A DNA stretch of 64,000 nucleotides, from NCBI RefSeq assembly GCF_003265365.1, contig NZ_AUPM01000031.1, forward strand, positions 1-64,000. Reading direction: 5' to 3'. The DNA is from Petrotoga sp. 9PW.55.5.1. GTDB taxonomy: Bacteria; Thermotogota; Thermotogae; Petrotogales; Petrotogaceae. The notes beneath the pieces are model-generated. The model worked only from the letters and a program-made list of their open reading frames with translations, searched no databases and was not told the origin of the DNA. Numbering within the stretch: position 1 is the first letter of the stretch; the number at the start of each line of letters is the position of its first letter. Both the position numbers and the translations under genes were made by a program. This document shows, piece by piece, positions 1-64,000 of the stretch.

Positions 1-2
1 TT

Positions 3-44
3 CGAGGAAGGGGAATTAAACCGACTACCCCGTCTGCAGCATAA
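3..44 (+). CDS. possible C-terminal tail of a gene cut by the window edge
   Basis: An open frame enters from the left edge and stops with TAA at 42-44. It encodes 13 residues ending in PTTPSAA, and a hairpin with a U-rich tail begins right at the stop. The stretch is richer in G and C than its surroundings. I do not recognise the protein. Another frame stays open to 90, so the choice rests mainly on the terminator position. Confidence 0.22.
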   Translation, partial: RGRGIKPTTPSAA

Positions 45-66
45 AACGCCGCTGGTGCGGTTTTAT
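41..66 (+). terminator. hairpin at the window edge, probable terminator
   Basis: ATAAAAC (41-47) pairs with GTTTTAT (60-66), and CGC (50-52) with GCG (57-59) around a TGGT loop, with a two-base bulge. A T-rich stretch follows on the plus strand. It would end the gene entering from the left and lies over the stop codon of the convergent acetyltransferase gene, so it may serve both directions. Confidence 0.5.
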
Positions 67-485
67 TTTATATCCTTTGAGTAAATTAGCAATTCATCTC
101 TTTTGTACCAACCAGTTTTTTCCCAGAATGTTTTCCCTAATTCGTTTTCATAATAAACAAAAAGGTGACATTTTATTATGCCCCTTTTTTTTAAATTTCT
201 TAACACTATTTCCACTAACTGTTTTCCAATGCCACTTCTTCTGTATTCTTTGTCGACTGCAAGGTGATAGAGGTATCCTCGCCTGCCATCTTCACCACAT
301 AAAATTGTTCCTATTATTTTTTCTTCCTCTTCGCAAACATAATTTAACCCTTGATTCTTATTCAAGAATTTTTCTATATTTTCTTTTGTATCAGAATCAC
401 TGAGACCCATACCTTTAGTATTTTCCCATAAATGATACATTTGATCGTAATCTTTTATTGTTGCTTCTCTATAAATTTTATTCAT
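63..485 (-). CDS. GNAT-family N-acetyltransferase
   Basis: A 140-residue protein covering a whole GNAT fold. The acetyl-CoA binding loop is visible as RRSGIGKQL at about residues 82-90, after the strand YLYHLAVDKEY, and the C-terminal FWEKTGWYKRD is typical of the family. The substrate cannot be read from sequence; small amines or protein N-termini are the usual options. The ATG at 485 is preceded by GGGTGAT. The gene starts 7 bases after the upstream small membrane protein gene, so the two are probably co-transcribed. The family call is secure, the specific role unknown. Confidence 0.85.
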   Translation of the reverse strand: MNKIYREATIKDYDQMYHLWENTKGMGLSDSDTKENIEKFLNKNQGLNYVCEEEEKIIGTILCGEDGRRGYLYHLAVDKEYRRSGIGKQLVEIVLRNLKKRGIIKCHLFVYYENELGKTFWEKTGWYKRDELLIYSKDIK

Positions 486-492
486 TTAGTAA

Positions 493-936
493 TCACCCTA
501 AAGGAAATGGAAAATTTGGTAATGAAGCTATATGCGCAATTATTAAGAGAGCCAATACCAAAACGAACATGTACCATCGGGTATGTAGATTTCTAAAAAC
601 TTTTTTGACATTATCTGGAGCTTTTGTAAATCTCATTGTAAAACCTGCAATACCCATCCAAATTAACAAAATTATCAATACCCAATGCCAAAAACTAGCA
701 TAAGGTAACATCAGAATTCCATGGGTCAAGGCTAAAACTATTGCTGTTATGTTGCCAATGTAATGAATATTATGCCATCTTTTCCCCATATTTTCGAGGG
801 ACCTTATCTTCGCTTTTGGCATAAAGAGCTTTTGAAGTAAGTGCAATATTACATATAGGTTAGCTATGAAAAAAACAAAAGCTGTTGCTCCTCCCAATGC
901 TAAACCAATGTTCACACTTTGAGGTATACTTTCCAT
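493..936 (-). CDS. four-helix membrane protein resembling a b-type cytochrome
   Basis: About 147 residues with four hydrophobic segments. Helix 2 carries two histidines 13 residues apart (IHYIGN...THG), and helix 4 has one at each end (LHTRW...IIAHI). Paired histidines in neighbouring helices are the usual heme-b ligand arrangement of ferric-reductase-like and cytochrome b561-like proteins, so a heme-binding electron carrier is a reasonable inference; no family is asserted. The frame continues to 978, but ATG at 936 follows AGAGGGATTAAA and is the better start. The acetyltransferase gene follows 7 bases downstream. Confidence 0.6.
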   Translation of the reverse strand: MESIPQSVNIGLALGGATAFVFFIANLYVILHLLQKLFMPKAKIRSLENMGKRWHNIHYIGNITAIVLALTHGILMLPYASFWHWVLIILLIWMGIAGFTMRFTKAPDNVKKVFRNLHTRWYMFVLVLALLIIAHIASLPNFPFPLG

Positions 937-1032
937 TTTAATCCCTCTTTTTATATGTTTTATAAATAATAAACCCATATCATAAAAATGTACTTAAAAT
1001 TAATTTATATTTTTAACACATTTTAAAAAATA

Positions 1033-2523
1033 TTAATTTAATAATTCGTTATGCAAAAAATACATGTCTTTATACTTTTCAACCATTTTTACAAAGAAAG
1101 CATAATATTTCTTATACAATTCTACAGAATTAAATTGAGGTTCAAAAGTTTCTTCTGTTTTTATCATTATCTTTCCAGCTTCTTCTATATTGTTGTAAAC
1201 CCCAAGAGTTGTAAAAGCTAACATTGATTCACCAATTAGAGTAGCGTTTTCAGTTTTTGATTTAGTTATTGGAAGATTAAAAATATCAGCTAAAATTTGA
1301 ACCCAAGCGTTACTTTTGCTTCCCGATCCGCCTATTATTAATTTGTCGAACTTCACACTATTTTCTTCAAGAGCGGTTTTTATCATATTTAACCCGTAAC
1401 CAATTCCTTCGTATATAGATCTAGCCATGTGATTTAAGTTGTGATGTGTTTTTAATCCAAAAAAACTTCCGCTTGACAGACTTCCTATTCGGGGATCACG
1501 TTCTCCAGTTAAAAAAGGAAAACAAATTACTCCTTCTGAACCAGCCTTTATTTTAGAAGCTTTATTAGATATTTCTTCATAATCTACTTCTTTTGCTAGG
1601 TTGTTCTTAAACCAATCAATTACTACCCCTGCATTATTTACTGCTCCACCAATAGCCCACATTCCAGGAAGAAGTGCATAGGTTTGAAGCCTGTTTAGGC
1701 CAGTTTTATCTAGTAATGGTTGATTATATGCGCTTCTAAACATAGCTGTTGTTCCTAAATTACATACTGCGCTATTTTTGTATCCACCCATACCAAGTAT
1801 CATGGCTCCACCATCGTAAACTCCTAACATTATTGGTATTTCGTAGTTTAAACCTATTTTTTTTGCAACTTCCTTATTGATTTTATCAACAATAACATTA
1901 CCAGCTACAAGCTCAGGAAGCTGTTCTTTACTTATTCCTATCTTCGATACTAAATCATCATCCCATTTTTGAGATTCTATGTCTAAAAGTTGGGTGACAG
2001 AAGCTAGACTTGCTTCAGTGTAGTAATTTCCTGTGAGTTTGTATGTAAAAAAGCTTTTAATGTCTAAAAATTTATAAGTTTTTGAAAATATTTCCGGTTT
2101 TTCCTTTTTTAACCATAATATTCTTGCTATAGTGTAATTAAAAGCTGGGGGACATCCGGTTTTTTTGTATATTTCCTCAAGAGAATATTTTTTTTCGACG
2201 TCATTCATTATATTTTTAGAGCGAGTGTCCAAAAGAGTAACCATGCCCATAAGAGGTTTACCGGCGGAACTAACAGGCAAAAACCCGAATTGGTATCCAG
2301 AAAAAATAAGTAGAGAGATTTCCTCTTTAAAGTTTGATGTTACCTTCTTTGAAAGGTTCAAAAAATTATTCCATAGTTCATTGGTATCGTGCTCTGCTGC
2401 GCCTTCTTCTTGATGATGAAGGTTTATTTTTTTAATTTCTTGTTTTATCAAAGTTCCATTCTGATCCACAATCGCTACTTTCATGTTCGTTGTTCCCACA
2501 TCTAGAACTAAAACATATTTCAT
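1033..2523 (-). CDS. FGGY-family carbohydrate kinase, gluconokinase-like
   Basis: 496 residues, normal FGGY length. The N-terminal phosphate loop LDVGTTNMKVAIVD (about 7-20), the YDGGAMILGMG segment near 240, and GGSGSKSNAWVQILADIFNLP near 395 (FGGY_C signature) are clear. These enzymes phosphorylate sugars or sugar acids with ATP in the cytoplasm. Substrate is inferred from context: it is the last gene of an operon with 6-phosphogluconate dehydrogenase, a 2-hydroxyacid dehydrogenase and a UxuB-type SDR, which favours gluconate or a related aldonate over xylulose or glycerol. ATG at 2523 follows AAAAGGAG. Confidence 0.82.
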   Translation of the reverse strand: MKYVLVLDVGTTNMKVAIVDQNGTLIKQEIKKINLHHQEEGAAEHDTNELWNNFLNLSKKVTSNFKEEISLLIFSGYQFGFLPVSSAGKPLMGMVTLLDTRSKNIMNDVEKKYSLEEIYKKTGCPPAFNYTIARILWLKKEKPEIFSKTYKFLDIKSFFTYKLTGNYYTEASLASVTQLLDIESQKWDDDLVSKIGISKEQLPELVAGNVIVDKINKEVAKKIGLNYEIPIMLGVYDGGAMILGMGGYKNSAVCNLGTTAMFRSAYNQPLLDKTGLNRLQTYALLPGMWAIGGAVNNAGVVIDWFKNNLAKEVDYEEISNKASKIKAGSEGVICFPFLTGERDPRIGSLSSGSFFGLKTHHNLNHMARSIYEGIGYGLNMIKTALEENSVKFDKLIIGGSGSKSNAWVQILADIFNLPITKSKTENATLIGESMLAFTTLGVYNNIEEAGKIMIKTEETFEPQFNSVELYKKYYAFFVKMVEKYKDMYFLHNELLN

Positions 2524-2550
2524 TTAGAAAAACTCCTTTTCGTTTATTTT

Positions 2551-3570
2551 TTAAGAAAATTCTTTAATAATTTTTTCTATGACTTGTGGATTTACTACTT
2601 GTTCAGGAATTTTTCCACTCATTAATTTTTCAATGTCTTCAACCATCTTTTCATCCATATTTCGCAAAGAATATTTTCCATAACCACCAATATGAGGAAT
2701 TATAAAAACGTTTGGTAATTTTAGTAGCTGGCTACTTTGATCAATAGGTTCAGTTTCTAAAACGTCAAGTCCAGCTGCTGAAACTTTTCCTTCTTTTAAA
2801 GCTTCAACAAAATCAGCTTCGTTGATTAATTCACCTCTAGCAGTATTTACTATTACTACGCCATCTTTCATTAAATCAAACGCCTTTTTATCTATAAAAT
2901 GGTAATTTCCTTTATTTAAAGATGCATTTAAACTAATTACATCAGATCCTTTTAAGATCTCTTCAAAACTAGCAGGTGTAACACCTGTTTTTTCTATAAC
3001 TTTGTCAGCAATATATGGATCATAAGCAAGAACTTTTGAATTAAATCCCTCTTTTACTATTTCACCTACACGGCTTCCAATATTCCCATATCCAATGATT
3101 CCAACTGTCAATCTAGAGAGTTCATTTCCCACAAACTTTTTTCTCTCGTCCCATTTATTTTCTAAAACAGCTTTGTTAGCGGGTATTATTTGTCTTAAAC
3201 AGAGTAGCATCATAGCTACTGCAATTTCAGCTACGGAATCTCTCTCGTGAATACCCAAAACTCTTGTAACCATTACACCATTTTGAGTGGCTGCATCAAT
3301 GTCAACGTTGTTATATCCAATTCCATGTCTAGCTATTAGCTTAACATCTTTGTTGTATTGAAAGAACTCTTGAGAGAAAGTTGGCGTAACACTTGCAATT
3401 ACAAACTTATAACCTTTCAATTTGTTTGCTAATTCTTTACCAGATATTTTTGGGTCAACCGATATTCTTTCTATAAGGCCTATCTTTTTTAATCTTTGCA
3501 TGAGATCAGGAAAATATATTCCAAAAGTACTTGAATTTACTATCGCGATATTATAGTTTTTATCAGACAA
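2551..3570 (-). CDS. D-isomer-specific 2-hydroxyacid dehydrogenase
   Basis: 339 residues with the complete family pattern: a catalytic-domain strand ending in LIARHGIGYNNVD (about 83-95), the Rossmann motif GIIGYGNIGSRVGEI (about 157), the catalytic arginine in VNTARGELI (about 243), a glutamate in VLETEPI and the histidine in IPHIGGY (about 293). It reduces a 2-keto acid with NAD(P)H. Within this sugar-acid operon a 2-ketogluconate or hydroxypyruvate type reductase is likely, but the substrate is not determined by sequence. The start is TTG at 3570 behind GAGGGGGG. It lies 19 bases after gnd. Confidence 0.85.
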   Translation of the reverse strand: MSDKNYNIAIVNSSTFGIYFPDLMQRLKKIGLIERISVDPKISGKELANKLKGYKFVIASVTPTFSQEFFQYNKDVKLIARHGIGYNNVDIDAATQNGVMVTRVLGIHERDSVAEIAVAMMLLCLRQIIPANKAVLENKWDERKKFVGNELSRLTVGIIGYGNIGSRVGEIVKEGFNSKVLAYDPYIADKVIEKTGVTPASFEEILKGSDVISLNASLNKGNYHFIDKKAFDLMKDGVVIVNTARGELINEADFVEALKEGKVSAAGLDVLETEPIDQSSQLLKLPNVFIIPHIGGYGKYSLRNMDEKMVEDIEKLMSGKIPEQVVNPQVIEKIIKEFS

Positions 3571-3589
3571 CTTTATCCCCCCTCAATCT

Positions 3590-5008
3590 TTAGATATTGT
3601 GGATATCTTGCCATTCGGTATGGAAAACGCCTTCTTTATCTCTTCTTTCGTAAGTATGGGCACCAAAATAATCTCTTTGAGCTTGAATCAGGTTTGCTGG
3701 AAGTTCTTTAGAACTTAGTCCATCAAAATAGTCAAGAGCTGAACTAAAAGCAGGAATAGGGATGTTAGCTTTTTTTATTTCTGAAACAACTTTTCTTAAT
3801 TCTGGGATTCTATTCTGAAATTCATTTTTAAATTCATTAGAAATAATTAAGTTTATCAAATGTGGATCATTTTTGAAAGATTTTTGAATGGGTTTTAAGA
3901 GGGCTGATCTTATTATACACCCATCTTCCCATATTCGTGCAACTTCGGATAAATCTAGATTGTATCCGTACTCGTTGGAAGCAACTTGTAACAATTTCAT
4001 TCCCTCTGTATATGCAATTACGGTTGCTATGAACAAAGCATTTTTTAAGGAATAAATGAAATCTTCTTTAAGATTACTTTCAATAGTGGTTTTATATATT
4101 TTTTCTATCTTTATTCTTTCCTCTTTTATTGAAGAAAGGGTTCTTGCATTTACTGCAGCGTTGATCGTTGGAATAGATATATTTAAATCGAGGGCATCCT
4201 GAACGCTCCATTTACCTGTTCCTTTTTGTTTTGCACTATCTAAAATAACATCCACAATGGGTTTTCCTGTTTCTTCATCTACCCAATCTAAAATTTTGTA
4301 GGTTATTTCCATCAAGTAAGATTGATGTTCTTCGTTCCACTCCTTAAATAAGTTACTCATCTCTTTTGGAGATAATTTAAATACTTTTCTCATAATATCA
4401 TATGTTTCTGAAATAAGTTCCATAATAGCGTATTCTATACCGTTATGAACCATTTTTACATAATGACCACTTGATTTTGGCCCTAAATAAGTTACACAGG
4501 GTCCGTCTTGTGTTTTTGCAGCTGTAGCTTCAAGTATTTCTTTAACTTCTTCGTATGCTGATTTATCTCCTCCGGGCATAATAGAAGGTCCGTGTAATGC
4601 TCCATATTCCCCTCCGCTAACACCTGTACCTAAGAATCTAATATGTTTTTGAGAAAGATATTCAGATCTTCTATCCGTATCTTTATAATAAGAGTTTCCT
4701 CCATCGATTATTATGTCTCCTTCTTCTAAATAAGGGAGCAATTCTTTAATAACACCATCAACAGGGTTTCCGGCTTTAACCATCAGCATAATTTTTCTTG
4801 GAGTTTTTAAAGAATCTACTAATTCCTTAATATTGTATGTTCCTAATATGTTTTTGTTTCTTGCTCTTTCTTCTACAAATCTTTGGGTTTTTTCAGAATG
4901 TCTATTGTATACAGAAACTATAAATCCTTTTGATTCCATGTTAAGTGCAAGATTTTGTCCCATAACAGCCATTCCAACAACAGCGATATCACTTTTTCCT
5001 TGATCCAT
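3590..5008 (-). CDS. gnd: 6-phosphogluconate dehydrogenase, decarboxylating
   Basis: 472 residues, the long homodimeric form. It starts with the NADP-binding motif GMAVMGQNLALNM and contains the signature GTGVSGGEYGALHGPS (about 126-141), the catalytic KMVHNGIEY (about 184, Lys and Asn) and GTGKWSVQDALDL (about 262). It oxidises 6-phosphogluconate to ribulose 5-phosphate and CO2 in the pentose phosphate pathway. The neighbouring FGGY kinase could supply 6-phosphogluconate, making this an oxidative route for gluconate. ATG at 5008 follows AAGGGAGAG. Confidence 0.95.
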   Translation of the reverse strand: MDQGKSDIAVVGMAVMGQNLALNMESKGFIVSVYNRHSEKTQRFVEERARNKNILGTYNIKELVDSLKTPRKIMLMVKAGNPVDGVIKELLPYLEEGDIIIDGGNSYYKDTDRRSEYLSQKHIRFLGTGVSGGEYGALHGPSIMPGGDKSAYEEVKEILEATAAKTQDGPCVTYLGPKSSGHYVKMVHNGIEYAIMELISETYDIMRKVFKLSPKEMSNLFKEWNEEHQSYLMEITYKILDWVDEETGKPIVDVILDSAKQKGTGKWSVQDALDLNISIPTINAAVNARTLSSIKEERIKIEKIYKTTIESNLKEDFIYSLKNALFIATVIAYTEGMKLLQVASNEYGYNLDLSEVARIWEDGCIIRSALLKPIQKSFKNDPHLINLIISNEFKNEFQNRIPELRKVVSEIKKANIPIPAFSSALDYFDGLSSKELPANLIQAQRDYFGAHTYERRDKEGVFHTEWQDIHNI

Positions 5009-5038
5009 TTTATTCTCTCCCTTCTTTGTTTTAATTCC

Positions 5039-5863
5039 TTACACACCACTATAAGCAGAAAATCCCCCATCTATTGGAACAACCACACCATTAACGAATT
5101 CAGAGTAGTTACTAATTAACCAAATTACAGTGGATATCAAATCTTCAGGATTTCCAAATCTTCCCATAGGTGTATGATCTAATATCTTATGCCCTCTCTG
5201 TGTTAAACTGCCATCTTGATTGGTGAGTAAAAATCGGTTTTGGTTTGTTAAAAGAAACCCTGGAGCAATCGCATTGACTCGTATTTTTTTTGAATAATTA
5301 TGGTTCATATGTACCGCAAGCCATTGGGTAAAATTACTTACAGCCGCCTTTGCTCCAGAATATGCAGGTATATTTGTTAAAGGTCTGAAGGCATTCATTG
5401 ATGAGATATTTATAATATCCCCTTCACCTTTTTCTGCAAAATATTCTCCGAACACCTGACTTGCTAGAAAAGTCCCCAAAAAGTTTAGGTTAAAAACCCA
5501 TTTTACAGCATCTTCTGGTAAATCGAAAAAAGATTTTTCATTACTTGTAGTTGCTTCGGGTTTGTTGCCTCCCGCTCCGTTTATTAATACATCAATTGTA
5601 CCAAAAGTAGATAAAATTTTTTCTTTTGCTTTTATAAGATCAGATTTTTCAAGGACATTAGTTTTAATTGTAATATGTTCGATATTCTTCTGGGATAATT
5701 CCTCACTTAATTCTTTCATAGCTTTATCTGAAAGATCTAAAATTACAATTTTAGCTCCAGCTTCCCCCAAAGATCTTGCCATTTGAGAACATAAAACACC
5801 AGCACCTCCTGTTATTGCTATTATCTTACCATTTATATTGAAAAAATCGTTAACCCTGCTCAA
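5039..5863 (-). CDS. SDR oxidoreductase of the mannonate/fructuronate (UxuB/YjmF) type
   Basis: About 274 residues with the SDR pattern: TGGAGVLC cofactor loop, NGAGG, catalytic Ser-Tyr-Lys (ISSMNAF, then YSGAKAA) and the C-terminal VPIDGGFSAYSGV. The stretch NRFLLTNQDGSLTQRG followed by HTPMGRFGNPEDL resembles the short-chain D-mannonate oxidoreductases (B. subtilis YjmF), which reduce fructuronate to mannonate; that comparison is from memory. ATG at 5872 directly abuts AAGGAG, so TTG at 5863, nine bases from it, is the more likely start. First gene of a four-gene operon. Gluconate 5-dehydrogenase is the main alternative. Confidence 0.75.
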   Translation of the reverse strand: MSRVNDFFNINGKIIAITGGAGVLCSQMARSLGEAGAKIVILDLSDKAMKELSEELSQKNIEHITIKTNVLEKSDLIKAKEKILSTFGTIDVLINGAGGNKPEATTSNEKSFFDLPEDAVKWVFNLNFLGTFLASQVFGEYFAEKGEGDIINISSMNAFRPLTNIPAYSGAKAAVSNFTQWLAVHMNHNYSKKIRVNAIAPGFLLTNQNRFLLTNQDGSLTQRGHKILDHTPMGRFGNPEDLISTVIWLISNYSEFVNGVVVPIDGGFSAYSGV

Positions 5864-5914
5864 ATTCTTCATCTCCTTTGTTTGAGATTTTTTTTAATTT
5901 TTCATTATTTATAT

Positions 5915-5953
5915 TATATTATATAATTAATTCATTCTAAAATGAAATTAATT
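5915..5953 (-). promoter_or_regulatory. operator and promoter region of the sugar-acid operon
   Basis: On the minus strand an AT-rich TATAAT-TATAAT run (about 5912-5924) can serve as -10. Immediately upstream, 5925-5953 is a near-perfect palindrome: AATTAATTCATT and AATGAAATTAATT around CTAA, with one extra base in one arm. Nineteen bases of it (5925-5943) recur exactly, inverted, in front of the GH4 gene at 38809-38827. The element covers the place of the -35 box, so repression is the natural reading. The whole gap 5864-6029 holds nothing else I can support. Confidence 0.6.
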
Positions 5954-6029
5954 ATTTCTACTATAATCACCTTTAATTTCTGATAAACGCTTCAGACTCT
6001 TTCTAATTAGTCATATTCAAAAAAATAAT

Positions 6030-6785
6030 TTATTTTTTTATTGTGTTTTTTAAAACACCTATTTTTTCTATTTTAACTTCCACGGTATCTTCAACTTCCA
6101 TTGGGCCAACACCTGAAGGGGTTCCAGTGGCTATAACATCTCCTGGTAATAAAGTCATTATCTTTGAAATGAAACTCACTAACTTCTCAACAGAGAATAT
6201 GAGTTGGCTTGTGTTAGAATTTTGCTTTAATTCACCGTTCAAAAAAAGTTGTATATCAAGATTATTTGGATCTATATCTGTAGCAATTACTGGTCCAATA
6301 GGAGCAAATGTATCAAAAGATTTAGCGCGAGTCCATTGTCCATCTTTATTTTGAAGGTCTCTTGCAGTAACATCATTGAAACAGGTGTAACCTAATATGT
6401 GCTCTTTTACTTGGTTTTCTTCCAAATCTTTTATTTTATCTTTAATAACAACCCCTAATTCAGCTTCATAATCTACCCTTTTACTCATTTGTGGATAAAT
6501 AATTTCATCGTTTGGGCCAATAACGGCATTAGACGGCTTAATGAAAAGAACAGGTTCTTCGGGGATTCTATCTTTCATCTCTTGGGCATGATCACGGTAG
6601 TTAAGCCCTACACATACTATTTTACTTGGTTCACATGGGGGTAATAACTTTGCTTCTGAAAAGTCTATAAATTTATCCGCAATTTTAAAGCTTCCGAATA
6701 CATTTCCTTCGACAATTTTAATTTTGTTTTTTTCTAGAATACCGTAATTTATTTGATCTGTATGTTTAAATCTAACTATCTTCAT
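6030..6785 (-). CDS. fumarylacetoacetate hydrolase family protein
   Basis: 251 residues, the compact single-domain form. Family motifs are present: GLNYRDHA (about 70), [11 protein letters not shown] with the two metal-binding glutamates (about 108), the metal aspartate in [21 protein letters not shown], and [16 protein letters not shown] near the C-terminus. Members cleave or decarboxylate beta-diketone or 2-keto acids with Mg2+ or Mn2+: acylpyruvases, oxaloacetate decarboxylases and 2-keto-3-deoxy-sugar-acid hydrolases. Its place upstream of the sugar-acid operon makes a keto-sugar-acid substrate attractive, but this is inference. ATG at 6785 follows TTGGAGGTC; 166 bases including an operator separate it from the next gene. 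Confidence 0.85.
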
Positions 6786-6856
6786 TTTGTGACCTCCAAT
6801 TTTAATTATTTATCGAATCTACGTGTTCACATCCAAAAGTTAAATTAATAAATATG

Positions 6857-6938
6857 AACTCAATTTATTGCAGATAGCAAATATTATAATAATATATATT
6901 GAGTTTGTCAATTTTTTGGATATAAAAAATGGTATAAT
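6857..6938 (+). promoter_or_regulatory. promoter region of pyrBI with inverted repeat
   Basis: AACTCAAT (6857-6864) and its exact complement ATTGAGTT (6898-6905) lie 33 bases apart. The right arm contains TTGAGT, a possible -35, with TATAAA 16 bases downstream at 6921-6926; a better -10, TATAAT, stands at 6933-6938 without a matching -35. Which promoter is used cannot be decided from sequence. The gap 6786-6969 also carries the promoter of the divergent FAH gene. Confidence 0.4.
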
Positions 6939-6969
6939 AATCAAGGAAATTTTCAAGGGAGGGATAAAA

Positions 6970-8547
6970 GTGAAAAACGATTTTTTGGGAAGAAGTCTAT
7001 CGGTCATAAACGATCTGACTGTTGATGAGCAAATCTTTTTATACAAACAAGCTCAAAGGTTAAAAGAAAAATGGAAAAACAAAGAAGATCTTTCAAAGTT
7101 TCAAATAAAAACCGATACGGGCATTTATATCGTTTTTCTAGAACCCAGTACACGTACCAAAGAATCTTTCGTAAATGCTGCTAAGTTCCATAAAAACGCT
7201 AAAATTAATATCTTCGAATCGGAACATTCATCTTTCAATAAAAAAGAAAGTTACGTAGACACATTCAATATGCTAACAGGATATTCAGATTATTCGATAT
7301 TTATTATCAGATCAAAATTAGAAGGCACTTGTAAATTACTAGACGAAAAGGTCTCTGATTTTGCTTCAAGGCATAACCTTCCTTCTCCTTCTTTCATAAA
7401 TGCGGGCGATGGTAAACACGAACATCCTACCCAAGAAATTCTTGATGAATTTACATTTTTAGAACAGATGAACTTTAATAACGATTACATTCATATTGCA
7501 CTTATAGGCGATCTTTTACACGGCAGAACTGTTCATTCTAAAGTTGATGGTTTGAGGATATTTAAAAACGTTGAAGTGGATCTTGTGGCTCCCAATGAGT
7601 TGCAAATGCCTACTCATTACATAAGTAAAATGAAGCAAAAAGGATACAACGTTAGAATCTTTAATTCAATAGAGGAGTATTTAAAGCAGAATAAAAAGGC
7701 AAAAGTCTGGTATTTTACAAGATTGCAATTGGAAAGAATGGGTGAAGATGTTTTAGAAAAGGAACACATATTGAGAAAAAGCGTTACTTTTGCCAAAGAC
7801 TTTCTTTCCCTTCTTCCTCAGGATGTCAAATTTTATCACCCTCTTCCACGCCACAAAACTTTTCCTACTATACCCACCTTTTTAGATTCATTACCTGTAA
7901 ATGGATGGGAAAAGCAAGCGATAAACGGATATTGGACAAGAATAATATTACTTTCAATGTTTGGAGGAGCTTTGAACGCCCCGTTTGATACATCTAAAAA
8001 GTCTATAAAGATAAATGAAGAAGATTTTGTTGTTGCTGCACCCATAAAAGATGGCAGAAAAGGGGTATTAACTGAAGGAAAAAGAGGGATAAAACCAATC
8101 GAGAATGGTACGGTAATAGATCACATAGCGAAAGGACACTCTCCCGAAAAAATATATGAAACTATCATGAAGATAAGGAAAATTTTGATGTTTTACAATA
8201 TAGATAGTGCTGATGGGATATTCAAATCGGCAGATGGAAATTATAAGGGGTACATAAGTCTTCCGGATGTTCATCTTTCAAAAAAACAAATAAAAAAGCT
8301 TTCAGCTATTTCCCCAAACACAACGGTTAATATTATCAAGAATGGAAGAGTTAAAGAAAAGTATCGAATTTCTTTACCACCTATTATATATGGTTTTGAG
8401 GAGTTAATGTGTAAAAATGAGAATTGTATAACAAACCCCAAAAACGATGAAAATGTTCATGTTTCTTTTATAAGAAACGAAGATAACCAATTGATTTGTG
8501 AGTACTGTGAAACAGCTCATACATTTGAAGAAATATGGAGTTTATAG
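6970..8547 (+). CDS. pyrBI: aspartate carbamoyltransferase, fused catalytic (PyrB) and regulatory (PyrI) chains
   Basis: 525 residues joining both subunits. The catalytic part (about 1-340) has the carbamoyl-phosphate loop EPSTRTKESF (about 53), HPTQEILDEF (about 155) and HPLPRHKTFPTIP near 290. The regulatory part (about 370-525) ends in a zinc site with Cys-x4-Cys (CKNENC) and Cys-x2-Cys (CEYC). It makes carbamoyl-aspartate, the committed step of pyrimidine synthesis; PyrI normally carries nucleotide feedback. A PyrB-PyrI fusion is known from Thermotoga. The frame opens earlier, but GTG at 6970 after AGGGAGGGATAAAA is the supported start. It stands alone on the plus strand. Confidence 0.93.
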   Translation: MKNDFLGRSLSVINDLTVDEQIFLYKQAQRLKEKWKNKEDLSKFQIKTDTGIYIVFLEPSTRTKESFVNAAKFHKNAKINIFESEHSSFNKKESYVDTFNMLTGYSDYSIFIIRSKLEGTCKLLDEKVSDFASRHNLPSPSFINAGDGKHEHPTQEILDEFTFLEQMNFNNDYIHIALIGDLLHGRTVHSKVDGLRIFKNVEVDLVAPNELQMPTHYISKMKQKGYNVRIFNSIEEYLKQNKKAKVWYFTRLQLERMGEDVLEKEHILRKSVTFAKDFLSLLPQDVKFYHPLPRHKTFPTIPTFLDSLPVNGWEKQAINGYWTRIILLSMFGGALNAPFDTSKKSIKINEEDFVVAAPIKDGRKGVLTEGKRGIKPIENGTVIDHIAKGHSPEKIYETIMKIRKILMFYNIDSADGIFKSADGNYKGYISLPDVHLSKKQIKKLSAISPNTTVNIIKNGRVKEKYRISLPPIIYGFEELMCKNENCITNPKNDENVHVSFIRNEDNQLICEYCETAHTFEEIWSL

Positions 8548-8595
8548 ATTATATTAGTAAGGATTAATATTTGTTTTAAGATGTTTATTATTTTA

Positions 8596-8604
8596 TGATA
8601 TAAT
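8596..8604 (+). promoter_or_regulatory. extended -10 promoter for the HAD-murB operon
   Basis: TGATATAAT, a TGn-TATAAT extended -10 box, stands 43 bases before the HAD gene. No good -35 lies 16-18 bases upstream, as expected for extended -10 promoters. The same nine bases occur at 26677-26685 and 50135-50143 and, on the minus strand, in front of tRNA-Gln. Confidence 0.55.
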
Positions 8605-8646
8605 TTTTAATAGGGTTTGATAAAATGTTTATAGGAGGAACTTTCT

Positions 8647-9243
8647 TTGAAAAACATAGTATTTGATTTGGGTAATGTGCTTTTCAAATTTGAACCAGAT
8701 GAAATTTTAGACGGTTTGTTTAATGATTATCATACAAAAGAAAAATTAAAACAGTCTGTTTTTAAAACGACTATTTGGAGAGAACTGGATAGGGGGAGTT
8801 TATCATTATTTCAAGCAAAAAAATTATTTATAGATAAAAACCCTGATTTAAAAGACGAAATTGAAGTTCTTCTAGATAATTGGAAAAATTTTCTCCATCC
8901 TATCGATGAGAATGTGAAACTTCTTCCAGAATTAAAGAAAAACAACAGACTCTATATTTTGTCTAATTTTCATGAAGAAGCGTTCAATTATATAACTAAT
9001 AAGTATTCTTTTTTTGAACTATTTGATGGGATGGTTGTATCCTACGAAGTAAAGCTTATAAAACCTGAAAGAAAAATCTATGAAATTTTATTAAGTAGAT
9101 ACAGTTTAGTACCCCAAGACACGATTTTTGTGGATGATACTGAAGAAAACATCAAAGCAGCCCAAGAATTAGGAATTAATGGGCTACTATATAAAAGCGA
9201 ACTTTCACTGGAGGATTTGTTCAAATTGGAGAAAGTTTTGTGA
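8647..9243 (+). CDS. HAD-superfamily hydrolase
   Basis: 198 residues, HAD subfamily IA layout. Motif I is FDLGNVLF (about 5-12; the nucleophile aspartate is present and the second acidic position is Asn), motif II LSNFHEEAF (about 114), motif III lysine in VKLIKPERKIYEIL (about 137) and motif IV VDDTEENIKAA (about 158). The Asn at the general acid position is shared with some YihX/epoxide-hydrolase-like HADs. Substrate unknown; a small phosphorylated metabolite is likely. The start is TTG at 8647 behind GGAGG. It leads an operon with the sulfotransferase-like gene and murB. Confidence 0.82.
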   Translation: MKNIVFDLGNVLFKFEPDEILDGLFNDYHTKEKLKQSVFKTTIWRELDRGSLSLFQAKKLFIDKNPDLKDEIEVLLDNWKNFLHPIDENVKLLPELKKNNRLYILSNFHEEAFNYITNKYSFFELFDGMVVSYEVKLIKPERKIYEILLSRYSLVPQDTIFVDDTEENIKAAQELGINGLLYKSELSLEDLFKLEKVL

Positions 9244-9260
9244 AGAAAGGAGATTGAAAT

Positions 9261-10208
9261 ATGGACGATGTTTTTAATAAACATTGTGTCTTTATAACTT
9301 CGACTGGAAGAACAGGGACTCGATTTTTAGCAAAAAGCATGTCTAAAATGGTTGAGGATTGTTATGCTGTTTATGAACCAGCGAATGTCTTTATTAAAGA
9401 TCTTAAAAAATGGGGAAGGGATATAAAAAGGTTTGGCTTTTATCAAATGACGGTTGGGCAATTTTTGCCTTCTAAATCCATGTGTAAATTGAGTACTCAT
9501 AGAAGAAGAGGTAAAATCTCCGATGAAAAAGCGAAAGAATATATAAAGGGTCTTAGGAAGCAGATATTACAAGAAACAAAAGAGAGTTTATATGTTGAAT
9601 CAAGCAACCATCTCCATGGAGTTATTGATCTTTTGGAGGAAGTTTTCCCCAATAGTAAAGTTGTTTTTATTATACGCGATCCAAGAACATGGATAAGATC
9701 TGCTTTAAGTTCTCCTGTGTATCTTCTATATAGCAAAGGCGATCTAGCGTTTTTGGAGATGAGTATGAGAGCGTATCATTTTAAAGATGATCCATATGCA
9801 AACAAATGGACTCAGATGGGGAAATTTGAAAAGTTTGCTTGGTATTATAACAAACTGAATACTTTGGTACTAAAATCTATGAAAGATAAGAAAAATTTTA
9901 AACTATATCGTTATGAAGATTTGTTTACAAGTAAAAATAAAGAAGAAAATTTTAAAGAATTACTAGAGTTTTCCACAAAATTTGATGATGGTTTCATTCG
10001 AAATTATGATTTTCAGCCTTCTTTACTCAACAAGAAAATAAATTCTAGTGCTGATAATTATAAAATACCTCATTGGAAAGAATGGGATAAAAAAATGGCA
10101 AACACACTTCAAAAACATTGTGAAGATTTGATGGAGAAATTTGGATACGGTAAGGAACCAGAATGGTTAGAAAAACTAAGTGGCAGTTACAAGGAAGAGT
10201 TTGCATAA
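9261..10208 (+). CDS. sulfotransferase-fold protein (PAPS-type P-loop)
   Basis: 315 residues. The N-terminus has the 5'-phosphosulfate loop TSTGRTGTRFLAKSM (about 12-26), and VVFIIRDPRTWIRSAL (about 132-147) matches the 3'-phosphate-binding motif with its Arg and Ser. These two motifs define PAPS-dependent sulfotransferases and related proteins. No signal peptide or membrane helix is seen, so it should act in the cytoplasm. The acceptor is unknown; lying between a HAD phosphatase and murB hints at envelope or glycan chemistry, but only by position. ATG at 9261 follows AAAGGAGATTG. Confidence 0.75.
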   Translation: MDDVFNKHCVFITSTGRTGTRFLAKSMSKMVEDCYAVYEPANVFIKDLKKWGRDIKRFGFYQMTVGQFLPSKSMCKLSTHRRRGKISDEKAKEYIKGLRKQILQETKESLYVESSNHLHGVIDLLEEVFPNSKVVFIIRDPRTWIRSALSSPVYLLYSKGDLAFLEMSMRAYHFKDDPYANKWTQMGKFEKFAWYYNKLNTLVLKSMKDKKNFKLYRYEDLFTSKNKEENFKELLEFSTKFDDGFIRNYDFQPSLLNKKINSSADNYKIPHWKEWDKKMANTLQKHCEDLMEKFGYGKEPEWLEKLSGSYKEEFA

Positions 10209-10226
10209 GTTAGAATGGGTGAAGTT

Positions 10227-11147
10227 ATGATTTCAGAAGAAAATCTAAAAAAGTTGTACATAAATGGATGCGATATAAAAAAAAATGAACCCCTTAAATA
10301 TTATACTAGTTTTAGAATAGGGGGAAGTGTTCCTTTAGCATTATTTCCAAAAACGTTGAAAACTTTTTCTGAAACATTGTTTAAATTGAAAGAATATAAT
10401 ATCCCATACAAAATTCTTGGTCAAGGGACAAATTTAATAGTAAGTGATAGTGACTTAAAATTCAACGTTTTATGCACTAAATATTTGAATAATTTAAAAA
10501 TTGAAAAGAAAGATAATCGAAGTTTAGTAATCGAAGTAGAGAGTGGAATGTCTTTATCAACGCTCTCTTTTTTAATTTCCGGATGGGGTTATTCGGGGTT
10601 GGAGTTTGCTTGTGGTATACCAGGAACGGTGGGTGGAGGAATTTATATGAACGCAGGGGCTTACGGTGGGGAAATGAAAGAAGTAGTCTTAGAAGTTGAA
10701 TCTTATGATTTAAAAAATAATACGATAAGAATATTAAAGAAAGAAGATATGAAGTTTGGTTATAGAAAAAGCATTTTTCAAGAAGGAAATTTAGTTATTT
10801 TATCCGCTAAAATTCTAGTAGAAAAAGATAATCAAGAGTTTATATATAATAAAATAAAAGAGTATTCGACTCGTAGATGGGAAAAGCAACCAATAGATAT
10901 GCCATCTGCGGGTAGTATATTTAAAAGGCCAAAACCAGATTTTTATGTGGGAACTACTATAGAAGAATTAGGATTAAAAGGATATGCTATTGGTGATGCT
11001 CAAATATCAACCAAACATGCTGGTTTCATAATCAACAGAGGCAACGCCTCATTTGAGGATGTGATTTCTCTAATTGAACATGTAAAAAAGATTGTTAAAG
11101 AAAGTTGCGGTGTAAGCTTAGAGGTCGAACCTCAAATTTGGCGTTAG
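10227..11147 (+). CDS. murB: UDP-N-acetylenolpyruvoylglucosamine reductase
   Basis: About 306 residues. FAD-binding motifs LGQGTNLIVSD (about 66-76) and GLEFACGIPGTVGGGIYMNAGAYGGE (with the catalytic arginine later in FGYRKSIF), then PSAGSIFKRP with the proton-donor serine and a C-terminal EVEPQIW glutamate, give a complete type II MurB. It makes UDP-MurNAc from the enolpyruvyl intermediate with NADPH for peptidoglycan. An upstream ATG at 10215 is in frame, but GGGTGAAG places translation at ATG 10227. It closes the operon and runs head-on into rnr with a gap of 3 bases and no hairpin. Confidence 0.95.
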   Translation: MISEENLKKLYINGCDIKKNEPLKYYTSFRIGGSVPLALFPKTLKTFSETLFKLKEYNIPYKILGQGTNLIVSDSDLKFNVLCTKYLNNLKIEKKDNRSLVIEVESGMSLSTLSFLISGWGYSGLEFACGIPGTVGGGIYMNAGAYGGEMKEVVLEVESYDLKNNTIRILKKEDMKFGYRKSIFQEGNLVILSAKILVEKDNQEFIYNKIKEYSTRRWEKQPIDMPSAGSIFKRPKPDFYVGTTIEELGLKGYAIGDAQISTKHAGFIINRGNASFEDVISLIEHVKKIVKESCGVSLEVEPQIWR

Positions 11148-11150
11148 AAG

Positions 11151-13361
11151 CTATTTATTTTTGCTTTTCTTCTTGGTTTTTATCTTTGCATTGGGATGTT
11201 TTTTGTTCGTTTTTTTTGATTTTTGTTCTTCTTTATCATTATAGGGAATGAAATCTACCTCAGTTCTTATTTTATCTGTTTTTACAACCATTGCCTTCAT
11301 TTTATCCCCGATTCTATATGTTTTTCCTGTTCTTTCCCCTACTAAGGTGTTGTCTTTATCGTTATATATGTAATAATCACCAATTAACTCTGATATGTGA
11401 ATCAAACCATTAACCATTTTTTTTGGTATTTCCACAAATAATCCAAACCGTGTTACACCCGTTATGTAAACTTCGAAAACTTCTCCTTTATGTCTTGATA
11501 TGTATTCAACTTTTTTCATATCAATAAGATCCCATTCTGCCTGATCGGCTCCCCTTTCTCTCTCAGAACAGTATTTAGCTATTTGCGGTAAGAGTTCTCC
11601 GTACTTTTTTATTTCTTTTTTTGGAAGAGTACCCTGATGTTTTATGAATTCTTTTAACAATCTATGTACTATTAAATCCGGATACCTTCTTATAGGTGAT
11701 GTGAAATGTGTGTAAGAAGTAGAAGCAAGACCGAAATGTCCTATATTTTCTTCTGAATACACCGCTCTTTTCATAGATCTAACTAGCATCATTTGTATAT
11801 TTTTGCTTAAAGGATGATCTTTAGTTTTTTCAAGTATTTCTTGAAGCACTTTTGCATGAATATTTTGAGGAAATTTTACCTGTATTCCTAAGAGATCTAA
11901 ATAATTACGTAATTGCATTAGAACATCGGGATCTGGGTATTCATGTATTCTGTAGATGAAAGGAAGACCTTGTACATCAAAATATGAGGCAACTGTTTCA
12001 TTAGCCAAAACCATAAATTCTTCTATCATTTTTTCTGAAATTCCTCTTTCAACAGGGAGTATATCTTTTACGTATCCTTTTTCGTCAAATTCAAAATAGA
12101 CTTCATTGCTTTCTATATCAAGGATAGAACCTCTTTCTTTTCTTTTCTGAGCAAGTATATCCATTAATTCTTTCATCATTTCAAGATCGGGTTTTAAAAA
12201 TCCTATTTCTTTTTCTACTTCTTCACTACAATTGTTTGATAACAACTCATTTACTTTGTTATAAGTTAGTCTTTTTGCACTTCTTATAACACCATTATAT
12301 ATTCTTGAATCTACCAAATTTCCATATGGATCTATCTCCATTATCAAGGACATTGTTAATCTGTCTTCACCTTCAACTAGAGAACATATCCCGTTGGATA
12401 ACTTAAAGGGTAACATTGGTATGACTATGTCAAGTAAATAAACACTTGTTCCTCGTTTATAAGCTTCTTTATCAAGAAAACTGTTATTTTTAACATAATT
12501 GGATACATCCGCTATATGTACGCCTAGTAAATAATTACCGTTTTTTAATTTTTTGATTCCAACAGCGTCGTCAAAATCTTTTGCAGTATCGCCATCTATG
12601 GTAAAAATAGTTTCCCTTCTAAAATCTTTTCTTCCCTTTAACTCTTCTTTTGAAACTTTTTCTGGAAGTTCTTCACTTTCCTTTATTACTTTTTCTGGGA
12701 AGTAATTAGGTTCTGGTAAATCATGTTTGAAAATGACAATAGGTAGATCAATAGATGGGTCATCTTTGTTTCCTATTATTTCTACTATCTCAACTTCTGG
12801 ATTCTTTGTTGGTGATTGGTATCTTGTTATTTTTCCTTTCACTATTTGACCATTTTTTGCTTGACCAATATTTTCAGGAGCAACATAGAAATCGGTATTT
12901 ATTTTTCCATCTATAGGAATGAGGAATCCAAAAATGCCTTTTCTAACAAATTCACCTACAACATATTTTAACCCTCTTTTTAATATTTTAACAACTTTTC
13001 CCTCTTTTAGATCTCGCCATTTTCCTATTATTTCAACCAAAACAAGGTCTTTATGTAAGCTTATTCCCGAATTTTCTACTTTTATGGCTACTTCACTTCC
13101 ATCTTGACATTCTACAAAAGCCATATTTCCACTTTTTGTGAATTCGATGGTCCCTATTGCCATATTTTCATCTAAATTTCTAAATCTATTGTTGGAATCT
13201 TTGAATATTTTCCCTTGTTCTTGCAAACTTTTTAATGCTTTTTGTATCATTGTTTTTTGTTGTTTGGTATATGAATTAAATTCTTCATATATTTCTTTTT
13301 GCAACATCGGTTTTTTGTCTACTTTTCCTAATATTTCTTTTTTTAAAGTTACATCTTCCAT
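11151..13361 (-). CDS. rnr: ribonuclease R
   Basis: 736 residues, normal RNase R size. Order of parts: N-terminal winged-helix region, cold-shock-type OB folds with GEFVRKGIFGFLIP (about 140), the RNB catalytic domain with DGDTAKDFDDAVGI (about 255, the metal-binding aspartates) and SPIRRYPDLIVHR (about 556), then an S1 domain GEVFEVYITGVTRFGLFVEI (about 633) and a lysine-rich tail. It is a processive 3'-5' exoribonuclease for structured RNA and tmRNA quality control. ATG at 13361 follows TTGGAGGC. dnaB lies upstream on the same strand, 29 bases away. Confidence 0.95.
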   Translation of the reverse strand: MEDVTLKKEILGKVDKKPMLQKEIYEEFNSYTKQQKTMIQKALKSLQEQGKIFKDSNNRFRNLDENMAIGTIEFTKSGNMAFVECQDGSEVAIKVENSGISLHKDLVLVEIIGKWRDLKEGKVVKILKRGLKYVVGEFVRKGIFGFLIPIDGKINTDFYVAPENIGQAKNGQIVKGKITRYQSPTKNPEVEIVEIIGNKDDPSIDLPIVIFKHDLPEPNYFPEKVIKESEELPEKVSKEELKGRKDFRRETIFTIDGDTAKDFDDAVGIKKLKNGNYLLGVHIADVSNYVKNNSFLDKEAYKRGTSVYLLDIVIPMLPFKLSNGICSLVEGEDRLTMSLIMEIDPYGNLVDSRIYNGVIRSAKRLTYNKVNELLSNNCSEEVEKEIGFLKPDLEMMKELMDILAQKRKERGSILDIESNEVYFEFDEKGYVKDILPVERGISEKMIEEFMVLANETVASYFDVQGLPFIYRIHEYPDPDVLMQLRNYLDLLGIQVKFPQNIHAKVLQEILEKTKDHPLSKNIQMMLVRSMKRAVYSEENIGHFGLASTSYTHFTSPIRRYPDLIVHRLLKEFIKHQGTLPKKEIKKYGELLPQIAKYCSERERGADQAEWDLIDMKKVEYISRHKGEVFEVYITGVTRFGLFVEIPKKMVNGLIHISELIGDYYIYNDKDNTLVGERTGKTYRIGDKMKAMVVKTDKIRTEVDFIPYNDKEEQKSKKTNKKHPNAKIKTKKKSKNK

Positions 13362-13390
13362 TTTAATGCCTCCAATAATTCTTTTGATAT

Positions 13391-14767
13391 TTAAACGTTT
13401 GAGTATCTTTCATCAACAGGATAAAAGGTAGCAAGTTTAGGGTTGAAAGTTAATTTTATCGTTCCAACCGGTCCATTTCTTTGTTTTCCTACTATTAATT
13501 CCGCTTCATGGGGCTCGTTTAAAATATTTTGGCCGTTATCTTCTTTTTTTCTTTTGTAGTAAGAATCTCTGTATAAAAACATAACAAGGTCTGCGTCTTG
13601 TTCAATGGCTCCTGATTCTCTAAGGTCGCTTAGTCTTGGTCTTTTATCTTCTCTCTGCTCAACTGCACGAGATAGTTGAGATAAAGCTACAACGGTTATA
13701 TCTAACTCTCTTGCTAACAATTTCAAAGATCTTGATATCTCAGTGATTTCTTGTTGTCTACTTTCATAATTTTTCGATCTTGAAGACATCAGTTGTAAGT
13801 AATCGATAAAAATCGCTTCAATTCCGTATTCTCTCTTCATTCTTCTAGCTTTTGCTCTTAGCATTCGGGGAGATAAATCTGGCTCATCATCGAAAATTAG
13901 ACGTGACTTTGATAATTCTCCCGCTTTTTGAACGAGTATTTCCCATTCTTCATCAGAAATCTGACCCGTTCGTACTTTGTGTAAATCAACACTTGCTTCA
14001 GAACATAATATTCTATTAGCTAACTGTTCTTTCGACATTTCTAGACTAAATATAGCGACTGCAACATTATCTTTTAGAGCCATTTTAGTTGCAATATTTG
14101 CTGCAAAAGATGTTTTACCCATAGAAGGTCTTGCAGCTATAATAATTAGTTCAGATCTATGAAATCCCGAAGTCATTTTATCTAAAGAATAATATCCAGT
14201 AGAAAGACCGGTGACAAGATCAGTTTCACCTCTTTGTGCTCTGTTTTTCAATTCCTCTATCTCTTCAAAGACATCATGCATTATATTTGACAAAAGATCG
14301 TAAGTCCTTGTGGCCCTTGCTTCTGCTATAGAAAAGATCCTTTTTTCTGCGTACTCTAGAACTTCCTGAGCATCTCCAATGTTTCTTATAGCATCTACTA
14401 TTTCAGAAGAAGCATTAATCAAAGCTCTTAGTAAAGCTTTTTCTTTTACAATTTGAGTATAATACATAACGTTAGCTGTTGTTGGAACCACTTGGGCTAA
14501 ATATATTAGAGTATCTTCGTCGCCAATTTTTTTTAGCAGGCCAGTTTCTCTTAATTTTTCTATAACAGAAACGGTATCGACAGGATCTCCCTTATCAAAA
14601 AGTTCCTCCATAATCTTGAAAATTATTTTATTTGATTCATAATAAAAATCTTCCCACCGAATTTCTTCTATAACATCTGGTAATATGGAAGGATCCAAAA
14701 AAATACTGCCTATAACAGATTCTTCTGCTTCTTTGCTGTTGGGTGGGGTAAAAGAAGAGATTTCCAC
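13391..14767 (-). CDS. dnaB: replicative DNA helicase
   Basis: 458 residues. The N-terminal primase-binding domain (about 1-110, starting PNSKEAEESVIGSIF) is followed by the RecA-like domain: Walker A ARPSMGKTSFA (about 199), Walker B AIFIDYLQLM (about 312), LSQLSRAVEQREDKRPRLSDLRESGAIEQDAD (DnaB signature) and the arginine region GKQRNGPVGT. No intein interrupts it. It unwinds DNA at the replication fork as a hexamer. The start is GTG at 14767 after GAGGTG. It follows a racemase and a tiny membrane protein gene. Confidence 0.96.
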   Translation of the reverse strand: MEISSFTPPNSKEAEESVIGSIFLDPSILPDVIEEIRWEDFYYESNKIIFKIMEELFDKGDPVDTVSVIEKLRETGLLKKIGDEDTLIYLAQVVPTTANVMYYTQIVKEKALLRALINASSEIVDAIRNIGDAQEVLEYAEKRIFSIAEARATRTYDLLSNIMHDVFEEIEELKNRAQRGETDLVTGLSTGYYSLDKMTSGFHRSELIIIAARPSMGKTSFAANIATKMALKDNVAVAIFSLEMSKEQLANRILCSEASVDLHKVRTGQISDEEWEILVQKAGELSKSRLIFDDEPDLSPRMLRAKARRMKREYGIEAIFIDYLQLMSSRSKNYESRQQEITEISRSLKLLARELDITVVALSQLSRAVEQREDKRPRLSDLRESGAIEQDADLVMFLYRDSYYKRKKEDNGQNILNEPHEAELIVGKQRNGPVGTIKLTFNPKLATFYPVDERYSNV

Positions 14768-14782
14768 TTTCTACACCTCGAT

Positions 14783-14992
14783 TTAAACCAATAAACTTAA
14801 TAAATAAGATAAAACAAAAATACCAATACTTAGCAATAAACCTATTAATCCTTTTTTATCCATTTTTTTCACATCTTCGTCAGTACTTTTACTGCCATAT
14901 CTTATCTTTTTGGTGGATCTCCATAAAAATACTGTTGAAATGATAAAAATAACAATCGCAATCACAAAAAGAGTGTTAATAAAAGCAAACAT
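14783..14992 (-). CDS. small two-helix membrane protein, unknown function
   Basis: 69 residues with a hydrophobic N-terminal helix (about 3-23), a basic-acidic linker (RSTKKIRYGSKSTDEDVKKMDKKG) and a second helix to the C-terminus. I do not recognise a family. ATG at 14992 follows AAAAGGTGATC, and its first base is next to the stop codon of the racemase gene, so translation is likely coupled. dnaB follows 15 bases downstream. The good Shine-Dalgarno and tight packing argue it is real. Confidence 0.7.
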   Translation of the reverse strand: MFAFINTLFVIAIVIFIISTVFLWRSTKKIRYGSKSTDEDVKKMDKKGLIGLLLSIGIFVLSYLLSLLV

Positions 14993-16057
14993 TTATAAGA
15001 TCACCTTTTCTATGTAGGAACTTGTAAAGGCTTTTAAAACAGAACCATAACCCAATCTAAATCTCATCTTATCTCCTATTTTGAATATTTTCTTACTTTC
15101 TGTAATATCAACTATGGTGTGATCACTACTTGCATGAAGTATTTCAATTCCTTGGTCTAGTGGATAAATACTTTGCGGGGAAATGTCTTGTTCGCCAACA
15201 GCCAAAATAGCCTTCAATCTTTTCCCCTTATCTTCAAACTTCGGTTTTCTCCCAAATGCATCGTATCCAATGTTCCCAAAAGGAACGGAAGGCTTTTCTT
15301 TCAATTCAACAATCTCTGATTCTAATATAATAGTATCTTGTTTTGTTCCTGGTACTACTCTATTATTGGTAGCGTCTGTACCGCAGATTATCGATTCGCC
15401 TAATCTGAATTGATTTATTCCGGATGGTAAAATTCCTTTTTCTATTAAAGGAAGAGCTGCGGTGTTTCCGCCGGAAATTACCTTCAAAGAAATCTTCGTT
15501 AGTTTTTCCAATTCTTTTTTTAAATTCAATAATATTTCCATGTTTTTTTCATCGGGGATTACCCCTCCAAAACATCCTAAATTTGTTCCTATGCCTATAA
15601 CTTCTATCCCTTTAATTTCAATTGCTTGGGAAATTTCCGAAACAGCATTTTCAAACCAAACACCTTCTCTTAAGTCTCCCACATCAACCATGTAAATAAC
15701 TTTAGTATTTTTGTTGTTCTTTTTTGAGATTTTTCCCAAAATTTTGAGTGTTTCTAGTTCGCTTATTAATGTATAATCAACATATTTCACTAAATCGTCT
15801 AGTTCTGAAACCATAGGGATTCTTAAGAGCATAAAAGGGCCTGTTATTCCATAATTAATCATCTTTTTTATATTTTGAATTCTCGAATCTCCTAAGACTT
15901 CAATCCCCGCTTCTTTTAGAACCTTTGCTATTTCAGGTTCAGCACAAAAAACCTTTGTTACCCCAACAATTTCCACGCTTGATTTAGAACACTTATTAAT
16001 CAAATATTTTGCATTATCATGAATTTTTTCTGTATATACATATACTTTTGGATACAA
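14993..16057 (-). CDS. PLP-dependent amino acid racemase, alanine/ornithine/lysine racemase family
   Basis: 354 residues. The family layout is an N-terminal alanine-racemase-like barrel. VEIVGVTKVFCAEP (about 30-43) contains the expected PLP lysine, GIGTNLGCFGG and VISGGNTAALPLI provide phosphate-binding loops, and a beta domain follows at the C-terminus. It matches the Orr type better than Alr. A Thermotoga relative is reported to be a lysine racemase feeding D-lysine to peptidoglycan (from memory), so D-lysine or D-ornithine is a likely product. The start is TTG at 16057, six bases after AGGAGG; the upstream in-frame ATG at 16102 lies inside a terminator hairpin and is unlikely. Confidence 0.8.
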   Translation of the reverse strand: MYPKVYVYTEKIHDNAKYLINKCSKSSVEIVGVTKVFCAEPEIAKVLKEAGIEVLGDSRIQNIKKMINYGITGPFMLLRIPMVSELDDLVKYVDYTLISELETLKILGKISKKNNKNTKVIYMVDVGDLREGVWFENAVSEISQAIEIKGIEVIGIGTNLGCFGGVIPDEKNMEILLNLKKELEKLTKISLKVISGGNTAALPLIEKGILPSGINQFRLGESIICGTDATNNRVVPGTKQDTIILESEIVELKEKPSVPFGNIGYDAFGRKPKFEDKGKRLKAILAVGEQDISPQSIYPLDQGIEILHASSDHTIVDITESKKIFKIGDKMRFRLGYGSVLKAFTSSYIEKVIL

Positions 16058-16077
16058 AATGACCCTCCTTTTAGCAA

Positions 16078-16104
16078 AATTGCGGGCACTTTTAGCCCGC
16101 AATT
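16078..16104 (-). terminator. rho-independent terminator between the small 78-residue gene and the racemase
   Basis: AATTGCGGGC (16078-16087) and GCCCGCAATT (16095-16104) form a perfect ten-pair stem with a seven-base loop. Read on the minus strand it ends in TTTT. It isolates, or attenuates into, the racemase gene whose Shine-Dalgarno begins just downstream. Confidence 0.8.
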
Positions 16105-16120
16105 ATTAAAAAGTATTGGT

Positions 16121-16357
16121 TTACGCTAATAGATCTATGCTCTGACCTTGATAAAGCTCTCCTACAGTTCTAACTAATTTCATCGTCATCCCTGTTTGTT
16201 TATACATTGCAAAAGACATCAATTGCTCCATCTCTTCTTTAGATATTACCGGATTCTCGTTGTTTGTTTGCGCTTTAACGTTGACTAAATTATTTCCGTA
16301 ATCGAAATTACTTAGATACAAAGGTTTATTGTATTGAGAGGATATACCATCTATCAA
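16121..16357 (-). CDS. hypothetical 78-residue protein
   Basis: A soluble, mostly polar protein with no signal peptide or helix long enough for a membrane. The C-terminal half (SKEEMEQLMSFAMYKQTGMTMKLVRTVGELYQG) looks like two amphipathic helices; there is a loose likeness to YjfB-type motility proteins that I do not trust. It starts at TTG 16357 behind GGGGGG and ends just before a strong hairpin terminator, 21 bases after the RnfB-like gene. The expression signals support a real gene; function unknown. Confidence 0.6.
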   Translation of the reverse strand: MIDGISSQYNKPLYLSNFDYGNNLVNVKAQTNNENPVISKEEMEQLMSFAMYKQTGMTMKLVRTVGELYQGQSIDLLA

Positions 16358-16378
16358 TTTGATCCCCCCTTTTTTTAT

Positions 16379-16735
16379 TTAATTTTGTTTTAGTAGTTGT
16401 AATATTTTATTTTCGTCTTCTTTACTCTCTTCATAAATTTTGCTCAATTCCTCTGGAGACATTTTTGATATCTTTTCTAGAAGTTCAGGAACACCTTGAG
16501 CCTTTCCTGGCACACAACCATCTTTCCCTACTTCGCCTTTTACAAAAGCTTTGGCAAATGCAGCACATCCAGGGTATCCGCATGAACCACAATCGTTACT
16601 AGGAAGAACAGCTTTCACAATTGCCTCACTTGGGTCTTCTTTAACCTCAAATTTTTTGGCAGCGAACGCTAAAAAAGTTCCCGCAGCAAACCCTAAAACT
16701 CCTAACAACAGTACAGAGTTAACTATTGTAATCAA
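16379..16735 (-). CDS. membrane-anchored [4Fe-4S] protein with RnfB-type cluster domain
   Basis: About 118 residues: one N-terminal membrane helix (about 6-25), then Cys-x2-Cys-x4-Cys and a fourth Cys 16 residues on (CGSCGYPGCAAF...GCVPGK), the four-cysteine module found in RnfB and some other redox proteins, then a charged helical tail. Full RnfB has further ferredoxin clusters that are missing here, so this is a stand-alone piece. No other rnf gene is nearby. GTG at 16744 falls inside the GGAGGTG Shine-Dalgarno; TTG at 16735 has proper spacing. Electron-transfer role inferred. Confidence 0.75.
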   Translation of the reverse strand: MITIVNSVLLLGVLGFAAGTFLAFAAKKFEVKEDPSEAIVKAVLPSNDCGSCGYPGCAAFAKAFVKGEVGKDGCVPGKAQGVPELLEKISKMSPEELSKIYEESKEDENKILQLLKQN

Positions 16736-16796
16736 ATCTGACACCTCCGTCCTTCTACTTCTCTACATATATTATACCATAATAATTTATATATTT

Positions 16797-17237
16797 TTAA
16801 TTCAAAAATTTTGATACTGTTTCATTTATCTTTTTTCCATCAGCTCTTCCTTGGGCCTTTTGCATTACTGCTTTCATTACTTTAGCAAAGTCCTTTTTTG
16901 AAGAGGCATTAACTTCTTTTATAGTTTCTTCAACGATTTTATTTAACTCTTCTTCAGAAAGCTCTTCGGGTAGATATTCTTTCAATAACTTTAACTCTTT
17001 CTCTTCTTTATCGACTAAATCACTTCTTCCAGCCTTTTCAAATTGTTCTATCGAATCTTCCCTCATTTTTACTTGTTTTTTTATCAACTTCATTATTTCT
17101 TCGTCAGATAATTCTTTGCCTTTTTCAACTTCTTGATTTTTTATCTCTGTAATTACTGATCTAACAGAATTTAAAGCTACGGTGTTTTTTTCTTTTAGAT
17201 ATTTTTTTAAGTCTCGATTCAATTGATCTTTTAACAT
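16797..17237 (-). CDS. GatB/YqeY domain protein
   Basis: 146 residues, the usual size of free-standing YqeY proteins. Recognisable are LNRDLKKYLKEKNTVALNSVRSVITEIKNQE at the N-terminus, the middle helix pair rich in Lys and Glu, LLKEYLPEELSEEEL, and the C-terminal MKAVMQKAQGRADGKKINETV. The domain is shared with the tail of the GatB subunit of tRNA amidotransferase and is thought to bind tRNA; the free protein's function is not settled. ATG at 17237 follows AAAGGAGGG. Confidence 0.9.
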   Translation of the reverse strand: MLKDQLNRDLKKYLKEKNTVALNSVRSVITEIKNQEVEKGKELSDEEIMKLIKKQVKMREDSIEQFEKAGRSDLVDKEEKELKLLKEYLPEELSEEELNKIVEETIKEVNASSKKDFAKVMKAVMQKAQGRADGKKINETVSKFLN

Positions 17238-17266
17238 TTAGTATTCCCTCCTTTCCACTAAAAAAC

Positions 17267-17644
17267 CTAAGTATTACTATTCTTTGAGGCCTCTTCTTTT
17301 CTTTTATTTAGATATCTTAACTCAGATAGTAAAATTATTATACTCAATACACCAAAAATTATAACATATATATTCACATTTATTTGAGAAAATTCTCCCG
17401 CAACTAAAGTGAACAAAATGTCCAAAGTCTCATAGGCAATAAGAAAAATACCTATTAAAGATGAAACTATTATGTGAGCAGATTTATGATACCAAATATC
17501 TTTATCATTTGAAAAACCATAGATTGAAATTAGAAAAATTAAGAAGAAAGAAAAAACATAGAAAAAGTTTATCCAGATGTTGAAAATAATAAAAAGAAGT
17601 GACAAAACTGACATTAATATAAGAATATAATTTTTGTTCTTCAT
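17267..17644 (-). CDS. four-helix integral membrane protein downstream of feoB
   Basis: 125 residues with four hydrophobic segments (about 5-25, 27-45, 55-78 and 85-108) and a short basic tail. I recognise no family and no metal-binding residues. Its ATG overlaps the feoB stop codon (ATGA), so it is translated with feoB, which suggests a role linked to iron uptake or simply a shared promoter. The feo association is the only functional clue. Confidence 0.65.
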   Translation of the reverse strand: MKNKNYILILMSVLSLLFIIFNIWINFFYVFSFFLIFLISIYGFSNDKDIWYHKSAHIIVSSLIGIFLIAYETLDILFTLVAGEFSQINVNIYVIIFGVLSIIILLSELRYLNKRKEEASKNSNT

Positions 17645-19659
17645 AAGAAAATTCCTCCTATATAGAAAACAACATTAGCTATTATGTATGCAACAAAAGT
17701 TGTGTATATAAAACTAAAAATAGGCCACTTCCATCCATTAGTTTCTATTTTTATTGTAGTTAATGTTGCAAAGCAAGGGATATATGCCAAAACAAAGAAT
17801 ATTAAAGCTAAGGCGGATTGTGGAGTCAGAGCATTTTGTAAGGCAAAGGTCAAATTTCCTTCTGCCACGTTAAAAATGGTTGAGTAAGAAGATACTACTA
17901 TTTCTTTAGCGGCTACACCAAAAACCAATCCAGTATTTATTCTCCAATCCCAACCCAGATGATTGGTAAAAGGTTCAAAAACTCTTCCTATATAAGCTGC
18001 AAAGCTGTTGTTTATATCCGCCCCAAAGTTAGGAAAGAATGACAAAAACCATATTAAAATGGTCGCGATTAAAATTATGCCTCCCGCTTTTTGTAAAAAA
18101 TGTTTTCCCCTATTCCATGTATATATGGATAGATTTTTTAAAGTAGGCATTCTAAATCTAGGAAGTTCAATAATAAAAGGGATGTCTTCTGATTGAGTAA
18201 TAAATCTTTGCAAAAACTTTGAGGAAAGTAGAACTAGCAGTATGCTAGAAAAATAAACCAGTAACATAACGGTTGCAGCTTGGGAAGAAAAAAATGCACT
18301 AATCAATAATATGTAAACTGGCAGTCTAGCACTGCACGAAGCAAAAGGTAAACTTAGAATTAAAGCCAGTCTTTCTTTTTTATTTGCAATCCCTTTCGTT
18401 GAAATAATTGCTGGAACATTACATCCAAAACCTAAAATAACTGACATAAAAGACCTTCCACTTAGGCCAAAGCTTCTAGCTATCCTATCAACTAAGAATG
18501 CCGCTCTAGGTAAATATCCTGATTCTTCTAAAAATCCAAGAAAGAAAAACAAGATAAAAATCTGAGGGAGAAATACCAAAACTCCACCAACTCCTGCAAT
18601 AATACCATCAACAACCAAAGATTCAAGCCATGGAATGGAGATAAATCCAGCTAAAGAATCTCCTAAAAAAGTAAAGCTCACTTCTAATATATCTGATAGA
18701 GGTTGAGCAAGGCTAAATGTGAGTGAAAAAACAGCAAATAAGGCAAAGACATATATTAATATACCTAGGACTTTGTGAGTAAATACGTGATCTAAAATAT
18801 CTCTGAAAGACCAGTCAATGCCCTCTTTAATAATTGATGAACTTGCAAGATAAGTTATAAAATTAAACTTCCAATTCAAATATTTGTTTTTTAACTCTAC
18901 TAAATCAAATCTGTTTCTAAGTATTTCTAAAAAGTCGTTTGAGAGGTTTAAATCTTCTTCTCCAAACTCTAAAAAATGTATAGGGTTCCAACTATTGTTT
19001 TCAAAAATTTCTGTCTGTGTTAGTTCATGTGTGTATTGGCCATAACTTTCATTAAAAAAGTTTATAAAACTTTCAATTTCTTCTGGATATTTGATTTTAC
19101 TTTTTATTATTTTATTTTCTTTAGAAAATTTATAAATCTCTTCTAAAAGTTCTTCTTTTCCTTCACCTGTTTTTGCTGAAGTTAAAATTACTGGGATATT
19201 TAGAGTTTTTGAAATTGGATCTGGATCGATAACCCTGCCCTTTTCTCTTGCCTCATCAACTGCATTTATAACGAGAACCACATTTGTCCCAATTTCTATA
19301 AGTTGAAATAAAAGATACATAGAACTTTCTAGGTTTAAGGCATCTGCTACTACAATCACTATTTCAGAACTTTTGCTTATAATGTAATCTTTAGCAACTC
19401 TTTCATCTTCACTTTTTGCTGATAGAGTATAAACTCCAGGAAGATCTACTAGCTTAAAAACTTTTTCTTTATATTTAAAAGAACCAATCTTCTTTTCCAC
19501 AGTAACGCCTGGCCAATTTGCTACGTATTGTCTACTACCTGTAAGTAAATTGAATAGAGAAGTTTTTCCAACGTTTGGATTCCCGATAATGGAAATCTCG
19601 AATTCTTTATCAACAACTAAGTTTGTATCTTCCGAGTTGCTATTAAACGATTTCATCAA
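17641..19659 (-). CDS. feoB: ferrous iron transport protein B
   Basis: 672 residues. The N-terminal G domain has G1 GNPNVGKTSLF (about 27), G3 VDLPGVYTL (about 72) and a G4 variant INAVD (about 130), then the helical GDI-like region, and a membrane domain with the Gate motifs including GFGCNVPAI and SCSARLPVY that carry the conserved cysteines. It imports Fe2+ across the inner membrane in a GTP-dependent way. The order feoA-feoC-feoB on one minus-strand operon supports the call. TTG (19659) or the next codon ATG can start it, after GGGTGAC, which overlaps the feoC stop. Confidence 0.96.
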   Translation of the reverse strand: MMKSFNSNSEDTNLVVDKEFEISIIGNPNVGKTSLFNLLTGSRQYVANWPGVTVEKKIGSFKYKEKVFKLVDLPGVYTLSAKSEDERVAKDYIISKSSEIVIVVADALNLESSMYLLFQLIEIGTNVVLVINAVDEAREKGRVIDPDPISKTLNIPVILTSAKTGEGKEELLEEIYKFSKENKIIKSKIKYPEEIESFINFFNESYGQYTHELTQTEIFENNSWNPIHFLEFGEEDLNLSNDFLEILRNRFDLVELKNKYLNWKFNFITYLASSSIIKEGIDWSFRDILDHVFTHKVLGILIYVFALFAVFSLTFSLAQPLSDILEVSFTFLGDSLAGFISIPWLESLVVDGIIAGVGGVLVFLPQIFILFFFLGFLEESGYLPRAAFLVDRIARSFGLSGRSFMSVILGFGCNVPAIISTKGIANKKERLALILSLPFASCSARLPVYILLISAFFSSQAATVMLLVYFSSILLVLLSSKFLQRFITQSEDIPFIIELPRFRMPTLKNLSIYTWNRGKHFLQKAGGIILIATILIWFLSFFPNFGADINNSFAAYIGRVFEPFTNHLGWDWRINTGLVFGVAAKEIVVSSYSTIFNVAEGNLTFALQNALTPQSALALIFFVLAYIPCFATLTTIKIETNGWKWPIFSFIYTTFVAYIIANVVFYIGGIFL

Positions 19660-19673
19660 TAATTGTCACCCTT

Positions 19674-19916
19674 TCAATTTTTTTGCTTTGTGTATTCACA
19701 ATTATTAAAAAATCCTTTACCACATTTATCGGATATTGGACATTCATTACATATAGGGGATATTTTATCAACTTTTTGAATATTTGCGTTCATATTTCGT
19801 AGGAATGGATAGAGTAATTTGAACTGAGTTTCGTTTAAGTGAAATTTTTCTTTTATTTCTAAAAAACTGACTTCTTTCTGTTCTTCTATATATTCTTTTA
19901 TTGTTAATATATCCAA
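19674..19916 (-). CDS. feoC: FeoC-like winged-helix protein with cysteine cluster
   Basis: 80 residues. The N-terminal half (ILTIKEYIEEQKEVSFLEIKEKFHLNETQFKLLYPFL) fits a winged-helix fold; the C-terminal half has four cysteines in CNECPISDKCGKGFFNNC, the Fe-S pattern of FeoC. FeoC proteins are thought to sense iron or oxygen and to control FeoB stability or transcription. Start TTG at 19916 lies six bases after AAGGTGAGC, just past the feoA stop. Size, Cys pattern and position between feoA and feoB all agree. Confidence 0.82.
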   Translation of the reverse strand: MDILTIKEYIEEQKEVSFLEIKEKFHLNETQFKLLYPFLRNMNANIQKVDKISPICNECPISDKCGKGFFNNCEYTKQKN

Positions 19917-19919
19917 AAG

Positions 19920-20378
19920 TTAGCTCACCTTCTTACAATAAATTTTTGAAGCCCTTCCCCTTCCCATTATATATTTCTTTCCATCAATCATTATTATTAT
20001 TTTATTTGCTTTTTTATCTATTAAATCAAATTTAGAACCTTTATTTAGACCTATTTTTGCTAAATCTTGTAAAAATTTTTTCCCTCCCATCAGGGAAATT
20101 ACTTCATAACTTCCTTTTTCTGTATTGTAAAGGTTATATACTTTGTAAGATACTTCAACGAATATTTTTGAAGCTTCACTTTTTCTTAAAACGACTTTTT
20201 TTTCTTCCACCTTAAATACTAAAGGGTCACCAAACGGCGAGATATGAACTAATTCTACAACCTTTCCTGGTATTATCCCCATAGCTAATAAACGATTTTT
20301 TGAGCTTTCATCTGCAAGTTCTAATTTTCTAATTTTTCCTTTCTGGCCTATAAATAGATAATCTAGTGATAAGATCAA
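19920..20378 (-). CDS. feoA: FeoA protein with two tandem FeoA domains
   Basis: About 152 residues, twice the size of a typical FeoA. The first SH3-like FeoA domain (about 5-75) has RLLAMGIIPGKVVELVHISPFGDPLVFKVEEKKVVLRKSEA; the second, weaker copy (about 85-150) has FLQDLAKIGLNKGSKFDLIDKKANKIIIMIDGKKYIMGRGRASKI. FeoA is a small cytoplasmic partner of FeoB. An upstream ATG exists at 20405, but AGGGGAGG stands seven bases before TTG 20378, which I take as the start. A palindromic operator lies about 50 bases upstream. Confidence 0.88.
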   Translation of the reverse strand: MILSLDYLFIGQKGKIRKLELADESSKNRLLAMGIIPGKVVELVHISPFGDPLVFKVEEKKVVLRKSEASKIFVEVSYKVYNLYNTEKGSYEVISLMGGKKFLQDLAKIGLNKGSKFDLIDKKANKIIIMIDGKKYIMGRGRASKIYCKKVS

Positions 20379-20410
20379 ATTTAAACCTCCCCTAACCATT
20401 TTCATAGATA

Positions 20411-20448
20411 ATTATAACAGCTTTTAAAAAAGTTAGGCGGACCTAACT
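20411..20448 (-). promoter_or_regulatory. feo promoter with palindromic DtxR-like operator
   Basis: AGTTAGG (20431-20437) and CCTAACT (20442-20448) form a perfect seven-base inverted repeat around CGGA. TATAAT on the minus strand (20411-20416) lies 14 bases away, so the palindrome covers the -35 position. The half-site TTAGG resembles the TTAGG/CCTAA core of DtxR/IdeR iron-repressor sites, which fits the feo genes it precedes. The regulator itself is not in this window. Confidence 0.7.
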
Positions 20449-20472
20449 GTTAATATTCAAATAATATCATGT

Positions 20473-20507
20473 AAAAAAAGAGCCTCTAAGAATATTAGAG
20501 GCTCTTT
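20473..20507 (-). terminator. strong rho-independent terminator after the chemoreceptor gene
   Basis: AAAGAGCCTCTAA (20477-20489) pairs perfectly over 13 bases with TTAGAGGCTCTTT (20495-20507) around a five-base loop. On the minus strand it is followed by a run of seven T. It separates the chemoreceptor gene from the feo promoter. Confidence 0.93.
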
Positions 20508-20526
20508 ATAAGATAAATAGAATTTA

Positions 20527-22296
20527 CTATGACAATTTGAAAAATTGTAGTAAATTTTCCAAATTTGTTGAAATTTCTAGTAGCGTAATACTATCCTTTG
20601 CTATGGTTTCTGCCGTTTTGGCCTGGTTATCAATGGAGTCACTTATTTCGAATATTTGTTCATTTATTTCATTTACAGATTTCGCAGAGTTATCCATAGC
20701 CGAGCTCATTTCTTCTGTGGAAGCTGATTGTTCTTCAGAAACGGCGGTTAAATCTTCGATTTTCTCTGCTATTTGCCTAACTTCTTTTGATATAGTTGAA
20801 AATTTAGAATCTATATTATTTACTTGGGAATTAGTTGAAATAACTTTGTTATAAGCTTCTTTTACTGAATTAGAAACTGTTATGGCGCCGCTTCTTATTT
20901 CACTTAAAATATTCTCTATTTGTGAAGTTGCTTTTCTTGATTCTTCAGCGAGAGATCTTATTTCATCAGCTACTACAGCAAAGCCTCTTCCTGCTTCTCC
21001 AGCTCTTGCAGCTTCTATAGCTGCATTTAAAGCTAGAAGATTTGTTTGTTCTGTTATTGTGTTTATTGTATTAACAATCTCACCGATATTAACAACTTTA
21101 TTGGATAAATCTTCAGAGGTTTCTTCCGCTTTTTCTGATTGTTCTGAAATCATTTTGAATGATTTTACCATATCCTCTATGGTTTTGCTACCTTCAGTTG
21201 CAGCATCGTTAGTTCTGTTGGCTGATTCTAATAATTCTTGGGAAGCTTTAGAAACATTTTGAGCTCCTGCCGCAATTTCCTGTACGCTCGATGTTACCTC
21301 TTCTATAGAAGAAGCTACATTTTCTGATCGCTCTTTTAGATTATTATAATTTGCAGAAAGTTCTTCTATCGTAGCATTCCATTCTTCAGCTATACTAGAT
21401 AAATTCATGGAGGTATTTTTAATTGAACCAGCATGTTGATTAGTTTGCTTGACTAAATCTTTTAAATTTTTTTGCATTAATTTTAAATTTGTGGACATTA
21501 AAGATAATTCATCTTTACCTTCTAATGTGAAATCGATATCTAATTCACCGTTTCCAAATTCTTCGATAGAAGTTGAAAGTTTTTTTGTGGATTTAGTAAT
21601 ACCTCTAGTTATTATCTCTGAAATAAACAAAACAATTATTATAGTAATAACCATTATCAAATATAAAAAATTTACAAGAGAATTTTTACCTTCTCTTTCT
21701 TTCTCTAGCATTCTTTCTGCTATAATTTCAACAGTTTCTCCTAGTTCATTAACAGCTTCTCTGGCATCATCGAAAATTTTATTTGTTTCAAAAGAAGCTT
21801 GTAATAGAATGTTTGGATTAGTATTTGAGCTCTTTGCTTGATTAATTTCCTCTCTTGAAGCGGATATCCATTTATTAAATTCTCGAAGAAATATATCGTA
21901 ATTTTGAAAAAGTGTGTTATTGGAATTAGGGTGCCTAATTTGAATTATTTCTTCTCTAATTTCTTTGTTGGAATCGTATATATTGAATGCTTGCTCTATC
22001 CTATCGAGTGTTTGTTGAATATTTTCTTCAAAATCTTCCTCATTTGTACTGATTATTTCCATATTTCCAGGATTATATACGATATTATTTTTTGCTAATA
22101 TAGCTTGGTACATATCCCTATCAGCATTTAAAATCAAGTTTTGAGCTTCGAAAGCATCATCGTAAAGAGAAGTTTTCATTTCTTCATATAGGTTATTTAA
22201 ATATCTTGTACCAATTAAAACGATTAGAACAATTACGGCTAAAGAAATACTTAAATTGAAAATTAACTTACTCCGTATTTTCCAATTTTTAAACAT
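20527..22296 (-). CDS. methyl-accepting chemotaxis protein
   Basis: 589 residues with standard order: short cytoplasmic start, membrane helix 1 (about 12-30), a helical periplasmic sensor of about 180 residues, membrane helix 2 (about 208-227), HAMP domain (about 228-282), and a long coiled-coil signalling domain whose hairpin tip reads [32 protein letters not shown]. It controls CheA activity; ligand unknown. ATG at 22296 follows GGTGGGG. A sigma-28-type promoter is 41 bases upstream and a strong terminator follows, so it is a single-gene unit. Confidence 0.95.
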
Positions 22297-22336
22297 TGTC
22301 TATCCCCACCTTTTCTGATTTTTTTGTGATATATAT

Positions 22337-22363
22337 TTATCGGTTTAGCTTAAAACTACTTTA
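22337..22363 (-). promoter_or_regulatory. sigma-28 (FliA) type promoter of the chemoreceptor gene
   Basis: On the minus strand TAAAGTAG (22363-22356), exactly 11 bases, then ACCGATAA (22344-22337). The classical flagellar sigma-28 consensus is TAAAGTTT-N11-GCCGATAA, so 13 of 16 positions and the spacing agree. Class III flagellar and chemotaxis genes commonly use this factor, which fits the downstream gene. Confidence 0.8.
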
Positions 22364-22450
22364 ATTTCTAAATTCTTAAACCAATACTTCGTTTTTCAAA
22401 AGATTAATATATTTTGACTTTTGATAATAGGACTACAAACAAAATTCGAT

Positions 22451-22476
22451 AAAAAAAGCCCCTTAACAAGGGGCTT
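22451..22476 (-). terminator. terminator of tRNA-Gln
   Basis: AAGCCCCTT (22456-22464) and AAGGGGCTT (22468-22476) form a nine-pair stem with a three-base loop; the minus strand continues into seven T. It lies 13 bases beyond the encoded CCA end of the tRNA. Confidence 0.92.
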
Positions 22477-22488
22477 GATTTTATAAAA

Positions 22489-22562
22489 TGGCTGGGGGAG
22501 GAGGATTCGAACCTCCACTAACGGAGTCAGAGTCCGCTGTCCTGCCATTAGACGATCCCCCA
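22489..22562 (-). tRNA. tRNA-Gln, anticodon CTG
   Basis: A full cloverleaf on the minus strand: acceptor TGGGGGA/TCCCCCA, D arm, anticodon stem GCGGA/TCCGT with loop CTCTGAC (anticodon CTG reading CAG), T arm GGAGG-TTCGAAT-CCTCC, discriminator G and encoded CCA. Total 74 bases. It has its own promoter and terminator. Confidence 0.95.
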
Positions 22563-22573
22563 ATGACACAATC

Positions 22574-22602
22574 ATTATATCATAAAAAAAATTAATTGAC
22601 AA
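22574..22602 (-). promoter_or_regulatory. promoter of tRNA-Gln
   Basis: Minus strand TTGTCA (22602-22597), 17-base spacer, TATAAT (22579-22574) in a TGATATAAT context. The -35 box overlaps the -35 box of the divergent MFS promoter on the opposite strand by five bases. Confidence 0.85.
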
Positions 22603-22624
22603 GCAAGTTTGAAAATGTTAAAAT
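22596..22624 (+). promoter_or_regulatory. promoter of the MFS transporter gene
   Basis: TTGACA (22596-22601), 17-base spacer, TAAAAT (22619-22624): a near-consensus housekeeping promoter, 37 bases before the ATG. Confidence 0.85.
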
Positions 22625-22637
22625 ATACACAGTATAT
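22623..22637 (+). promoter_or_regulatory. possible operator over the MFS transcription start
   Basis: ATATAC-ACA-GTATAT is a perfect six-base inverted repeat that overlaps the end of the -10 box and the expected start point, a typical repressor position. The regulator is unknown. Confidence 0.5.
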
Positions 22638-22661
22638 ACAATATCTTTATGGGGGTTTAAT

Positions 22662-23933
22662 ATGACTTTTGATCTATTAATAGAAAAAACTGTTTCCCAA
22701 TCTCAAAGAAATTATCTGCTTTTTATTACCTCGTTTGGTTGGGCTATTGTTTCTGCCTATGTTATGATTACATCCTTTACACTTCCACTTTTAATCGACG
22801 AATGGCAATTATCAAATGTATTTGCTTCTACGATAGCTAGTTCTACATTTATTGGTATGTTTGTTGGAACGTTGAGCGCAGGTATAATTTCTGATTATTT
22901 TGGAAGAAAAAAATCCGCTATCTTTTTGTTGTTTATAGGAAGTCTTTTTAGCGTTTTAAGTGGTTTTGTTGATTCTCCAACACTTTTTATGGTTTTTAGA
23001 ATTTTATCAGGGATTGGATTTGGAGGTTCTATGCCTGTTTTGAATGCATATTTAACAGAGTTTTTAAATGTTTCGATTAGGGGGAGGTATTTAGTTTATT
23101 TGGAAACTAGTTGGGCGTTTGGAAGTATATTCATTGCAATAATTCATATGTTTCTAGCGAGAAACATTACTTGGAGACTAGATTATCTTTTTCTGGGTGT
23201 AGGTTTTATTCCACTTTTACTTTTGTTTACAGTTCCTGAATCTCCTAAGTATCTACTAATAAAAGATAAAAAAGAAGAGTTTGAAAAATCATTTAATTAC
23301 AAAATTAAAGAAGAAATTGTCTTGCCAAAGAAAGAAAAAGTTACTATCAATGCTCTTTTTAAAAAAGGGTATCTATCTAGAACTTTGAATGTCTTTCTTT
23401 TGTGGTTTACTATGAGTGTAGGTTATTATGGAATTTTTGTTTGGGTAAAAGGTATTTTAGCTCAGAAAGGAATAGATGTTGTATTGACTGACTGGTATAC
23501 TTTCTATATGTTTTTAGCTCAATTACCCGGTTATCTATTTGCTGCTTATTTGATAGAAAAAATTGGGAGAAGAAAAAGCGTCCTGTTTTTTGCTTTAGGA
23601 ACAACCATTTCTTCAATAATTTTTGCAGCTGTTTCCTCTAATTTAATGGTTTTGATTTTCAGTTTGGTAGTTTCAATATTCTGTATGGGCATGTGGGGTT
23701 TAACTTATGCTTATACACCAGAACTTTATCCAACAACTATGAGAGGTACTGCTAACGGTGCTGCAGGAGCACTAACGAGGCTTGCTGGATTCATTGCTCC
23801 GTTTTACACTTCGTTTTTTCTTTCTAGAAATTTAATAAACATAGGTTTGATAGGAATAGCTTTTCTTTTTGCTGTTACCGGTATATTAAATTTTATCTTT
23901 TTACCCGAAACCTTAAAAAAAGAAATAGATTAG
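22662..23933 (+). CDS. MFS transporter, sugar-porter/organic-acid type
   Basis: 423 residues with about 12 membrane helices. The loop 2-3 motif DYFGRKKSA (about 80), its second-half counterpart EKIGRRKSV (about 303), the end-of-half motif PESPKYLL (about 206) and terminal LPETLKKEI are those of the sugar/metabolite porter branch that includes NiaP-like nicotinate and aromatic acid carriers. Substrate cannot be set. An in-frame TTG at 22596 is part of the promoter, so ATG 22662 after GGGGG is the start. It is flanked by its own promoter and terminator, so it is a single-gene unit. Confidence 0.88.
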   Translation: MTFDLLIEKTVSQSQRNYLLFITSFGWAIVSAYVMITSFTLPLLIDEWQLSNVFASTIASSTFIGMFVGTLSAGIISDYFGRKKSAIFLLFIGSLFSVLSGFVDSPTLFMVFRILSGIGFGGSMPVLNAYLTEFLNVSIRGRYLVYLETSWAFGSIFIAIIHMFLARNITWRLDYLFLGVGFIPLLLLFTVPESPKYLLIKDKKEEFEKSFNYKIKEEIVLPKKEKVTINALFKKGYLSRTLNVFLLWFTMSVGYYGIFVWVKGILAQKGIDVVLTDWYTFYMFLAQLPGYLFAAYLIEKIGRRKSVLFFALGTTISSIIFAAVSSNLMVLIFSLVVSIFCMGMWGLTYAYTPELYPTTMRGTANGAAGALTRLAGFIAPFYTSFFLSRNLINIGLIGIAFLFAVTGILNFIFLPETLKKEID

Positions 23934-23947
23934 TTATTTAAAATATA

Positions 23948-23986
23948 AAGTCCGAATGTGAAGCTTTTATACATTCGGACTTTTTT
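23948..23986 (+). terminator. terminator of the MFS gene
   Basis: AAGTCCGAATGT (23948-23959) pairs with ACATTCGGACTT (23971-23982), 12 bases, followed by T residues to 23986. Confidence 0.92.
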
Positions 23987-24074
23987 AACATGCGTTCAAT
24001 TATAAGAAAAGAATTTGTGAGAGAATAAATTAGTGATTTTTTAATAAAAACTCTTTTTGGAGTTGATAACTTTT

Positions 24075-25172
24075 ATGAAGTGTGAAGGTTGTGGTATAGA
24101 AATTCAGGTAGAAAATTCAAAAAAGCCTGGATATATACCAAAAGATGTATTAGAAGAAAGATTAGTAAATAATGAAGAGGTTGTTTGCCAAAGATGCTTT
24201 AAATTAAAGCATTATAACCATTTATTACCTCTAAGTATTGAATCTGATTTTGCTAAGGATATCGATAAGATTATAAACGATTTTAAAACGATTATTTGGG
24301 TTGTAGATGCCATAGATTTTGAAGGCACCTTTAGAAAAGAAATTGCTCAAAAATTGACAGGAAAGAACGTAGTTTTGATAGTAAATAAGATAGATTTATT
24401 ACCAAAAAGCACTTCATACATTCAATTTAAAAAATGGATCTTTTCAAGAATAAAAGAAATGAACGTTAATATCTTAGAAAATAATGTTAAGATGATTAGT
24501 GTTAAATCAGGAATAGGTGTAGAAAAGGCGAAAGACTTTCTTAACCAGACCGAAAAAGAAAAAGCTCTGGTAATAGGAGTTACTAACGTTGGGAAGTCTT
24601 CTTTCTTAAATAAAATTTCAGGAAAAAATCTGACCATTAGTGCTTATGCCGGAACGACATTAAAAGTATTAAAGACAAAAATCACCGATATTAATTTAGA
24701 ATTATATGATAGTCCTGGTATTTTTACTCAGGATAGATTATGTGATTTTTTTGATGTTTATTCACAGGTTAAGATGATTCCATCTAAAAAATTACTGACT
24801 AAAACTTTCACTGTTAATAAAAGAAATGTGTTGTTTGTCAGTGGGTTGTTTTGGATAAGGGTCTTAGAAAATGGAGTGAGAGATCTTCCCCCAATAATGA
24901 CTTTGTTTGTACCCGAGGGTATATCTGCTCACAGGGCAAAAGAAGAAAGAGTCGAAGAGTTACTTTCTAACAGGAAAGTTCTATTCCCCCCTTACTATGA
25001 AAGTTTTAGTTATGATACTATAAATTTTGAAAAACAGATTTTAAAAATTGAAAAAGGGAATGATTTGGCCATATCTGGTGCAGGGTGGCTTTCCATTAAA
25101 AGAGGACCACTGATAGCTGAGATTTCAAAACCCAAAGAACTTAGTATAACAATTAGGAAATCAATGAAATAG
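24075..25172 (+). CDS. yqeH: YqeH-type ribosome assembly GTPase
   Basis: About 365 residues. A zinc-finger start with Cys-x2-Cys (CEGCGIEIQ) and CQRCFKLKHYN is followed by a circularly permuted GTPase: G4 VNKIDLLPK (about 104) precedes G1 GVTNVGKSSF (about 173) and G3 DSPGIF. A C-terminal domain of about 150 residues completes YqeH, which acts in 30S subunit biogenesis. In-frame TTG codons lie at 24057 and 24063, but the cysteine motif begins at ATG 24075, with GGAG 12 bases before; the start is not certain. pduL follows after 13 bases. Confidence 0.9.
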   Translation: MKCEGCGIEIQVENSKKPGYIPKDVLEERLVNNEEVVCQRCFKLKHYNHLLPLSIESDFAKDIDKIINDFKTIIWVVDAIDFEGTFRKEIAQKLTGKNVVLIVNKIDLLPKSTSYIQFKKWIFSRIKEMNVNILENNVKMISVKSGIGVEKAKDFLNQTEKEKALVIGVTNVGKSSFLNKISGKNLTISAYAGTTLKVLKTKITDINLELYDSPGIFTQDRLCDFFDVYSQVKMIPSKKLLTKTFTVNKRNVLFVSGLFWIRVLENGVRDLPPIMTLFVPEGISAHRAKEERVEELLSNRKVLFPPYYESFSYDTINFEKQILKIEKGNDLAISGAGWLSIKRGPLIAEISKPKELSITIRKSMK

Positions 25173-25185
25173 TGGAGGTGTAATC

Positions 25186-25776
25186 TTGAAACTGAAAGAA
25201 CCTGGTATAGTTGTAGGAGTATCAAATAGGCATGTACATTTGTCACACGAAGATTTAGAAAAGTTATTTGGTGAAGGTTATGAACTAACTCCTTTAAGGC
25301 CTTTAGGACAACCTGGGCAGTATGCTTCAGAAGAATGTGTTGAATTAATTGGGCCAAAAGGAAGCTTTGCAAAAGTTAGGATTTTGGGGCCTGTAAGAAA
25401 AAATTCACAAGTAGAGATTTCTAGAACAGATTCTTTTAAATTAGGAGTTACTCCACCAGTTAGAGATTCTGGAGATATTGAAGGAACTCCTGGCATAAGA
25501 ATAAAAGGTCCTTTGGGGGAAATAGAGCTAGAAAAAGGAGTTATAATAGCTAAAAGACATATACACATGCTTCCATCAGATGCAGATCTTTATGGGGTAA
25601 AAGATAAGGATTTAGTTTCCATATATTGTGATAAAGAGGGGCGTAAATTAATATTTCAAGATGTTCTTATAAGAGTAAGTGAAAAATTTGCATTAGAATT
25701 TCATGTTGACATCGACGAAGCAAACGCAGCTTTGTTGAATAACGGAGATCAAGTCAAAATAATAGAATCTTTTTAA
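25186..25776 (+). CDS. pduL: phosphate propanoyl/acetyltransferase, PduL family
   Basis: 196 residues in two PduL beta-barrel halves. The metal-binding histidines appear in VSNRHVHLSHED (about 13-24) and AKRHIHMLPSDAD (about 122-134), with HVDIDEANAA near the end. It interconverts acyl-CoA and acyl-phosphate, so with acetate kinase it can complete acetate formation from sugars. No N-terminal targeting extension for a microcompartment is present and no shell gene is nearby. The start is TTG at 25186 after GGAGGTG. Confidence 0.93.
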   Translation: MKLKEPGIVVGVSNRHVHLSHEDLEKLFGEGYELTPLRPLGQPGQYASEECVELIGPKGSFAKVRILGPVRKNSQVEISRTDSFKLGVTPPVRDSGDIEGTPGIRIKGPLGEIELEKGVIIAKRHIHMLPSDADLYGVKDKDLVSIYCDKEGRKLIFQDVLIRVSEKFALEFHVDIDEANAALLNNGDQVKIIESF

Positions 25777-25777
25777 T

Positions 25778-25803
25778 AAAAACCGGTGTTTACACCGGTT
25801 TTT
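25778..25803. terminator. bidirectional terminator between pduL and rbgA
   Basis: AAAAACCGGTGT (25778-25789) and ACACCGGTTTTT (25792-25803) form a 12-pair stem with a two-base loop. A-rich and T-rich flanks make it work in both directions for the two convergent genes. Confidence 0.9.
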
Positions 25804-25805
25804 AT

Positions 25806-26621
25806 TTAGTCAAAATCTGAAGGAACTTCATAAGTTATTCTTCCGTATTTTCCTTCGGATAATTCTTTTAAAAAAATATTCCTTCCTCTTTCGTAGTCAA
25901 TAAGACCGCCTTTTTTCACGAAGTTTCTCTTTTCACAAAATTTCTCTATGAATTTATAAGAGTTTTCCAAATTGTTCCATTGTTTAACAATATCATCTAA
26001 AAGTGATGGATATTCTTTTTTCAAAAACTCGAATGCATAAGAGATTGCTTCATCCATTTCAACATCTTCAGCTTTTAGTGAACCAATGAGTATTAATTTA
26101 TTTATAAGCTCTTTGTTAAAAAGTTTAGGATACAAAACTCCAGGAGTATCAAGTAATTTTAATCCTTTGTCAATGTTTATCCATTGCACTCCCCTAGTAA
26201 TACCGGGTTTGTTTCCAACAGCTGCTGATTTTTTACCTTTTAGTTGGTTTATAAAAGTAGATTTTCCAACATTTGGTATACCTACAATCATTAAACTTTT
26301 TTCATTGAATTTTTGAGGGACTAGTGGATAAATATTCTTAATGAAGAATTTTCTGATGTTTAAATTCTTAAAGTTTAGTAAGAAAACTTCATTTTCTTTT
26401 TCTTTATAATAATCTTCCCATAGTTTGGTTTTTTTCAAATCACACAGGTCGTTTTTATTCAAAATAATGATTCTCTTTTTATTTCTAAAAAGCTGTCCTT
26501 CTTCATACGATCTACTTGCCAATGGTGCTCTAGCATCTAGGATTTCAACAACAGCGTTGACTAACTTAAGGTTTCTCTTTATTAAAGTTTTGGCTTTCTC
26601 TATATGGCCAGGATACCACAT
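25806..26621 (-). CDS. rbgA: ribosome biogenesis GTPase RbgA (YlqF)
   Basis: 271 residues. WYPGHIEKAKTLI at the start is the YlqF signature; the GTPase is circularly permuted, with G4 LNKNDLCD (about 53) before G1 GIPNVGKSTFINQL (about 117) and G3 LLDTPGVLYP (about 162), then a helical C-terminal ANTAR-like domain. It matures the large ribosomal subunit. The frame opens at 26645, but ATG 26621 follows AGAAGGGG with good spacing. Terminates at a shared hairpin with pduL. Confidence 0.93.
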   Translation of the reverse strand: MWYPGHIEKAKTLIKRNLKLVNAVVEILDARAPLASRSYEEGQLFRNKKRIIILNKNDLCDLKKTKLWEDYYKEKENEVFLLNFKNLNIRKFFIKNIYPLVPQKFNEKSLMIVGIPNVGKSTFINQLKGKKSAAVGNKPGITRGVQWINIDKGLKLLDTPGVLYPKLFNKELINKLILIGSLKAEDVEMDEAISYAFEFLKKEYPSLLDDIVKQWNNLENSYKFIEKFCEKRNFVKKGGLIDYERGRNIFLKELSEGKYGRITYEVPSDFD

Positions 26622-26676
26622 CTTAAAACCCCTTCTAATCAGCATTTATATTTGACTCTTAATTTTATATGATTTG

Positions 26677-26685
26677 TGATATAAT
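26677..26685 (+). promoter_or_regulatory. extended -10 promoter of the phoH-pgpH-ybeY operon
   Basis: TGATATAAT within TTTGTGATATAATTT, 57 bases before the proposed AUU start of phoH. TTGACT at 26652-26657 is too far (22-base spacer) to be a normal -35. Confidence 0.55.
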
Positions 26686-26741
26686 TTCAATGATAAAAGT
26701 ATACCTTATTTTATCAAAAAACCCAAGAGGAGGGATATTGA

Positions 26742-27716
26742 ATTACGAGATATTCTATTTCAATTCCTGAAAATGTAGAGCCTATTGAAATATTCGGGGC
26801 CTACGATAGTAGAACCAAATATCTTAAGAAAGAAATGAATGTGGATATTCATTATAAAAACAGGAAAATATACATAGAAGGCAAGGACGATGACTCGGTT
26901 AATACAACATCAAAAATATTCTCAGAATTGTTAGAAATTTTAGATGAGGGACATTTGCTTGATTGGGATGAGTTTCAATATGTTGTATCGAGATATAAAT
27001 CTAATGGAAATGGTCTAAAGACTGAAGAGAAACAAAAATCGATGAAAGAGGTAGTAAATACCTGTATCGTTGGAACAAAAATATTTGCCAAAACTGAAGG
27101 TCAAGCAAATTATATAGATTATTTGAAAAATAACGATATAGTTTTTAGTATAGGCCCTGCAGGAACAGGTAAAACTTATTTGGCTGTTGCAATGGCAGTT
27201 GATTATTTAAGATCAGGAAAGGTTCAGAGAATAATATTAACTAGGCCTGCGGTAGAGGCAGGAGAAAAGTTGGGGTTTTTACCTGGGAATTTTTATGAAA
27301 AAGTAGACCCTTATTTGAGACCGTTATACGATGCATTACTAGATTTTATGGATTCCGATAAGTTAGTTTCATATAGAGAAAAAGGTATTATAGAAATTTT
27401 ACCTTTGGCTTACATGCGCGGAAGAACTCTTAATAATTCATTTATTATATTGGATGAGGCACAGAATACAACCTATCAGCAAATGAAAATGTTTTTAACA
27501 AGGATAGGTTTTAATTCAAGAGTAGTTATTACAGGTGATATTACTCAAATAGATCTAGAAAAAAAGAAAGACTCAGGCTTGCTTTCTGTAAAAAAAGTAT
27601 TGGGGGAAAGTATTTCAGGGATAAAGTTTATAGAACTTTCAAACAATGATGTTGTAAGAAATCCTTTGGTTAAAAAAATCATAAGGGCCTATGAGGAATA
27701 TGAAAACGAAGGGTAA
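26742..27716 (+). CDS. phoH: PhoH-family ATPase, with a proposed AUU start
   Basis: 324 residues if begun at ATT 26742. Walker A GPAGTGKTY, Walker B FIILDEAQN and VITGDITQIDL identify the PhoH/YbeZ ATPase, a partner of YbeY in RNA metabolism; the next genes are pgpH-like and ybeY. The first ATG in frame is 26835, but the 31 codons before it encode SIPENVEPIEIFGAYDSRTK, which fits the conserved PhoH N-terminus. The frame has a stop at 26739-26741, then ATT, eight bases after AGGAGG (26728-26733). No ATG, GTG or TTG exists between. A one-base sequence error is the alternative. Confidence 0.85.
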   Translation: MTRYSISIPENVEPIEIFGAYDSRTKYLKKEMNVDIHYKNRKIYIEGKDDDSVNTTSKIFSELLEILDEGHLLDWDEFQYVVSRYKSNGNGLKTEEKQKSMKEVVNTCIVGTKIFAKTEGQANYIDYLKNNDIVFSIGPAGTGKTYLAVAMAVDYLRSGKVQRIILTRPAVEAGEKLGFLPGNFYEKVDPYLRPLYDALLDFMDSDKLVSYREKGIIEILPLAYMRGRTLNNSFIILDEAQNTTYQQMKMFLTRIGFNSRVVITGDITQIDLEKKKDSGLLSVKKVLGESISGIKFIELSNNDVVRNPLVKKIIRAYEEYENEG

Positions 27717-27743
27717 TTAACAAAAGGATGTGCTTTTTTCTTT

Positions 27744-29120
27744 ATGGCTAAAAAAAATAGGTTAAATGAATTTTTAAGAAAGAATGGGAACTTCTTATTA
27801 AGAGTGTCACTTTTTATAGTTCTAACTATTTTTGCTGAATGGATAGTATTTGGACAGGTAACTTTTGATTTTCAGTTAAAATACAGCCTCGTTTTTTTAG
27901 TTTTATGGATATTTATAGGAGAATTTTTATTAAGAAAACATAAAATGTTTAATCTTCATCCTAAAAATTATTGGGCGGCATTTCTAACGCCGCTTTTTTT
28001 GAATATATTCATAAACTTATTAGTTTATAAATATGTAAACATTTTTGCTATTTCTACAATTTTAAGTACATTGATAATAACCCTTTTGATTGATTATTCA
28101 ACTGGACTAATTTCTGGCCTTATATTTTCTTTATATTTTGGGATACTATTTGGTTTTGATTTGAAATTTACAATATTTTTATTTTTGCCCGCAGCATTCG
28201 TTGCTCTTTCTGCCAGAAGGATAAAGAGAAGAATAGAAATAATAATTCCTTTCTTGGTAGCATCGTTAACTCAGATTGTTGTTTCCTATACCATTAATTT
28301 GTATTATTCACCTTTGGATTATTTGATGATTTTGGAGATGAACTTTTTTAGTATTTTAATAACTATGGGTTTATTGCCTTTTTTTGAGTATATTAGTAGA
28401 GTCTACTCTGAAATTGGATTACTTGAACTAGGTAATTTAAGTAACCCCCTTTTAAAGGAGCTTTCGTTGAAAGCTCCAGGGACGTATTATCATAGTATGA
28501 TTATTTCCAATTTGGCAGAAAGCGCTACTGAAATAATTGATGGTCAAACTATTTTAGCTAGGGTTGGTTCATATTTTCACGATATAGGAAAAGTATGGAG
28601 GCCTCAATTTTTTACTGAAAACCAAAAAAATAAGAACCCTCATTCAGATATTAGTGCAAAACTGAGTTCCCTTATTCTAAATAATCATGTTACATATGGA
28701 ATAGAATTGGCAAGAAAGCACAGACTACCAATATTGATTGAAGATATGATAGCTCAACATCAGGGGACTAGAGTTAAACAATTTTTTTATCAAGAGTACT
28801 ATAATCAAACCGGGATAAAAGATGCAAACATGTTTAGATATCCTGGCCCTATTCCTCAATTCAAAGAATCCGCGATATTGATGATTTGTGATGTTACAGA
28901 AGCTATGACTAGAACTATGAAAGATTTGAATGCAGTTGAACTTAATGAAAAACTTGATAATTTGATAAATTCTCTTTTTTTTGAAGGTCAATTGGATGAC
29001 TGTGAACTAACTCTTAGAGAAATAAAAAAAATAAAGGGAAGAATTGTTAGGACAATTATGGAAATGAATCATAAAAGAATATCATATCCGAAAATAGAAA
29101 CAAAAGAGCTTAAAGAGTAA
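27744..29120 (+). CDS. 7TM HD-domain phosphohydrolase, short PgpH-like form
   Basis: 458 residues: about seven membrane helices (30-235), then a cytoplasmic HD domain with YYHSMII (about 248), YFHDIGK (about 277), NPHSDISAKL, LIEDMIAQHQGT and the aspartate in ICDVTEAMTR. PgpH enzymes cleave the second messenger c-di-AMP. Full-length members carry an extra N-terminal extracytoplasmic domain of roughly 250 residues that is missing here. The order phoH, pgpH, ybeY is common in bacteria. ATG at 27744 follows AAAGGATG. Confidence 0.83.
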   Translation: MAKKNRLNEFLRKNGNFLLRVSLFIVLTIFAEWIVFGQVTFDFQLKYSLVFLVLWIFIGEFLLRKHKMFNLHPKNYWAAFLTPLFLNIFINLLVYKYVNIFAISTILSTLIITLLIDYSTGLISGLIFSLYFGILFGFDLKFTIFLFLPAAFVALSARRIKRRIEIIIPFLVASLTQIVVSYTINLYYSPLDYLMILEMNFFSILITMGLLPFFEYISRVYSEIGLLELGNLSNPLLKELSLKAPGTYYHSMIISNLAESATEIIDGQTILARVGSYFHDIGKVWRPQFFTENQKNKNPHSDISAKLSSLILNNHVTYGIELARKHRLPILIEDMIAQHQGTRVKQFFYQEYYNQTGIKDANMFRYPGPIPQFKESAILMICDVTEAMTRTMKDLNAVELNEKLDNLINSLFFEGQLDDCELTLREIKKIKGRIVRTIMEMNHKRISYPKIETKELKE

Positions 29121-29130
29121 GGAGAAAAAA

Positions 29131-29562
29131 ATGATTATAAATATTTTTAATCATCAAGATACAAAAGAAATAGACAAAAAAAAGTTGAAAAATGTTGTTG
29201 AGTATGTTCTTAAAAAAGAAATAGGAGATGGGAATTACGAATTAAATATTTTAATCACTGATGATGAAGGTATAATTTTGTACAATAAATATAGGAAAAA
29301 AGATGAACCTACAGATGTTTTATCTTTTTCTTATGGGATCGATCAAGAAACTATTGGGGATATTGTTGTTTCTGTGGAAAGTATAGAAAGGCAAGCTCCT
29401 TTCTTTAACAATAATTTTGAAGAGGAATTTTTTTATATAATCATACACGGGATTCTTCACATAATTGGCTATGACCATGAAAACTCTGAGGAGGAAGCAA
29501 AAAGAATGTTTGATACTCAGGATAGATATTTTGAGCAAACTATAAAAAAGGGGAGGAGATAA
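29131..29562 (+). CDS. ybeY: endoribonuclease YbeY
   Basis: 143 residues. The metal-binding motif HGILHIIGYDHE (about 110-121, His-x3-His-x5-His) and the preceding PTDVLSFSYG and GDIVVSVE are the YbeY hallmarks. It takes part in 16S rRNA 3'-end processing and ribosome quality control. Directly downstream of the HD protein and 2 bases before the DUF1015 gene, so in one operon. ATG at 29131 follows AAGGAG. Confidence 0.95.
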   Translation: MIINIFNHQDTKEIDKKKLKNVVEYVLKKEIGDGNYELNILITDDEGIILYNKYRKKDEPTDVLSFSYGIDQETIGDIVVSVESIERQAPFFNNNFEEEFFYIIIHGILHIIGYDHENSEEEAKRMFDTQDRYFEQTIKKGRR

Positions 29563-29564
29563 AG

Positions 29565-30800
29565 TTGGCAACAGTAAGACCATTTAAAGCATTAAGGCCA
29601 CATAAGGGGGTAGAACAATGTTTTTCATGTCCTCCATACGATGTACTAGAAGAAGAAGAGGTTCAAGAGATAATTCAGAGAAATCCCAATTCTTTTCTTA
29701 GAGTAACAAGATCTGAAGTAGAAGTTGGGCCTGACTCTTCAAAAGACAAAATATATGAAAAGGCTAGAGAAAATCTCAATTTTTTTATAAATAAAGGAAC
29801 ATTATATAAAGATGAAAATCCATCTTATTATATATATAGAGAAACTTGGCAGGGCATTTCTCAAACCGGTATTTTTGCTACCGTAAGTGTCGATGAATAC
29901 GATAAGGGAATAATCAAAAAACATGAATTAACAAGAAGAGATAAAGAAGAAGATAGGACTAACCATATACTTAAATTAAAAGCACAAACCGGACCAGTTT
30001 TTTTGACCTTTAAGACTGATCAAAAAGTAAAAAAAATAATCAATGATGCATTAGAAAACACGGAAATACTATATTGCTTTTCTGATGAAAAAAACGTTAC
30101 GCATGAACTATGGAAAATAGAAGATGAAAAGTTCGTAAAAGATATAGAAAACGCATTTAACCATATAGAAAATCTTTATATTGTTGATGGGCACCATCGA
30201 GCAGCGGCAGCGTCAAGAGCTCAAAAGATTATGAAAGAAAAAGATAACAACTACTCTTGCGAAAAAGAATACAATTTTTTTATGGCGGCAATTTTTCCTC
30301 ATGACGAATTAAGAATTCTTCCTTACAACAGAATTGTTAAAGATTTAAATGGTTTAAAGGTAGAAGAGTTTTTAAATAAAATATCTACTTCTTTTGATCT
30401 TGAAGAAGCACCAGTTTCTCCTTTTTCTCCCGATGCTCCCCATACTTTTGGAATGTACCTTCAAAAAAAATGGTATAAACTAACTTTCAAACAAGAAGTA
30501 AACGATGATCCCGTCGAAAATCTTGATGTTCAAATATTACAAAGAGAGTTGTTAGAGCCTATACTCTCCATAAAAGATCCTAGAACTGATTCAAGGATAT
30601 ACTTCTTAGGTGGAATAAGAGGTTTGAAGGAAATTGAAAAATGGGTTGACAAAAAAGGTTGGGCAGTTGGATTTTCCATGTATCCAACCCAACTTGACCA
30701 ATTAATGAAAGTTGCTGATATGAATAAAGTGATGCCTCCAAAATCAACCTGGTTTGAACCAAAATTGAGAAGCGGTTTGTTAATTCACCCGTTAGATTAA
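29565..30800 (+). CDS. DUF1015 family protein
   Basis: 411 residues. The N-terminal VRPFKALRP and PPYDVL, the middle YIVDGHHRAAAA (about 205-216), and terminal FEPKLRSGLLIHPL are the DUF1015 pattern. The DGHHR segment resembles the active-site motif of ParB/SerK-like nucleotide enzymes, so nucleotide or amino-acid phosphorylation chemistry is possible; I claim no function. No membrane segment. The start is TTG at 29565 after GGGGAGGAG, two bases past ybeY. Confidence 0.85.
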   Translation: MATVRPFKALRPHKGVEQCFSCPPYDVLEEEEVQEIIQRNPNSFLRVTRSEVEVGPDSSKDKIYEKARENLNFFINKGTLYKDENPSYYIYRETWQGISQTGIFATVSVDEYDKGIIKKHELTRRDKEEDRTNHILKLKAQTGPVFLTFKTDQKVKKIINDALENTEILYCFSDEKNVTHELWKIEDEKFVKDIENAFNHIENLYIVDGHHRAAAASRAQKIMKEKDNNYSCEKEYNFFMAAIFPHDELRILPYNRIVKDLNGLKVEEFLNKISTSFDLEEAPVSPFSPDAPHTFGMYLQKKWYKLTFKQEVNDDPVENLDVQILQRELLEPILSIKDPRTDSRIYFLGGIRGLKEIEKWVDKKGWAVGFSMYPTQLDQLMKVADMNKVMPPKSTWFEPKLRSGLLIHPLD

Positions 30801-30829
30801 TATTTTTCCTCTTTTAAGAGGTGATAAAT

Positions 30830-31366
30830 ATAAAATACTATAACTTTGATTTAACTAATAAAATAGAAGAGATTCAAACACACGCTGTAAATGAAAAAAT
30901 CGATTTGGAACAAGTAGTTAGATTTGGAAAAGATACATATGGTATTAAGAGAAGATGGAAAATTTTGTCTTCGCATAACTCAGTTGATTTTATAAAGCGT
31001 TTATTATCTCCAAAGGGTAATTTGATGCTAACTTATTACCGCGATAAAGAAGGAGAGATGTCGAATTACCTTATATATATTGATTTTGGAAAATATAATG
31101 TGTCTAATAACCTTATAGAATTTTATGACCAGGAATTAGATATAGTTATCTATAATAATTTAAAGTATAAAATTCTAGATATGGAAGAAACAATTTCAGC
31201 CTATGAACGAGGGGAAATAGCATTATCTGATCTTAGTGATATTTTAATCGATTTCGAGAATTTAGTCAATAATTTTAATTATTCAGGTATAATCAACTCT
31301 CTTTCCTTGAGATTTGGTGTAACTGCTATTAATTGGCTTTTGAAAAATGAGGTTTCTTTTATATAA
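30830..31366 (+). CDS. DUF402 domain protein, with a proposed AUA start
   Basis: 178 residues if begun at ATA 30830. YLIYIDFGKYN, then FYDQELDIVIYNNLKYKILDMEE and AYERGEIALSDL match the DUF402 fold, found in nucleoside di/triphosphate hydrolases and RNA-binding proteins; activity here is unknown. The only standard start is GTG 30821, which lies inside the Shine-Dalgarno GAGGTGAT (30818-30825). The leader GAGGTGAT-AAAT-ATA is the same as the plsY leader GAGGTGAT-AAAT-ATG except for the start triplet, and the response regulator gene has equal spacing. PspC follows after 32 bases. Confidence 0.75.
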   Translation: MKYYNFDLTNKIEEIQTHAVNEKIDLEQVVRFGKDTYGIKRRWKILSSHNSVDFIKRLLSPKGNLMLTYYRDKEGEMSNYLIYIDFGKYNVSNNLIEFYDQELDIVIYNNLKYKILDMEETISAYERGEIALSDLSDILIDFENLVNNFNYSGIINSLSLRFGVTAINWLLKNEVSFI

Positions 31367-31398
31367 TAAATTAAACTCCATTGGGAGGGAAAACAGTA

Positions 31399-31839
31399 AT
31401 GAAAAAATTGTATCGTTCCCAAAAAAATAAAATTTTAGCCGGAGTTTGTGGTGGTTTGGGAGAGTATTTTGAAATTGATCCTGTTATTATCAGATTATTA
31501 TGGATAGTTTTGACTTTTTTAGGAGGGTTTGGAGTCGTTTTATACATCCTAGCTATATTTATAATCCCTCTTGAGCCTAACGAAGAATATACTAAAGTTG
31601 AAGATGAATACACAGTGCACCAAGAATCATACCAAACACGCCATAAATTAGAAGATCAGGATAAAAGAATTGCTGTAGGTTTATTAGCTTTATTATTTAT
31701 TGCTGTTGGAATTATTATTTTAATTAGTATAGTAGTGCCGTCTACATTTTTCCTCAAAAATTTTGTCAAAATTGTACTAAGCATTTTATTGATTGGCATT
31801 GGAGCATATATGATTTCTACTTCTCATTCAAAGAAATAA
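31399..31839 (+). CDS. PspC domain membrane protein
   Basis: 146 residues. The N-terminal KLYRSQKNKILAGVCGGLGEYFEIDPVIIRLLWIVLTF is a textbook PspC domain with its amphipathic start and first helix; two more helices follow near 98-120 and 125-142. PspC proteins belong to membrane-stress responses; no PspA gene is in the window. The frame opens at TTG 31381, but GGGAGGG makes ATG 31399 the start. No terminator is evident before the hydrogenase region. Confidence 0.87.
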   Translation: MKKLYRSQKNKILAGVCGGLGEYFEIDPVIIRLLWIVLTFLGGFGVVLYILAIFIIPLEPNEEYTKVEDEYTVHQESYQTRHKLEDQDKRIAVGLLALLFIAVGIIILISIVVPSTFFLKNFVKIVLSILLIGIGAYMISTSHSKK

Positions 31840-31890
31840 GGAATAATATGAAAATGAAAATTGAATGATTCGTATAATTTATGTTCTTTT

Positions 31891-31919
31891 TTTCACAAAA
31901 TGAGTTATATATTTCACAA
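31891..31919 (+). promoter_or_regulatory. direct repeat TTTCACAA upstream of the hydrogenase operon
   Basis: TTTCACAA stands at 31891-31898 and again at 31912-31919, 21 bases apart (two helical turns). TTCACAA is the half-site of the redox repressor Rex, which controls hydrogenase genes in Thermotogota, though true Rex sites are inverted. TTGACA at 31954-31959 has no clear -10 partner, so the promoter in 31840-32000 is not resolved. Confidence 0.4.
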
Positions 31920-32000
31920 GACAAATTGTTTCTAAAAAGTTTTAAATATATCTTTGACATATTAATTTTCTATTAAAGCAAAAGGAGGTTAGAAGGAAGT

Positions 32001-32420
32001 ATGGAAAAGTTCTATCAAAAAGAGTTGTTAGAAGAACTACATGATATTCAAGAAACTTATGGATTTATTTCTGAAGAAGATATTTTTAGAATTTCTAAAA
32101 AAAGGAATATTCCAAAAGCACATTTATATGGTGTTATAAGTTTTTATTCAATGTTTCATTTGGAACCGACTGGCAAGTATATTATTCGTCTTTGTGACAG
32201 TGTTTCTTGTAGGTTGAACCATTCTTCAGATATAGTTAAGACATTAAAAGAATATTTGAAGATAGAAAATCACAAAACAACTGAAGATAAAAAATTCACG
32301 TTAGAAATTGTGGAATGCTTAGGGCATTGCGATGAAGGCCCAGTTATGATGGTTAACGATACTTACTATACCAATTTAACTACTTCAAAAGCTATTCAAA
32401 TTCTTGACTCTTTAGAATAG
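32001..32420 (+). CDS. hydC: NAD-linked [FeFe]-hydrogenase gamma subunit (NuoE-like)
   Basis: 139 residues of the thioredoxin-like [2Fe-2S] type. N-terminal helices are followed by IPKAHLYGVISFYSMF, then the cluster cysteines CDSVSCR (about 69) and CLGHCDEGP (about 108). It passes electrons in the soluble NAD-linked hydrogenase and pairs with the NuoF-like subunit next door. ATG at 32001 follows AAAAGGAGG with a somewhat long spacer. It is the first gene of a compact three-gene operon. Confidence 0.9.
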   Translation: MEKFYQKELLEELHDIQETYGFISEEDIFRISKKRNIPKAHLYGVISFYSMFHLEPTGKYIIRLCDSVSCRLNHSSDIVKTLKEYLKIENHKTTEDKKFTLEIVECLGHCDEGPVMMVNDTYYTNLTTSKAIQILDSLE

Positions 32421-32435
32421 GAGGGTAGGTAGATA

Positions 32436-33650
32436 ATGGAAAAGATTTTTTTAAAAACAGATTTGGGAAAAAGTATCGAGGAGTATGAATTTAGTGGCCT
32501 AAAAAATGCTTTAAGAATGGGTCCACAAAATGTTATAAATAAAATAAAAGAAAGTGGTTTAAGAGGAAGAGGTGGAGCTGGGTTTCCTACAGGAATAAAG
32601 TGGGAAACTGTTTATTCGATAAAAAACGATACCAAATTTGTTATTTGTAATGCCGATGAAGGAGAGCCTGGGACTTTCAAAGATAGGTTCTTATTAGAAA
32701 ATCTACCTTTTAAAGTTCTTGAAGGAATTATAATAAGTGGATATGCAACAGGTTCAAATTATGGTTATATATATATAAGAGGAGAATATGTAGAATCTAT
32801 CAAGATTATAAAAAGACTAATAGAAAAATTATATGAAAAAAATGTTTTAGGTAAAAATATTTTAGATTCAGGATTTTCGTTTGATTTAAAATTAGTTAGA
32901 GGAGCGGGTGCATATGTATGTGGTGACGAAACTTCTTTAATTAATTCAATAGAAGGTGACAGAGGAAAATCTAGGATTAAACCTCCATTACCTGTTTTTG
33001 AGGGATTGTATGGGCAACCAACTGTGGTTAACAATGTTGAAACTTTAGCTGCCGCTGCAGAAATAATGAAATATGATAACAATCCTTACAAAGAAATGGG
33101 AACAGAAAGAAGTAGAGGGACAAAATTAGTTTCAATAAGTGGAGATGTCAAGAAACCTGGTGTTTACGAAGTGGAGTTTGGAAGTTTAACCATAAAAGAA
33201 ATAATAAATGATTTAGCCGGTGGCGTCCAAGGAGAAAAACTTGGATTTGTTATACCTGGAGGTATTTCTACAGAAGTATTAACAGAAGAAGAGGTTAATG
33301 TATCTTATACTTACGAAAATCTCCAAGAAATGGGTAGCAATATCGGTTCTGGTGGAATGATTGTAGTTTCTGCTGAAAGAAACTATCTTGAAATTGCAAA
33401 GAACGTTTCAGATTTCTTTAGAGATGAAACTTGTGGGACTTGTTTCCCATGTAGGGAAGGAAACAAAAATATCAGTAAAATAGTTTCTGATATATATAAA
33501 AGAGGATATCCCACTTCTAAAGAAATAGAAATTATATCTGATATAAAATATGCTGTCAGTAGTGCAGCTCGCTGTGGGTTTGGAGAATCTTCTTTAAATT
33601 TAATTTTATCTCTATTTGATAAATTCTATAACAAGAAGGTGAAAGTATGA
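32436..33650 (+). CDS. hydB: NAD-linked [FeFe]-hydrogenase beta subunit (NuoF core only)
   Basis: 404 residues. FMN and NADH sites appear in GLRGRGGAGFPTGIKWE (about 43) and CNADEGEPGTFKDRFLLE (about 71), then GAGAYVCGDETSLINSIEG, and the [4Fe-4S] ligands CGTCFPC and a later Cys in RCGFG. The protein stops there. Thermotoga HydB is longer, with an N-terminal [2Fe-2S] domain and a C-terminal ferredoxin-like domain (family knowledge); both are absent. It binds NAD(H) and FMN. The stop overlaps the hydA start (ATGA). Confidence 0.9.
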   Translation: MEKIFLKTDLGKSIEEYEFSGLKNALRMGPQNVINKIKESGLRGRGGAGFPTGIKWETVYSIKNDTKFVICNADEGEPGTFKDRFLLENLPFKVLEGIIISGYATGSNYGYIYIRGEYVESIKIIKRLIEKLYEKNVLGKNILDSGFSFDLKLVRGAGAYVCGDETSLINSIEGDRGKSRIKPPLPVFEGLYGQPTVVNNVETLAAAAEIMKYDNNPYKEMGTERSRGTKLVSISGDVKKPGVYEVEFGSLTIKEIINDLAGGVQGEKLGFVIPGGISTEVLTEEEVNVSYTYENLQEMGSNIGSGGMIVVSAERNYLEIAKNVSDFFRDETCGTCFPCREGNKNISKIVSDIYKRGYPTSKEIEIISDIKYAVSSAARCGFGESSLNLILSLFDKFYNKKVKV

Positions 33651-35356
33651 AAGTTAAAATAAATAATAGAGAATATGAATTTGACAAGGAAATGAGTATT
33701 TTAGATGCGGTAAAAAGTGCTCATATTAAAATCCCCACACTTTGTTATTCGGAAAAGCTTGAACCATTTGGAAGTTGTAGACTCTGTTCGGTGGAGATAA
33801 AAGGAGAGAGAACTTTAAAACCTTCTTGTGTTACAAAAATAACTGATGGAATGGAGATTTATACTCATTCAGATAGAGTCAGAAAAACAAGAAAAACCAT
33901 TATGGAATTAATAATAGCCTCTCATGGTATAGATTGTAATTTAAATTGTTTAACTTGTTCAAAATCGGGTAGTTGTGAGATAAAAGAAGTAGCTGAAGAA
34001 ATTGGAGTTACTGAAGTAAGAGTGCCTCCTATCTCTAATGGGCTTTCAAAAGACGAAAGTAGTTATTCAATAGTAAGAGAACCACAAAAATGTATTGTTT
34101 GTAATAGGTGCGTAAGGAAATGTTCTGAAGTTCAATCTGTTAATATATTAACTATAGCCAACAGAGGACCAGATACTTACGTTACTACTTTTATGGATAA
34201 GGGAATGGGAAACGTTGATTGCACTAACTGTGGGCAGTGCATATTAGAATGTCCAACAGGAGCTTTACATGAAGTTTATCATATGGAAAGAGTATGGGAC
34301 GCTATTTCTGATGAAGATAAATTTGTAATAGTACAAACTGCACCCGCAGTAAGGGTGGCTATAGCTGAGGAATTTGGAGGAGAACCTGGTAAAATAGCCA
34401 CTAAGCAAATGGTTGCTGGTTTAAGACTATTAGGGTTTGATAAGGTATTTGATACCAATTTTTCTGCTGATTTAACAATAATGGAAGAAGCAAATGAATT
34501 CTTAGAGCGATTTAAAGATAATGGGAAATTGCCACTATTTACTTCTTGTAGTCCTGGTTGGATAAAGTTTTTAGAGCATAATTACCCGGAGTTTATAGAT
34601 AATTTATCCACTTGTAAATCTCCTCAACAAATGTTTGGGGCGGTGGCTAAAACTTATTATGCAAACAAACTTGGAATTCCAAGGGAAAAGATGGTTGTTG
34701 TTTCTGTAATGCCATGCACCGCAAAGAAATATGAAAGAGTAAGACCTGAGATGAAAGGTGACGTTGATTATGTGTTGACAACAAGAGAATTAGCTAAAAT
34801 GTTCAAGTTAGCAGGTATAGATTTGTTGAACCTTCAAGAAGAAGAGTATGATGAACCGCTAGGAATTTCTTCAGGAGCAGCAGCTATCTTTGGAGCAACA
34901 GGAGGAGTAATGGAAGCTGCCCTCAGAACAGCTTATGAAGTAATAACTGGTAAAGAATTAGAAAATTTGAATTTTGAATCTGTTAGAGGAATTGAAGGTA
35001 TAAAAGAAGCAACAGTAGCTATAGATGGAATAAATGTAAAGGTAGCCGTAGCAAACGGTTTAGGAAATGCAAGAAGAGTATTAGAAATGATAAAAAAAGG
35101 TGAAAAAGAATATCATTTCGTTGAATTTATGGCTTGTCCCGGAGGTTGTATTGGTGGGGGTGGTCAACCTATTCCTACTAATAATGAAACTCTTAATAAG
35201 AGAATGCAAGCTATATATGAAGTTGATAGCTCTCTTCCTATTCGTAAATCTCATGAAAATCCCGCAATAAAAGTATTGTATGAAGAATTCTTAGGCGAAC
35301 CCTTAAGCGAAAAATCTCACGAATTGTTACATACCTCTTACGTTGCAAGAAGCTAA
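33647..35356 (+). CDS. hydA: [FeFe]-hydrogenase catalytic subunit
   Basis: 569 residues. In order: [2Fe-2S] domain (CYSEKLEPFGSCRLC, about 33-47), His-Cys3 cluster (HGIDCNLNCLTCSKSGSC), two [4Fe-4S] clusters (CIVCNRCVRKC and CTNCGQCILEC, about 150-205), and the H-cluster domain with TSCSPGW (about 301), MPCTAKKYE (about 357) and MACPGGCIGGGGQP (about 500). All H-cluster cysteines are there. It makes or consumes H2, with electrons routed via HydB/HydC to NAD. A terminator follows 5 bases after the stop. Confidence 0.95.
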   Translation: MKVKINNREYEFDKEMSILDAVKSAHIKIPTLCYSEKLEPFGSCRLCSVEIKGERTLKPSCVTKITDGMEIYTHSDRVRKTRKTIMELIIASHGIDCNLNCLTCSKSGSCEIKEVAEEIGVTEVRVPPISNGLSKDESSYSIVREPQKCIVCNRCVRKCSEVQSVNILTIANRGPDTYVTTFMDKGMGNVDCTNCGQCILECPTGALHEVYHMERVWDAISDEDKFVIVQTAPAVRVAIAEEFGGEPGKIATKQMVAGLRLLGFDKVFDTNFSADLTIMEEANEFLERFKDNGKLPLFTSCSPGWIKFLEHNYPEFIDNLSTCKSPQQMFGAVAKTYYANKLGIPREKMVVVSVMPCTAKKYERVRPEMKGDVDYVLTTRELAKMFKLAGIDLLNLQEEEYDEPLGISSGAAAIFGATGGVMEAALRTAYEVITGKELENLNFESVRGIEGIKEATVAIDGINVKVAVANGLGNARRVLEMIKKGEKEYHFVEFMACPGGCIGGGGQPIPTNNETLNKRMQAIYEVDSSLPIRKSHENPAIKVLYEEFLGEPLSEKSHELLHTSYVARS

Positions 35357-35360
35357 ATTT

Positions 35361-35387
35361 AAAGGGCCTTATCGGCCCTTTTATTTT
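35361..35387 (+). terminator. terminator of the hydrogenase operon
   Basis: AAAGGGCC (35361-35368) pairs with GGCCCTTT (35374-35381), followed by TATTTT. The right arm runs into the stop codon of the convergent histidine kinase gene, so the hairpin probably serves both. Confidence 0.8.
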
Positions 35388-36748
35388 GCAGGTAACAGTA
35401 TAGAAAAAGTAGTTCCCTCTCCTAGTTTACTTTTAACATCGATACTTCCATTATGTGCGTTAATTATCTCTTTTACTATAGCTAATCCTAATCCTGTACT
35501 TTTATCGCTTCCAGCTCTTGCTTTATCCCCTCTATAAAAACGATCAAAAATCTTAGATAAATCTTTTTCTGATATTCCTTTTCCTGTATCTTTAATAGTT
35601 ATAACGGCATAATTTCCTTCTTTTTTAAGAGAAACACTAATCTTACCCTCATTAGTGTATTTTAAAGAATTATCAAGAACGTTTAAAATTGCTTCTTTTA
35701 TCTTTTCTTTATCAGCAATTACTGTGATTTCTTCTATTTGACTAATTTCTAAGCTTAACCCTTTTTCTTTAAATAATGGTTTAGTTTTTTTAATTACTTC
35801 TATTAGTAAATCTTCTAAATTTACTTTATCAAAATTATAAAATTGCGTTTTATTATCGCTTCTAGCTAAGAAAAGCAATTTATCAATTATTTCGGACATA
35901 TAAGCAGTTTCTTCTAAGATTAATTGCAATGATTTCTTATATTCTTCACTACTTCTTTCCTTTTTTAAAGAAAGACTACTTTCTGCTTTAATAATAGAAA
36001 GAGGTGTTCTCAAATCGTGTGAGACATCTGCTGTAAATTGTTTTTGTTGTTCAAAAGCTTTCTCTAATCTTGAAATCATTTGATTAAGAGTCGAGGCCAA
36101 CATTCCTAATTCATCGTCTGTCTTAATTTCAATTCTTTTATTTAAGTTATTTTCTTCTATATTTTTTGCAGTACTTATAATCTTCTCAACAGGTTTAAGA
36201 GAATAGGAAGCATAAAAAAAACCACCTATTCCTCCTAAAATCATTACCAATATCCCTGTTATGATCAAGATCATTTCAAGACGAGATAAAACATTTTCTA
36301 TTTCGTTTGTAAATCTCCCAACTAAAATTACAACTGATGAATTATCTTTTAAACTAGCTTCTGATATATAAAATCTAGCGCTCCAATCAACATCAGTATT
36401 AATGTTAAAAAAGAAAGGCGCATCACTTTCCGCTGTTTCAATTTTTTGAGGTATTTCAGGAATTTTCGTAAAATAACCATAGAACCTTAATAAGTTACCT
36501 TCTGTGTCATAGATATAAATCATTTCGTTCGGTAACGCTTTTATGTTCTCAATGTTTTCTGCACTTTCTACATTGTTTAGTATTTTGACAAAATCATCCA
36601 TTCTAGTAATTAGAAAATTATCAATATTGTCATATAGGCTATAATTTAAAGCATAATACGAAGTGAGCCCAAACATTGACAATAAAATTGCCATTATAAG
36701 CAGGTACCAAAGTGTTAATTTAAACTTTATGCTTTTAAAAAATCTCAC
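35381..36748 (-). CDS. sensor histidine kinase
   Basis: 455 residues. Two membrane helices (about 10-30 and 157-180) enclose a periplasmic sensor, followed by a HAMP domain, H box VSHDLRTPLSIIKAE (about 241), N box LNVLDNSLKYT (about 349), and G boxes DTGKGISEKDLSKIFDRFYRGD and GLGLAIVKEI. It phosphorylates the response regulator encoded directly upstream; the two reading frames overlap (GTGA, start GTG at 36748). The signal sensed is unknown. Confidence 0.94.
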   Translation of the reverse strand: MRFFKSIKFKLTLWYLLIMAILLSMFGLTSYYALNYSLYDNIDNFLITRMDDFVKILNNVESAENIENIKALPNEMIYIYDTEGNLLRFYGYFTKIPEIPQKIETAESDAPFFFNINTDVDWSARFYISEASLKDNSSVVILVGRFTNEIENVLSRLEMILIITGILVMILGGIGGFFYASYSLKPVEKIISTAKNIEENNLNKRIEIKTDDELGMLASTLNQMISRLEKAFEQQKQFTADVSHDLRTPLSIIKAESSLSLKKERSSEEYKKSLQLILEETAYMSEIIDKLLFLARSDNKTQFYNFDKVNLEDLLIEVIKKTKPLFKEKGLSLEISQIEEITVIADKEKIKEAILNVLDNSLKYTNEGKISVSLKKEGNYAVITIKDTGKGISEKDLSKIFDRFYRGDKARAGSDKSTGLGLAIVKEIINAHNGSIDVKSKLGEGTTFSILLPAK

Positions 36749-37413
36749 GAAACTCTTAACCTGTAACCAGCTCCTCTAACAGTTTCTAAAATTTTCCCAT
36801 CTTTATCTTCCAATTTCTTTCTAAGTCTTCTTATATACACATCTATAACGTTTGAATTGCCTTCGAAATCTATGTCCCACATCTTTTCTTCTAAAATTGT
36901 TCTAGTAACAACGATCTTCGGATTTCTCATGAAATATTCTAAAATATTATACTCTTTAGGAGTAAGTTTTAATTTTTTATCGCCTTTCCAGACCTCCCGT
37001 GTTAGAGTATTCAACGTTAAATCCCCTACTTTCAGTTCGGGGTTTTTTGTGAAAGATTCTCTTCTAAGTAAAGACCTAACTCTTGCAAAAAGTTCATCAA
37101 AGTCAAAAGGTTTAACTAAATAATCATCGGCTCCAGAATCTAATCCTTTTACTCGATCCTCTATACTATCTTTTGCCGTTAACATTAAAATAGGAGTGTT
37201 TATATTTTCCTCTCTTAAGTTTTTGCAAACAGTTATACCGTCTTTTCTTGGTAGCATAATATCAAGAATAATTAAATCATAAGACGAGTATTTTGCATAA
37301 TCTTCACCTTCTTCTCCGTCAAATGCTACATCGACGCAGTATCCTTCTTCAGTTAATCCTCTTTTTATTATATTAGCAAGTTTCTCTTCGTCTTCAATAA
37401 CCAAAATCTTCAT
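36745..37413 (-). CDS. OmpR/PhoB-family response regulator
   Basis: About 222 residues. The receiver domain has the acidic pocket (VIEDEEKL), phospho-acceptor Asp in DLIILDIMLPRKDG (about 52) and the lysine in YLVKPFDFDEL. The C-terminal winged helix has LTPKEYNILEYFMRNP and VIDVYIRRLRKKLED with TVRGAGYRL. It is the partner of the overlapping kinase gene. GTG at 37422 lies within the Shine-Dalgarno GAGGTGAT; ATG 37413, 12 bases from its first G, is the start. Targets are unknown. Confidence 0.95.
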   Translation of the reverse strand: MKILVIEDEEKLANIIKRGLTEEGYCVDVAFDGEEGEDYAKYSSYDLIILDIMLPRKDGITVCKNLREENINTPILMLTAKDSIEDRVKGLDSGADDYLVKPFDFDELFARVRSLLRRESFTKNPELKVGDLTLNTLTREVWKGDKKLKLTPKEYNILEYFMRNPKIVVTRTILEEKMWDIDFEGNSNVIDVYIRRLRKKLEDKDGKILETVRGAGYRLRVS

Positions 37414-37475
37414 TATTATCACCTCAGATATATTAATTTTAACACACTCAATTTTCTGACATTTAAATTAATATT

Positions 37476-38636
37476 CTATGAAATAACCCACATAAAAAAA
37501 GCAGCGATTGGAGCAATACTTAAATTGTCGTTTAACCAATTACCTAAACCTTCCATAACAGTCGCAGCTATCGCACCAACTATTAAAGCCAAATAAGTAA
37601 TTGGTATCCCAATTAAGTTCATATAGACTGCACCTGATGCTAAACAAATCATAAAACAAGCAATACTTCCCTCAATTGATTTTCCTTTTATCCATTGATG
37701 CTTTCCCCACTTTTTACCCACTAAAACAGCCCATGAGTCCCCCAAAGCTAACATTACAATAGAAATCAAGGAATAAGGAACAGGGAAAAGACCGGCTATA
37801 GCACAACCCATAAGAAAATAACTCGTCCCAGAAACATTGCTAGCTTCTTCACTTTTACTAACTGACTTAAAAATCTTTTTTAATATTCTATTAAGACTTT
37901 TTGAATATCTTCTAATTAATTCAAGAATAAGAGCTATTAAACCTGCTATCAAAACTATATATCTAAAAACTACTGGTCCCCAAAGTGGGTAAGCTAATGC
38001 AGGAAACAACAGTCCCATATATCTCCACAATTTTCTTCTAACAAAGTTATCCTTGAGCGGACCTTTTATATCTTCGAAAGATAATTTCAAATTTTTCCAA
38101 CCTTTAACGAACAACCAAGCAACCATAACGAGAGCAAAAATTGTACCCAATAAATTAATTGTTCCTCTTAAAAAACCAATCAAAATGACAAAAGGCCATA
38201 AAATTGATAGAACAAACATTATCCCTTTACCGAAAGTAAGCCACAGCGTTCCAGCAAATATTCCAAAAGCAGCAGATTCTAACGGGAACAATAAAACAAA
38301 AGATCCGACAGCCGCAGCAACACCTACGCCTCCCTTACCTCTCAGCCAAATTGAGTTAGAATGACCAATTATCGCAACTAATGCTAATAAAGGCCACCAA
38401 CTTTTTTCTAAGCTTAGTAGCATTCCAAATAAAATAGCTAAAATACCTTTAGTCGCATCTCCAGAAAAAGATAAAATACCTGCTATTGGTCCAGCTTCTT
38501 TCCAAGCATTTGTAGCACCTACGTTTTTTGTACCTACCTTTCTTAAATCTTTGCCAGAAAATACCTTTGCAAAGATATAACTCCATGGGACAGAACCTAT
38601 AAAATAGCTAACTATTAAAGAAATCATTAATTTCAT
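37476..38636 (-). CDS. plsY: PlsY acyltransferase fused to a CTP-dependent lipid kinase-like domain
   Basis: 386 residues. The first half (about 1-195) is PlsY, the acyl-phosphate:glycerol-3-phosphate acyltransferase: SYFIGSVPWSYIFAK, GTKNVGATNAW and GHSNSIWLRGKGGVGVAAAVG. The second half (about 200-386) is another multi-helix domain whose ALGDSWAVLVGKKWGKHQ...GKSIEGSIACF resembles the DGK1/SEC59/VTE5 group of CTP-dependent lipid kinases and cytidylyltransferases. PlsY alone is about 200 residues. Both parts serve phospholipid synthesis, the second by inference. GTG at 38645 is part of GAGGTGAT; ATG 38636 is the start. Confidence 0.85.
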   Translation of the reverse strand: MKLMISLIVSYFIGSVPWSYIFAKVFSGKDLRKVGTKNVGATNAWKEAGPIAGILSFSGDATKGILAILFGMLLSLEKSWWPLLALVAIIGHSNSIWLRGKGGVGVAAAVGSFVLLFPLESAAFGIFAGTLWLTFGKGIMFVLSILWPFVILIGFLRGTINLLGTIFALVMVAWLFVKGWKNLKLSFEDIKGPLKDNFVRRKLWRYMGLLFPALAYPLWGPVVFRYIVLIAGLIALILELIRRYSKSLNRILKKIFKSVSKSEEASNVSGTSYFLMGCAIAGLFPVPYSLISIVMLALGDSWAVLVGKKWGKHQWIKGKSIEGSIACFMICLASGAVYMNLIGIPITYLALIVGAIAATVMEGLGNWLNDNLSIAPIAAFFMWVIS

Positions 38637-38762
38637 ATTTATCACCTCTCAATTAAATTATACTTCCTTTAGAAAAATTTATAAAAAGTAAGAAAAATCA
38701 AGATAATCAAAAATATTTCAACTTAACGGGATGTCATTAACTCTAATTAGGTAAAATAAAAG

Positions 38763-38791
38763 TTGACTTTTTATTTATATTAATTTAAAAT
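38763..38791 (+). promoter_or_regulatory. promoter of the hexuronate cluster
   Basis: TTGACT (38763-38768), 17-base spacer, TAAAAT (38786-38791). A shared 19-base operator lies just downstream. Confidence 0.8.
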
Positions 38792-38808
38792 AGTTATAAA
38801 TATATTCG

Positions 38809-38827
38809 ATTTTAGAATGAATTAATT
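38809..38827 (+). promoter_or_regulatory. operator shared with the minus-strand sugar-acid operon
   Basis: ATTTTAGAATGAATTAATT is the exact inverse of 5925-5943. Here it begins 17 bases after the -10 box, so a protein bound to it would block transcription early. The second arm of the palindrome seen at 5942-5953 is poorly kept here. Confidence 0.65.
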
Positions 38828-38842
38828 TAAAAGGAGATAAAC

Positions 38843-40243
38843 ATGCCCATAAAAATATCTTTTATAGGAGCAGGTAGTGTAAGATACACAGTTAAATTAG
38901 TAGGAGATTTAGTTAAAACAAAAGAATTGAACGGAAGCTTAGTTTCTTTCATGGATATAGATGAGGAAAGATTAAATGCTGTAGAAAATTTAACCAAAAG
39001 ATATACTCAAGAAATAGGTGGGGATTTAAAATTCGAAAAAACAATTAATAGAGAAGAATCACTTAAAGATGCAGATTTTGTAATAAACACAGCCTTATAT
39101 AGAGCACCTGGTCATGAAGATGGGTATGTAAGTTATGAAATAATGAGAGATGTTGCAGATAGGTATGGATATTACAGGGGGATAGATAGTCAAGAATTCA
39201 ATATGGTTTCTGATTATTACACGTTTACTAATTATAACCATTTAAAAATGTCACTCGATATAGCAAAATCCGTTGAAAAACTATGTCCCAACGCATGGCT
39301 TATTCAAACAGCTAACCCAGTTTTTGAAATTACTCAGCTAATAAAAAGACTAACAAACGTTAAAGTTGTAGGATTTTGTCACGGAGTGGGAGGAGTTCAT
39401 GAGGTTTTTAAAGCATTAGGGTTAGATGAGAAAGAAATAGATTGGCAAGTAGCTGGAGTAAACCATGGAATTTGGTTGAATAGATTTTTATACAAAGGTG
39501 AAGACGGTTATACTATATTAGACAAATGGATAGAAGAAGAATCAAAAAATTGGGAACCTAAGGATCCATGGGATACTCACTTAGCCCCTGCTGTTATAGA
39601 CATGTACAAATTTTATGGATTATTACCCATAGGAGATACAACAAGAAACTGCAATTGGAAACATCACAATAGTTTAGAAGCAAAAAAGAAATGGTATGGA
39701 AAATTCGGGGCTATAGATAACGAAGTAGAAAGGCCAAAATTCTATGAGGAATTAAGACAAATTAAAAGACAAATTATACAAGTTTCAAAAGATCCAAAAA
39801 TAAAAATAACAGAAAATTGGCCAGAGGAATTTCCAAAAGAGAAATTAAGTGGAGAACAACAAATATCTTTTATAAACGCATTAACAAACGATGTAGAAGC
39901 AAGACTATTTTTAAATGTATTGAACAACGGAACAATCAAGTCTATACCAGATGATGTAGTTGTAGAAGTCCCGGTAACGGTAAATAAAAACGGAATAATT
40001 CCCGAAAAAATAGAACCTGATTTACCAGAAAAAATAAAGAAATATTATTTAATTCCAAGAATAACAAGAATGGAAATGGCTATAGAAGCATTCACAACAG
40101 GGGATAGAAAAATTCTTGAAGAAGTCTTAGTTAGAGATCCTAGGACAAAAGATTATAACGCTATTCCTAAATTATGGGATGAAATATTCAATTTGCCTTT
40201 TAATAAAGAAATGAAGGAACATTATAAAAGCTATAATCAATAA
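38843..40243 (+). CDS. GH4 glycosidase, probable alpha-galacturonidase or alpha-glucuronidase
   Basis: 466 residues. GH4 enzymes use NAD+ and Mn2+ in a redox-elimination mechanism. The NAD loop ISFIGAGSVRYTVKLVGDL begins the protein; ANPVFEITQLI (about 158), the metal-binding Cys-His in GFCHGVGG (about 177) and VAGVNHGIWLNRF (about 206) are diagnostic. Its place at the head of a uronate cluster argues for release of galacturonic or glucuronic acid rather than an alpha-glucosidase role. No signal peptide, so it works on imported oligomers. ATG at 38843 follows AAAAGGAG. Confidence 0.85.
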   Translation: MPIKISFIGAGSVRYTVKLVGDLVKTKELNGSLVSFMDIDEERLNAVENLTKRYTQEIGGDLKFEKTINREESLKDADFVINTALYRAPGHEDGYVSYEIMRDVADRYGYYRGIDSQEFNMVSDYYTFTNYNHLKMSLDIAKSVEKLCPNAWLIQTANPVFEITQLIKRLTNVKVVGFCHGVGGVHEVFKALGLDEKEIDWQVAGVNHGIWLNRFLYKGEDGYTILDKWIEEESKNWEPKDPWDTHLAPAVIDMYKFYGLLPIGDTTRNCNWKHHNSLEAKKKWYGKFGAIDNEVERPKFYEELRQIKRQIIQVSKDPKIKITENWPEEFPKEKLSGEQQISFINALTNDVEARLFLNVLNNGTIKSIPDDVVVEVPVTVNKNGIIPEKIEPDLPEKIKKYYLIPRITRMEMAIEAFTTGDRKILEEVLVRDPRTKDYNAIPKLWDEIFNLPFNKEMKEHYKSYNQ

Positions 40244-40391
40244 AAGTTTTTTTAAAATTAAATGTCAGAAAATTCTCATGTAAGGAGGTGAAGGAAGGGA
40301 AGTAATATGAATAGAGGATAAAGCTTGATGTTTTAAGTTAAAGATTTATTTCTTATTAAGAAAATTTCAACTCTATTATTAGGAGGTGTTC

Positions 40392-41372
40392 ATGGTGAAA
40401 AAGTTTTTAATTGTTACTTTGCTAGCATTAACAGTATTTTCTGTAAGTCTTTTCCCAATGCAGAAACAAGGAGATAAAATCATTTTGAGAGCTTCTGATG
40501 ATCACGTTTGGGAGTATCCAACAGTTCAAGGTTTAGACATTATGGCCAGATTAGTTAATATGTGGACAGATGGAAGAATAGAGATAAAGATCTATCCTAG
40601 CGCAGTCTTAGGGTCTGAAAAGGAAACTATTGAACAAACCCAAATGGGGATAATAGACATAAACAGGACATCTATATCTCCTTTAACTTCTTTGTATGAT
40701 AAACTAAACGTTATAGCCCTTCCTTACCTTTACAGAGATAGGGAGCATATGTGGAAAGTATTAAATGGTGAGATTGGACAAGGTATACTTGAGGAATTAG
40801 AACAGGTTGGTTTAGTGGGACTAGCATACATGGATTCGGGAGCAAGAAGTTTTTACGCAAAAAAGCCTATTTATTCTCCTGAAGATATGAATGGTATGGT
40901 TGTTAGAGTTCAGAAGAGTGAATTAATGATGGACGTTGTAACTGCTTTGGGAGCCAAACCAACTCCCATGGCTTTTGAAGAAGTGTATACAGCCTTGCAA
41001 ACTGGAGTAATAGATGCCGCTGAAAACAATCCCCCAAGTTATCTTGAAACTTCTCATTATGAAGTAGCTCCATATTTTTCACTAGATGAACATTCTATGG
41101 TTCCTGAAATGATATATATGAGTAAGGTTACGTGGGATAAATTATCAGAAGAAGACAGAAAAATTATAAAAATGGCAGCTCAAGCAGCCCAAGAGGCTCA
41201 AATTAAATTGTGGATTGAACAGGAAAAGTTAGCTTTAGAAAAGGTCGAGGAATCAGGAGTTACAATTATTCATCCCGATAAACAACCATTTGTAGATGCG
41301 ATGGAAAAGGTGTATCAAAAATATGGATCAGATTATGCAGAACTAATCGAACAAATTCAATCAATGAAATAA
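40392..41372 (+). CDS. dctP: TRAP transporter substrate-binding protein (DctP)
   Basis: 326 residues. A signal peptide (KKFLIVTLLALTVFSVSLF) is followed by a DctP domain: IILRASDDHVWEYPTVQGLDIMARLV, IKIYPSAVLGSEKETIEQTQMGIIDI, MVVRVQKSELMMDVVTALGAKPTPMAFEEVYTALQTGVIDAAENN. The arginine and the acidic-NN motif commonly contact a carboxylate, in keeping with uronate import. GTG 40386 is in the Shine-Dalgarno; ATG 40392 after AGGAGG is the start. The 148-base gap before it holds a second strong AGGAGGTG at about 40283 and a five-codon ORF, but no clear promoter. Confidence 0.93.
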   Translation: MVKKFLIVTLLALTVFSVSLFPMQKQGDKIILRASDDHVWEYPTVQGLDIMARLVNMWTDGRIEIKIYPSAVLGSEKETIEQTQMGIIDINRTSISPLTSLYDKLNVIALPYLYRDREHMWKVLNGEIGQGILEELEQVGLVGLAYMDSGARSFYAKKPIYSPEDMNGMVVRVQKSELMMDVVTALGAKPTPMAFEEVYTALQTGVIDAAENNPPSYLETSHYEVAPYFSLDEHSMVPEMIYMSKVTWDKLSEEDRKIIKMAAQAAQEAQIKLWIEQEKLALEKVEESGVTIIHPDKQPFVDAMEKVYQKYGSDYAELIEQIQSMK

Positions 41373-41385
41373 AAAATTTATCTTT

Positions 41386-41413
41386 GAGAATGGGGGAATC
41401 CCCATTCTCTTTT
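41386..41413 (+). terminator. hairpin between dctP and dctQ (partial terminator or mRNA-stabilising stem)
   Basis: GAGAATGGGG (41386-41395) pairs perfectly with CCCCATTCTC (41400-41409) around GAAT, then TTTT. It sits inside an operon, just after the binding-protein gene. Such stems usually let the binding protein be made in excess over the membrane subunits. Confidence 0.8.
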
Positions 41414-41450
41414 GAACCTTGAATTTTCTCATTTGGAGGAGGAATTCTGA

Positions 41451-41930
41451 ATGAATAAAATTTTTGAAACAGTGGATAAGATTTTTTTTGCAATTTTAGG
41501 TGGGGGGTTACTGTTTAATGTGGCCATAACATTTTCGCAAGTTGTTGCAAGGTATCTTTTTAACTCACCTTTGGTATGGCAAGAAGAATTATCAGGTGTT
41601 ACTATGATGTATCTAGTAGTGATTGGAACAACGTGGGGGATTAGGAAATCTATTCATATATCAGTTTCTGTTGTTTCGAATATTTTATTTAAAAAAGTTC
41701 CGATTGTTCCAGATATATTAGAAATTTTAAGTTATATATTTTATTCAATTTTGGCTATTTTTCAAGGATTTCAATTAGCTCATTTAACAAGATTTCAAAA
41801 ATTACCAACATTAGGAGTAAAGCAAAGTTATATCTATGGAATAATTCCTGTTAGTGGAATCATTATGCTTTATTTTGTTTTTGAAAAAATCTATGAGTTA
41901 TGGAAAATTAAGAGGGGGGATAAAGTATGA
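41451..41930 (+). CDS. dctQ: TRAP transporter small membrane subunit (DctQ)
   Basis: 159 residues with four membrane helices. The first pair carries FSQVVARYLFNSPLVWQEELSGVTMMYLVVIGTTWGIRKSIHISV, the classical DctQ pattern (aromatic-RY-F, W-x-EE). It partners DctM in an Na+-driven importer fed by DctP. ATG at 41451 follows TTTGGAGGAGG. The last bases overlap the dctM start (ATGA). Confidence 0.93.
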   Translation: MNKIFETVDKIFFAILGGGLLFNVAITFSQVVARYLFNSPLVWQEELSGVTMMYLVVIGTTWGIRKSIHISVSVVSNILFKKVPIVPDILEILSYIFYSILAIFQGFQLAHLTRFQKLPTLGVKQSYIYGIIPVSGIIMLYFVFEKIYELWKIKRGDKV

Positions 41931-43207
41931 ATGCTTCGATTATACTTATAGTAAGTTTTTTAGTAATGATTTTTCTTAGGATTCCTATATCTTTCTCTTT
42001 GCTATTTTCCTCTTTTATTGCAGTATTTTACTTGGGTTTACCTCCAATGATAGTTTTGCAAAGAATGGCTGATCCCCTAGATAATATTTCTTTAATGGCT
42101 ATTCCTTTTTTTATATTAGCAGGGAAGATAATGGCGGAATCAGGTATATCAAAAAGATTAGTTGATTTTGCAAATCTTTTAGTTGGACGAGTAAGGGGAG
42201 GGTTAGCATTTGCTAACATAGTTGCTTCGATGCTGTTTGGAGGAATGTCAGGATCTTCTGTAGCTGATACCGCCTCAATTGGTTCTATACTTATTCCAGA
42301 AATGGAAAAAAATGGTTATGATAAAGATTACTCTATAGCTGTTACTGTTACTTCTTCAACCGAAGGCTTAGTTATTCCACCAAGTCACAATGCTATTATA
42401 TATGCTCAAGCTGCTGGAGGGGTATCAATTGCTAGTTTGTTTCTAGCAGGGGCGATTCCTGGAATTATGATAGGTTTGGGCTTGATGATTCCCGCCTTCA
42501 TAATTGCTGTAAGGAAAAAATATCCTGCGGGGAATAGATTAAGTGGAAAAGAAGCATGGAAAGTGGCTTTAGATTCTATATGGGGATTGATGACAATAGT
42601 AATAATTATTGGAGGTGTGTTAAGCGGAATATTTACTGCCACAGAATCTGCAGTCGTTGCAGTAGTATATGCTTTATTAATTGCTATATTCGTTTATCGA
42701 GAATTGAATATAACAAAATTTCTTAAGATAATTAGAGAAACTTTAGAAACTACTATAGCTGTTCTTTTTCTTATAGGTGCTGCATCAGCATTTGGATGGT
42801 TATTAGCTTATCTAAATATTCCAGAATTAGTTGCTAGCGGTATTTTAAGTATTTCATCTAATAAGTATGTAATCTTGTTAATAATAAACGCAGTATTACT
42901 GTTATTAGGTATGATAATGGATATGGCTCCTTTGATTGTTATAACTACGCCTATTTTTTTACCTTTGGTAATGGATTTGGGGATAAGTCCTATTCATTTT
43001 GGAATAATTTTGATGATAAATTTAGGCATAGGGCTTTGTACACCGCCCGTTGGAAACACTTTGTTTGTAGGAGCCGTTGTTGGGAAATCGACTATTGAAA
43101 ATGTTTTTAAAGCTATGTGGCCTTTTTATCTAGCGATGATAGGTATTTTACTTTTAGTCACTTATGTTCCTTTTTTTGCTGAATGGTTGCCCTCCTTGTT
43201 GGCGTAA
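41927..43207 (+). CDS. dctM: TRAP transporter large membrane subunit (DctM)
   Basis: 426 residues, about 12 membrane helices. Family motifs include FLRIPISFSLLFSS, MAIPFFILAGKIMAESGI, ANIVASMLFGGMSGSSVADTASIG (about 97-120), VIPPSHNAIIYA and INLGIGLCTPPVGNTLFVG. It is the translocating subunit of the tripartite transporter. Overlaps dctQ by four bases. Uronate specificity follows from the neighbours, not from the sequence. Confidence 0.95.
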   Translation: MNASIILIVSFLVMIFLRIPISFSLLFSSFIAVFYLGLPPMIVLQRMADPLDNISLMAIPFFILAGKIMAESGISKRLVDFANLLVGRVRGGLAFANIVASMLFGGMSGSSVADTASIGSILIPEMEKNGYDKDYSIAVTVTSSTEGLVIPPSHNAIIYAQAAGGVSIASLFLAGAIPGIMIGLGLMIPAFIIAVRKKYPAGNRLSGKEAWKVALDSIWGLMTIVIIIGGVLSGIFTATESAVVAVVYALLIAIFVYRELNITKFLKIIRETLETTIAVLFLIGAASAFGWLLAYLNIPELVASGILSISSNKYVILLIINAVLLLLGMIMDMAPLIVITTPIFLPLVMDLGISPIHFGIILMINLGIGLCTPPVGNTLFVGAVVGKSTIENVFKAMWPFYLAMIGILLLVTYVPFFAEWLPSLLA

Positions 43208-43236
43208 AAAATAAGTAATTAAAGAGGGGAATATAT

Positions 43237-44259
43237 ATGAATAAAGTTAGATTTGGCTTGATAGGAGCAGGTAATGTAGGGAAAGTCCATGCTAAAGCTT
43301 TAGAAAGTATAAAAGAAGCAGAACTAGTAACTATATATAGTAGAAATAAAAAGAAGAGTGAAAAACTTGCGAGTGAGTTTAATTGCGAATATTCTGCTGA
43401 TATAAAAGAAATATTAGAAAGGAACGATATTGAAGCTGTAATTATAGCTCTTCCAAGCGCATTACATGCAGATGTTGGAATAGCAGCAGCAAAAAATGGC
43501 AAACATGTTGTAGTTGAAAAGCCTGTAGATGTTTCGTTAAAAAAAACCGACAACTTAATTAACGAATGTAAAAAGCGAAATGTTTTGCTTAGTGTTATTT
43601 TTCAAAGAAGGTTTTCAGACTCCTCTTTCAGACTAAAAAAAGCAGTGAAAAAAGGATATTTTGGAAAAATAAATTTTGGAGCTGCGCATACAAAATGGTA
43701 CAGAGATCAAAGTTATTATGAAAATAGCAGTTGGCGTGGAACTTGGAAATTGGATGGGGGAGGAGCATTAATAAATCAGTCTATTCATTATGTAGATCTA
43801 TTAAGATATATCGTTGGTGAAATTGAAGAAGTTTTTGCTTATTCAGCTACAAGAATGCACGATATAGAGGTCGAAGATATTTTAACAGGAACTATAAAAT
43901 ATAAAAATGGGGCTCTTGGTTTTATTGAAGCTAATACGGCTGCTTATCCGGGATTATATTCTCGAATTGATGTATATGGAGAAAAAGGTATAGCTGTAAT
44001 ACAAGACGAAGAAATAAAAACTTGGAAAACGGTATCTGAATCATATGAATTTAAAGAGGAAAAGAAAAAATCAAGTTATAATTCTCCTGATATTGATTAT
44101 TTTTTGCATCAGAAGCAATTAATAAACATTGTTGAAAGTATACAAAAAGATGAAGAACCAGCAGTAACAGGTATAGATGGAAGGAATACTCTTGCTGTAG
44201 TTTTAGCATTATATGAATCATCAAGAAAAAATCTACCACAAAAAGTAGAAATTATATGA
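43237..44259 (+). CDS. Gfo/Idh/MocA family oxidoreductase
   Basis: 340 residues. The N-terminal Rossmann domain starts FGLIGAGNVGKVHAKAL; GKHVVVEKPVDVSLKKTDNLI (about 88-108) contains the EKP motif with the catalytic lysine, and GGGALINQSIHYVDLLRYIVG (about 178) holds the substrate-domain His/Asp. It oxidises or reduces a sugar or sugar acid with NAD(P). Between the transporter and uxaC it may handle an uncommon uronate derivative or inositol-like sugar; no specific reaction can be assigned. ATG at 43237 follows AGAGGGG. Confidence 0.87.
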   Translation: MNKVRFGLIGAGNVGKVHAKALESIKEAELVTIYSRNKKKSEKLASEFNCEYSADIKEILERNDIEAVIIALPSALHADVGIAAAKNGKHVVVEKPVDVSLKKTDNLINECKKRNVLLSVIFQRRFSDSSFRLKKAVKKGYFGKINFGAAHTKWYRDQSYYENSSWRGTWKLDGGGALINQSIHYVDLLRYIVGEIEEVFAYSATRMHDIEVEDILTGTIKYKNGALGFIEANTAAYPGLYSRIDVYGEKGIAVIQDEEIKTWKTVSESYEFKEEKKKSSYNSPDIDYFLHQKQLINIVESIQKDEEPAVTGIDGRNTLAVVLALYESSRKNLPQKVEII

Positions 44260-44296
44260 ATACATGTAAAATTTCTAGTTAGAAGGAGGAATAAAA

Positions 44297-45664
44297 TTGG
44301 GATTTTTAGATGAAAATTATTTATTACAAAACAAAACTTCAAAATTATTGTATGAATCAGTGAAAGATTTACCAATTTTGGATGCACACAATCACGGAGA
44401 TGTTAAAGAAATTGTAGAAAATGAAGGGTGGCAAGATATTTGGCAAGTAGAGGGAGCTACCGACCATTATGTTTGGGAATTAATGAGAAAAGGAGGAGTT
44501 TCTGAAGATAAAATAACTGGAGAAGCTTCCAATAGGGAGAAATGGAATGCTTTGGCAACTGTTTTCCCTAAATTTGTTGGGAACCCTACTTACGAATGGA
44601 TACATCTTGATTTAAAAAGAATGTTTAAAATTGAAGATAATATTTCAAAATATACCTCAGAAAAAATATGGGAAGAAACCACTTTATTGTTAAAAAATGA
44701 AAGCATGAAACCTCAATATTTATTAAAAAAAATGAATGTAGAGATAATGTGCACAACGAATAATCCTACTGAGGATCTTTCTTATCATCGTAAAGCAAAA
44801 GAAATAGAAGGGATCAAAATTCTTCCAACCTGGCGTCCAGATAAGGCTATGAATATTGATAAAGAAGAATGGCAAGAGTTTATAGAAAAGTTAGGAGAGG
44901 TAACAAAAGAAGATGTTAATACATTTGAAGGTTTTTTAAAAGCGTTGTACAAAAGTCGCGAAAGTTTCGAGAATCTTGGTTGTGTTGCGAGTGATCATGG
45001 AATATTTCAGCCTGTTTCATATCCAGTAGAAAAAACAAAAGTAGAAGAAGTTTATCAAAAAGCTCTTTCAAGCAAAGAGTTAACTGATCAAGAAGTTTCA
45101 GATTTCAAATCTTTTATTTTTCATGAATTTGGAAAAATGAATGCTGAAAGTAATTGGGTGATGCAGCTACATATTGGAGCTGTAAGAGATTATAGGGATA
45201 AATTGTATATGAATTTGGGGCTTGATGCTGGTGGAGATATTTCAACAAGTCAAGTAGATTTGGCAAATGGATTAAGATATTTTCTAAATCAATATGATGA
45301 AAAACTGAAAGTCGTACTATATTTTTTGGATCCTTCTTTATTTTTAACTGTATCTAGCATAGCAAGAGCTTTTCCAAATGTGAGTTTGGGTGCGCCGTGG
45401 TGGTTTAATGACAGCCCATTTGGAATGGAAATGTATCTGAAATATATAGCTACAGTTGATTTATTAAGCGATTTAGCAGGTTGGGTAACAGATTCTAGGA
45501 AACTTATATCTTATGGTTCGAGAACTGAAATGTTTAGAAGGGAGTTATCTAACGTAGTTGGAGAAATGGTTGAAAAAGGTCAAATACCAATTCGAGAGGC
45601 GTTTGATTTGGTAAGAGAAATTTGTTACGAAAGGCCAAAGAAATTATTTTTTGAAAATATTTAA
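44297..45664 (+). CDS. uxaC: uronate isomerase
   Basis: 455 residues, amidohydrolase-like barrel. LPILDAHNHGDVKEI (about 26-40) bears the metal His-x-His, ILPTWRPDKAMN (about 175) the substrate arginine, and VSLGAPWWFNDSPFGMEMYL with TDSRKLISYGSRTEMFRR (about 365-415) the C-terminal signatures. It turns galacturonate into tagaturonate and glucuronate into fructuronate. The next metabolic enzyme, UxaE, lies two genes on. Start TTG at 44297 after GAAGGAGG. Confidence 0.95.
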   Translation: MGFLDENYLLQNKTSKLLYESVKDLPILDAHNHGDVKEIVENEGWQDIWQVEGATDHYVWELMRKGGVSEDKITGEASNREKWNALATVFPKFVGNPTYEWIHLDLKRMFKIEDNISKYTSEKIWEETTLLLKNESMKPQYLLKKMNVEIMCTTNNPTEDLSYHRKAKEIEGIKILPTWRPDKAMNIDKEEWQEFIEKLGEVTKEDVNTFEGFLKALYKSRESFENLGCVASDHGIFQPVSYPVEKTKVEEVYQKALSSKELTDQEVSDFKSFIFHEFGKMNAESNWVMQLHIGAVRDYRDKLYMNLGLDAGGDISTSQVDLANGLRYFLNQYDEKLKVVLYFLDPSLFLTVSSIARAFPNVSLGAPWWFNDSPFGMEMYLKYIATVDLLSDLAGWVTDSRKLISYGSRTEMFRRELSNVVGEMVEKGQIPIREAFDLVREICYERPKKLFFENI

Positions 45665-45717
45665 AATTTTCTGATAAAATACCTAATAACCGTCAATGAA
45701 TTTGGAGGAAAGAAAAG

Positions 45718-46884
45718 ATGAAAAAAGCGTCCTTGTCTTCTTTGAAAGTAAATAATGCCTTATTGATTTTTGAATCATTAAGAAATAACGGACCCATGAG
45801 CCGAGCGAATATTGCTAGAGAAACTCATCTTATGCCTTCAACTGTGAGTTATATAACTAGCTTACTTTTAGAAAAAAGGGTTTTAAAAGAAAAGGGAAGT
45901 GAAGAAGTATCCAGAGTCGGTAAAAAAGGAGTTTTGCTAGATATTAACTACGAAGATTTTTTATTTCTTGGCTATGATGTAGGCTCTGCCTACTCTAGGG
46001 TAATTGTTTCAAATGGGAAAGGAGATATACAGTATTCTAAAAGGTTTGAATCGAAGAAGAATGATTCATTATTGAAGCAAATTTATGAAAATATTCAAAC
46101 CGTTAATAAAAAATTTAATATAAAAGGTATAGGTATGGCTTTCCCTGGCTATGTGAATCCAGAAAAAGGGATGGTTGTTAGAGCCCATAATTTAGATATT
46201 TCAAACTTTGATGTAAAAAAAGTAATGAAAAAAGAATTTAATCTTCCTGCCTATGTTGATCATAATACTATAATGATGGCAAGAAATTTAATTTCTAATA
46301 ATTCTCACAAAGAAAAAGATTTTTGTATTATTAATATTGGTCCTGGAATTGGTGTAGGTATAGTTAATGATGGGAAAATATTGAGAGGTTATAGTAATGC
46401 GGCTGGAGAGTTGGGACATATAACTATTAACTCCGATGGAAGGAAATGTAATTGTGGGAAAAAAGGTTGTTTAGAAACAGAAAGCTCAAGTAAAGCTATA
46501 GTGAAAACTTATGAAGAGTTATCTGGAGAAAATTTAAATTGTGAAGGAAATTGTGATTCAAGTATTGTGTATAAACTAGCAGAAGACGGCAATAAAAAAG
46601 CTATAAAAGCTTTTGAAAGAGCAGGGTACTATTTGGGGATAGGAATTGCTTCGTTAGTAAATATTTTAAATCCAGAAAAAGTTTATATTGCCGGGGGAGT
46701 ATCTTATGGTTGGAAATACTTAAAAAGTTCTGTTGAAAAGAGTTATAAAGAAAATATATTTTATGCGAACAAGGATGTAAAATTAGAACTACCATCCATC
46801 GGTGAATATATAACGGCTTTAGGAGCTTCAACCTTTGCTTTTGAAAAATATATAAAAGAAGAGTTAATTTCGAGAAAGTTGTGA
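45718..46884 (+). CDS. ROK-family transcriptional regulator
   Basis: 388 residues. An N-terminal winged helix (NALLIFESLRNNGPMSRANIARETHLMPSTVSYITSLLL, about 12-50) precedes a ROK sugar-kinase-like domain with INIGPGIGVGIVNDGKI, GELGHITINSDG and the zinc motif CNCGKKGCLETES (about 242-254). Such proteins usually repress and respond to a sugar or sugar acid. Being inside the hexuronate operon, it is the best candidate to bind the 19-base operator repeated at 5925 and 38809. ATG at 45718 follows TTGGAGG. Confidence 0.92.
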   Translation: MKKASLSSLKVNNALLIFESLRNNGPMSRANIARETHLMPSTVSYITSLLLEKRVLKEKGSEEVSRVGKKGVLLDINYEDFLFLGYDVGSAYSRVIVSNGKGDIQYSKRFESKKNDSLLKQIYENIQTVNKKFNIKGIGMAFPGYVNPEKGMVVRAHNLDISNFDVKKVMKKEFNLPAYVDHNTIMMARNLISNNSHKEKDFCIINIGPGIGVGIVNDGKILRGYSNAAGELGHITINSDGRKCNCGKKGCLETESSSKAIVKTYEELSGENLNCEGNCDSSIVYKLAEDGNKKAIKAFERAGYYLGIGIASLVNILNPEKVYIAGGVSYGWKYLKSSVEKSYKENIFYANKDVKLELPSIGEYITALGASTFAFEKYIKEELISRKL

Positions 46885-46902
46885 GTGAGGAGGCTAATAG
46901 AA

Positions 46903-48063
46903 ATGTTTACTAAATTACCAAAAAAATGTGTTTCTCTAGGATTAGGTGACAGAATAGGTTTGGCAACTGGTGGCCATGGAAAAGTCGCTAAGAAGTATGA
47001 TTTCTTTCCAGTTTTTGCCCAACAAAGTATAAGAGAGTTAAATTTTACAGGAAGAACTTTCCCTGATGTAAGAAAAGATGTCTTAAATGCTCTTGTTGAT
47101 ATAAACTACGTTGGAAATAGTGGATTTGATGGTGATCATTTAAAAAGCGACAAAGAGATTCAATATGCCTTAGATTCTGGGATAACTATGTTAACTCTGG
47201 ATTGTTCAGAATATATGAATAGAGAGTCTTCTCTAAAAGAACGAATATTAGACTTGTTTTACAACAAGTCATTTTTTGTTGATGATATGCCTGTTGAATT
47301 TTACAATAAAGAAGAGATAGAAAAGATTGTTTCCACTTACTCTGGAGTAATAGAAAGGGCCATAAGTGTTTGGAATGATTTCTCCAAAGTTAATAAAAAA
47401 GAGGTTTCTTTTGAGATTTCTATTGATGAAACCGATATTCCCTCTGATGAGAAAACACATTTTCTAATTTCCAAATGTTTGTATGATGAGGGAATTACGA
47501 TAGATACCCTAGCTCCTAGATTTCCAGGAGAGTTTCAAAAAGGAATAGATTATATAGGAGATGTTGAAGTATTCAAAAAATCTTTGAAAAGACATTATAA
47601 AATTGCTAAGTATTTCGGTTATAGGCTTTCAGTACATTCTGGTAGTGACAAGTTTTCTATTTATCCATATATAGGAGAAATCACTCAAGGGAACTATCAT
47701 CTAAAAACATCGGGAACAAGTTATCTTGAAGCGGTTAAACTCGTAGCTGAAAAAGATCAAGAATTTTTTAAAAAGATTTGGAAAACTTGTCTTGAAAAAA
47801 GAGAAGAAATGGATAGATATTATCATCTCTCTTGTGATCCTTTGTCAGTACCAACAGATTTAAAACCGAGTGAATATTTAAATAACCCTAATGCTAGGCA
47901 AACCCTACATGTTTCTTATATGTTTGTGTTGAATCCTGAATACGATTTTAGAAATAAATTCTACGAAATCTTGACTAATTATCAATCTGAGTATCAGGAA
48001 CATGTATCAAATCACATTGAAAAACATGTTAAAGAGTTGAAAATCGAAAAAAACAAGGAATAA
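46903..48063 (+). CDS. uxaE: tagaturonate epimerase
   Basis: 386 residues. LGLGDRIGLATGGHGKVAKKYDFFPVFAQQSIRELNFTGRTFPDV and GNSGFDGDHLKSDKEI followed by TLDCSEYM match the UxaE family described in Thermotoga maritima (TM0440), which interconverts tagaturonate and fructuronate. LSVHSGSDKFSIYPYIG and LHVSYMFVLN are further conserved-looking parts. It lets galacturonate enter the fructuronate branch, replacing the separate tagaturonate reductase route. GTG 46885 overlaps the Shine-Dalgarno; ATG 46903 after GAGGAGG is the start. Ends 1 base from the convergent rqcH stop with no hairpin. Confidence 0.88.
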   Translation: MFTKLPKKCVSLGLGDRIGLATGGHGKVAKKYDFFPVFAQQSIRELNFTGRTFPDVRKDVLNALVDINYVGNSGFDGDHLKSDKEIQYALDSGITMLTLDCSEYMNRESSLKERILDLFYNKSFFVDDMPVEFYNKEEIEKIVSTYSGVIERAISVWNDFSKVNKKEVSFEISIDETDIPSDEKTHFLISKCLYDEGITIDTLAPRFPGEFQKGIDYIGDVEVFKKSLKRHYKIAKYFGYRLSVHSGSDKFSIYPYIGEITQGNYHLKTSGTSYLEAVKLVAEKDQEFFKKIWKTCLEKREEMDRYYHLSCDPLSVPTDLKPSEYLNNPNARQTLHVSYMFVLNPEYDFRNKFYEILTNYQSEYQEHVSNHIEKHVKELKIEKNKE

Positions 48064-48064
48064 T

Positions 48065-49648
48065 CTATATAAGCGTCTCAGGAATTTCCCTAAAAGGTTC
48101 AACTATTATAGTTTCATAGTTTTTATAAAGCCACATTCCTGGTTTAGCCCCTTTAGGTTTCCAGACGTTTTTTCTTTTTGTGTAATCAACTGCGACGTTA
48201 GAAGACATTTTTGCTTTAGAGAAAGTTGCAGCTAACTTTGCTGCATACTCTATAACATCTTGCGGGATTTCTTTACCTGCACTTTTTACAATCGTATGAG
48301 AACCAGGAATATTATGGGTATGTAGCCAAATATCTTCTTGGGCTGCAATTTTTGTTATTTCATCATTTTGTTTGTTATTTTTTCCTACTAATATATCAAA
48401 ACCTTGATAATTATATTTTCTATAAGTTGATTTTTCTTTTCTTTCTCTTTTATTCTTTTTGTTTTCACTAATTAGCCCTATTTCTTTCATTTCTTCTTTT
48501 ATTTCTAATAAAGTTGGGATATCTTCAGAAGAAGATATAGTTTCTAATAATTGATTAAAGTAATCTAATTCTTTTAAAATAATTTTTATTCTTTTTTTTG
48601 CAAATTCAACCTTTTTCTTTATTCTTTTTATTTTTTTGTAGTATCTTTCTAAATTTTGTGTTGGAGAAATTAAAGGATCAATTTCGATAGTAACCTTTTT
48701 ACCTGTATTCCAGTCTGTTACTTCAAAATAGCTTTCCCCTTTTTTTATTTGGTATAAGTAAGTTTGAAGAAGTTCCCCTTTTTTTTCTAATTCTTCTAAA
48801 TGTTTTTCTTCATTTAAATCTTTTGTAATGTTTTCTTTGGTTTTTTCTAATCTTTCAATTTCGTTTCTTACCCTTTTTTCTAAATCTTTTTTTATTTCCA
48901 ACAGCCGTGATTGGTTAGATTTTTCTTCAAAAACTTTCAATAAAGCCTCAGAAGGTTTTAGTTTTTTGTATTCAAAATTATTTGGCGTTATTGCAGAAAC
49001 ATCATATTCATTTCCCTCTTTGAAATAAAATAAATAAGGAGAATTAAGATCTTTTATAACATTATAAGTTCCTATCTCTTTAAAAAACTCTCTAGATTGT
49101 TTAGAAAAACCCATTAGATTATTAAACTCGATGTTTTCAATATTATCTTTTAAAATATTTATTTTTGAATCATCAAAGTATGGGATATATTTTGCTCCTG
49201 GAAGTATAGGTCTAAATTCATCGTGGATACTTCTTAAAGCTTCTTCTATTTTTCCTTCTTCGTTAACTAAGATTAAGTTAGAATTTCTACCCATAAGTTC
49301 AAAATAAAGTTTATATTCCTTTGTTTGAGAATGTTCTTGATCATAACTAGCAATTTGAAAATATCCAAGTCTGTCTAACCCTAATTGCTGAACGTCAGCA
49401 ACCCTACCGTTACGCACCTTTTTTCTCAAAAATTGAGCGAAATTGTTAGGTTGAATAGGTATATCAGGTTTGTTTGAAAGTAAAATTACATAAGAAGGAT
49501 TTTGAATAGAAAATAATACAAAGCACTTAGAAAATTGAAATAAAATTTGGTATTTAACTGGTTGATAAATATTTTTTATTCTGTCTCCTGATATGGTTTC
49601 TTTAATTTCTCTAATAACTTTATACAATGTTAGACCATCAAAGGGCAT
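48065..49648 (-). CDS. rqcH: RqcH/NFACT-family ribosome quality control protein
   Basis: 527 residues. NFACT-N domain (MPFDGLTLYKVIREIKETISGDRIKNIYQP, and FAQFLRKKVRNGRVADVQQLGLDRLG near 76-101) is followed by a long coiled coil (about 245-395) and the NFACT-R domain (FDILVGKNNKQNDEIT...DIWLHTHNIPGSHTIVKS) with the terminal KPGMWLYKNYETIIVEP. It binds the 50S subunit carrying a stalled peptidyl-tRNA and adds alanine tails. Older annotations call it fibronectin-binding protein. ATG at 49648 follows GAGGTGA. Confidence 0.93.
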   Translation of the reverse strand: MPFDGLTLYKVIREIKETISGDRIKNIYQPVKYQILFQFSKCFVLFSIQNPSYVILLSNKPDIPIQPNNFAQFLRKKVRNGRVADVQQLGLDRLGYFQIASYDQEHSQTKEYKLYFELMGRNSNLILVNEEGKIEEALRSIHDEFRPILPGAKYIPYFDDSKINILKDNIENIEFNNLMGFSKQSREFFKEIGTYNVIKDLNSPYLFYFKEGNEYDVSAITPNNFEYKKLKPSEALLKVFEEKSNQSRLLEIKKDLEKRVRNEIERLEKTKENITKDLNEEKHLEELEKKGELLQTYLYQIKKGESYFEVTDWNTGKKVTIEIDPLISPTQNLERYYKKIKRIKKKVEFAKKRIKIILKELDYFNQLLETISSSEDIPTLLEIKEEMKEIGLISENKKNKRERKEKSTYRKYNYQGFDILVGKNNKQNDEITKIAAQEDIWLHTHNIPGSHTIVKSAGKEIPQDVIEYAAKLAATFSKAKMSSNVAVDYTKRKNVWKPKGAKPGMWLYKNYETIIVEPFREIPETLI

Positions 49649-49691
49649 TCATTTCACCTCATGATTAATTTTTATTTTTGTGTCAAAAAAC

Positions 49692-49720
49692 AAAAGAGGC
49701 ATTTTTAAATAGCCTCTTTT
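49692..49720 (-). terminator. terminator of the 56-residue membrane protein gene
   Basis: AAAAGAGGC (49692-49700) pairs with GCCTCTTTT (49712-49720), nine bases with an 11-base loop. The minus strand continues with TTG and an A/T-rich stretch. It lies between the small gene and rqcH. Confidence 0.75.
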
Positions 49721-49750
49721 GCTCATAATAAATCTATAATAAAAATTAAT

Positions 49751-49921
49751 TTATGAACCAGAACTTTGCTTCCCCTTATCCATGAATCCAATTATAAGGG
49801 AAATAACACCAACAATTAAATCAATCCACGCATGCCACATGGGCATAGAAGCAACACTAAATCCAGCTATAGCCATAATTAAAAGGTAAATTCCAACAAC
49901 TATTAACCATGGTTTGGTCAT
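49751..49921 (-). CDS. 56-residue two-helix membrane protein
   Basis: A short gene with strong signals: AAGGAGGGG eight to ten bases before ATG 49921, two hydrophobic helices (about 5-24 and 33-47) joined by MPMWHAW, and a polar tail ending KGKQSSGS. A terminator follows at 49720. No family is recognised; the tryptophan-rich turn recalls SPW-type membrane proteins only loosely. The upstream gap to 50207 has an extended -10 promoter for the next plus-strand gene and no other feature I can support. Confidence 0.7.
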   Translation of the reverse strand: MTKPWLIVVGIYLLIMAIAGFSVASMPMWHAWIDLIVGVISLIIGFMDKGKQSSGS

Positions 49922-50134
49922 AATATCCCCTCCTTTTTGCTAATAAGGAACTAAATTTTCGCCAACGTCATCCGATAATAAGGTGAAAGACTCTTAAAAC
50001 TCAATTGTTGAATAATTTTGTCAGAATTACTTTAATAATATGATAAAAGATAAACATTGCTTTTATGATAACATTAGAATAATATTATGTTAAACAGCTA
50101 TTGGAAGTATGGAGATAATAATATTTTAATTTTG

Positions 50135-50143
50135 TGATATAAT
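50135..50143 (+). promoter_or_regulatory. extended -10 promoter of the HD-GYP operon
   Basis: TGATATAAT within TTTGTGATATAATTT, 64 bases before the TTG start; identical over 15 bases to the phoH promoter. Confidence 0.55.
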
Positions 50144-50207
50144 TTGAAAAGTTATCTAAATATTAGCTATTTAATTAAGATAAGGAACATATTTAGGAGG
50201 ATGAATT

Positions 50208-52559
50208 TTGAGTAGCAAATCAAGATTAGGATCGTTTTTATTTTTATTGGTTTTGTTTTTATTGCCAGTTTATTTTTTCGCTTCCAAAAGTATTTTAATT
50301 TTGAACTCATATAATCCGGGATTTTCATGGTCAGATAGTGAATTAGAAGGATTGAAAACAGTATTAGATAATGTGGAAGATTTAGAGTTTTATGTAGAAT
50401 ACATGGATACAAAAAGATTTGGTGATGAAGAAAGTTTGATATTTTTTAGGGAATATCTAGAAAAGAAATTTGTGGGTTTTAATTTTGATATTATATTGAC
50501 TCTTGATAATAACGCATTTGATTTTGTTTTGGATAATTATGAAGCTCTTTTTAAACCTACTCCTATAATTTATGGGGGTATAAATTATTACCAAGACTAT
50601 GATTTAGATCATTTGAATTTTGCTAGCGGTGTTGTAGAAAAACATGATATTTATGAAACTTTAGAATTAGCTTTAAAATTGCAACCAAGTACTGAAAATA
50701 TTTACATTGTAGTTGATAATAACACAAAAACCGGCATGCTTTTCAAAAATGAATTACACAATGAAATAATACCCAATTATCCTAATATCAATTTCATTTT
50801 TTTGACTGAATCTTTAGAACAAATAAAAGAAAACCTATTGAATCCGTTAGATAATTCTCTGGTTTTACTTTTATCTTATAGCAGAGATGAACATGGAAAT
50901 TTTTATGATTATAATGAAATTGGAGAGTACATGAACCAATTTAAAAATATACCTATTTATACAACAGCCAGTGTTTATATGAATTATGATGTTTTGGGTG
51001 GCAAAATTACAAGTGCCTTTGATCAAGGTAAAATAATGGGAGAAATAGCTCTGAAAGTCTTACAAGGTAATGATATCTCAGGTTTACCAAGGGTATATTT
51101 TCCTAAAAACGAATATGTTTTTAACTTCTTAGAACTAGAAAGATTGGGAATTACAGCTCATCAACTCCCTCCAGATTCAATAATATTAAATCAACCGCTT
51201 TCTTTCCATGAAAGAAATCCAATAATTTTCTGGATAATGATAATACTTACCCCAACTTTTATAGGTTTCTTTTATCTTATAACAGAAGACAACAGAAAAT
51301 TAAAAGTCATAATAGAAGATTTAAATAAAACAAAAGAAGAATTACAAAGTTTTAATGAAGAAATCGAAGCTTCTAATGAGCAACTGGTTTCATATAATGA
51401 AGAGCTTGTAGCTCAAAATGAGGAAATTGAAAATAATTACAAAGAAATCGAAAAAATGAACAATAAAATAAGAAATCTTGTTAGTATTCTTTCTGAGTTG
51501 GGTAAAAGCAATGAAAAAATCGATGATTTCTTTCAAAAATTTTTAGAAACTATGATATTAGAAATTCCAGAGTCGGATTATGGTAGTGTTTCAATTATAG
51601 AAAAAGAGGAATGGAGGTTTTTAACAGCTGTAGGTCATGATATAAATGGTTTAAAATCTCTTTCATTAAAAAAGGATTATGTATTTTTTTCTGAAGAGGT
51701 AACGGTTGTTGATAATATAATTTCTGAAAATTCAAAAAGGTGGCCTGAGAGTGTAGGTATTATGATAAATAAGTATGCTAAACCAACAAAATCAACTATG
51801 TTGAAAGCTATAAAAATAGATGACGATATATATTTGAATATTTCCTTAGATATACGTAAAGGAAATAGTGAGAAATTTTCTCAACAATCGTTTAAATTTT
51901 TTGATTCACTATTAAATTTAGCAAAGTTATTTTTGGTCAATAAGTTAAGAACAACCGAAATACAAAATGCCTATAACTCTTTTGCTAGCAAATTATCTAT
52001 GTTAGCTGAATCACACGATGAGGATAGTAAGATGCATATTTACCGAGTAAGTGATTTATCAGCATTTTTTGCTGAAAAGTTACAATTAGGCAAAGAAGTA
52101 ATAGAAAAAATTAGATCTTTTTCCCCTCTTCATGATGTGGGTAAACTTTTTATTTCACCTTTAATCCTTAATAAAAAAGATGAATTAAATGCAGAAGAAT
52201 GGGAAGAAGTAAGGCATCATCCTTTGTTGGCAGATAATTTGCTAGAAGGAAAATATTTTGAAACAGCCAGAAAAATTGCCATATACCACCATGAAAGATT
52301 TGATGGAAGCGGGTATCCATTTGGGTTAAGAAATGGATTTATACCTATAGAAGCTCAAATAGTTGGAATTGTTGATGTATATGATGCATTGAGATCTAAG
52401 AGAAGTTATAAAGAACCTTACACACATAGACAAGCAGTAGAAATTATATTAAATGGAGATAACAGAACAAAACCTGAACATTTCAATCCAAAATTGTTAG
52501 AGATAATTAAAATGTATGATAAAGAGATGGAAGAGTTATATAAGAAATATGAAGGGTAG
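50208..52559 (+). CDS. membrane sensor with ABC-type binding domain and HD-GYP output
   Basis: 783 residues: signal/anchor (about 8-26), a periplasmic binding domain of the ABC_sub_bind type (about 27-315, starting SILILNSYNPGFSWSDSELEG), a membrane helix (about 335-355), a heptad coiled coil (about 365-430), a GAF-like stretch (about 430-580) and an HD-GYP domain (about 595-775) with SPLHDVGKLFI, HPLLADNLL, YHHERFDGSGYPFGL and VDVYDALRSKRSY. All catalytic residues are present, so it should hydrolyse c-di-GMP in response to a bound ligand. The start is TTG at 50208 after TAGGAGGATG. Confidence 0.9.
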   Translation: MSSKSRLGSFLFLLVLFLLPVYFFASKSILILNSYNPGFSWSDSELEGLKTVLDNVEDLEFYVEYMDTKRFGDEESLIFFREYLEKKFVGFNFDIILTLDNNAFDFVLDNYEALFKPTPIIYGGINYYQDYDLDHLNFASGVVEKHDIYETLELALKLQPSTENIYIVVDNNTKTGMLFKNELHNEIIPNYPNINFIFLTESLEQIKENLLNPLDNSLVLLLSYSRDEHGNFYDYNEIGEYMNQFKNIPIYTTASVYMNYDVLGGKITSAFDQGKIMGEIALKVLQGNDISGLPRVYFPKNEYVFNFLELERLGITAHQLPPDSIILNQPLSFHERNPIIFWIMIILTPTFIGFFYLITEDNRKLKVIIEDLNKTKEELQSFNEEIEASNEQLVSYNEELVAQNEEIENNYKEIEKMNNKIRNLVSILSELGKSNEKIDDFFQKFLETMILEIPESDYGSVSIIEKEEWRFLTAVGHDINGLKSLSLKKDYVFFSEEVTVVDNIISENSKRWPESVGIMINKYAKPTKSTMLKAIKIDDDIYLNISLDIRKGNSEKFSQQSFKFFDSLLNLAKLFLVNKLRTTEIQNAYNSFASKLSMLAESHDEDSKMHIYRVSDLSAFFAEKLQLGKEVIEKIRSFSPLHDVGKLFISPLILNKKDELNAEEWEEVRHHPLLADNLLEGKYFETARKIAIYHHERFDGSGYPFGLRNGFIPIEAQIVGIVDVYDALRSKRSYKEPYTHRQAVEIILNGDNRTKPEHFNPKLLEIIKMYDKEMEELYKKYEG

Positions 52560-52591
52560 TGAAAAAGGTATATTTATTGGGAGGTAAAGTG

Positions 52592-53476
52592 GTGGAAAAT
52601 TCCAATATTATTGAGAAAGATGTGCAAAGAAAAATATTACATTTTCAAAAAGCAGAAATAACTGAATACCGAATATACGAAAGATTATCAAAATCCGTGA
52701 AAGACCCAAATAATAAAAAGGTTCTTCAAAGTATTGCTGATGAAGAACTTAAACACTATAACTTCTGGAAAAGTTATACAAAAAAAGAATTGAAGCCAAA
52801 TCTTTGGAGAGTTTTATTTTATTTTATTATATCAAAAATATTAGGATTAACTTTTGGATTAAAATTGTTAGAAAATGGTGAAGAGCAAGCCCAGGATGCA
52901 TATGAAGATATCTCAAAAATCATACCTGAGGTTAAAAAAATTGAAAAAGAAGAGGGTAAACACGAAAAAGAACTTTTAGAAATGATAGAAGAAGAAAGAT
53001 TGAATTATGTTGGATCCATAGTTTTAGGTTTAAACGACGCATTAGTAGAATTAACAGGAGCTTTAGCTGGTTTAACGTTTGCTCTGCAAAATGGTGTATT
53101 AATAGCTACTTCTGGCTTAATAACTGGAATTGCAGCTTCGTTGTCTATGGGGGCATCTGAATATTTGTCAAAAAGGGCAGAAAATGATGATAGGGCTTTA
53201 AAATCTGCTATTTATACAGGAATAACATATTTAATTACAGTGGCATTGTTAATTTTGCCATATTTATTGATGCCCACATTTTATTTTCTTAGTTTAATTA
53301 TAACTTTAATAATAGCTGTTATAATAATATTAGTTTTTAATTTCTATATTTCTGTTGCCAAAGATCTAAATTTCAAAAGTAGGTTCTTTGAGATGGCAGG
53401 AATCAGTTTGGGTGTTGCGGGTTTAACTTTTTTTATTGGATTTTTAGTTAGAATAACCCTAGGCGTGTCGATATAA
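52592..53476 (+). CDS. ferritin-like/VIT1 fusion, putative iron or manganese transporter
   Basis: About 294 residues. The N-terminal 140 residues form a rubrerythrin-like four-helix domain with iron ligands (FQKAEITEYRIYERL and DEELKHYNFW, later EEGKHEKEL). The rest is a VIT1/CCC1 membrane domain: LGLNDALVELTGALAGLTFAL, then GIAASLSMGASEYLSKRAE and three more helices. Such fusions (MbfA-like) export or sequester Fe2+/Mn2+. GTG 52559 overlaps the previous stop, but GGGAGG seven bases before GTG 52592 favours that start. Co-transcribed with the HD-GYP sensor. Confidence 0.85.
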   Translation: MENSNIIEKDVQRKILHFQKAEITEYRIYERLSKSVKDPNNKKVLQSIADEELKHYNFWKSYTKKELKPNLWRVLFYFIISKILGLTFGLKLLENGEEQAQDAYEDISKIIPEVKKIEKEEGKHEKELLEMIEEERLNYVGSIVLGLNDALVELTGALAGLTFALQNGVLIATSGLITGIAASLSMGASEYLSKRAENDDRALKSAIYTGITYLITVALLILPYLLMPTFYFLSLIITLIIAVIIILVFNFYISVAKDLNFKSRFFEMAGISLGVAGLTFFIGFLVRITLGVSI

Positions 53477-53499
53477 TATAGCAAAAGGGGGAATTTAAT

Positions 53500-55569
53500 T
53501 TGAAAAAGATAAGTACAAAGATTATTTTGTCTTCTACTATATTAATAGTTGTAGTAGTTGGGATCATTAGCTTTGTTTCAATTCTTAGATCGACAAATCT
53601 CCTTGAAACTTATGCACTTAGTGGAGTTGATAGCTTATCTGAAAGTATTGCATCTGATTTAAATTCACAAATCAGGATTATTGAGGTTGTTGTGGATAAT
53701 TTAAGTGAATCAGCTTTCTTTGGTTTCGATCCTTTTTTAGCAAGTTTTTCAAACAAAGAAGTTGTTAAATTTATGGATAAAGTTAAAGAAGTACCTAAGA
53801 AATTTTCAGAAAAAGTTGAAGGTAGTTTGGCTTCTTTTATCGTTTTTAATCCTGATATGTTGCGTACCAAAGAATTATTTTCTTTATATTATATTGAAAA
53901 TGAAGATAAAAATATAGAAAATGAATATTTAAAATATGATGAATCTTTTAATTCTGAAAATGAAAAATATCAATGGTTTTTTAAAGCAAGAGATAAAGCA
54001 GAAGGGATTTGGACAGATATATATTATGATGAGTATTTACAATCAGATGTTATAACTTATTCAACTCCATATTTTGATCCAAAAGATGGTACTTTTGTTG
54101 GTGTTGTTGGTATGATATTCCCATTACAATATTTTTCGTCTCTTCTTCAAAAAGATTTAGGTTATAATAATTCCTATTTATTTTTAACGAATGATAATTT
54201 TGATGTAATTACTCATCCTTTTTATAATCCTAAAAAAAACATATCTGAAGAATTATCTAATCACTTAGAAACAATAAAATCTGATTCAATTGGGAACTTT
54301 GAAAGTTTTGATGATGGACAAAAAACACTTGTAAGTTATTCAAATTTAGAAAATGGTTGGATAGTTTATTTAAGCTTGAATGAAGAAGAGATTTATAAAG
54401 AAATAAATGATTTAACTTTTGTGATTGTTTTACTGACCATAATAGGAATAATTATAGCAATAATAGTTGCTTATTTTGTAGGAAAAGGAATATCAAAACC
54501 TATAAAAAATTTCTCTGATGTTCTTTTAAAATTTGGTCAAGGTGATCTTGATGTTGAATTTGAAACCAAATCCAAAGACGAAATAGGGGAAATGGCTAAA
54601 TCTTTTGACAAAATGAAAGATAATTTAAAAGAAATTATTCTAGCTATTAAAAGTGCTTCAAATGAAGTTGAAATGTCTTCTAAAGAATTAAAAAAAGACT
54701 CACAAGAGTTTAATAATATTGCTCAAGAAAGTTTAATTAAAGCTGAAAATATAGAAGTAGTTTCCGAAGATAGTGCTTCATCAGTTGAAGAAATCACTTC
54801 AGGAATTGAAGAAATTGCATCATCAGCTCAAAGTTTATCTAATGCTGCTCAAGAATTATCTAATTTAGCGCAAACAACCCAAAATCAGGCAAATAAAGGA
54901 ATGAGCAGTATAAACAATATTGTAACTAAAATAGAAAAAGGTGTTCGTCAGTCAGAAGAAACAAAAGAAAATGTATCTAATCTTCTTGAAAAGGCTGAGA
55001 ATATTGAAAGTATTATCGAAACAATAAATTCTATTACTGAACAAACTAATTTATTGGCTTTAAATGCTGCTATCGAAGCAGCAAGAGCGGGAGAAGCTGG
55101 AAGAGGATTTGCTGTAGTGGCTGATGAAATAAGAAAATTAGCGGAGGAAAGTGCTAAAGCCACCGGTGAAATTGCAAATATATTAGATGATTTAAAAGAC
55201 AGTACAAAAAATGTAAATGACTCTACTAATATGACAGTAAATACAATTTCCGAAATAAATTCAGAGGCTAATAATATTCAAGAACAGTTTAGAAACATTT
55301 TAAATCAAATAAATAATATGATTTCCGAAGTTGAAAACGTAACTGCTAGTTCAGAAGAACAAGGTGCAAGTACCCAAGAAATGAGTTCTTCAATGGAAAG
55401 AATAGCTAGGACCGTTAACGAAACAAGCGATAGAATAAAGGAGATTAAATCACTAATTCAAAATCAATCGGCTAAAACAAATTCTCTTAATGAAAAAGCC
55501 TTCGAATTAGAAAAGATTTCCAAAAATTTAAATTTAGAAATTTCAAAGTTTAAATCTGGAGGTTTGTAA
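53500..55569 (+). CDS. methyl-accepting chemotaxis protein with Cache-type sensor
   Basis: 689 residues. Helix 1 (about 7-29), a periplasmic double-Cache-like domain of about 270 residues ([35 protein letters not shown] and [16 protein letters not shown]), helix 2 (about 305-328), HAMP, and the signalling hairpin with [37 protein letters not shown]. Cache sensors often bind amino or organic acids. Start TTG at 53500 after GGGGG. Unlike the first chemoreceptor it has no sigma-28 box and depends on the upstream operon promoter. Confidence 0.94.
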
Positions 55570-55586
55570 AAGGAGGAATAGAAAGA

Positions 55587-56828
55587 ATAAGAAAAATTCT
55601 AATTATAAATATTTTACTAATTTTCATTTTTTCTTTAGTTTATGGTGGAACTACTTTAAGGGTAAATGGTTTTTTAAACTTATACAATAATGTATATCAA
55701 ACTGTTCCTTTCTATCGTTTTGTCAATTCAACAGAAGGAATAGGTTTGGATTATATAAAAGAATTACTATTGACCGATAAATATGTTCCAGAAGAAAAAG
55801 CAGAAGATTTTTTAAATTCTACTATAGTATTTTATTCTGAAAAAAACTATGATGTAAAAGAGTTATTTAATCCAAATTATTTCCTTCTTTTGTACGATTT
55901 GGTTATCAATTCAGAATCAATAGCTATATACTCTACAGAAAAAGAGCTTTTTGAAGATTTTTTTATAGGATTTTTCGGTGCTAAAAAGGTTAATGACAAT
56001 CTTTTTGTAATGGATGAAAAGAACTTTTATGTCCTAATGGAGCAAAATGGAATTTTTTTAAATATGGAACCTATTTCCAATAATGTTAAAAATGATTATA
56101 TTGTTTCTGGTTCCATTGATAACATTTTAAAGAATAACGATAGTTGGGAATTTTATATTGATGTAGAATCAAGAACAATTAATGCTAAATTTGTGTCTAA
56201 AGAATATAGAAGCTCAAAGAATCAATTTGGCTTAACCTCTTTAGAAAATAAAAAATTATTTGGAGAAGTTTTAGTCTTTGAAAGTGTAAACAGGAATGAT
56301 TTTAAAAATTTTTACACAAAGTTTTTTACCCCTCTTGATGAAGAAAGTGAAAAATCTATAGATTTTTTGAAAGAAATAATAAAAGAAGATGAATTTATTG
56401 TTGTTAGCTCTCAAAGTATAAATGAAAATGAATTAGTTTTGTTTGTTGAAAGTACATTGGATTCTGTGAAATTGAAGAAATATGCTGAAGAAAGAAGAAT
56501 GGAAGAAGGTAAAATAGGAACATATAATTACTATTTATGGTCTAAAGGTTCATACCCGAAAGAAATATATTTGTATTTTCAAAATGACGAATTAATTTTT
56601 TCAAATATTACTCCTGATAGAATGGGAATTTATTTGTCTGAAATGCCAAGATTCAAAAACACAAAGTATTTTGATCAGATTAAAAATAATCACCAATTTC
56701 ATAATATTACTATAATAGATCTTTCTAACTACATTTCAAAGAACTATTATGGTTCAGTTGATAGTTGGATTGTAAAAAGTGAGTATCTGGAAGATGATAA
56801 TTATACTTTAAAAATAAATATGAGATAA
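55587..56828 (+). CDS. secreted protein of unknown function, with a proposed AUA start
   Basis: About 413 residues if begun at ATA 55587. The first standard start in frame is TTG 55746, yet the frame before it encodes a complete signal peptide (RKILIINILLIFIFSLVYGG) and reads through without a stop. AGGAGG (55571-55576) lies ten bases before ATA 55587; ATA 55578 is the only other near-cognate but is too close. The mature part is acidic, with FLNSTIVFYSEKNYD and repeated Asp/Asn-rich strands, and has no family I know. It lies between a chemoreceptor gene and secA, so an envelope role is plausible. Confidence 0.7.
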   Translation: MRKILIINILLIFIFSLVYGGTTLRVNGFLNLYNNVYQTVPFYRFVNSTEGIGLDYIKELLLTDKYVPEEKAEDFLNSTIVFYSEKNYDVKELFNPNYFLLLYDLVINSESIAIYSTEKELFEDFFIGFFGAKKVNDNLFVMDEKNFYVLMEQNGIFLNMEPISNNVKNDYIVSGSIDNILKNNDSWEFYIDVESRTINAKFVSKEYRSSKNQFGLTSLENKKLFGEVLVFESVNRNDFKNFYTKFFTPLDEESEKSIDFLKEIIKEDEFIVVSSQSINENELVLFVESTLDSVKLKKYAEERRMEEGKIGTYNYYLWSKGSYPKEIYLYFQNDELIFSNITPDRMGIYLSEMPRFKNTKYFDQIKNNHQFHNITIIDLSNYISKNYYGSVDSWIVKSEYLEDDNYTLKINMR

Positions 56829-56873
56829 ATGAATCGATAAATTTTTTGGAATAAAGAAAGGAGTGTTTGTTGA

Positions 56874-59348
56874 ATGTTATTTGGTTTGATTGATAAAAAT
56901 AAAAGTCTGATTAAAAGATACGCTAAGATAACTAAAAAGATAAATGAGCTAGAGAAAAGTATTCGATCATTAAGTGATAATGAATTGTCTGGAAAAACTG
57001 AAGAGTTCAAAAACAGAATCAATCAAGGGGAAAGTTTGGATAATTTATTGCCAGAGGCATTTGCCGTAGTCAGAGAAGCTTCACGAAGAACTGTTGGAAT
57101 GAGGCATTTTGACGTCCAGTTAATGGGGGGTATAGCTTTACACGAGGGAAAAATAACAGAGATGAAAACGGGTGAAGGTAAAACGTTAGTTGCAACCCTT
57201 CCAATATATTTAAATGCTTTAACTGGGGAAAATGTTCACCTAGCAACTCACAATGATTATTTAGCTAAAAGAGATGCTCAATGGATGGGGCCAGTTTATG
57301 AGTTTTTGGGATTAAAAGTAGGGTTTATTCAGGCAAATATGGATAAGGAAGATAGAAGGAAAGCGTATGAAGCTAACGTGACCTATGGAACAGCAAATGA
57401 ATTTGGATTTGATTATCTAAGGGATAATTTGGTTTATGAAAAAGGAGAAAAAGTTCAAAAGGGTCATTTCTTTGCAATTGTTGACGAAGCAGATTCTATA
57501 TTGATAGACGAGGCAAGAACTCCACTCATTATTTCTGGACCATCTGATACACCATCTGAACTTTATCGAAGATTTGCCTCTCTTTCTAAGAGGTTTGTGC
57601 CTGATAAGGATTATACAATAGACGAGAAACAAAAGTCTTTGTCCCTGACAGAAGAAGGAATAAGTAAAGCAGAAAAACTGCTGTCTTTAGAGAATTTATA
57701 CGATCCAAGTAATATTAAATACCTATTCCATCTTTTGAATGCCTTAAAAGCTATCAATTTTTTCAAAAGGGATAAAGATTATATAATTAAAGACGGAGAA
57801 GTAATTATAGTTGATGAATTCACAGGAAGGTTATTACCTGGAAGGAGATATTCTGAAGGTCTGCATCAAGCTATAGAAGCAAAAGAAGGAGTTAAAATAA
57901 AAGAAGAAAGTGTTACTTTTGCCACTATAACTTTCCAAAATTATTTTAGAATGTACAAAAAATTATCTGGTATGACTGGTACAGCCAAAACCGAAGAAGA
58001 TGAATTCAAAGCTATTTATAATTCTGAGGTTGTAATAATACCTACTAATGAACCCGTAATAAGAGAAGATAGGAATGATTTAATATATAAAACAACAAAA
58101 GAAAAATATGAAGCAATTATTGATGAAATTGTGAATAGAAATAAAAAAGGGCAGCCTGTTTTGGTGGGAACTACTTCTATAGAAAACAGTGAAGTTTTAA
58201 GTGAAATGCTCAGAAAAAAAGGAGTACCTCATGAAGTTTTAAATGCAAAACAGCATGAAAGAGAAGCAGAAATCGTTGCTAAAGCGGGAGAGAAAAATGC
58301 GGTTACAATAGCTACTAATATGGCCGGTAGAGGTACAGATATAAAGTTGGGAGAAGGGGTAAAAGAACTCGGAGGTTTATTAGTATTAGGGACTGAAAGG
58401 CATGAGAGTAGAAGAATAGATAATCAGTTGATAGGTAGGGCTGGAAGGCAAGGAGATCCGGGAGAATCAATATTTATAATTTCTTTTGAAGATGATGTTT
58501 TAAGGCTCTTTGGTGGAGAGCGTATGAAGAACCTTATGAACGCTCTAAAAATAGAAGAAGGCCAACCAATTGAGCATAAAATGCTTAGTAAAGTTATAAG
58601 AGATGCTCAAAAGAAAATAGAAGGTATACATTTTTCAATTAGAAAGAGACTCTACGAATTTGACTCTGTGATGGATAAACAAAGAACCGTAATATATAAT
58701 CATAGAGATTGGATACTGGAGCAAGATAATTATGACGAACATATAGAAGACATTATCAAAGATTTTGTGGAAAGGATAGTCACATCATCTTGGGATGAAA
58801 ATGAAGAAAGAGTTGACAAAAAAGCTATAAACCAAAAGTTAAAACAATATTTAATTGTTTCTGATATAAAAGGAGAAACAATAGAAGAAGTAGAAAAGGA
58901 AGTTTTTGATCTTTTGTGGGAAAGATACAAATACAAAAAGGAAGAGTTTGGAGAAGATTTCAATAAAATAGCTAAATTTGTAATGCTTAGAATAATAGAT
59001 GAAAAGTGGAGATATCATCTGGATTCAATTGAAGCTCTGAAAGAATCAGTTGGTTTAAGATCTTATGGGCAAAAAGATCCAGTTATGGAATTTAAAAAAG
59101 AATCTTACTTGATGTTTGATCAAATGGTCGATAGCATATACGATGAAATTGTTAATTATTTGATGAGGATAGTAAAAGTAGTTCCTGAAAAAGAAGAGAA
59201 AGAGGCAAAAAAGATATATGCAAACTTGAATTTCGTTCATAATAATAATAATTCTGCTATTGAAGGCTCAAATGATTCGAATAATTCTAAAAGTAAAGAA
59301 AATAAATCTGCCAATAAGATTAGAAAAAGATATAAAGTCAAAAGATAG
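56874..59348 (+). CDS. secA: preprotein translocase ATPase SecA
   Basis: 824 residues. Walker A MKTGEGKTLVATLP (about 98), GTANEFGFDYLRDNL, DEAD-type VDEADSILIDEARTPLIISGP (about 205), MTGTAKTEEDEF, and ATNMAGRGTDIKLGEGV with RHESRRIDNQLIGRAGRQGDPG are all in order. The C-terminus ends in an Asn/Lys-rich tail without the usual zinc-binding cysteine motif, as in several thermophiles. It drives export through SecYEG. ATG at 56874 follows AAGGAG at ten bases. prfB follows after 18 bases. Confidence 0.96.
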   Translation: MLFGLIDKNKSLIKRYAKITKKINELEKSIRSLSDNELSGKTEEFKNRINQGESLDNLLPEAFAVVREASRRTVGMRHFDVQLMGGIALHEGKITEMKTGEGKTLVATLPIYLNALTGENVHLATHNDYLAKRDAQWMGPVYEFLGLKVGFIQANMDKEDRRKAYEANVTYGTANEFGFDYLRDNLVYEKGEKVQKGHFFAIVDEADSILIDEARTPLIISGPSDTPSELYRRFASLSKRFVPDKDYTIDEKQKSLSLTEEGISKAEKLLSLENLYDPSNIKYLFHLLNALKAINFFKRDKDYIIKDGEVIIVDEFTGRLLPGRRYSEGLHQAIEAKEGVKIKEESVTFATITFQNYFRMYKKLSGMTGTAKTEEDEFKAIYNSEVVIIPTNEPVIREDRNDLIYKTTKEKYEAIIDEIVNRNKKGQPVLVGTTSIENSEVLSEMLRKKGVPHEVLNAKQHEREAEIVAKAGEKNAVTIATNMAGRGTDIKLGEGVKELGGLLVLGTERHESRRIDNQLIGRAGRQGDPGESIFIISFEDDVLRLFGGERMKNLMNALKIEEGQPIEHKMLSKVIRDAQKKIEGIHFSIRKRLYEFDSVMDKQRTVIYNHRDWILEQDNYDEHIEDIIKDFVERIVTSSWDENEERVDKKAINQKLKQYLIVSDIKGETIEEVEKEVFDLLWERYKYKKEEFGEDFNKIAKFVMLRIIDEKWRYHLDSIEALKESVGLRSYGQKDPVMEFKKESYLMFDQMVDSIYDEIVNYLMRIVKVVPEKEEKEAKKIYANLNFVHNNNNSAIEGSNDSNNSKSKENKSANKIRKRYKVKR

Positions 59349-59366
59349 AAAATATGAGGTGATCTG

Positions 59367-60467
59367 ATGATAGAATATGAAATTAAAGTCAAAATTAGCG
59401 AACTTAGAGAAAGTTTTGAAAATTTAAAAGAGCTTTTTGACGTTCAAAAGGTAAAAAAAGAGATTCACAAGTTAGATAAAGAAATGATGGACCCAACGCT
59501 TTGGGACGATCCTCAAAGAGCTCAAAAGATTTCAAAAAGAGCTCAAGATTTAAAAAATGAATTACTTGAATTTAACAAGTTAGAAAGTGATTTTGAAGAT
59601 CTAGAAATAGCTGTTGAATTATCTGATGAGGATCAAGGTATGACTAATCAAGTTGATGAAATATTAAAAGATATAGAAAAAAAGATTTCAGTTTTTAATA
59701 TGAAAGCCTTGCTTTCAGGAGAGTATGATGATGCTAATGCTTTTTTAACAATACATCCAGGTGCTGGCGGTACAGAATCTCAGGATTGGACTTCAATGTT
59801 GTTTAGAATGTATACAAGATGGGCTGATAAAAATAATTTTAAAATAGAAACTATAGATTTCCAAGAGGGCGATGAAGCAGGTATTAAAAATGTTACCATT
59901 AAAATTTCTGGTGAATACGTTTATGGAAAACTTAGATACGAAAGTGGTGTACATCGATTGGTAAGAATTTCTCCTTTTGATTCAAATGCCAGAAGACACA
60001 CCTCTTTTGCTTCTGTTTCTGTTATGCCTGAATTGGATGAAGATGTTGAAATAGAAATAAATATGGAAGAATTAAAGATTGATACATATAGATCTGGTGG
60101 AGCTGGCGGGCAGCATGTTAATAAAACTGATTCTGCAGTTAGAATAACTCATCTTCCAACAGGTATAGTTGTGGCAGTTCAAAATGAACGCTCGCAGCAT
60201 CAGAATAAAGCAAATGCTTTGAAAATTTTAAAGTCCAAATTATACGAATTAGAGCAACAAAAAAATATTGAAGAAAGAATGAAAATTCGTGGAGAAGTTA
60301 AAGATATTTCTTGGGGAAATCAGATAAGGTCATATGTTTTGTATCCATATACTATGGTTAAAGATCATAGAACAGGGTATGAAACATCTAACGCCCAAGC
60401 AGTTTTGGATGGTGAAATAGACGGTTTTATAGAAGAAGAATTATTATTTTTTGCAAAATATAAATAA
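59367..60467 (+). CDS. prfB: peptide chain release factor 2
   Basis: 366 residues. The RF2 recognition tripeptide SPF is in VRISPFDSNARRHTSF (about 206), and the catalytic GGQ in YRSGGAGGQHVNKTDSAVRITH (about 246). It terminates at UGA and UAA codons. The frame is continuous: the usual +1 frameshift stop near codon 25 is replaced by CTT TTT GAC, so autoregulation by frameshifting is absent. ATG at 59367 follows GAGGTGAT. secA lies upstream and rsmH downstream. Confidence 0.96.
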   Translation: MIEYEIKVKISELRESFENLKELFDVQKVKKEIHKLDKEMMDPTLWDDPQRAQKISKRAQDLKNELLEFNKLESDFEDLEIAVELSDEDQGMTNQVDEILKDIEKKISVFNMKALLSGEYDDANAFLTIHPGAGGTESQDWTSMLFRMYTRWADKNNFKIETIDFQEGDEAGIKNVTIKISGEYVYGKLRYESGVHRLVRISPFDSNARRHTSFASVSVMPELDEDVEIEINMEELKIDTYRSGGAGGQHVNKTDSAVRITHLPTGIVVAVQNERSQHQNKANALKILKSKLYELEQQKNIEERMKIRGEVKDISWGNQIRSYVLYPYTMVKDHRTGYETSNAQAVLDGEIDGFIEEELLFFAKYK

Positions 60468-60483
60468 ACGGCTAAGAAATAAT

Positions 60484-60511
60484 TTGATTTTCAGTAAAAG
60501 AGGTGTATAAT
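60484..60511 (+). promoter_or_regulatory. possible internal promoter before rsmH
   Basis: TTGATT (60484-60489), 16-base spacer, TATAAT (60506-60511). The -10 box overlaps the Shine-Dalgarno and proposed AUA start of rsmH, so only one of the two readings may be used by a given transcript. Confidence 0.45.
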
Positions 60512-61406
60512 AATAACAAGGAAGTACGATAGTTTTCACAAAAGTGTAATGGTGGAAGAGAGTCTTTCTTATCTAATTACAGAAAAAGAAGGAATTTATG
60601 TCGATTGTACTGCTGGTGAAGGCGGACATATTAAAGCGATCATGCAGAAATGTGAAAATAAGGCAAAAGTAATAGGTGTTGATATAGATTATGAGGTTTT
60701 GGAGATAGCGGAACAAAAACTGAAAGAAATTTCTAATAATATTACCTTAATTAAATCATCTTATAAAGATATAGATATGGTTTTAGGTGGATTAGGCATA
60801 AAACAGGTTGATGGTTTTTTAATGGATTTAGGAGTTTCCACTTTTCAGCTTAAAGGTAAAAACAGGGGATTTTCTTTTCTAGATGATGAAGAGTTAGATA
60901 TGAGAATGGATACAGAAGCCTCAAAGAATGCTGCTTACGTTGTTAATAATTATACTCAAGAAGAATTAAGGCGTATTATTTTCGAGTATGGGGAAGAAAA
61001 AAGATTTGCTAATAGCATAGCTAAAAGCATTTTGAAAAATCGTCCTATAAATACAACTCAAGAATTGGTATCAGCCATAAAAAAAGGACTCCCAAAATCT
61101 GAATTAGGGAATCGAAAAAGGCATTTTGCCACAAAAACTTTCCAGGCCATAAGAATTGAAGTTAATGATGAATTAAAGAATGTGGAGGATACACTTGCGA
61201 AATTCGAAAAATTTTTAAGAATCGGTGGAAGAGTAGTGATTATAACTTTCCATTCTTTGGAAGATAGGATAGTAAAAAATTTCTTTAAAAATAACAATAA
61301 ATACATTTTTATTACTCAAAAGCCTATATTACCTTCAAAAGAAGAAATAATAAATAATCCTAGAAGTAGAAGTGCGAAATTAAGAGTGGCGGAGTTTGTA
61401 GGATAA
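60510..61406 (+). CDS. rsmH: 16S rRNA m4C1402 methyltransferase, with a proposed AUA start
   Basis: About 298 residues from ATA 60510. The SAM-binding DCTAGEGGH (near 35), FLMDLGVSTFQLKGKNRGFSF, LDMRMD, and late RHFATKTFQAIRIEVNDEL and ITFHSLEDRIVKNFF identify RsmH (MraW). It methylates C1402 in 16S rRNA with high fidelity. The first ATG, 60549, would begin after the conserved His-x2-Val-Met (HKSVMVEESL) and has no Shine-Dalgarno. Upstream only ATA triplets at 60507, 60510 and 60513 follow GAGGTG (60500-60505); 60510 or 60513 fits best. ftsL and PBP genes follow, as in a dcw cluster. Confidence 0.85.
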   Translation: MITRKYDSFHKSVMVEESLSYLITEKEGIYVDCTAGEGGHIKAIMQKCENKAKVIGVDIDYEVLEIAEQKLKEISNNITLIKSSYKDIDMVLGGLGIKQVDGFLMDLGVSTFQLKGKNRGFSFLDDEELDMRMDTEASKNAAYVVNNYTQEELRRIIFEYGEEKRFANSIAKSILKNRPINTTQELVSAIKKGLPKSELGNRKRHFATKTFQAIRIEVNDELKNVEDTLAKFEKFLRIGGRVVIITFHSLEDRIVKNFFKNNNKYIFITQKPILPSKEEIINNPRSRSAKLRVAEFVG

Positions 61407-61441
61407 GTTTATAGGGAAGTTTAGAAATAGGGGGAATTTTT

Positions 61442-61717
61442 ATGGAAAAAGATACTCACATAAAGAGTCGGGAATTAGAAAGAACTAAAAGTAAAATTAA
61501 AGCTATAGATATAATTTTAATAGCATTGGTTTTTTTAGCTTTTTTAGCTGTTAGTATATGGGCGACAATATTTCTAAACTTTGGGAAAAATATTGAAAAT
61601 TACAAAAATATAATTTCTAAGACTCAAATGGAAGTAAATAACTTGGAACAAAAAATAACAAAATTAGATTCTGATATTAATAAATATCTAGAGATTTTAA
61701 ACCTAATGGAGAAGTAA
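61442..61717 (+). CDS. FtsL-like cell division protein
   Basis: 91 residues: a short basic cytoplasmic start, one membrane helix (about 23-47), then a coiled-coil tail (MEVNNLEQKITKLDSDINKYLEIL). This architecture and its place between rsmH and a PBP gene match FtsL, which is too variable to recognise by sequence alone. FtsL bridges FtsQ/FtsB and activates FtsI/FtsW. ATG at 61442 follows AGGGGG. Called by synteny and topology. Confidence 0.78.
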   Translation: MEKDTHIKSRELERTKSKIKAIDIILIALVFLAFLAVSIWATIFLNFGKNIENYKNIISKTQMEVNNLEQKITKLDSDINKYLEILNLMEK

Positions 61718-61722
61718 ATTAC

Positions 61723-63420
61723 GTGGAATTAAAACGGATCATTTTTATCTTTGTGTTTGGTTTTTTGTACGTTTTCCTTATTTTCTTAACTTTCATATAT
61801 AATAACTCTTTATCAAAAGACTTCGAAGAATTAGCTTCAATTTTAGAATCTCCTGAATATGCGCTGCTTTTAGACAGCGAAGGTAACACTCTTGTATATA
61901 ATCAAAAAAAATATGAAGCATGGATAGATTTGGATTTTATGAAAAAAAGGAAAGAATATGAAAAGAACAAGTATTTATTGAATCAGAGATTTAATGAAGA
62001 GCAAATGCAGGATAAGAAATTTTTAAAATGGGGTGTCTATGACACGTACGAAGAAGCTTATATGGACCTAGGGGTTTTAAATAAATTTAGTAATATATAT
62101 CCTGTAACTCAGAGAGTTTATAACGAACTATTTAATTTTGATCAATTAATTGGAAAAATAGGTAAAACGACTTATGGTATAGAACCTTTTTTGTTAGAGA
62201 AAGGGCTTCTAGAAAATCAAGATGAAATCCGTTTAAGTATCGATTTAGAACTTCAAAAGATTGTATATCAAGAGTTATTAAAGGCGGTAGAAAAGGAATC
62301 TGCCGAAGGTGGAACTGCAATAATAATGGAAAGTAATACTGGGAAAATTAAAGCTAGTGTTTCTTTATACCCTTGGAATATTGCATATATGGGTTATATT
62401 GAACCCGGTTCTACTTTAAAACCTTTATTAATAGCTCTTGCTTTGGATGAAAATATTGTAAATACAAACGATATTTTTTATTCTGGTTATGAATACTTTC
62501 CAACAGGTAAAAATAATTTTAGAGTAACCGAATCACAAGGTTATGGTTTTGGTGAAATTGGTCTAAAAGAAACTATTGTACATTCCTCGAATATAGTGAT
62601 CTCAAAAATTATGAATGAAATTCTCAAAGAATTTTCTAATCAATGGCTTTATCAAAAACTAATAAATTTTGGATTTGGTGCTAAAACAGGGGTAGAATTT
62701 AAAGGAGAAATAAATGGGATTTTACCTCTACCCAATACTTGGTATGAAATAACTCCTTATCAGATTTCTTTAGGTCAAGGGATAGGGACCACCCCCATAC
62801 AGTTGGTTTCTGCATTTAATGTTTTTGCAAACAATGGAAAGTATGTCCAACCAAGTTTTTTAGAAGATACAAGTACACTAAAAAGGCAAGTCATATCAGA
62901 ACCAACTACTGATATAATAAAAGATTGGCTAGGTTATACAGTAATTGAAGGAACAGCAAAAAAAGCTTACAAAGAAGGACTTAGAATTGGTGGAAAAACA
63001 GGGACTGCTCAAAAGGCTCAAAGCGGGGTAGGATATATAAAAGGGAGCTATTATTCCTTGTTTGTAGGATTTTATCCATTGGTTGATCCAAAATATACCG
63101 CACTGATAGTAATAGATAACCCAAAAGAAGAATTTTATGGTGGGGAAGTAGCTGCCCCAGTTTTGAAAGATATTTTTTATCGCTATACGAAAGAAAAGGG
63201 AATTGAAACGTCAGAAAGTAAAAAAGTATATTATAACAATATTATGCCTGATTTAACAGGGTTTTCAGTTGTAGAGGCTTATAATATTCTTTTAAATATG
63301 GGAATAAATGGCAAGGACATAATCATCATAGGTAATGGTGATAAAGTTGTTTCTCAATCTATTAGTCCAAACAAATATATCGATGATTCAAAAATTATAG
63401 AATTATATGCTTTTAAATGA
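61723..63420 (+). CDS. penicillin-binding protein with C-terminal PASTA domain (FtsI/SpoVD type)
   Basis: 565 residues. An N-terminal anchor helix (about 5-27), a short linker domain, then the transpeptidase: S-x-x-K in GSTLKP (about 229-232), S-x-N in HSSNIV (about 288-290) and KTG in GGKTGTAQK (about 425-427). A PASTA domain ends the protein (PDLTGFSVVEAYNILLNMGI). It cross-links peptidoglycan at the septum. The pre-catalytic region is shorter than in most class B PBPs. The start is GTG at 61723, five bases after the ftsL-like stop. Confidence 0.9.
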   Translation: MELKRIIFIFVFGFLYVFLIFLTFIYNNSLSKDFEELASILESPEYALLLDSEGNTLVYNQKKYEAWIDLDFMKKRKEYEKNKYLLNQRFNEEQMQDKKFLKWGVYDTYEEAYMDLGVLNKFSNIYPVTQRVYNELFNFDQLIGKIGKTTYGIEPFLLEKGLLENQDEIRLSIDLELQKIVYQELLKAVEKESAEGGTAIIMESNTGKIKASVSLYPWNIAYMGYIEPGSTLKPLLIALALDENIVNTNDIFYSGYEYFPTGKNNFRVTESQGYGFGEIGLKETIVHSSNIVISKIMNEILKEFSNQWLYQKLINFGFGAKTGVEFKGEINGILPLPNTWYEITPYQISLGQGIGTTPIQLVSAFNVFANNGKYVQPSFLEDTSTLKRQVISEPTTDIIKDWLGYTVIEGTAKKAYKEGLRIGGKTGTAQKAQSGVGYIKGSYYSLFVGFYPLVDPKYTALIVIDNPKEEFYGGEVAAPVLKDIFYRYTKEKGIETSESKKVYYNNIMPDLTGFSVVEAYNILLNMGINGKDIIIIGNGDKVVSQSISPNKYIDDSKIIELYAFK

Positions 63421-63433
63421 AGGAGAATGTGAC

Positions 63434-64000
63434 TTGTCAAGAATTTTGTTATTAGGGAACTCATCTATCAAAAAAAGAATGAAAATCGAAGAAATCAAAA
63501 AAAATAATCAGGATGCAGAATTTATAAGGCTTTTTCCTGAAAATTATTCATCAGAAAATTTTAGTAATATCTTTACTATGGGAGATTTGTTTTCAAAAAA
63601 AAAGATCATAATAATTTCTGATTTTGATAAATATAATATTTCACAACAAGAAAAAATAGCAAGATTGATAAACCAGGTAGGAGAAGCTTTTAAAGGTTTT
63701 ATTATATTAGAAAGTCAGAATGAAACGAAAATTCTAAAAAGCATAAAATTTGAAATAAAGGTTGATGCAAATCAACCACCACCTTGGAAAGAGGATTTGT
63801 GGATCAATTATTTAAAAGAAATAGCGAATAAATTCAGCAAGAATTTAAACGATGAAGCAGCTGAAAAATTAATCCAAATTGTTGGTAAAAATGAAGAGTT
63901 ACTTTATGAAGAAGTTAAAAAGTTGTCGATATATTCAAAAAGTAACGATATTTTAAGTCAAGAAATTCAAGAAATATCTTCCGTTTTTTCAACTGTAAAT
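63434..64000 (+). CDS. holA: DNA polymerase III delta subunit, N-terminal part
   Basis: 189 codons run to the window edge without a stop; the gene continues beyond it. The start SRILLLGNSSIKKRMKIEEI, then NIFTMGDLFSKKKIIIISDFDKYN and, further on, LNDEAAEKLIQIVGKNEELLYEEVKKLSIYS follow the HolA pattern (AAA+-like fold without a Walker A). It opens the sliding clamp as part of the clamp loader. The start is TTG at 63434 after AGGAG. Confident by pattern though the tail is missing. Confidence 0.85.
   Translation, partial: MSRILLLGNSSIKKRMKIEEIKKNNQDAEFIRLFPENYSSENFSNIFTMGDLFSKKKIIIISDFDKYNISQQEKIARLINQVGEAFKGFIILESQNETKILKSIKFEIKVDANQPPPWKEDLWINYLKEIANKFSKNLNDEAAEKLIQIVGKNEELLYEEVKKLSIYSKSNDILSQEIQEISSVFSTVN

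Follow-up and report, generated by a model that had tools for sequence, protein, structure and literature searches.

Where does translation of the DUF402-family gene of Petrotoga sp. 9PW.55.5.1 begin? In the window, the whole 64-kb stretch of DNA analysed here, a gene finder that accepts ATG, GTG and TTG starts picks the GTG at 30821..30823 (+), and nine bases further on lies an ATA (30830..30832, +) at a normal distance from a Shine-Dalgarno (SD) sequence. Characterised bacteria seldom start a gene with AUA. The earlier note had proposed that the ATA is the start and that the leader before it equals the leader of plsY with ATA in place of ATG. This identity is exact. The DUF402 leader, GAGGTGATAAAT-ATA at 30818-30832 on the forward strand (full string GAGGTGATAAATATA), shares 14 identical bases with the plsY leader and start, which read GAGGTGATAAATATG, i.e. 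GAGGTGATAAAT-ATG, at 38648-38634 on the reverse strand. Within the window GAGGTGATAAATATR matches at the DUF402 and plsY genes and at no other site, and it was absent from all 100 shuffles. A second internal comparison is provided by the response regulator gene, whose leader GAGGTGATAATA-ATG at 37425-37411 (-) ends in ATG with the same SD spacing and thus shows the 12-base distance that had been claimed for it. Together with DUF402 and plsY, it makes up the three sites of GAGGTGATNNNNATR in the window (0.09 expected), all of the pattern GAGGTGAT-N4-ATR. The plsY gene itself (37479-38636, -) encodes about 386 amino acids. The match to the acyltransferase family covers no more than residues 9-183, and the product thus carries a C-terminal extension of about 200 residues beyond that match.

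The SD of the DUF402 gene, GAGGTGAT at 30818..30825 (+), is an 8-base match to the complement of the 16S 3' end; its aligned spacing to the ATA is 8, equal to that in plsY and in the response regulator gene, and its GAGGTG is kept in 6/6 congeners. It should be noted that the common leader is mostly SD consensus in AT-rich sequence. The leader match by itself is only suggestive of an AUA start, and it is the comparative data that decide. A hairpin, CCTCT-TTTA-AGAGG, can be drawn over the SD at 30808..30821 (+; z -2.1) in the organism's own species only, while none of the 5 congeners folds clearly better than shuffles at this place. A conserved regulator that sequesters the SD was therefore rejected, and the hairpin is probably incidental.

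Conservation of the ATA in relatives, which the earlier note had named as a check, was followed in 61 genomes, in 20 of which the DUF402 gene was found. All six genomes of the genus have ATA at the position of 30830, followed by AAA TAC TA(T/C), and the proteins of the other five congeners are about 65% identical to that of 9PW.55.5.1. In other genera and families, the 13 loci that can be aligned at the N-terminus (L007-L019) have ATG at the same codon, directly before a conserved K-x-Y; one more locus, L020, has ATG by reading, without a local alignment match. Conservation of the protein starts exactly at the ATA, with K2 and Y4 invariant in 12 aligned sequences. The constancy of the triplet is itself evidence of a start, because the third base of an internal Ile codon should drift. 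Among the Ile columns common to six species in six genes with AUA, AUU or AUC (AUH) starts, a single codon is kept in 33/99 (2/13 in DUF402), as against 6/6 genes for the start codon (Fisher p 0.002), although this test covers few genes, chosen by searching for AUH starts. In g3 and g7, the nearest genera, the search found no DUF402 gene, so its ATA has no AUU or AUC counterpart there. The AUA start is thus strongly supported by comparison of sequences, and the support comes more from the relatives than from the plsY match.

An error of sequencing or assembly that turned ATG into ATA, or a decaying gene, is suggested by the single base that separates the two triplets and by the 79-contig draft state of the genome, and is already refuted by the congeners, in which six independent genomes (one a single 2.17 Mb contig) carry ATA, each with an unbroken, conserved reading frame.

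Initiation at the GTG 30821 in the purine-rich stretch, with the ATA as an ordinary internal Ile codon, is highly unlikely. The GTG is chosen by a standard ORF finder and is in frame with the ATA in 6/6 congeners. However, a GTG within GAGGTG at such an SD spacing falls automatically in frame with the true start, as it also does in plsY and the response regulator gene, so that the frame lends no support to a GTG start. As the earlier note had observed, this GTG overlaps the ribosome-binding site: its bases belong to the SD, and its own SD would amount to no more than AAGAG. We judge it a non-start. The relatives speak against it as well. The congener locus L003 reads GTG GTA TAG ATA, and a GTG start is impossible there because an in-frame TAG stop separates the GTG from the ATA. 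Elsewhere in the genus the intervening codons vary (ATA AAT and GTA GTT in place of the GTA TAG of L003) and are not conserved as protein, nothing homologous lies 5' of the ATG in other genera, and the ATA shows stronger conservation than Ile codons within the coding sequence. Downstream of the ATA, the next in-frame start candidate is the TTG at 30905 (codon 26).

The supply of the AUA start by ribosomes that terminate on the upstream DUF1015 gene also has to be considered. The DUF1015 stop codon (30798..30800, +) lies 29 bases before the ATA on the same strand, and this short gap would permit such coupling. On the other hand, an M55 gene of the same genome, whose start is of the same type, has a TATAAT-like sequence before it instead. 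Further, coupling to DUF1015 would supplement the AUA start rather than replace the AUA. We regard coupling as the source of initiation as improbable.

Read from the ATA, the gene (30830..31366, +) encodes a 178-aa member of the DUF402 family (PF04167), with a match of 24.0 bits that is just above the gathering cut-off of 23.9. The protein also weakly matches the DUF402 structure 2p12 and SA1684 (7d8g). Although the family match is weak, a D/E-rich motif is common to the DUF402 protein and these members of PF04167, and Y83, D85, K88, D100, E102, D104, D117 and E120 are invariant in its relatives. SA1684 is a nucleotide phosphatase; the similarity of the DUF402 protein to it is only weak and distant, and the sequence assigns no activity.

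The DUF402 gene does not stand alone. AUH starts were sought by a systematic SD scan of the 64-kb window and of sampled stretches (about 572 kb of the organism's own genome), and three further genes of the window were found to have conserved ones by comparison with orthologues. The phoH-like gene (26742..27716, +) has at 26742 an ATT that is its only SD-placed start; the codon is ATT in 6/6 congeners and in G007 and G013 of genus g3, and ATA in G011 of genus g7; genus g6 has ATT or ATA at five loci, and the sister family has TTG. A standard caller would choose the ATG at 26835. The rsmH gene (60510..61406, +) starts with ATA at 60510 or 60513, whereas the standard caller chooses the ATG at 60549; the start is ATA in 6/6 congeners and, one codon further on, in G007 and G013, ATT in G011, and ATG, TTG or GTG in other genera. 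The third, an unnamed gene at 55587..56828 (+), has ATA in 6/6 congeners, in G007 and G013 and in G011; in G006, G008 and G009 an ATG lies close to this position. No Pfam or NCBIfam match was obtained for this gene; its N-terminus resembles a signal peptide. The comparison of DUF402 with plsY had been called the cleanest internal control for an AUA start in the window. The start it was meant to support is very probably correct, but the comparison is neither the only evidence of this kind nor necessarily the cleanest, as rsmH, the phoH-like gene and the unnamed gene also have conserved AUA or AUU starts.

The sampled stretches added further cases. In the same genome, the M55 D-aminopeptidase-like gene (L032:5515-6324, +), the one with the TATAAT-like sequence upstream, starts with ATA; the codon is ATA throughout the genus (g1), ATT in G007 and G013, ATC in G011, and ATG, GTG or TTG outside these genera. 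The gene for initiation factor IF3, infC (L040:4469-4990, -), has ATA behind AAGGAAGGTGAT, and its relatives have ATA or another AUH codon wherever the start is readable. The yqeK gene (L021:13809-14384, +) has ATA in the 9PW.55.5.1 species only and TTG in relatives, which implies that AUH starts can also come and go and arise recently. In both G007 and G011, an IclR-family regulator (L209:5578-6324, +), identified by Pfam, starts with ATT behind GGAAGGTGA; a first guess that it encodes CdaA was rejected on the same Pfam result. A lipase-like gene with ATT or ATA (L259:7379) was left out, a Met following 14 codons later. In G006, which belongs to another genus of the family, a gene beginning KERLDKYIV (L060:15106-15876, -) has ATA behind GAGGTGA and resembles TlyA.

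Among start regions without a competing ATG, GTG or TTG in g1 and g3, AUH codons are enriched 4 times behind strong SDs relative to ORF interiors, accounting for 21/66 non-canonical codons (p 4e-6, an optimistic value, since orthologues were counted more than once across the sampled genomes). Of the sequence sampled, 772 kb came from the genus (G000, 372 kb; G002, 400 kb) and 200 kb from G007. The same SD scan of 200 kb of G006 gave no AUH enrichment. A count of orthologue support (22/30 AUH codons vs 5/85 other codons) was discarded as evidence owing to bias, as a conserved internal Ile would also score. In several of the AUH genes the codon shifts among ATA, ATT and ATC between genera and is never ATG inside the core clade. 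Collectively, these sequence comparisons place DUF402 in a small set of genes with kept weak AUA, AUU or AUC starts, infC included; in rsmH, the phoH-like gene, the M55 gene, the unnamed gene and infC, too, the start codon lies behind a good SD.

One concern is that the AUA start may be real and yet carry no regulatory role, if start discrimination is relaxed in this lineage and AUH codons are tolerated in near-neutral drift. The occurrence of AUH starts in several genes unrelated in function, and yqeK with its ATA in one species and TTG in relatives, would fit such tolerance. However, for most of the AUH starts found, all species of g1, g3 and g7 that have the gene begin it with an AUH codon, and the third-base changes (ATA, ATT and ATC in the M55 gene, ATT and ATA in the phoH-like gene) remain within AUH, even though A to G is in general the most frequent substitution. 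Relaxed discrimination is also at odds with the initiation machinery. The initiator tRNA carries a CAT anticodon and a standard GGGCTCATAACCC stem-loop, and IF3 is a full-length, two-domain protein that aligns along its whole length with solved bacterial IF3s; a plain alignment revealed nothing unusual in it. A changed initiator tRNA and an altered IF3 were both rejected on these grounds as causes of the AUA start, and nothing in the sequence suggests a change of the genetic code or of a decoder. Relaxed discrimination without a regulatory role is possible, but we consider it less likely than not by a clear distance.

The reading we favour, with a probability of about 0.88, is that the DUF402 gene is translated from the AUA at 30830, an inefficient start read by fMet-tRNA that descends from an ancestral AUG and belongs to an IF3-discriminated class kept for low expression. 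A strong SD, at the spacing found in plsY, would set the AUA in the P site, where the ordinary fMet-tRNA (anticodon CAU) would read it with a third-position mismatch, giving a protein with the expected N-terminus fMet-Lys-Tyr-Tyr. The change from the ancestral AUG to AUA would have taken place on the stem branch leading to the genus, and the AUA would have been kept since as a weak start that holds expression low. AUG, GUG and UUG are canonical since IF3 does not discriminate against them, their 3'-G allowing them to escape, while AUU, AUC and AUA are discriminated (review, PMC4611024); by this definition the DUF402 AUA falls in the discriminated AUH class. We infer the use of fMet, the low yield, the sensitivity to IF3 and the selection for low expression, and control by the level of IF3 would follow in the same manner. 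The moves among AUA, AUU and AUC without AUG in the clade fit selection for an IF3-sensitive class, though the changes are few and yqeK shows turnover; selection for AUH is not proved, because starts of the yqeK type come and go.

The closest precedents are infC and two genes of S. aureus. The infC gene starts with AUU in E. coli and with AUA in S. aureus, and forms a self-regulating loop via its own product. Like DUF402, infC (with AUU, AUA or AUC starts) has an AUH codon behind a strong SD that is conserved across relatives. DUF402, in contrast, is not an initiation factor, so that any effect of IF3 on it would be exerted in trans. In S. aureus, infC, ccpN and cvfC1 have conserved AUA or AUU starts with extended SDs that are in use, and in poor medium reporters of ccpN, cvfC1 and the strain-limited citZ yielded about 10% as much as with AUG, ccpN reaching up to 30% in rich medium (PMC13009471). 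The ccpN, cvfC1 and citZ starts resemble that of DUF402 in having AUA or AUU behind a long SD, and those of ccpN and cvfC1 are conserved between species (PMC13009471). It should, however, be noted that the S. aureus starts were shown experimentally, in other genes and another phylum, while those of Petrotoga are deduced from sequence; Petrotoga also differs in having several AUH genes within one 64 kb window. A further parallel is pcnB of E. coli, which PMC13009471 cites as having an AUU start; its poor start is thought to limit expression, as proposed for DUF402, but the codon is AUU rather than AUA and the gene is unrelated. By analogy with these systems, the DUF402 AUA may be read by fMet-tRNA inefficiently and rescued by its strong SD.

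A search of open-licence papers found no earlier report of a conserved AUA start outside infC for the phylum, which is weak evidence of novelty. The present case is a well-supported example of a conserved AUA start in a gene other than infC. It also points to an entire group of such starts in one lineage, and this group is of more interest than DUF402 alone. A tentative and rather unlikely extension is that unrelated genes (DUF402, rsmH, the phoH-like, M55 and unnamed genes, infC and others) have selected AUH starts with translation set jointly by the level of IF3, forming a regulon beyond infC in Petrotoga and neighbouring genera, with perhaps dozens of members per genome. For annotation, gene finders restricted to ATG, GTG and TTG misplace AUH starts, choosing a GTG within the SD for DUF402 and, in rsmH and the phoH-like gene, an ATG that comes too late, and N-termini in Petrotogaceae may therefore be wrongly annotated. 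If AUH starts persist because they make expression low or dependent on IF3, they would raise the question of whether bacteria control genes beyond infC via IF3.
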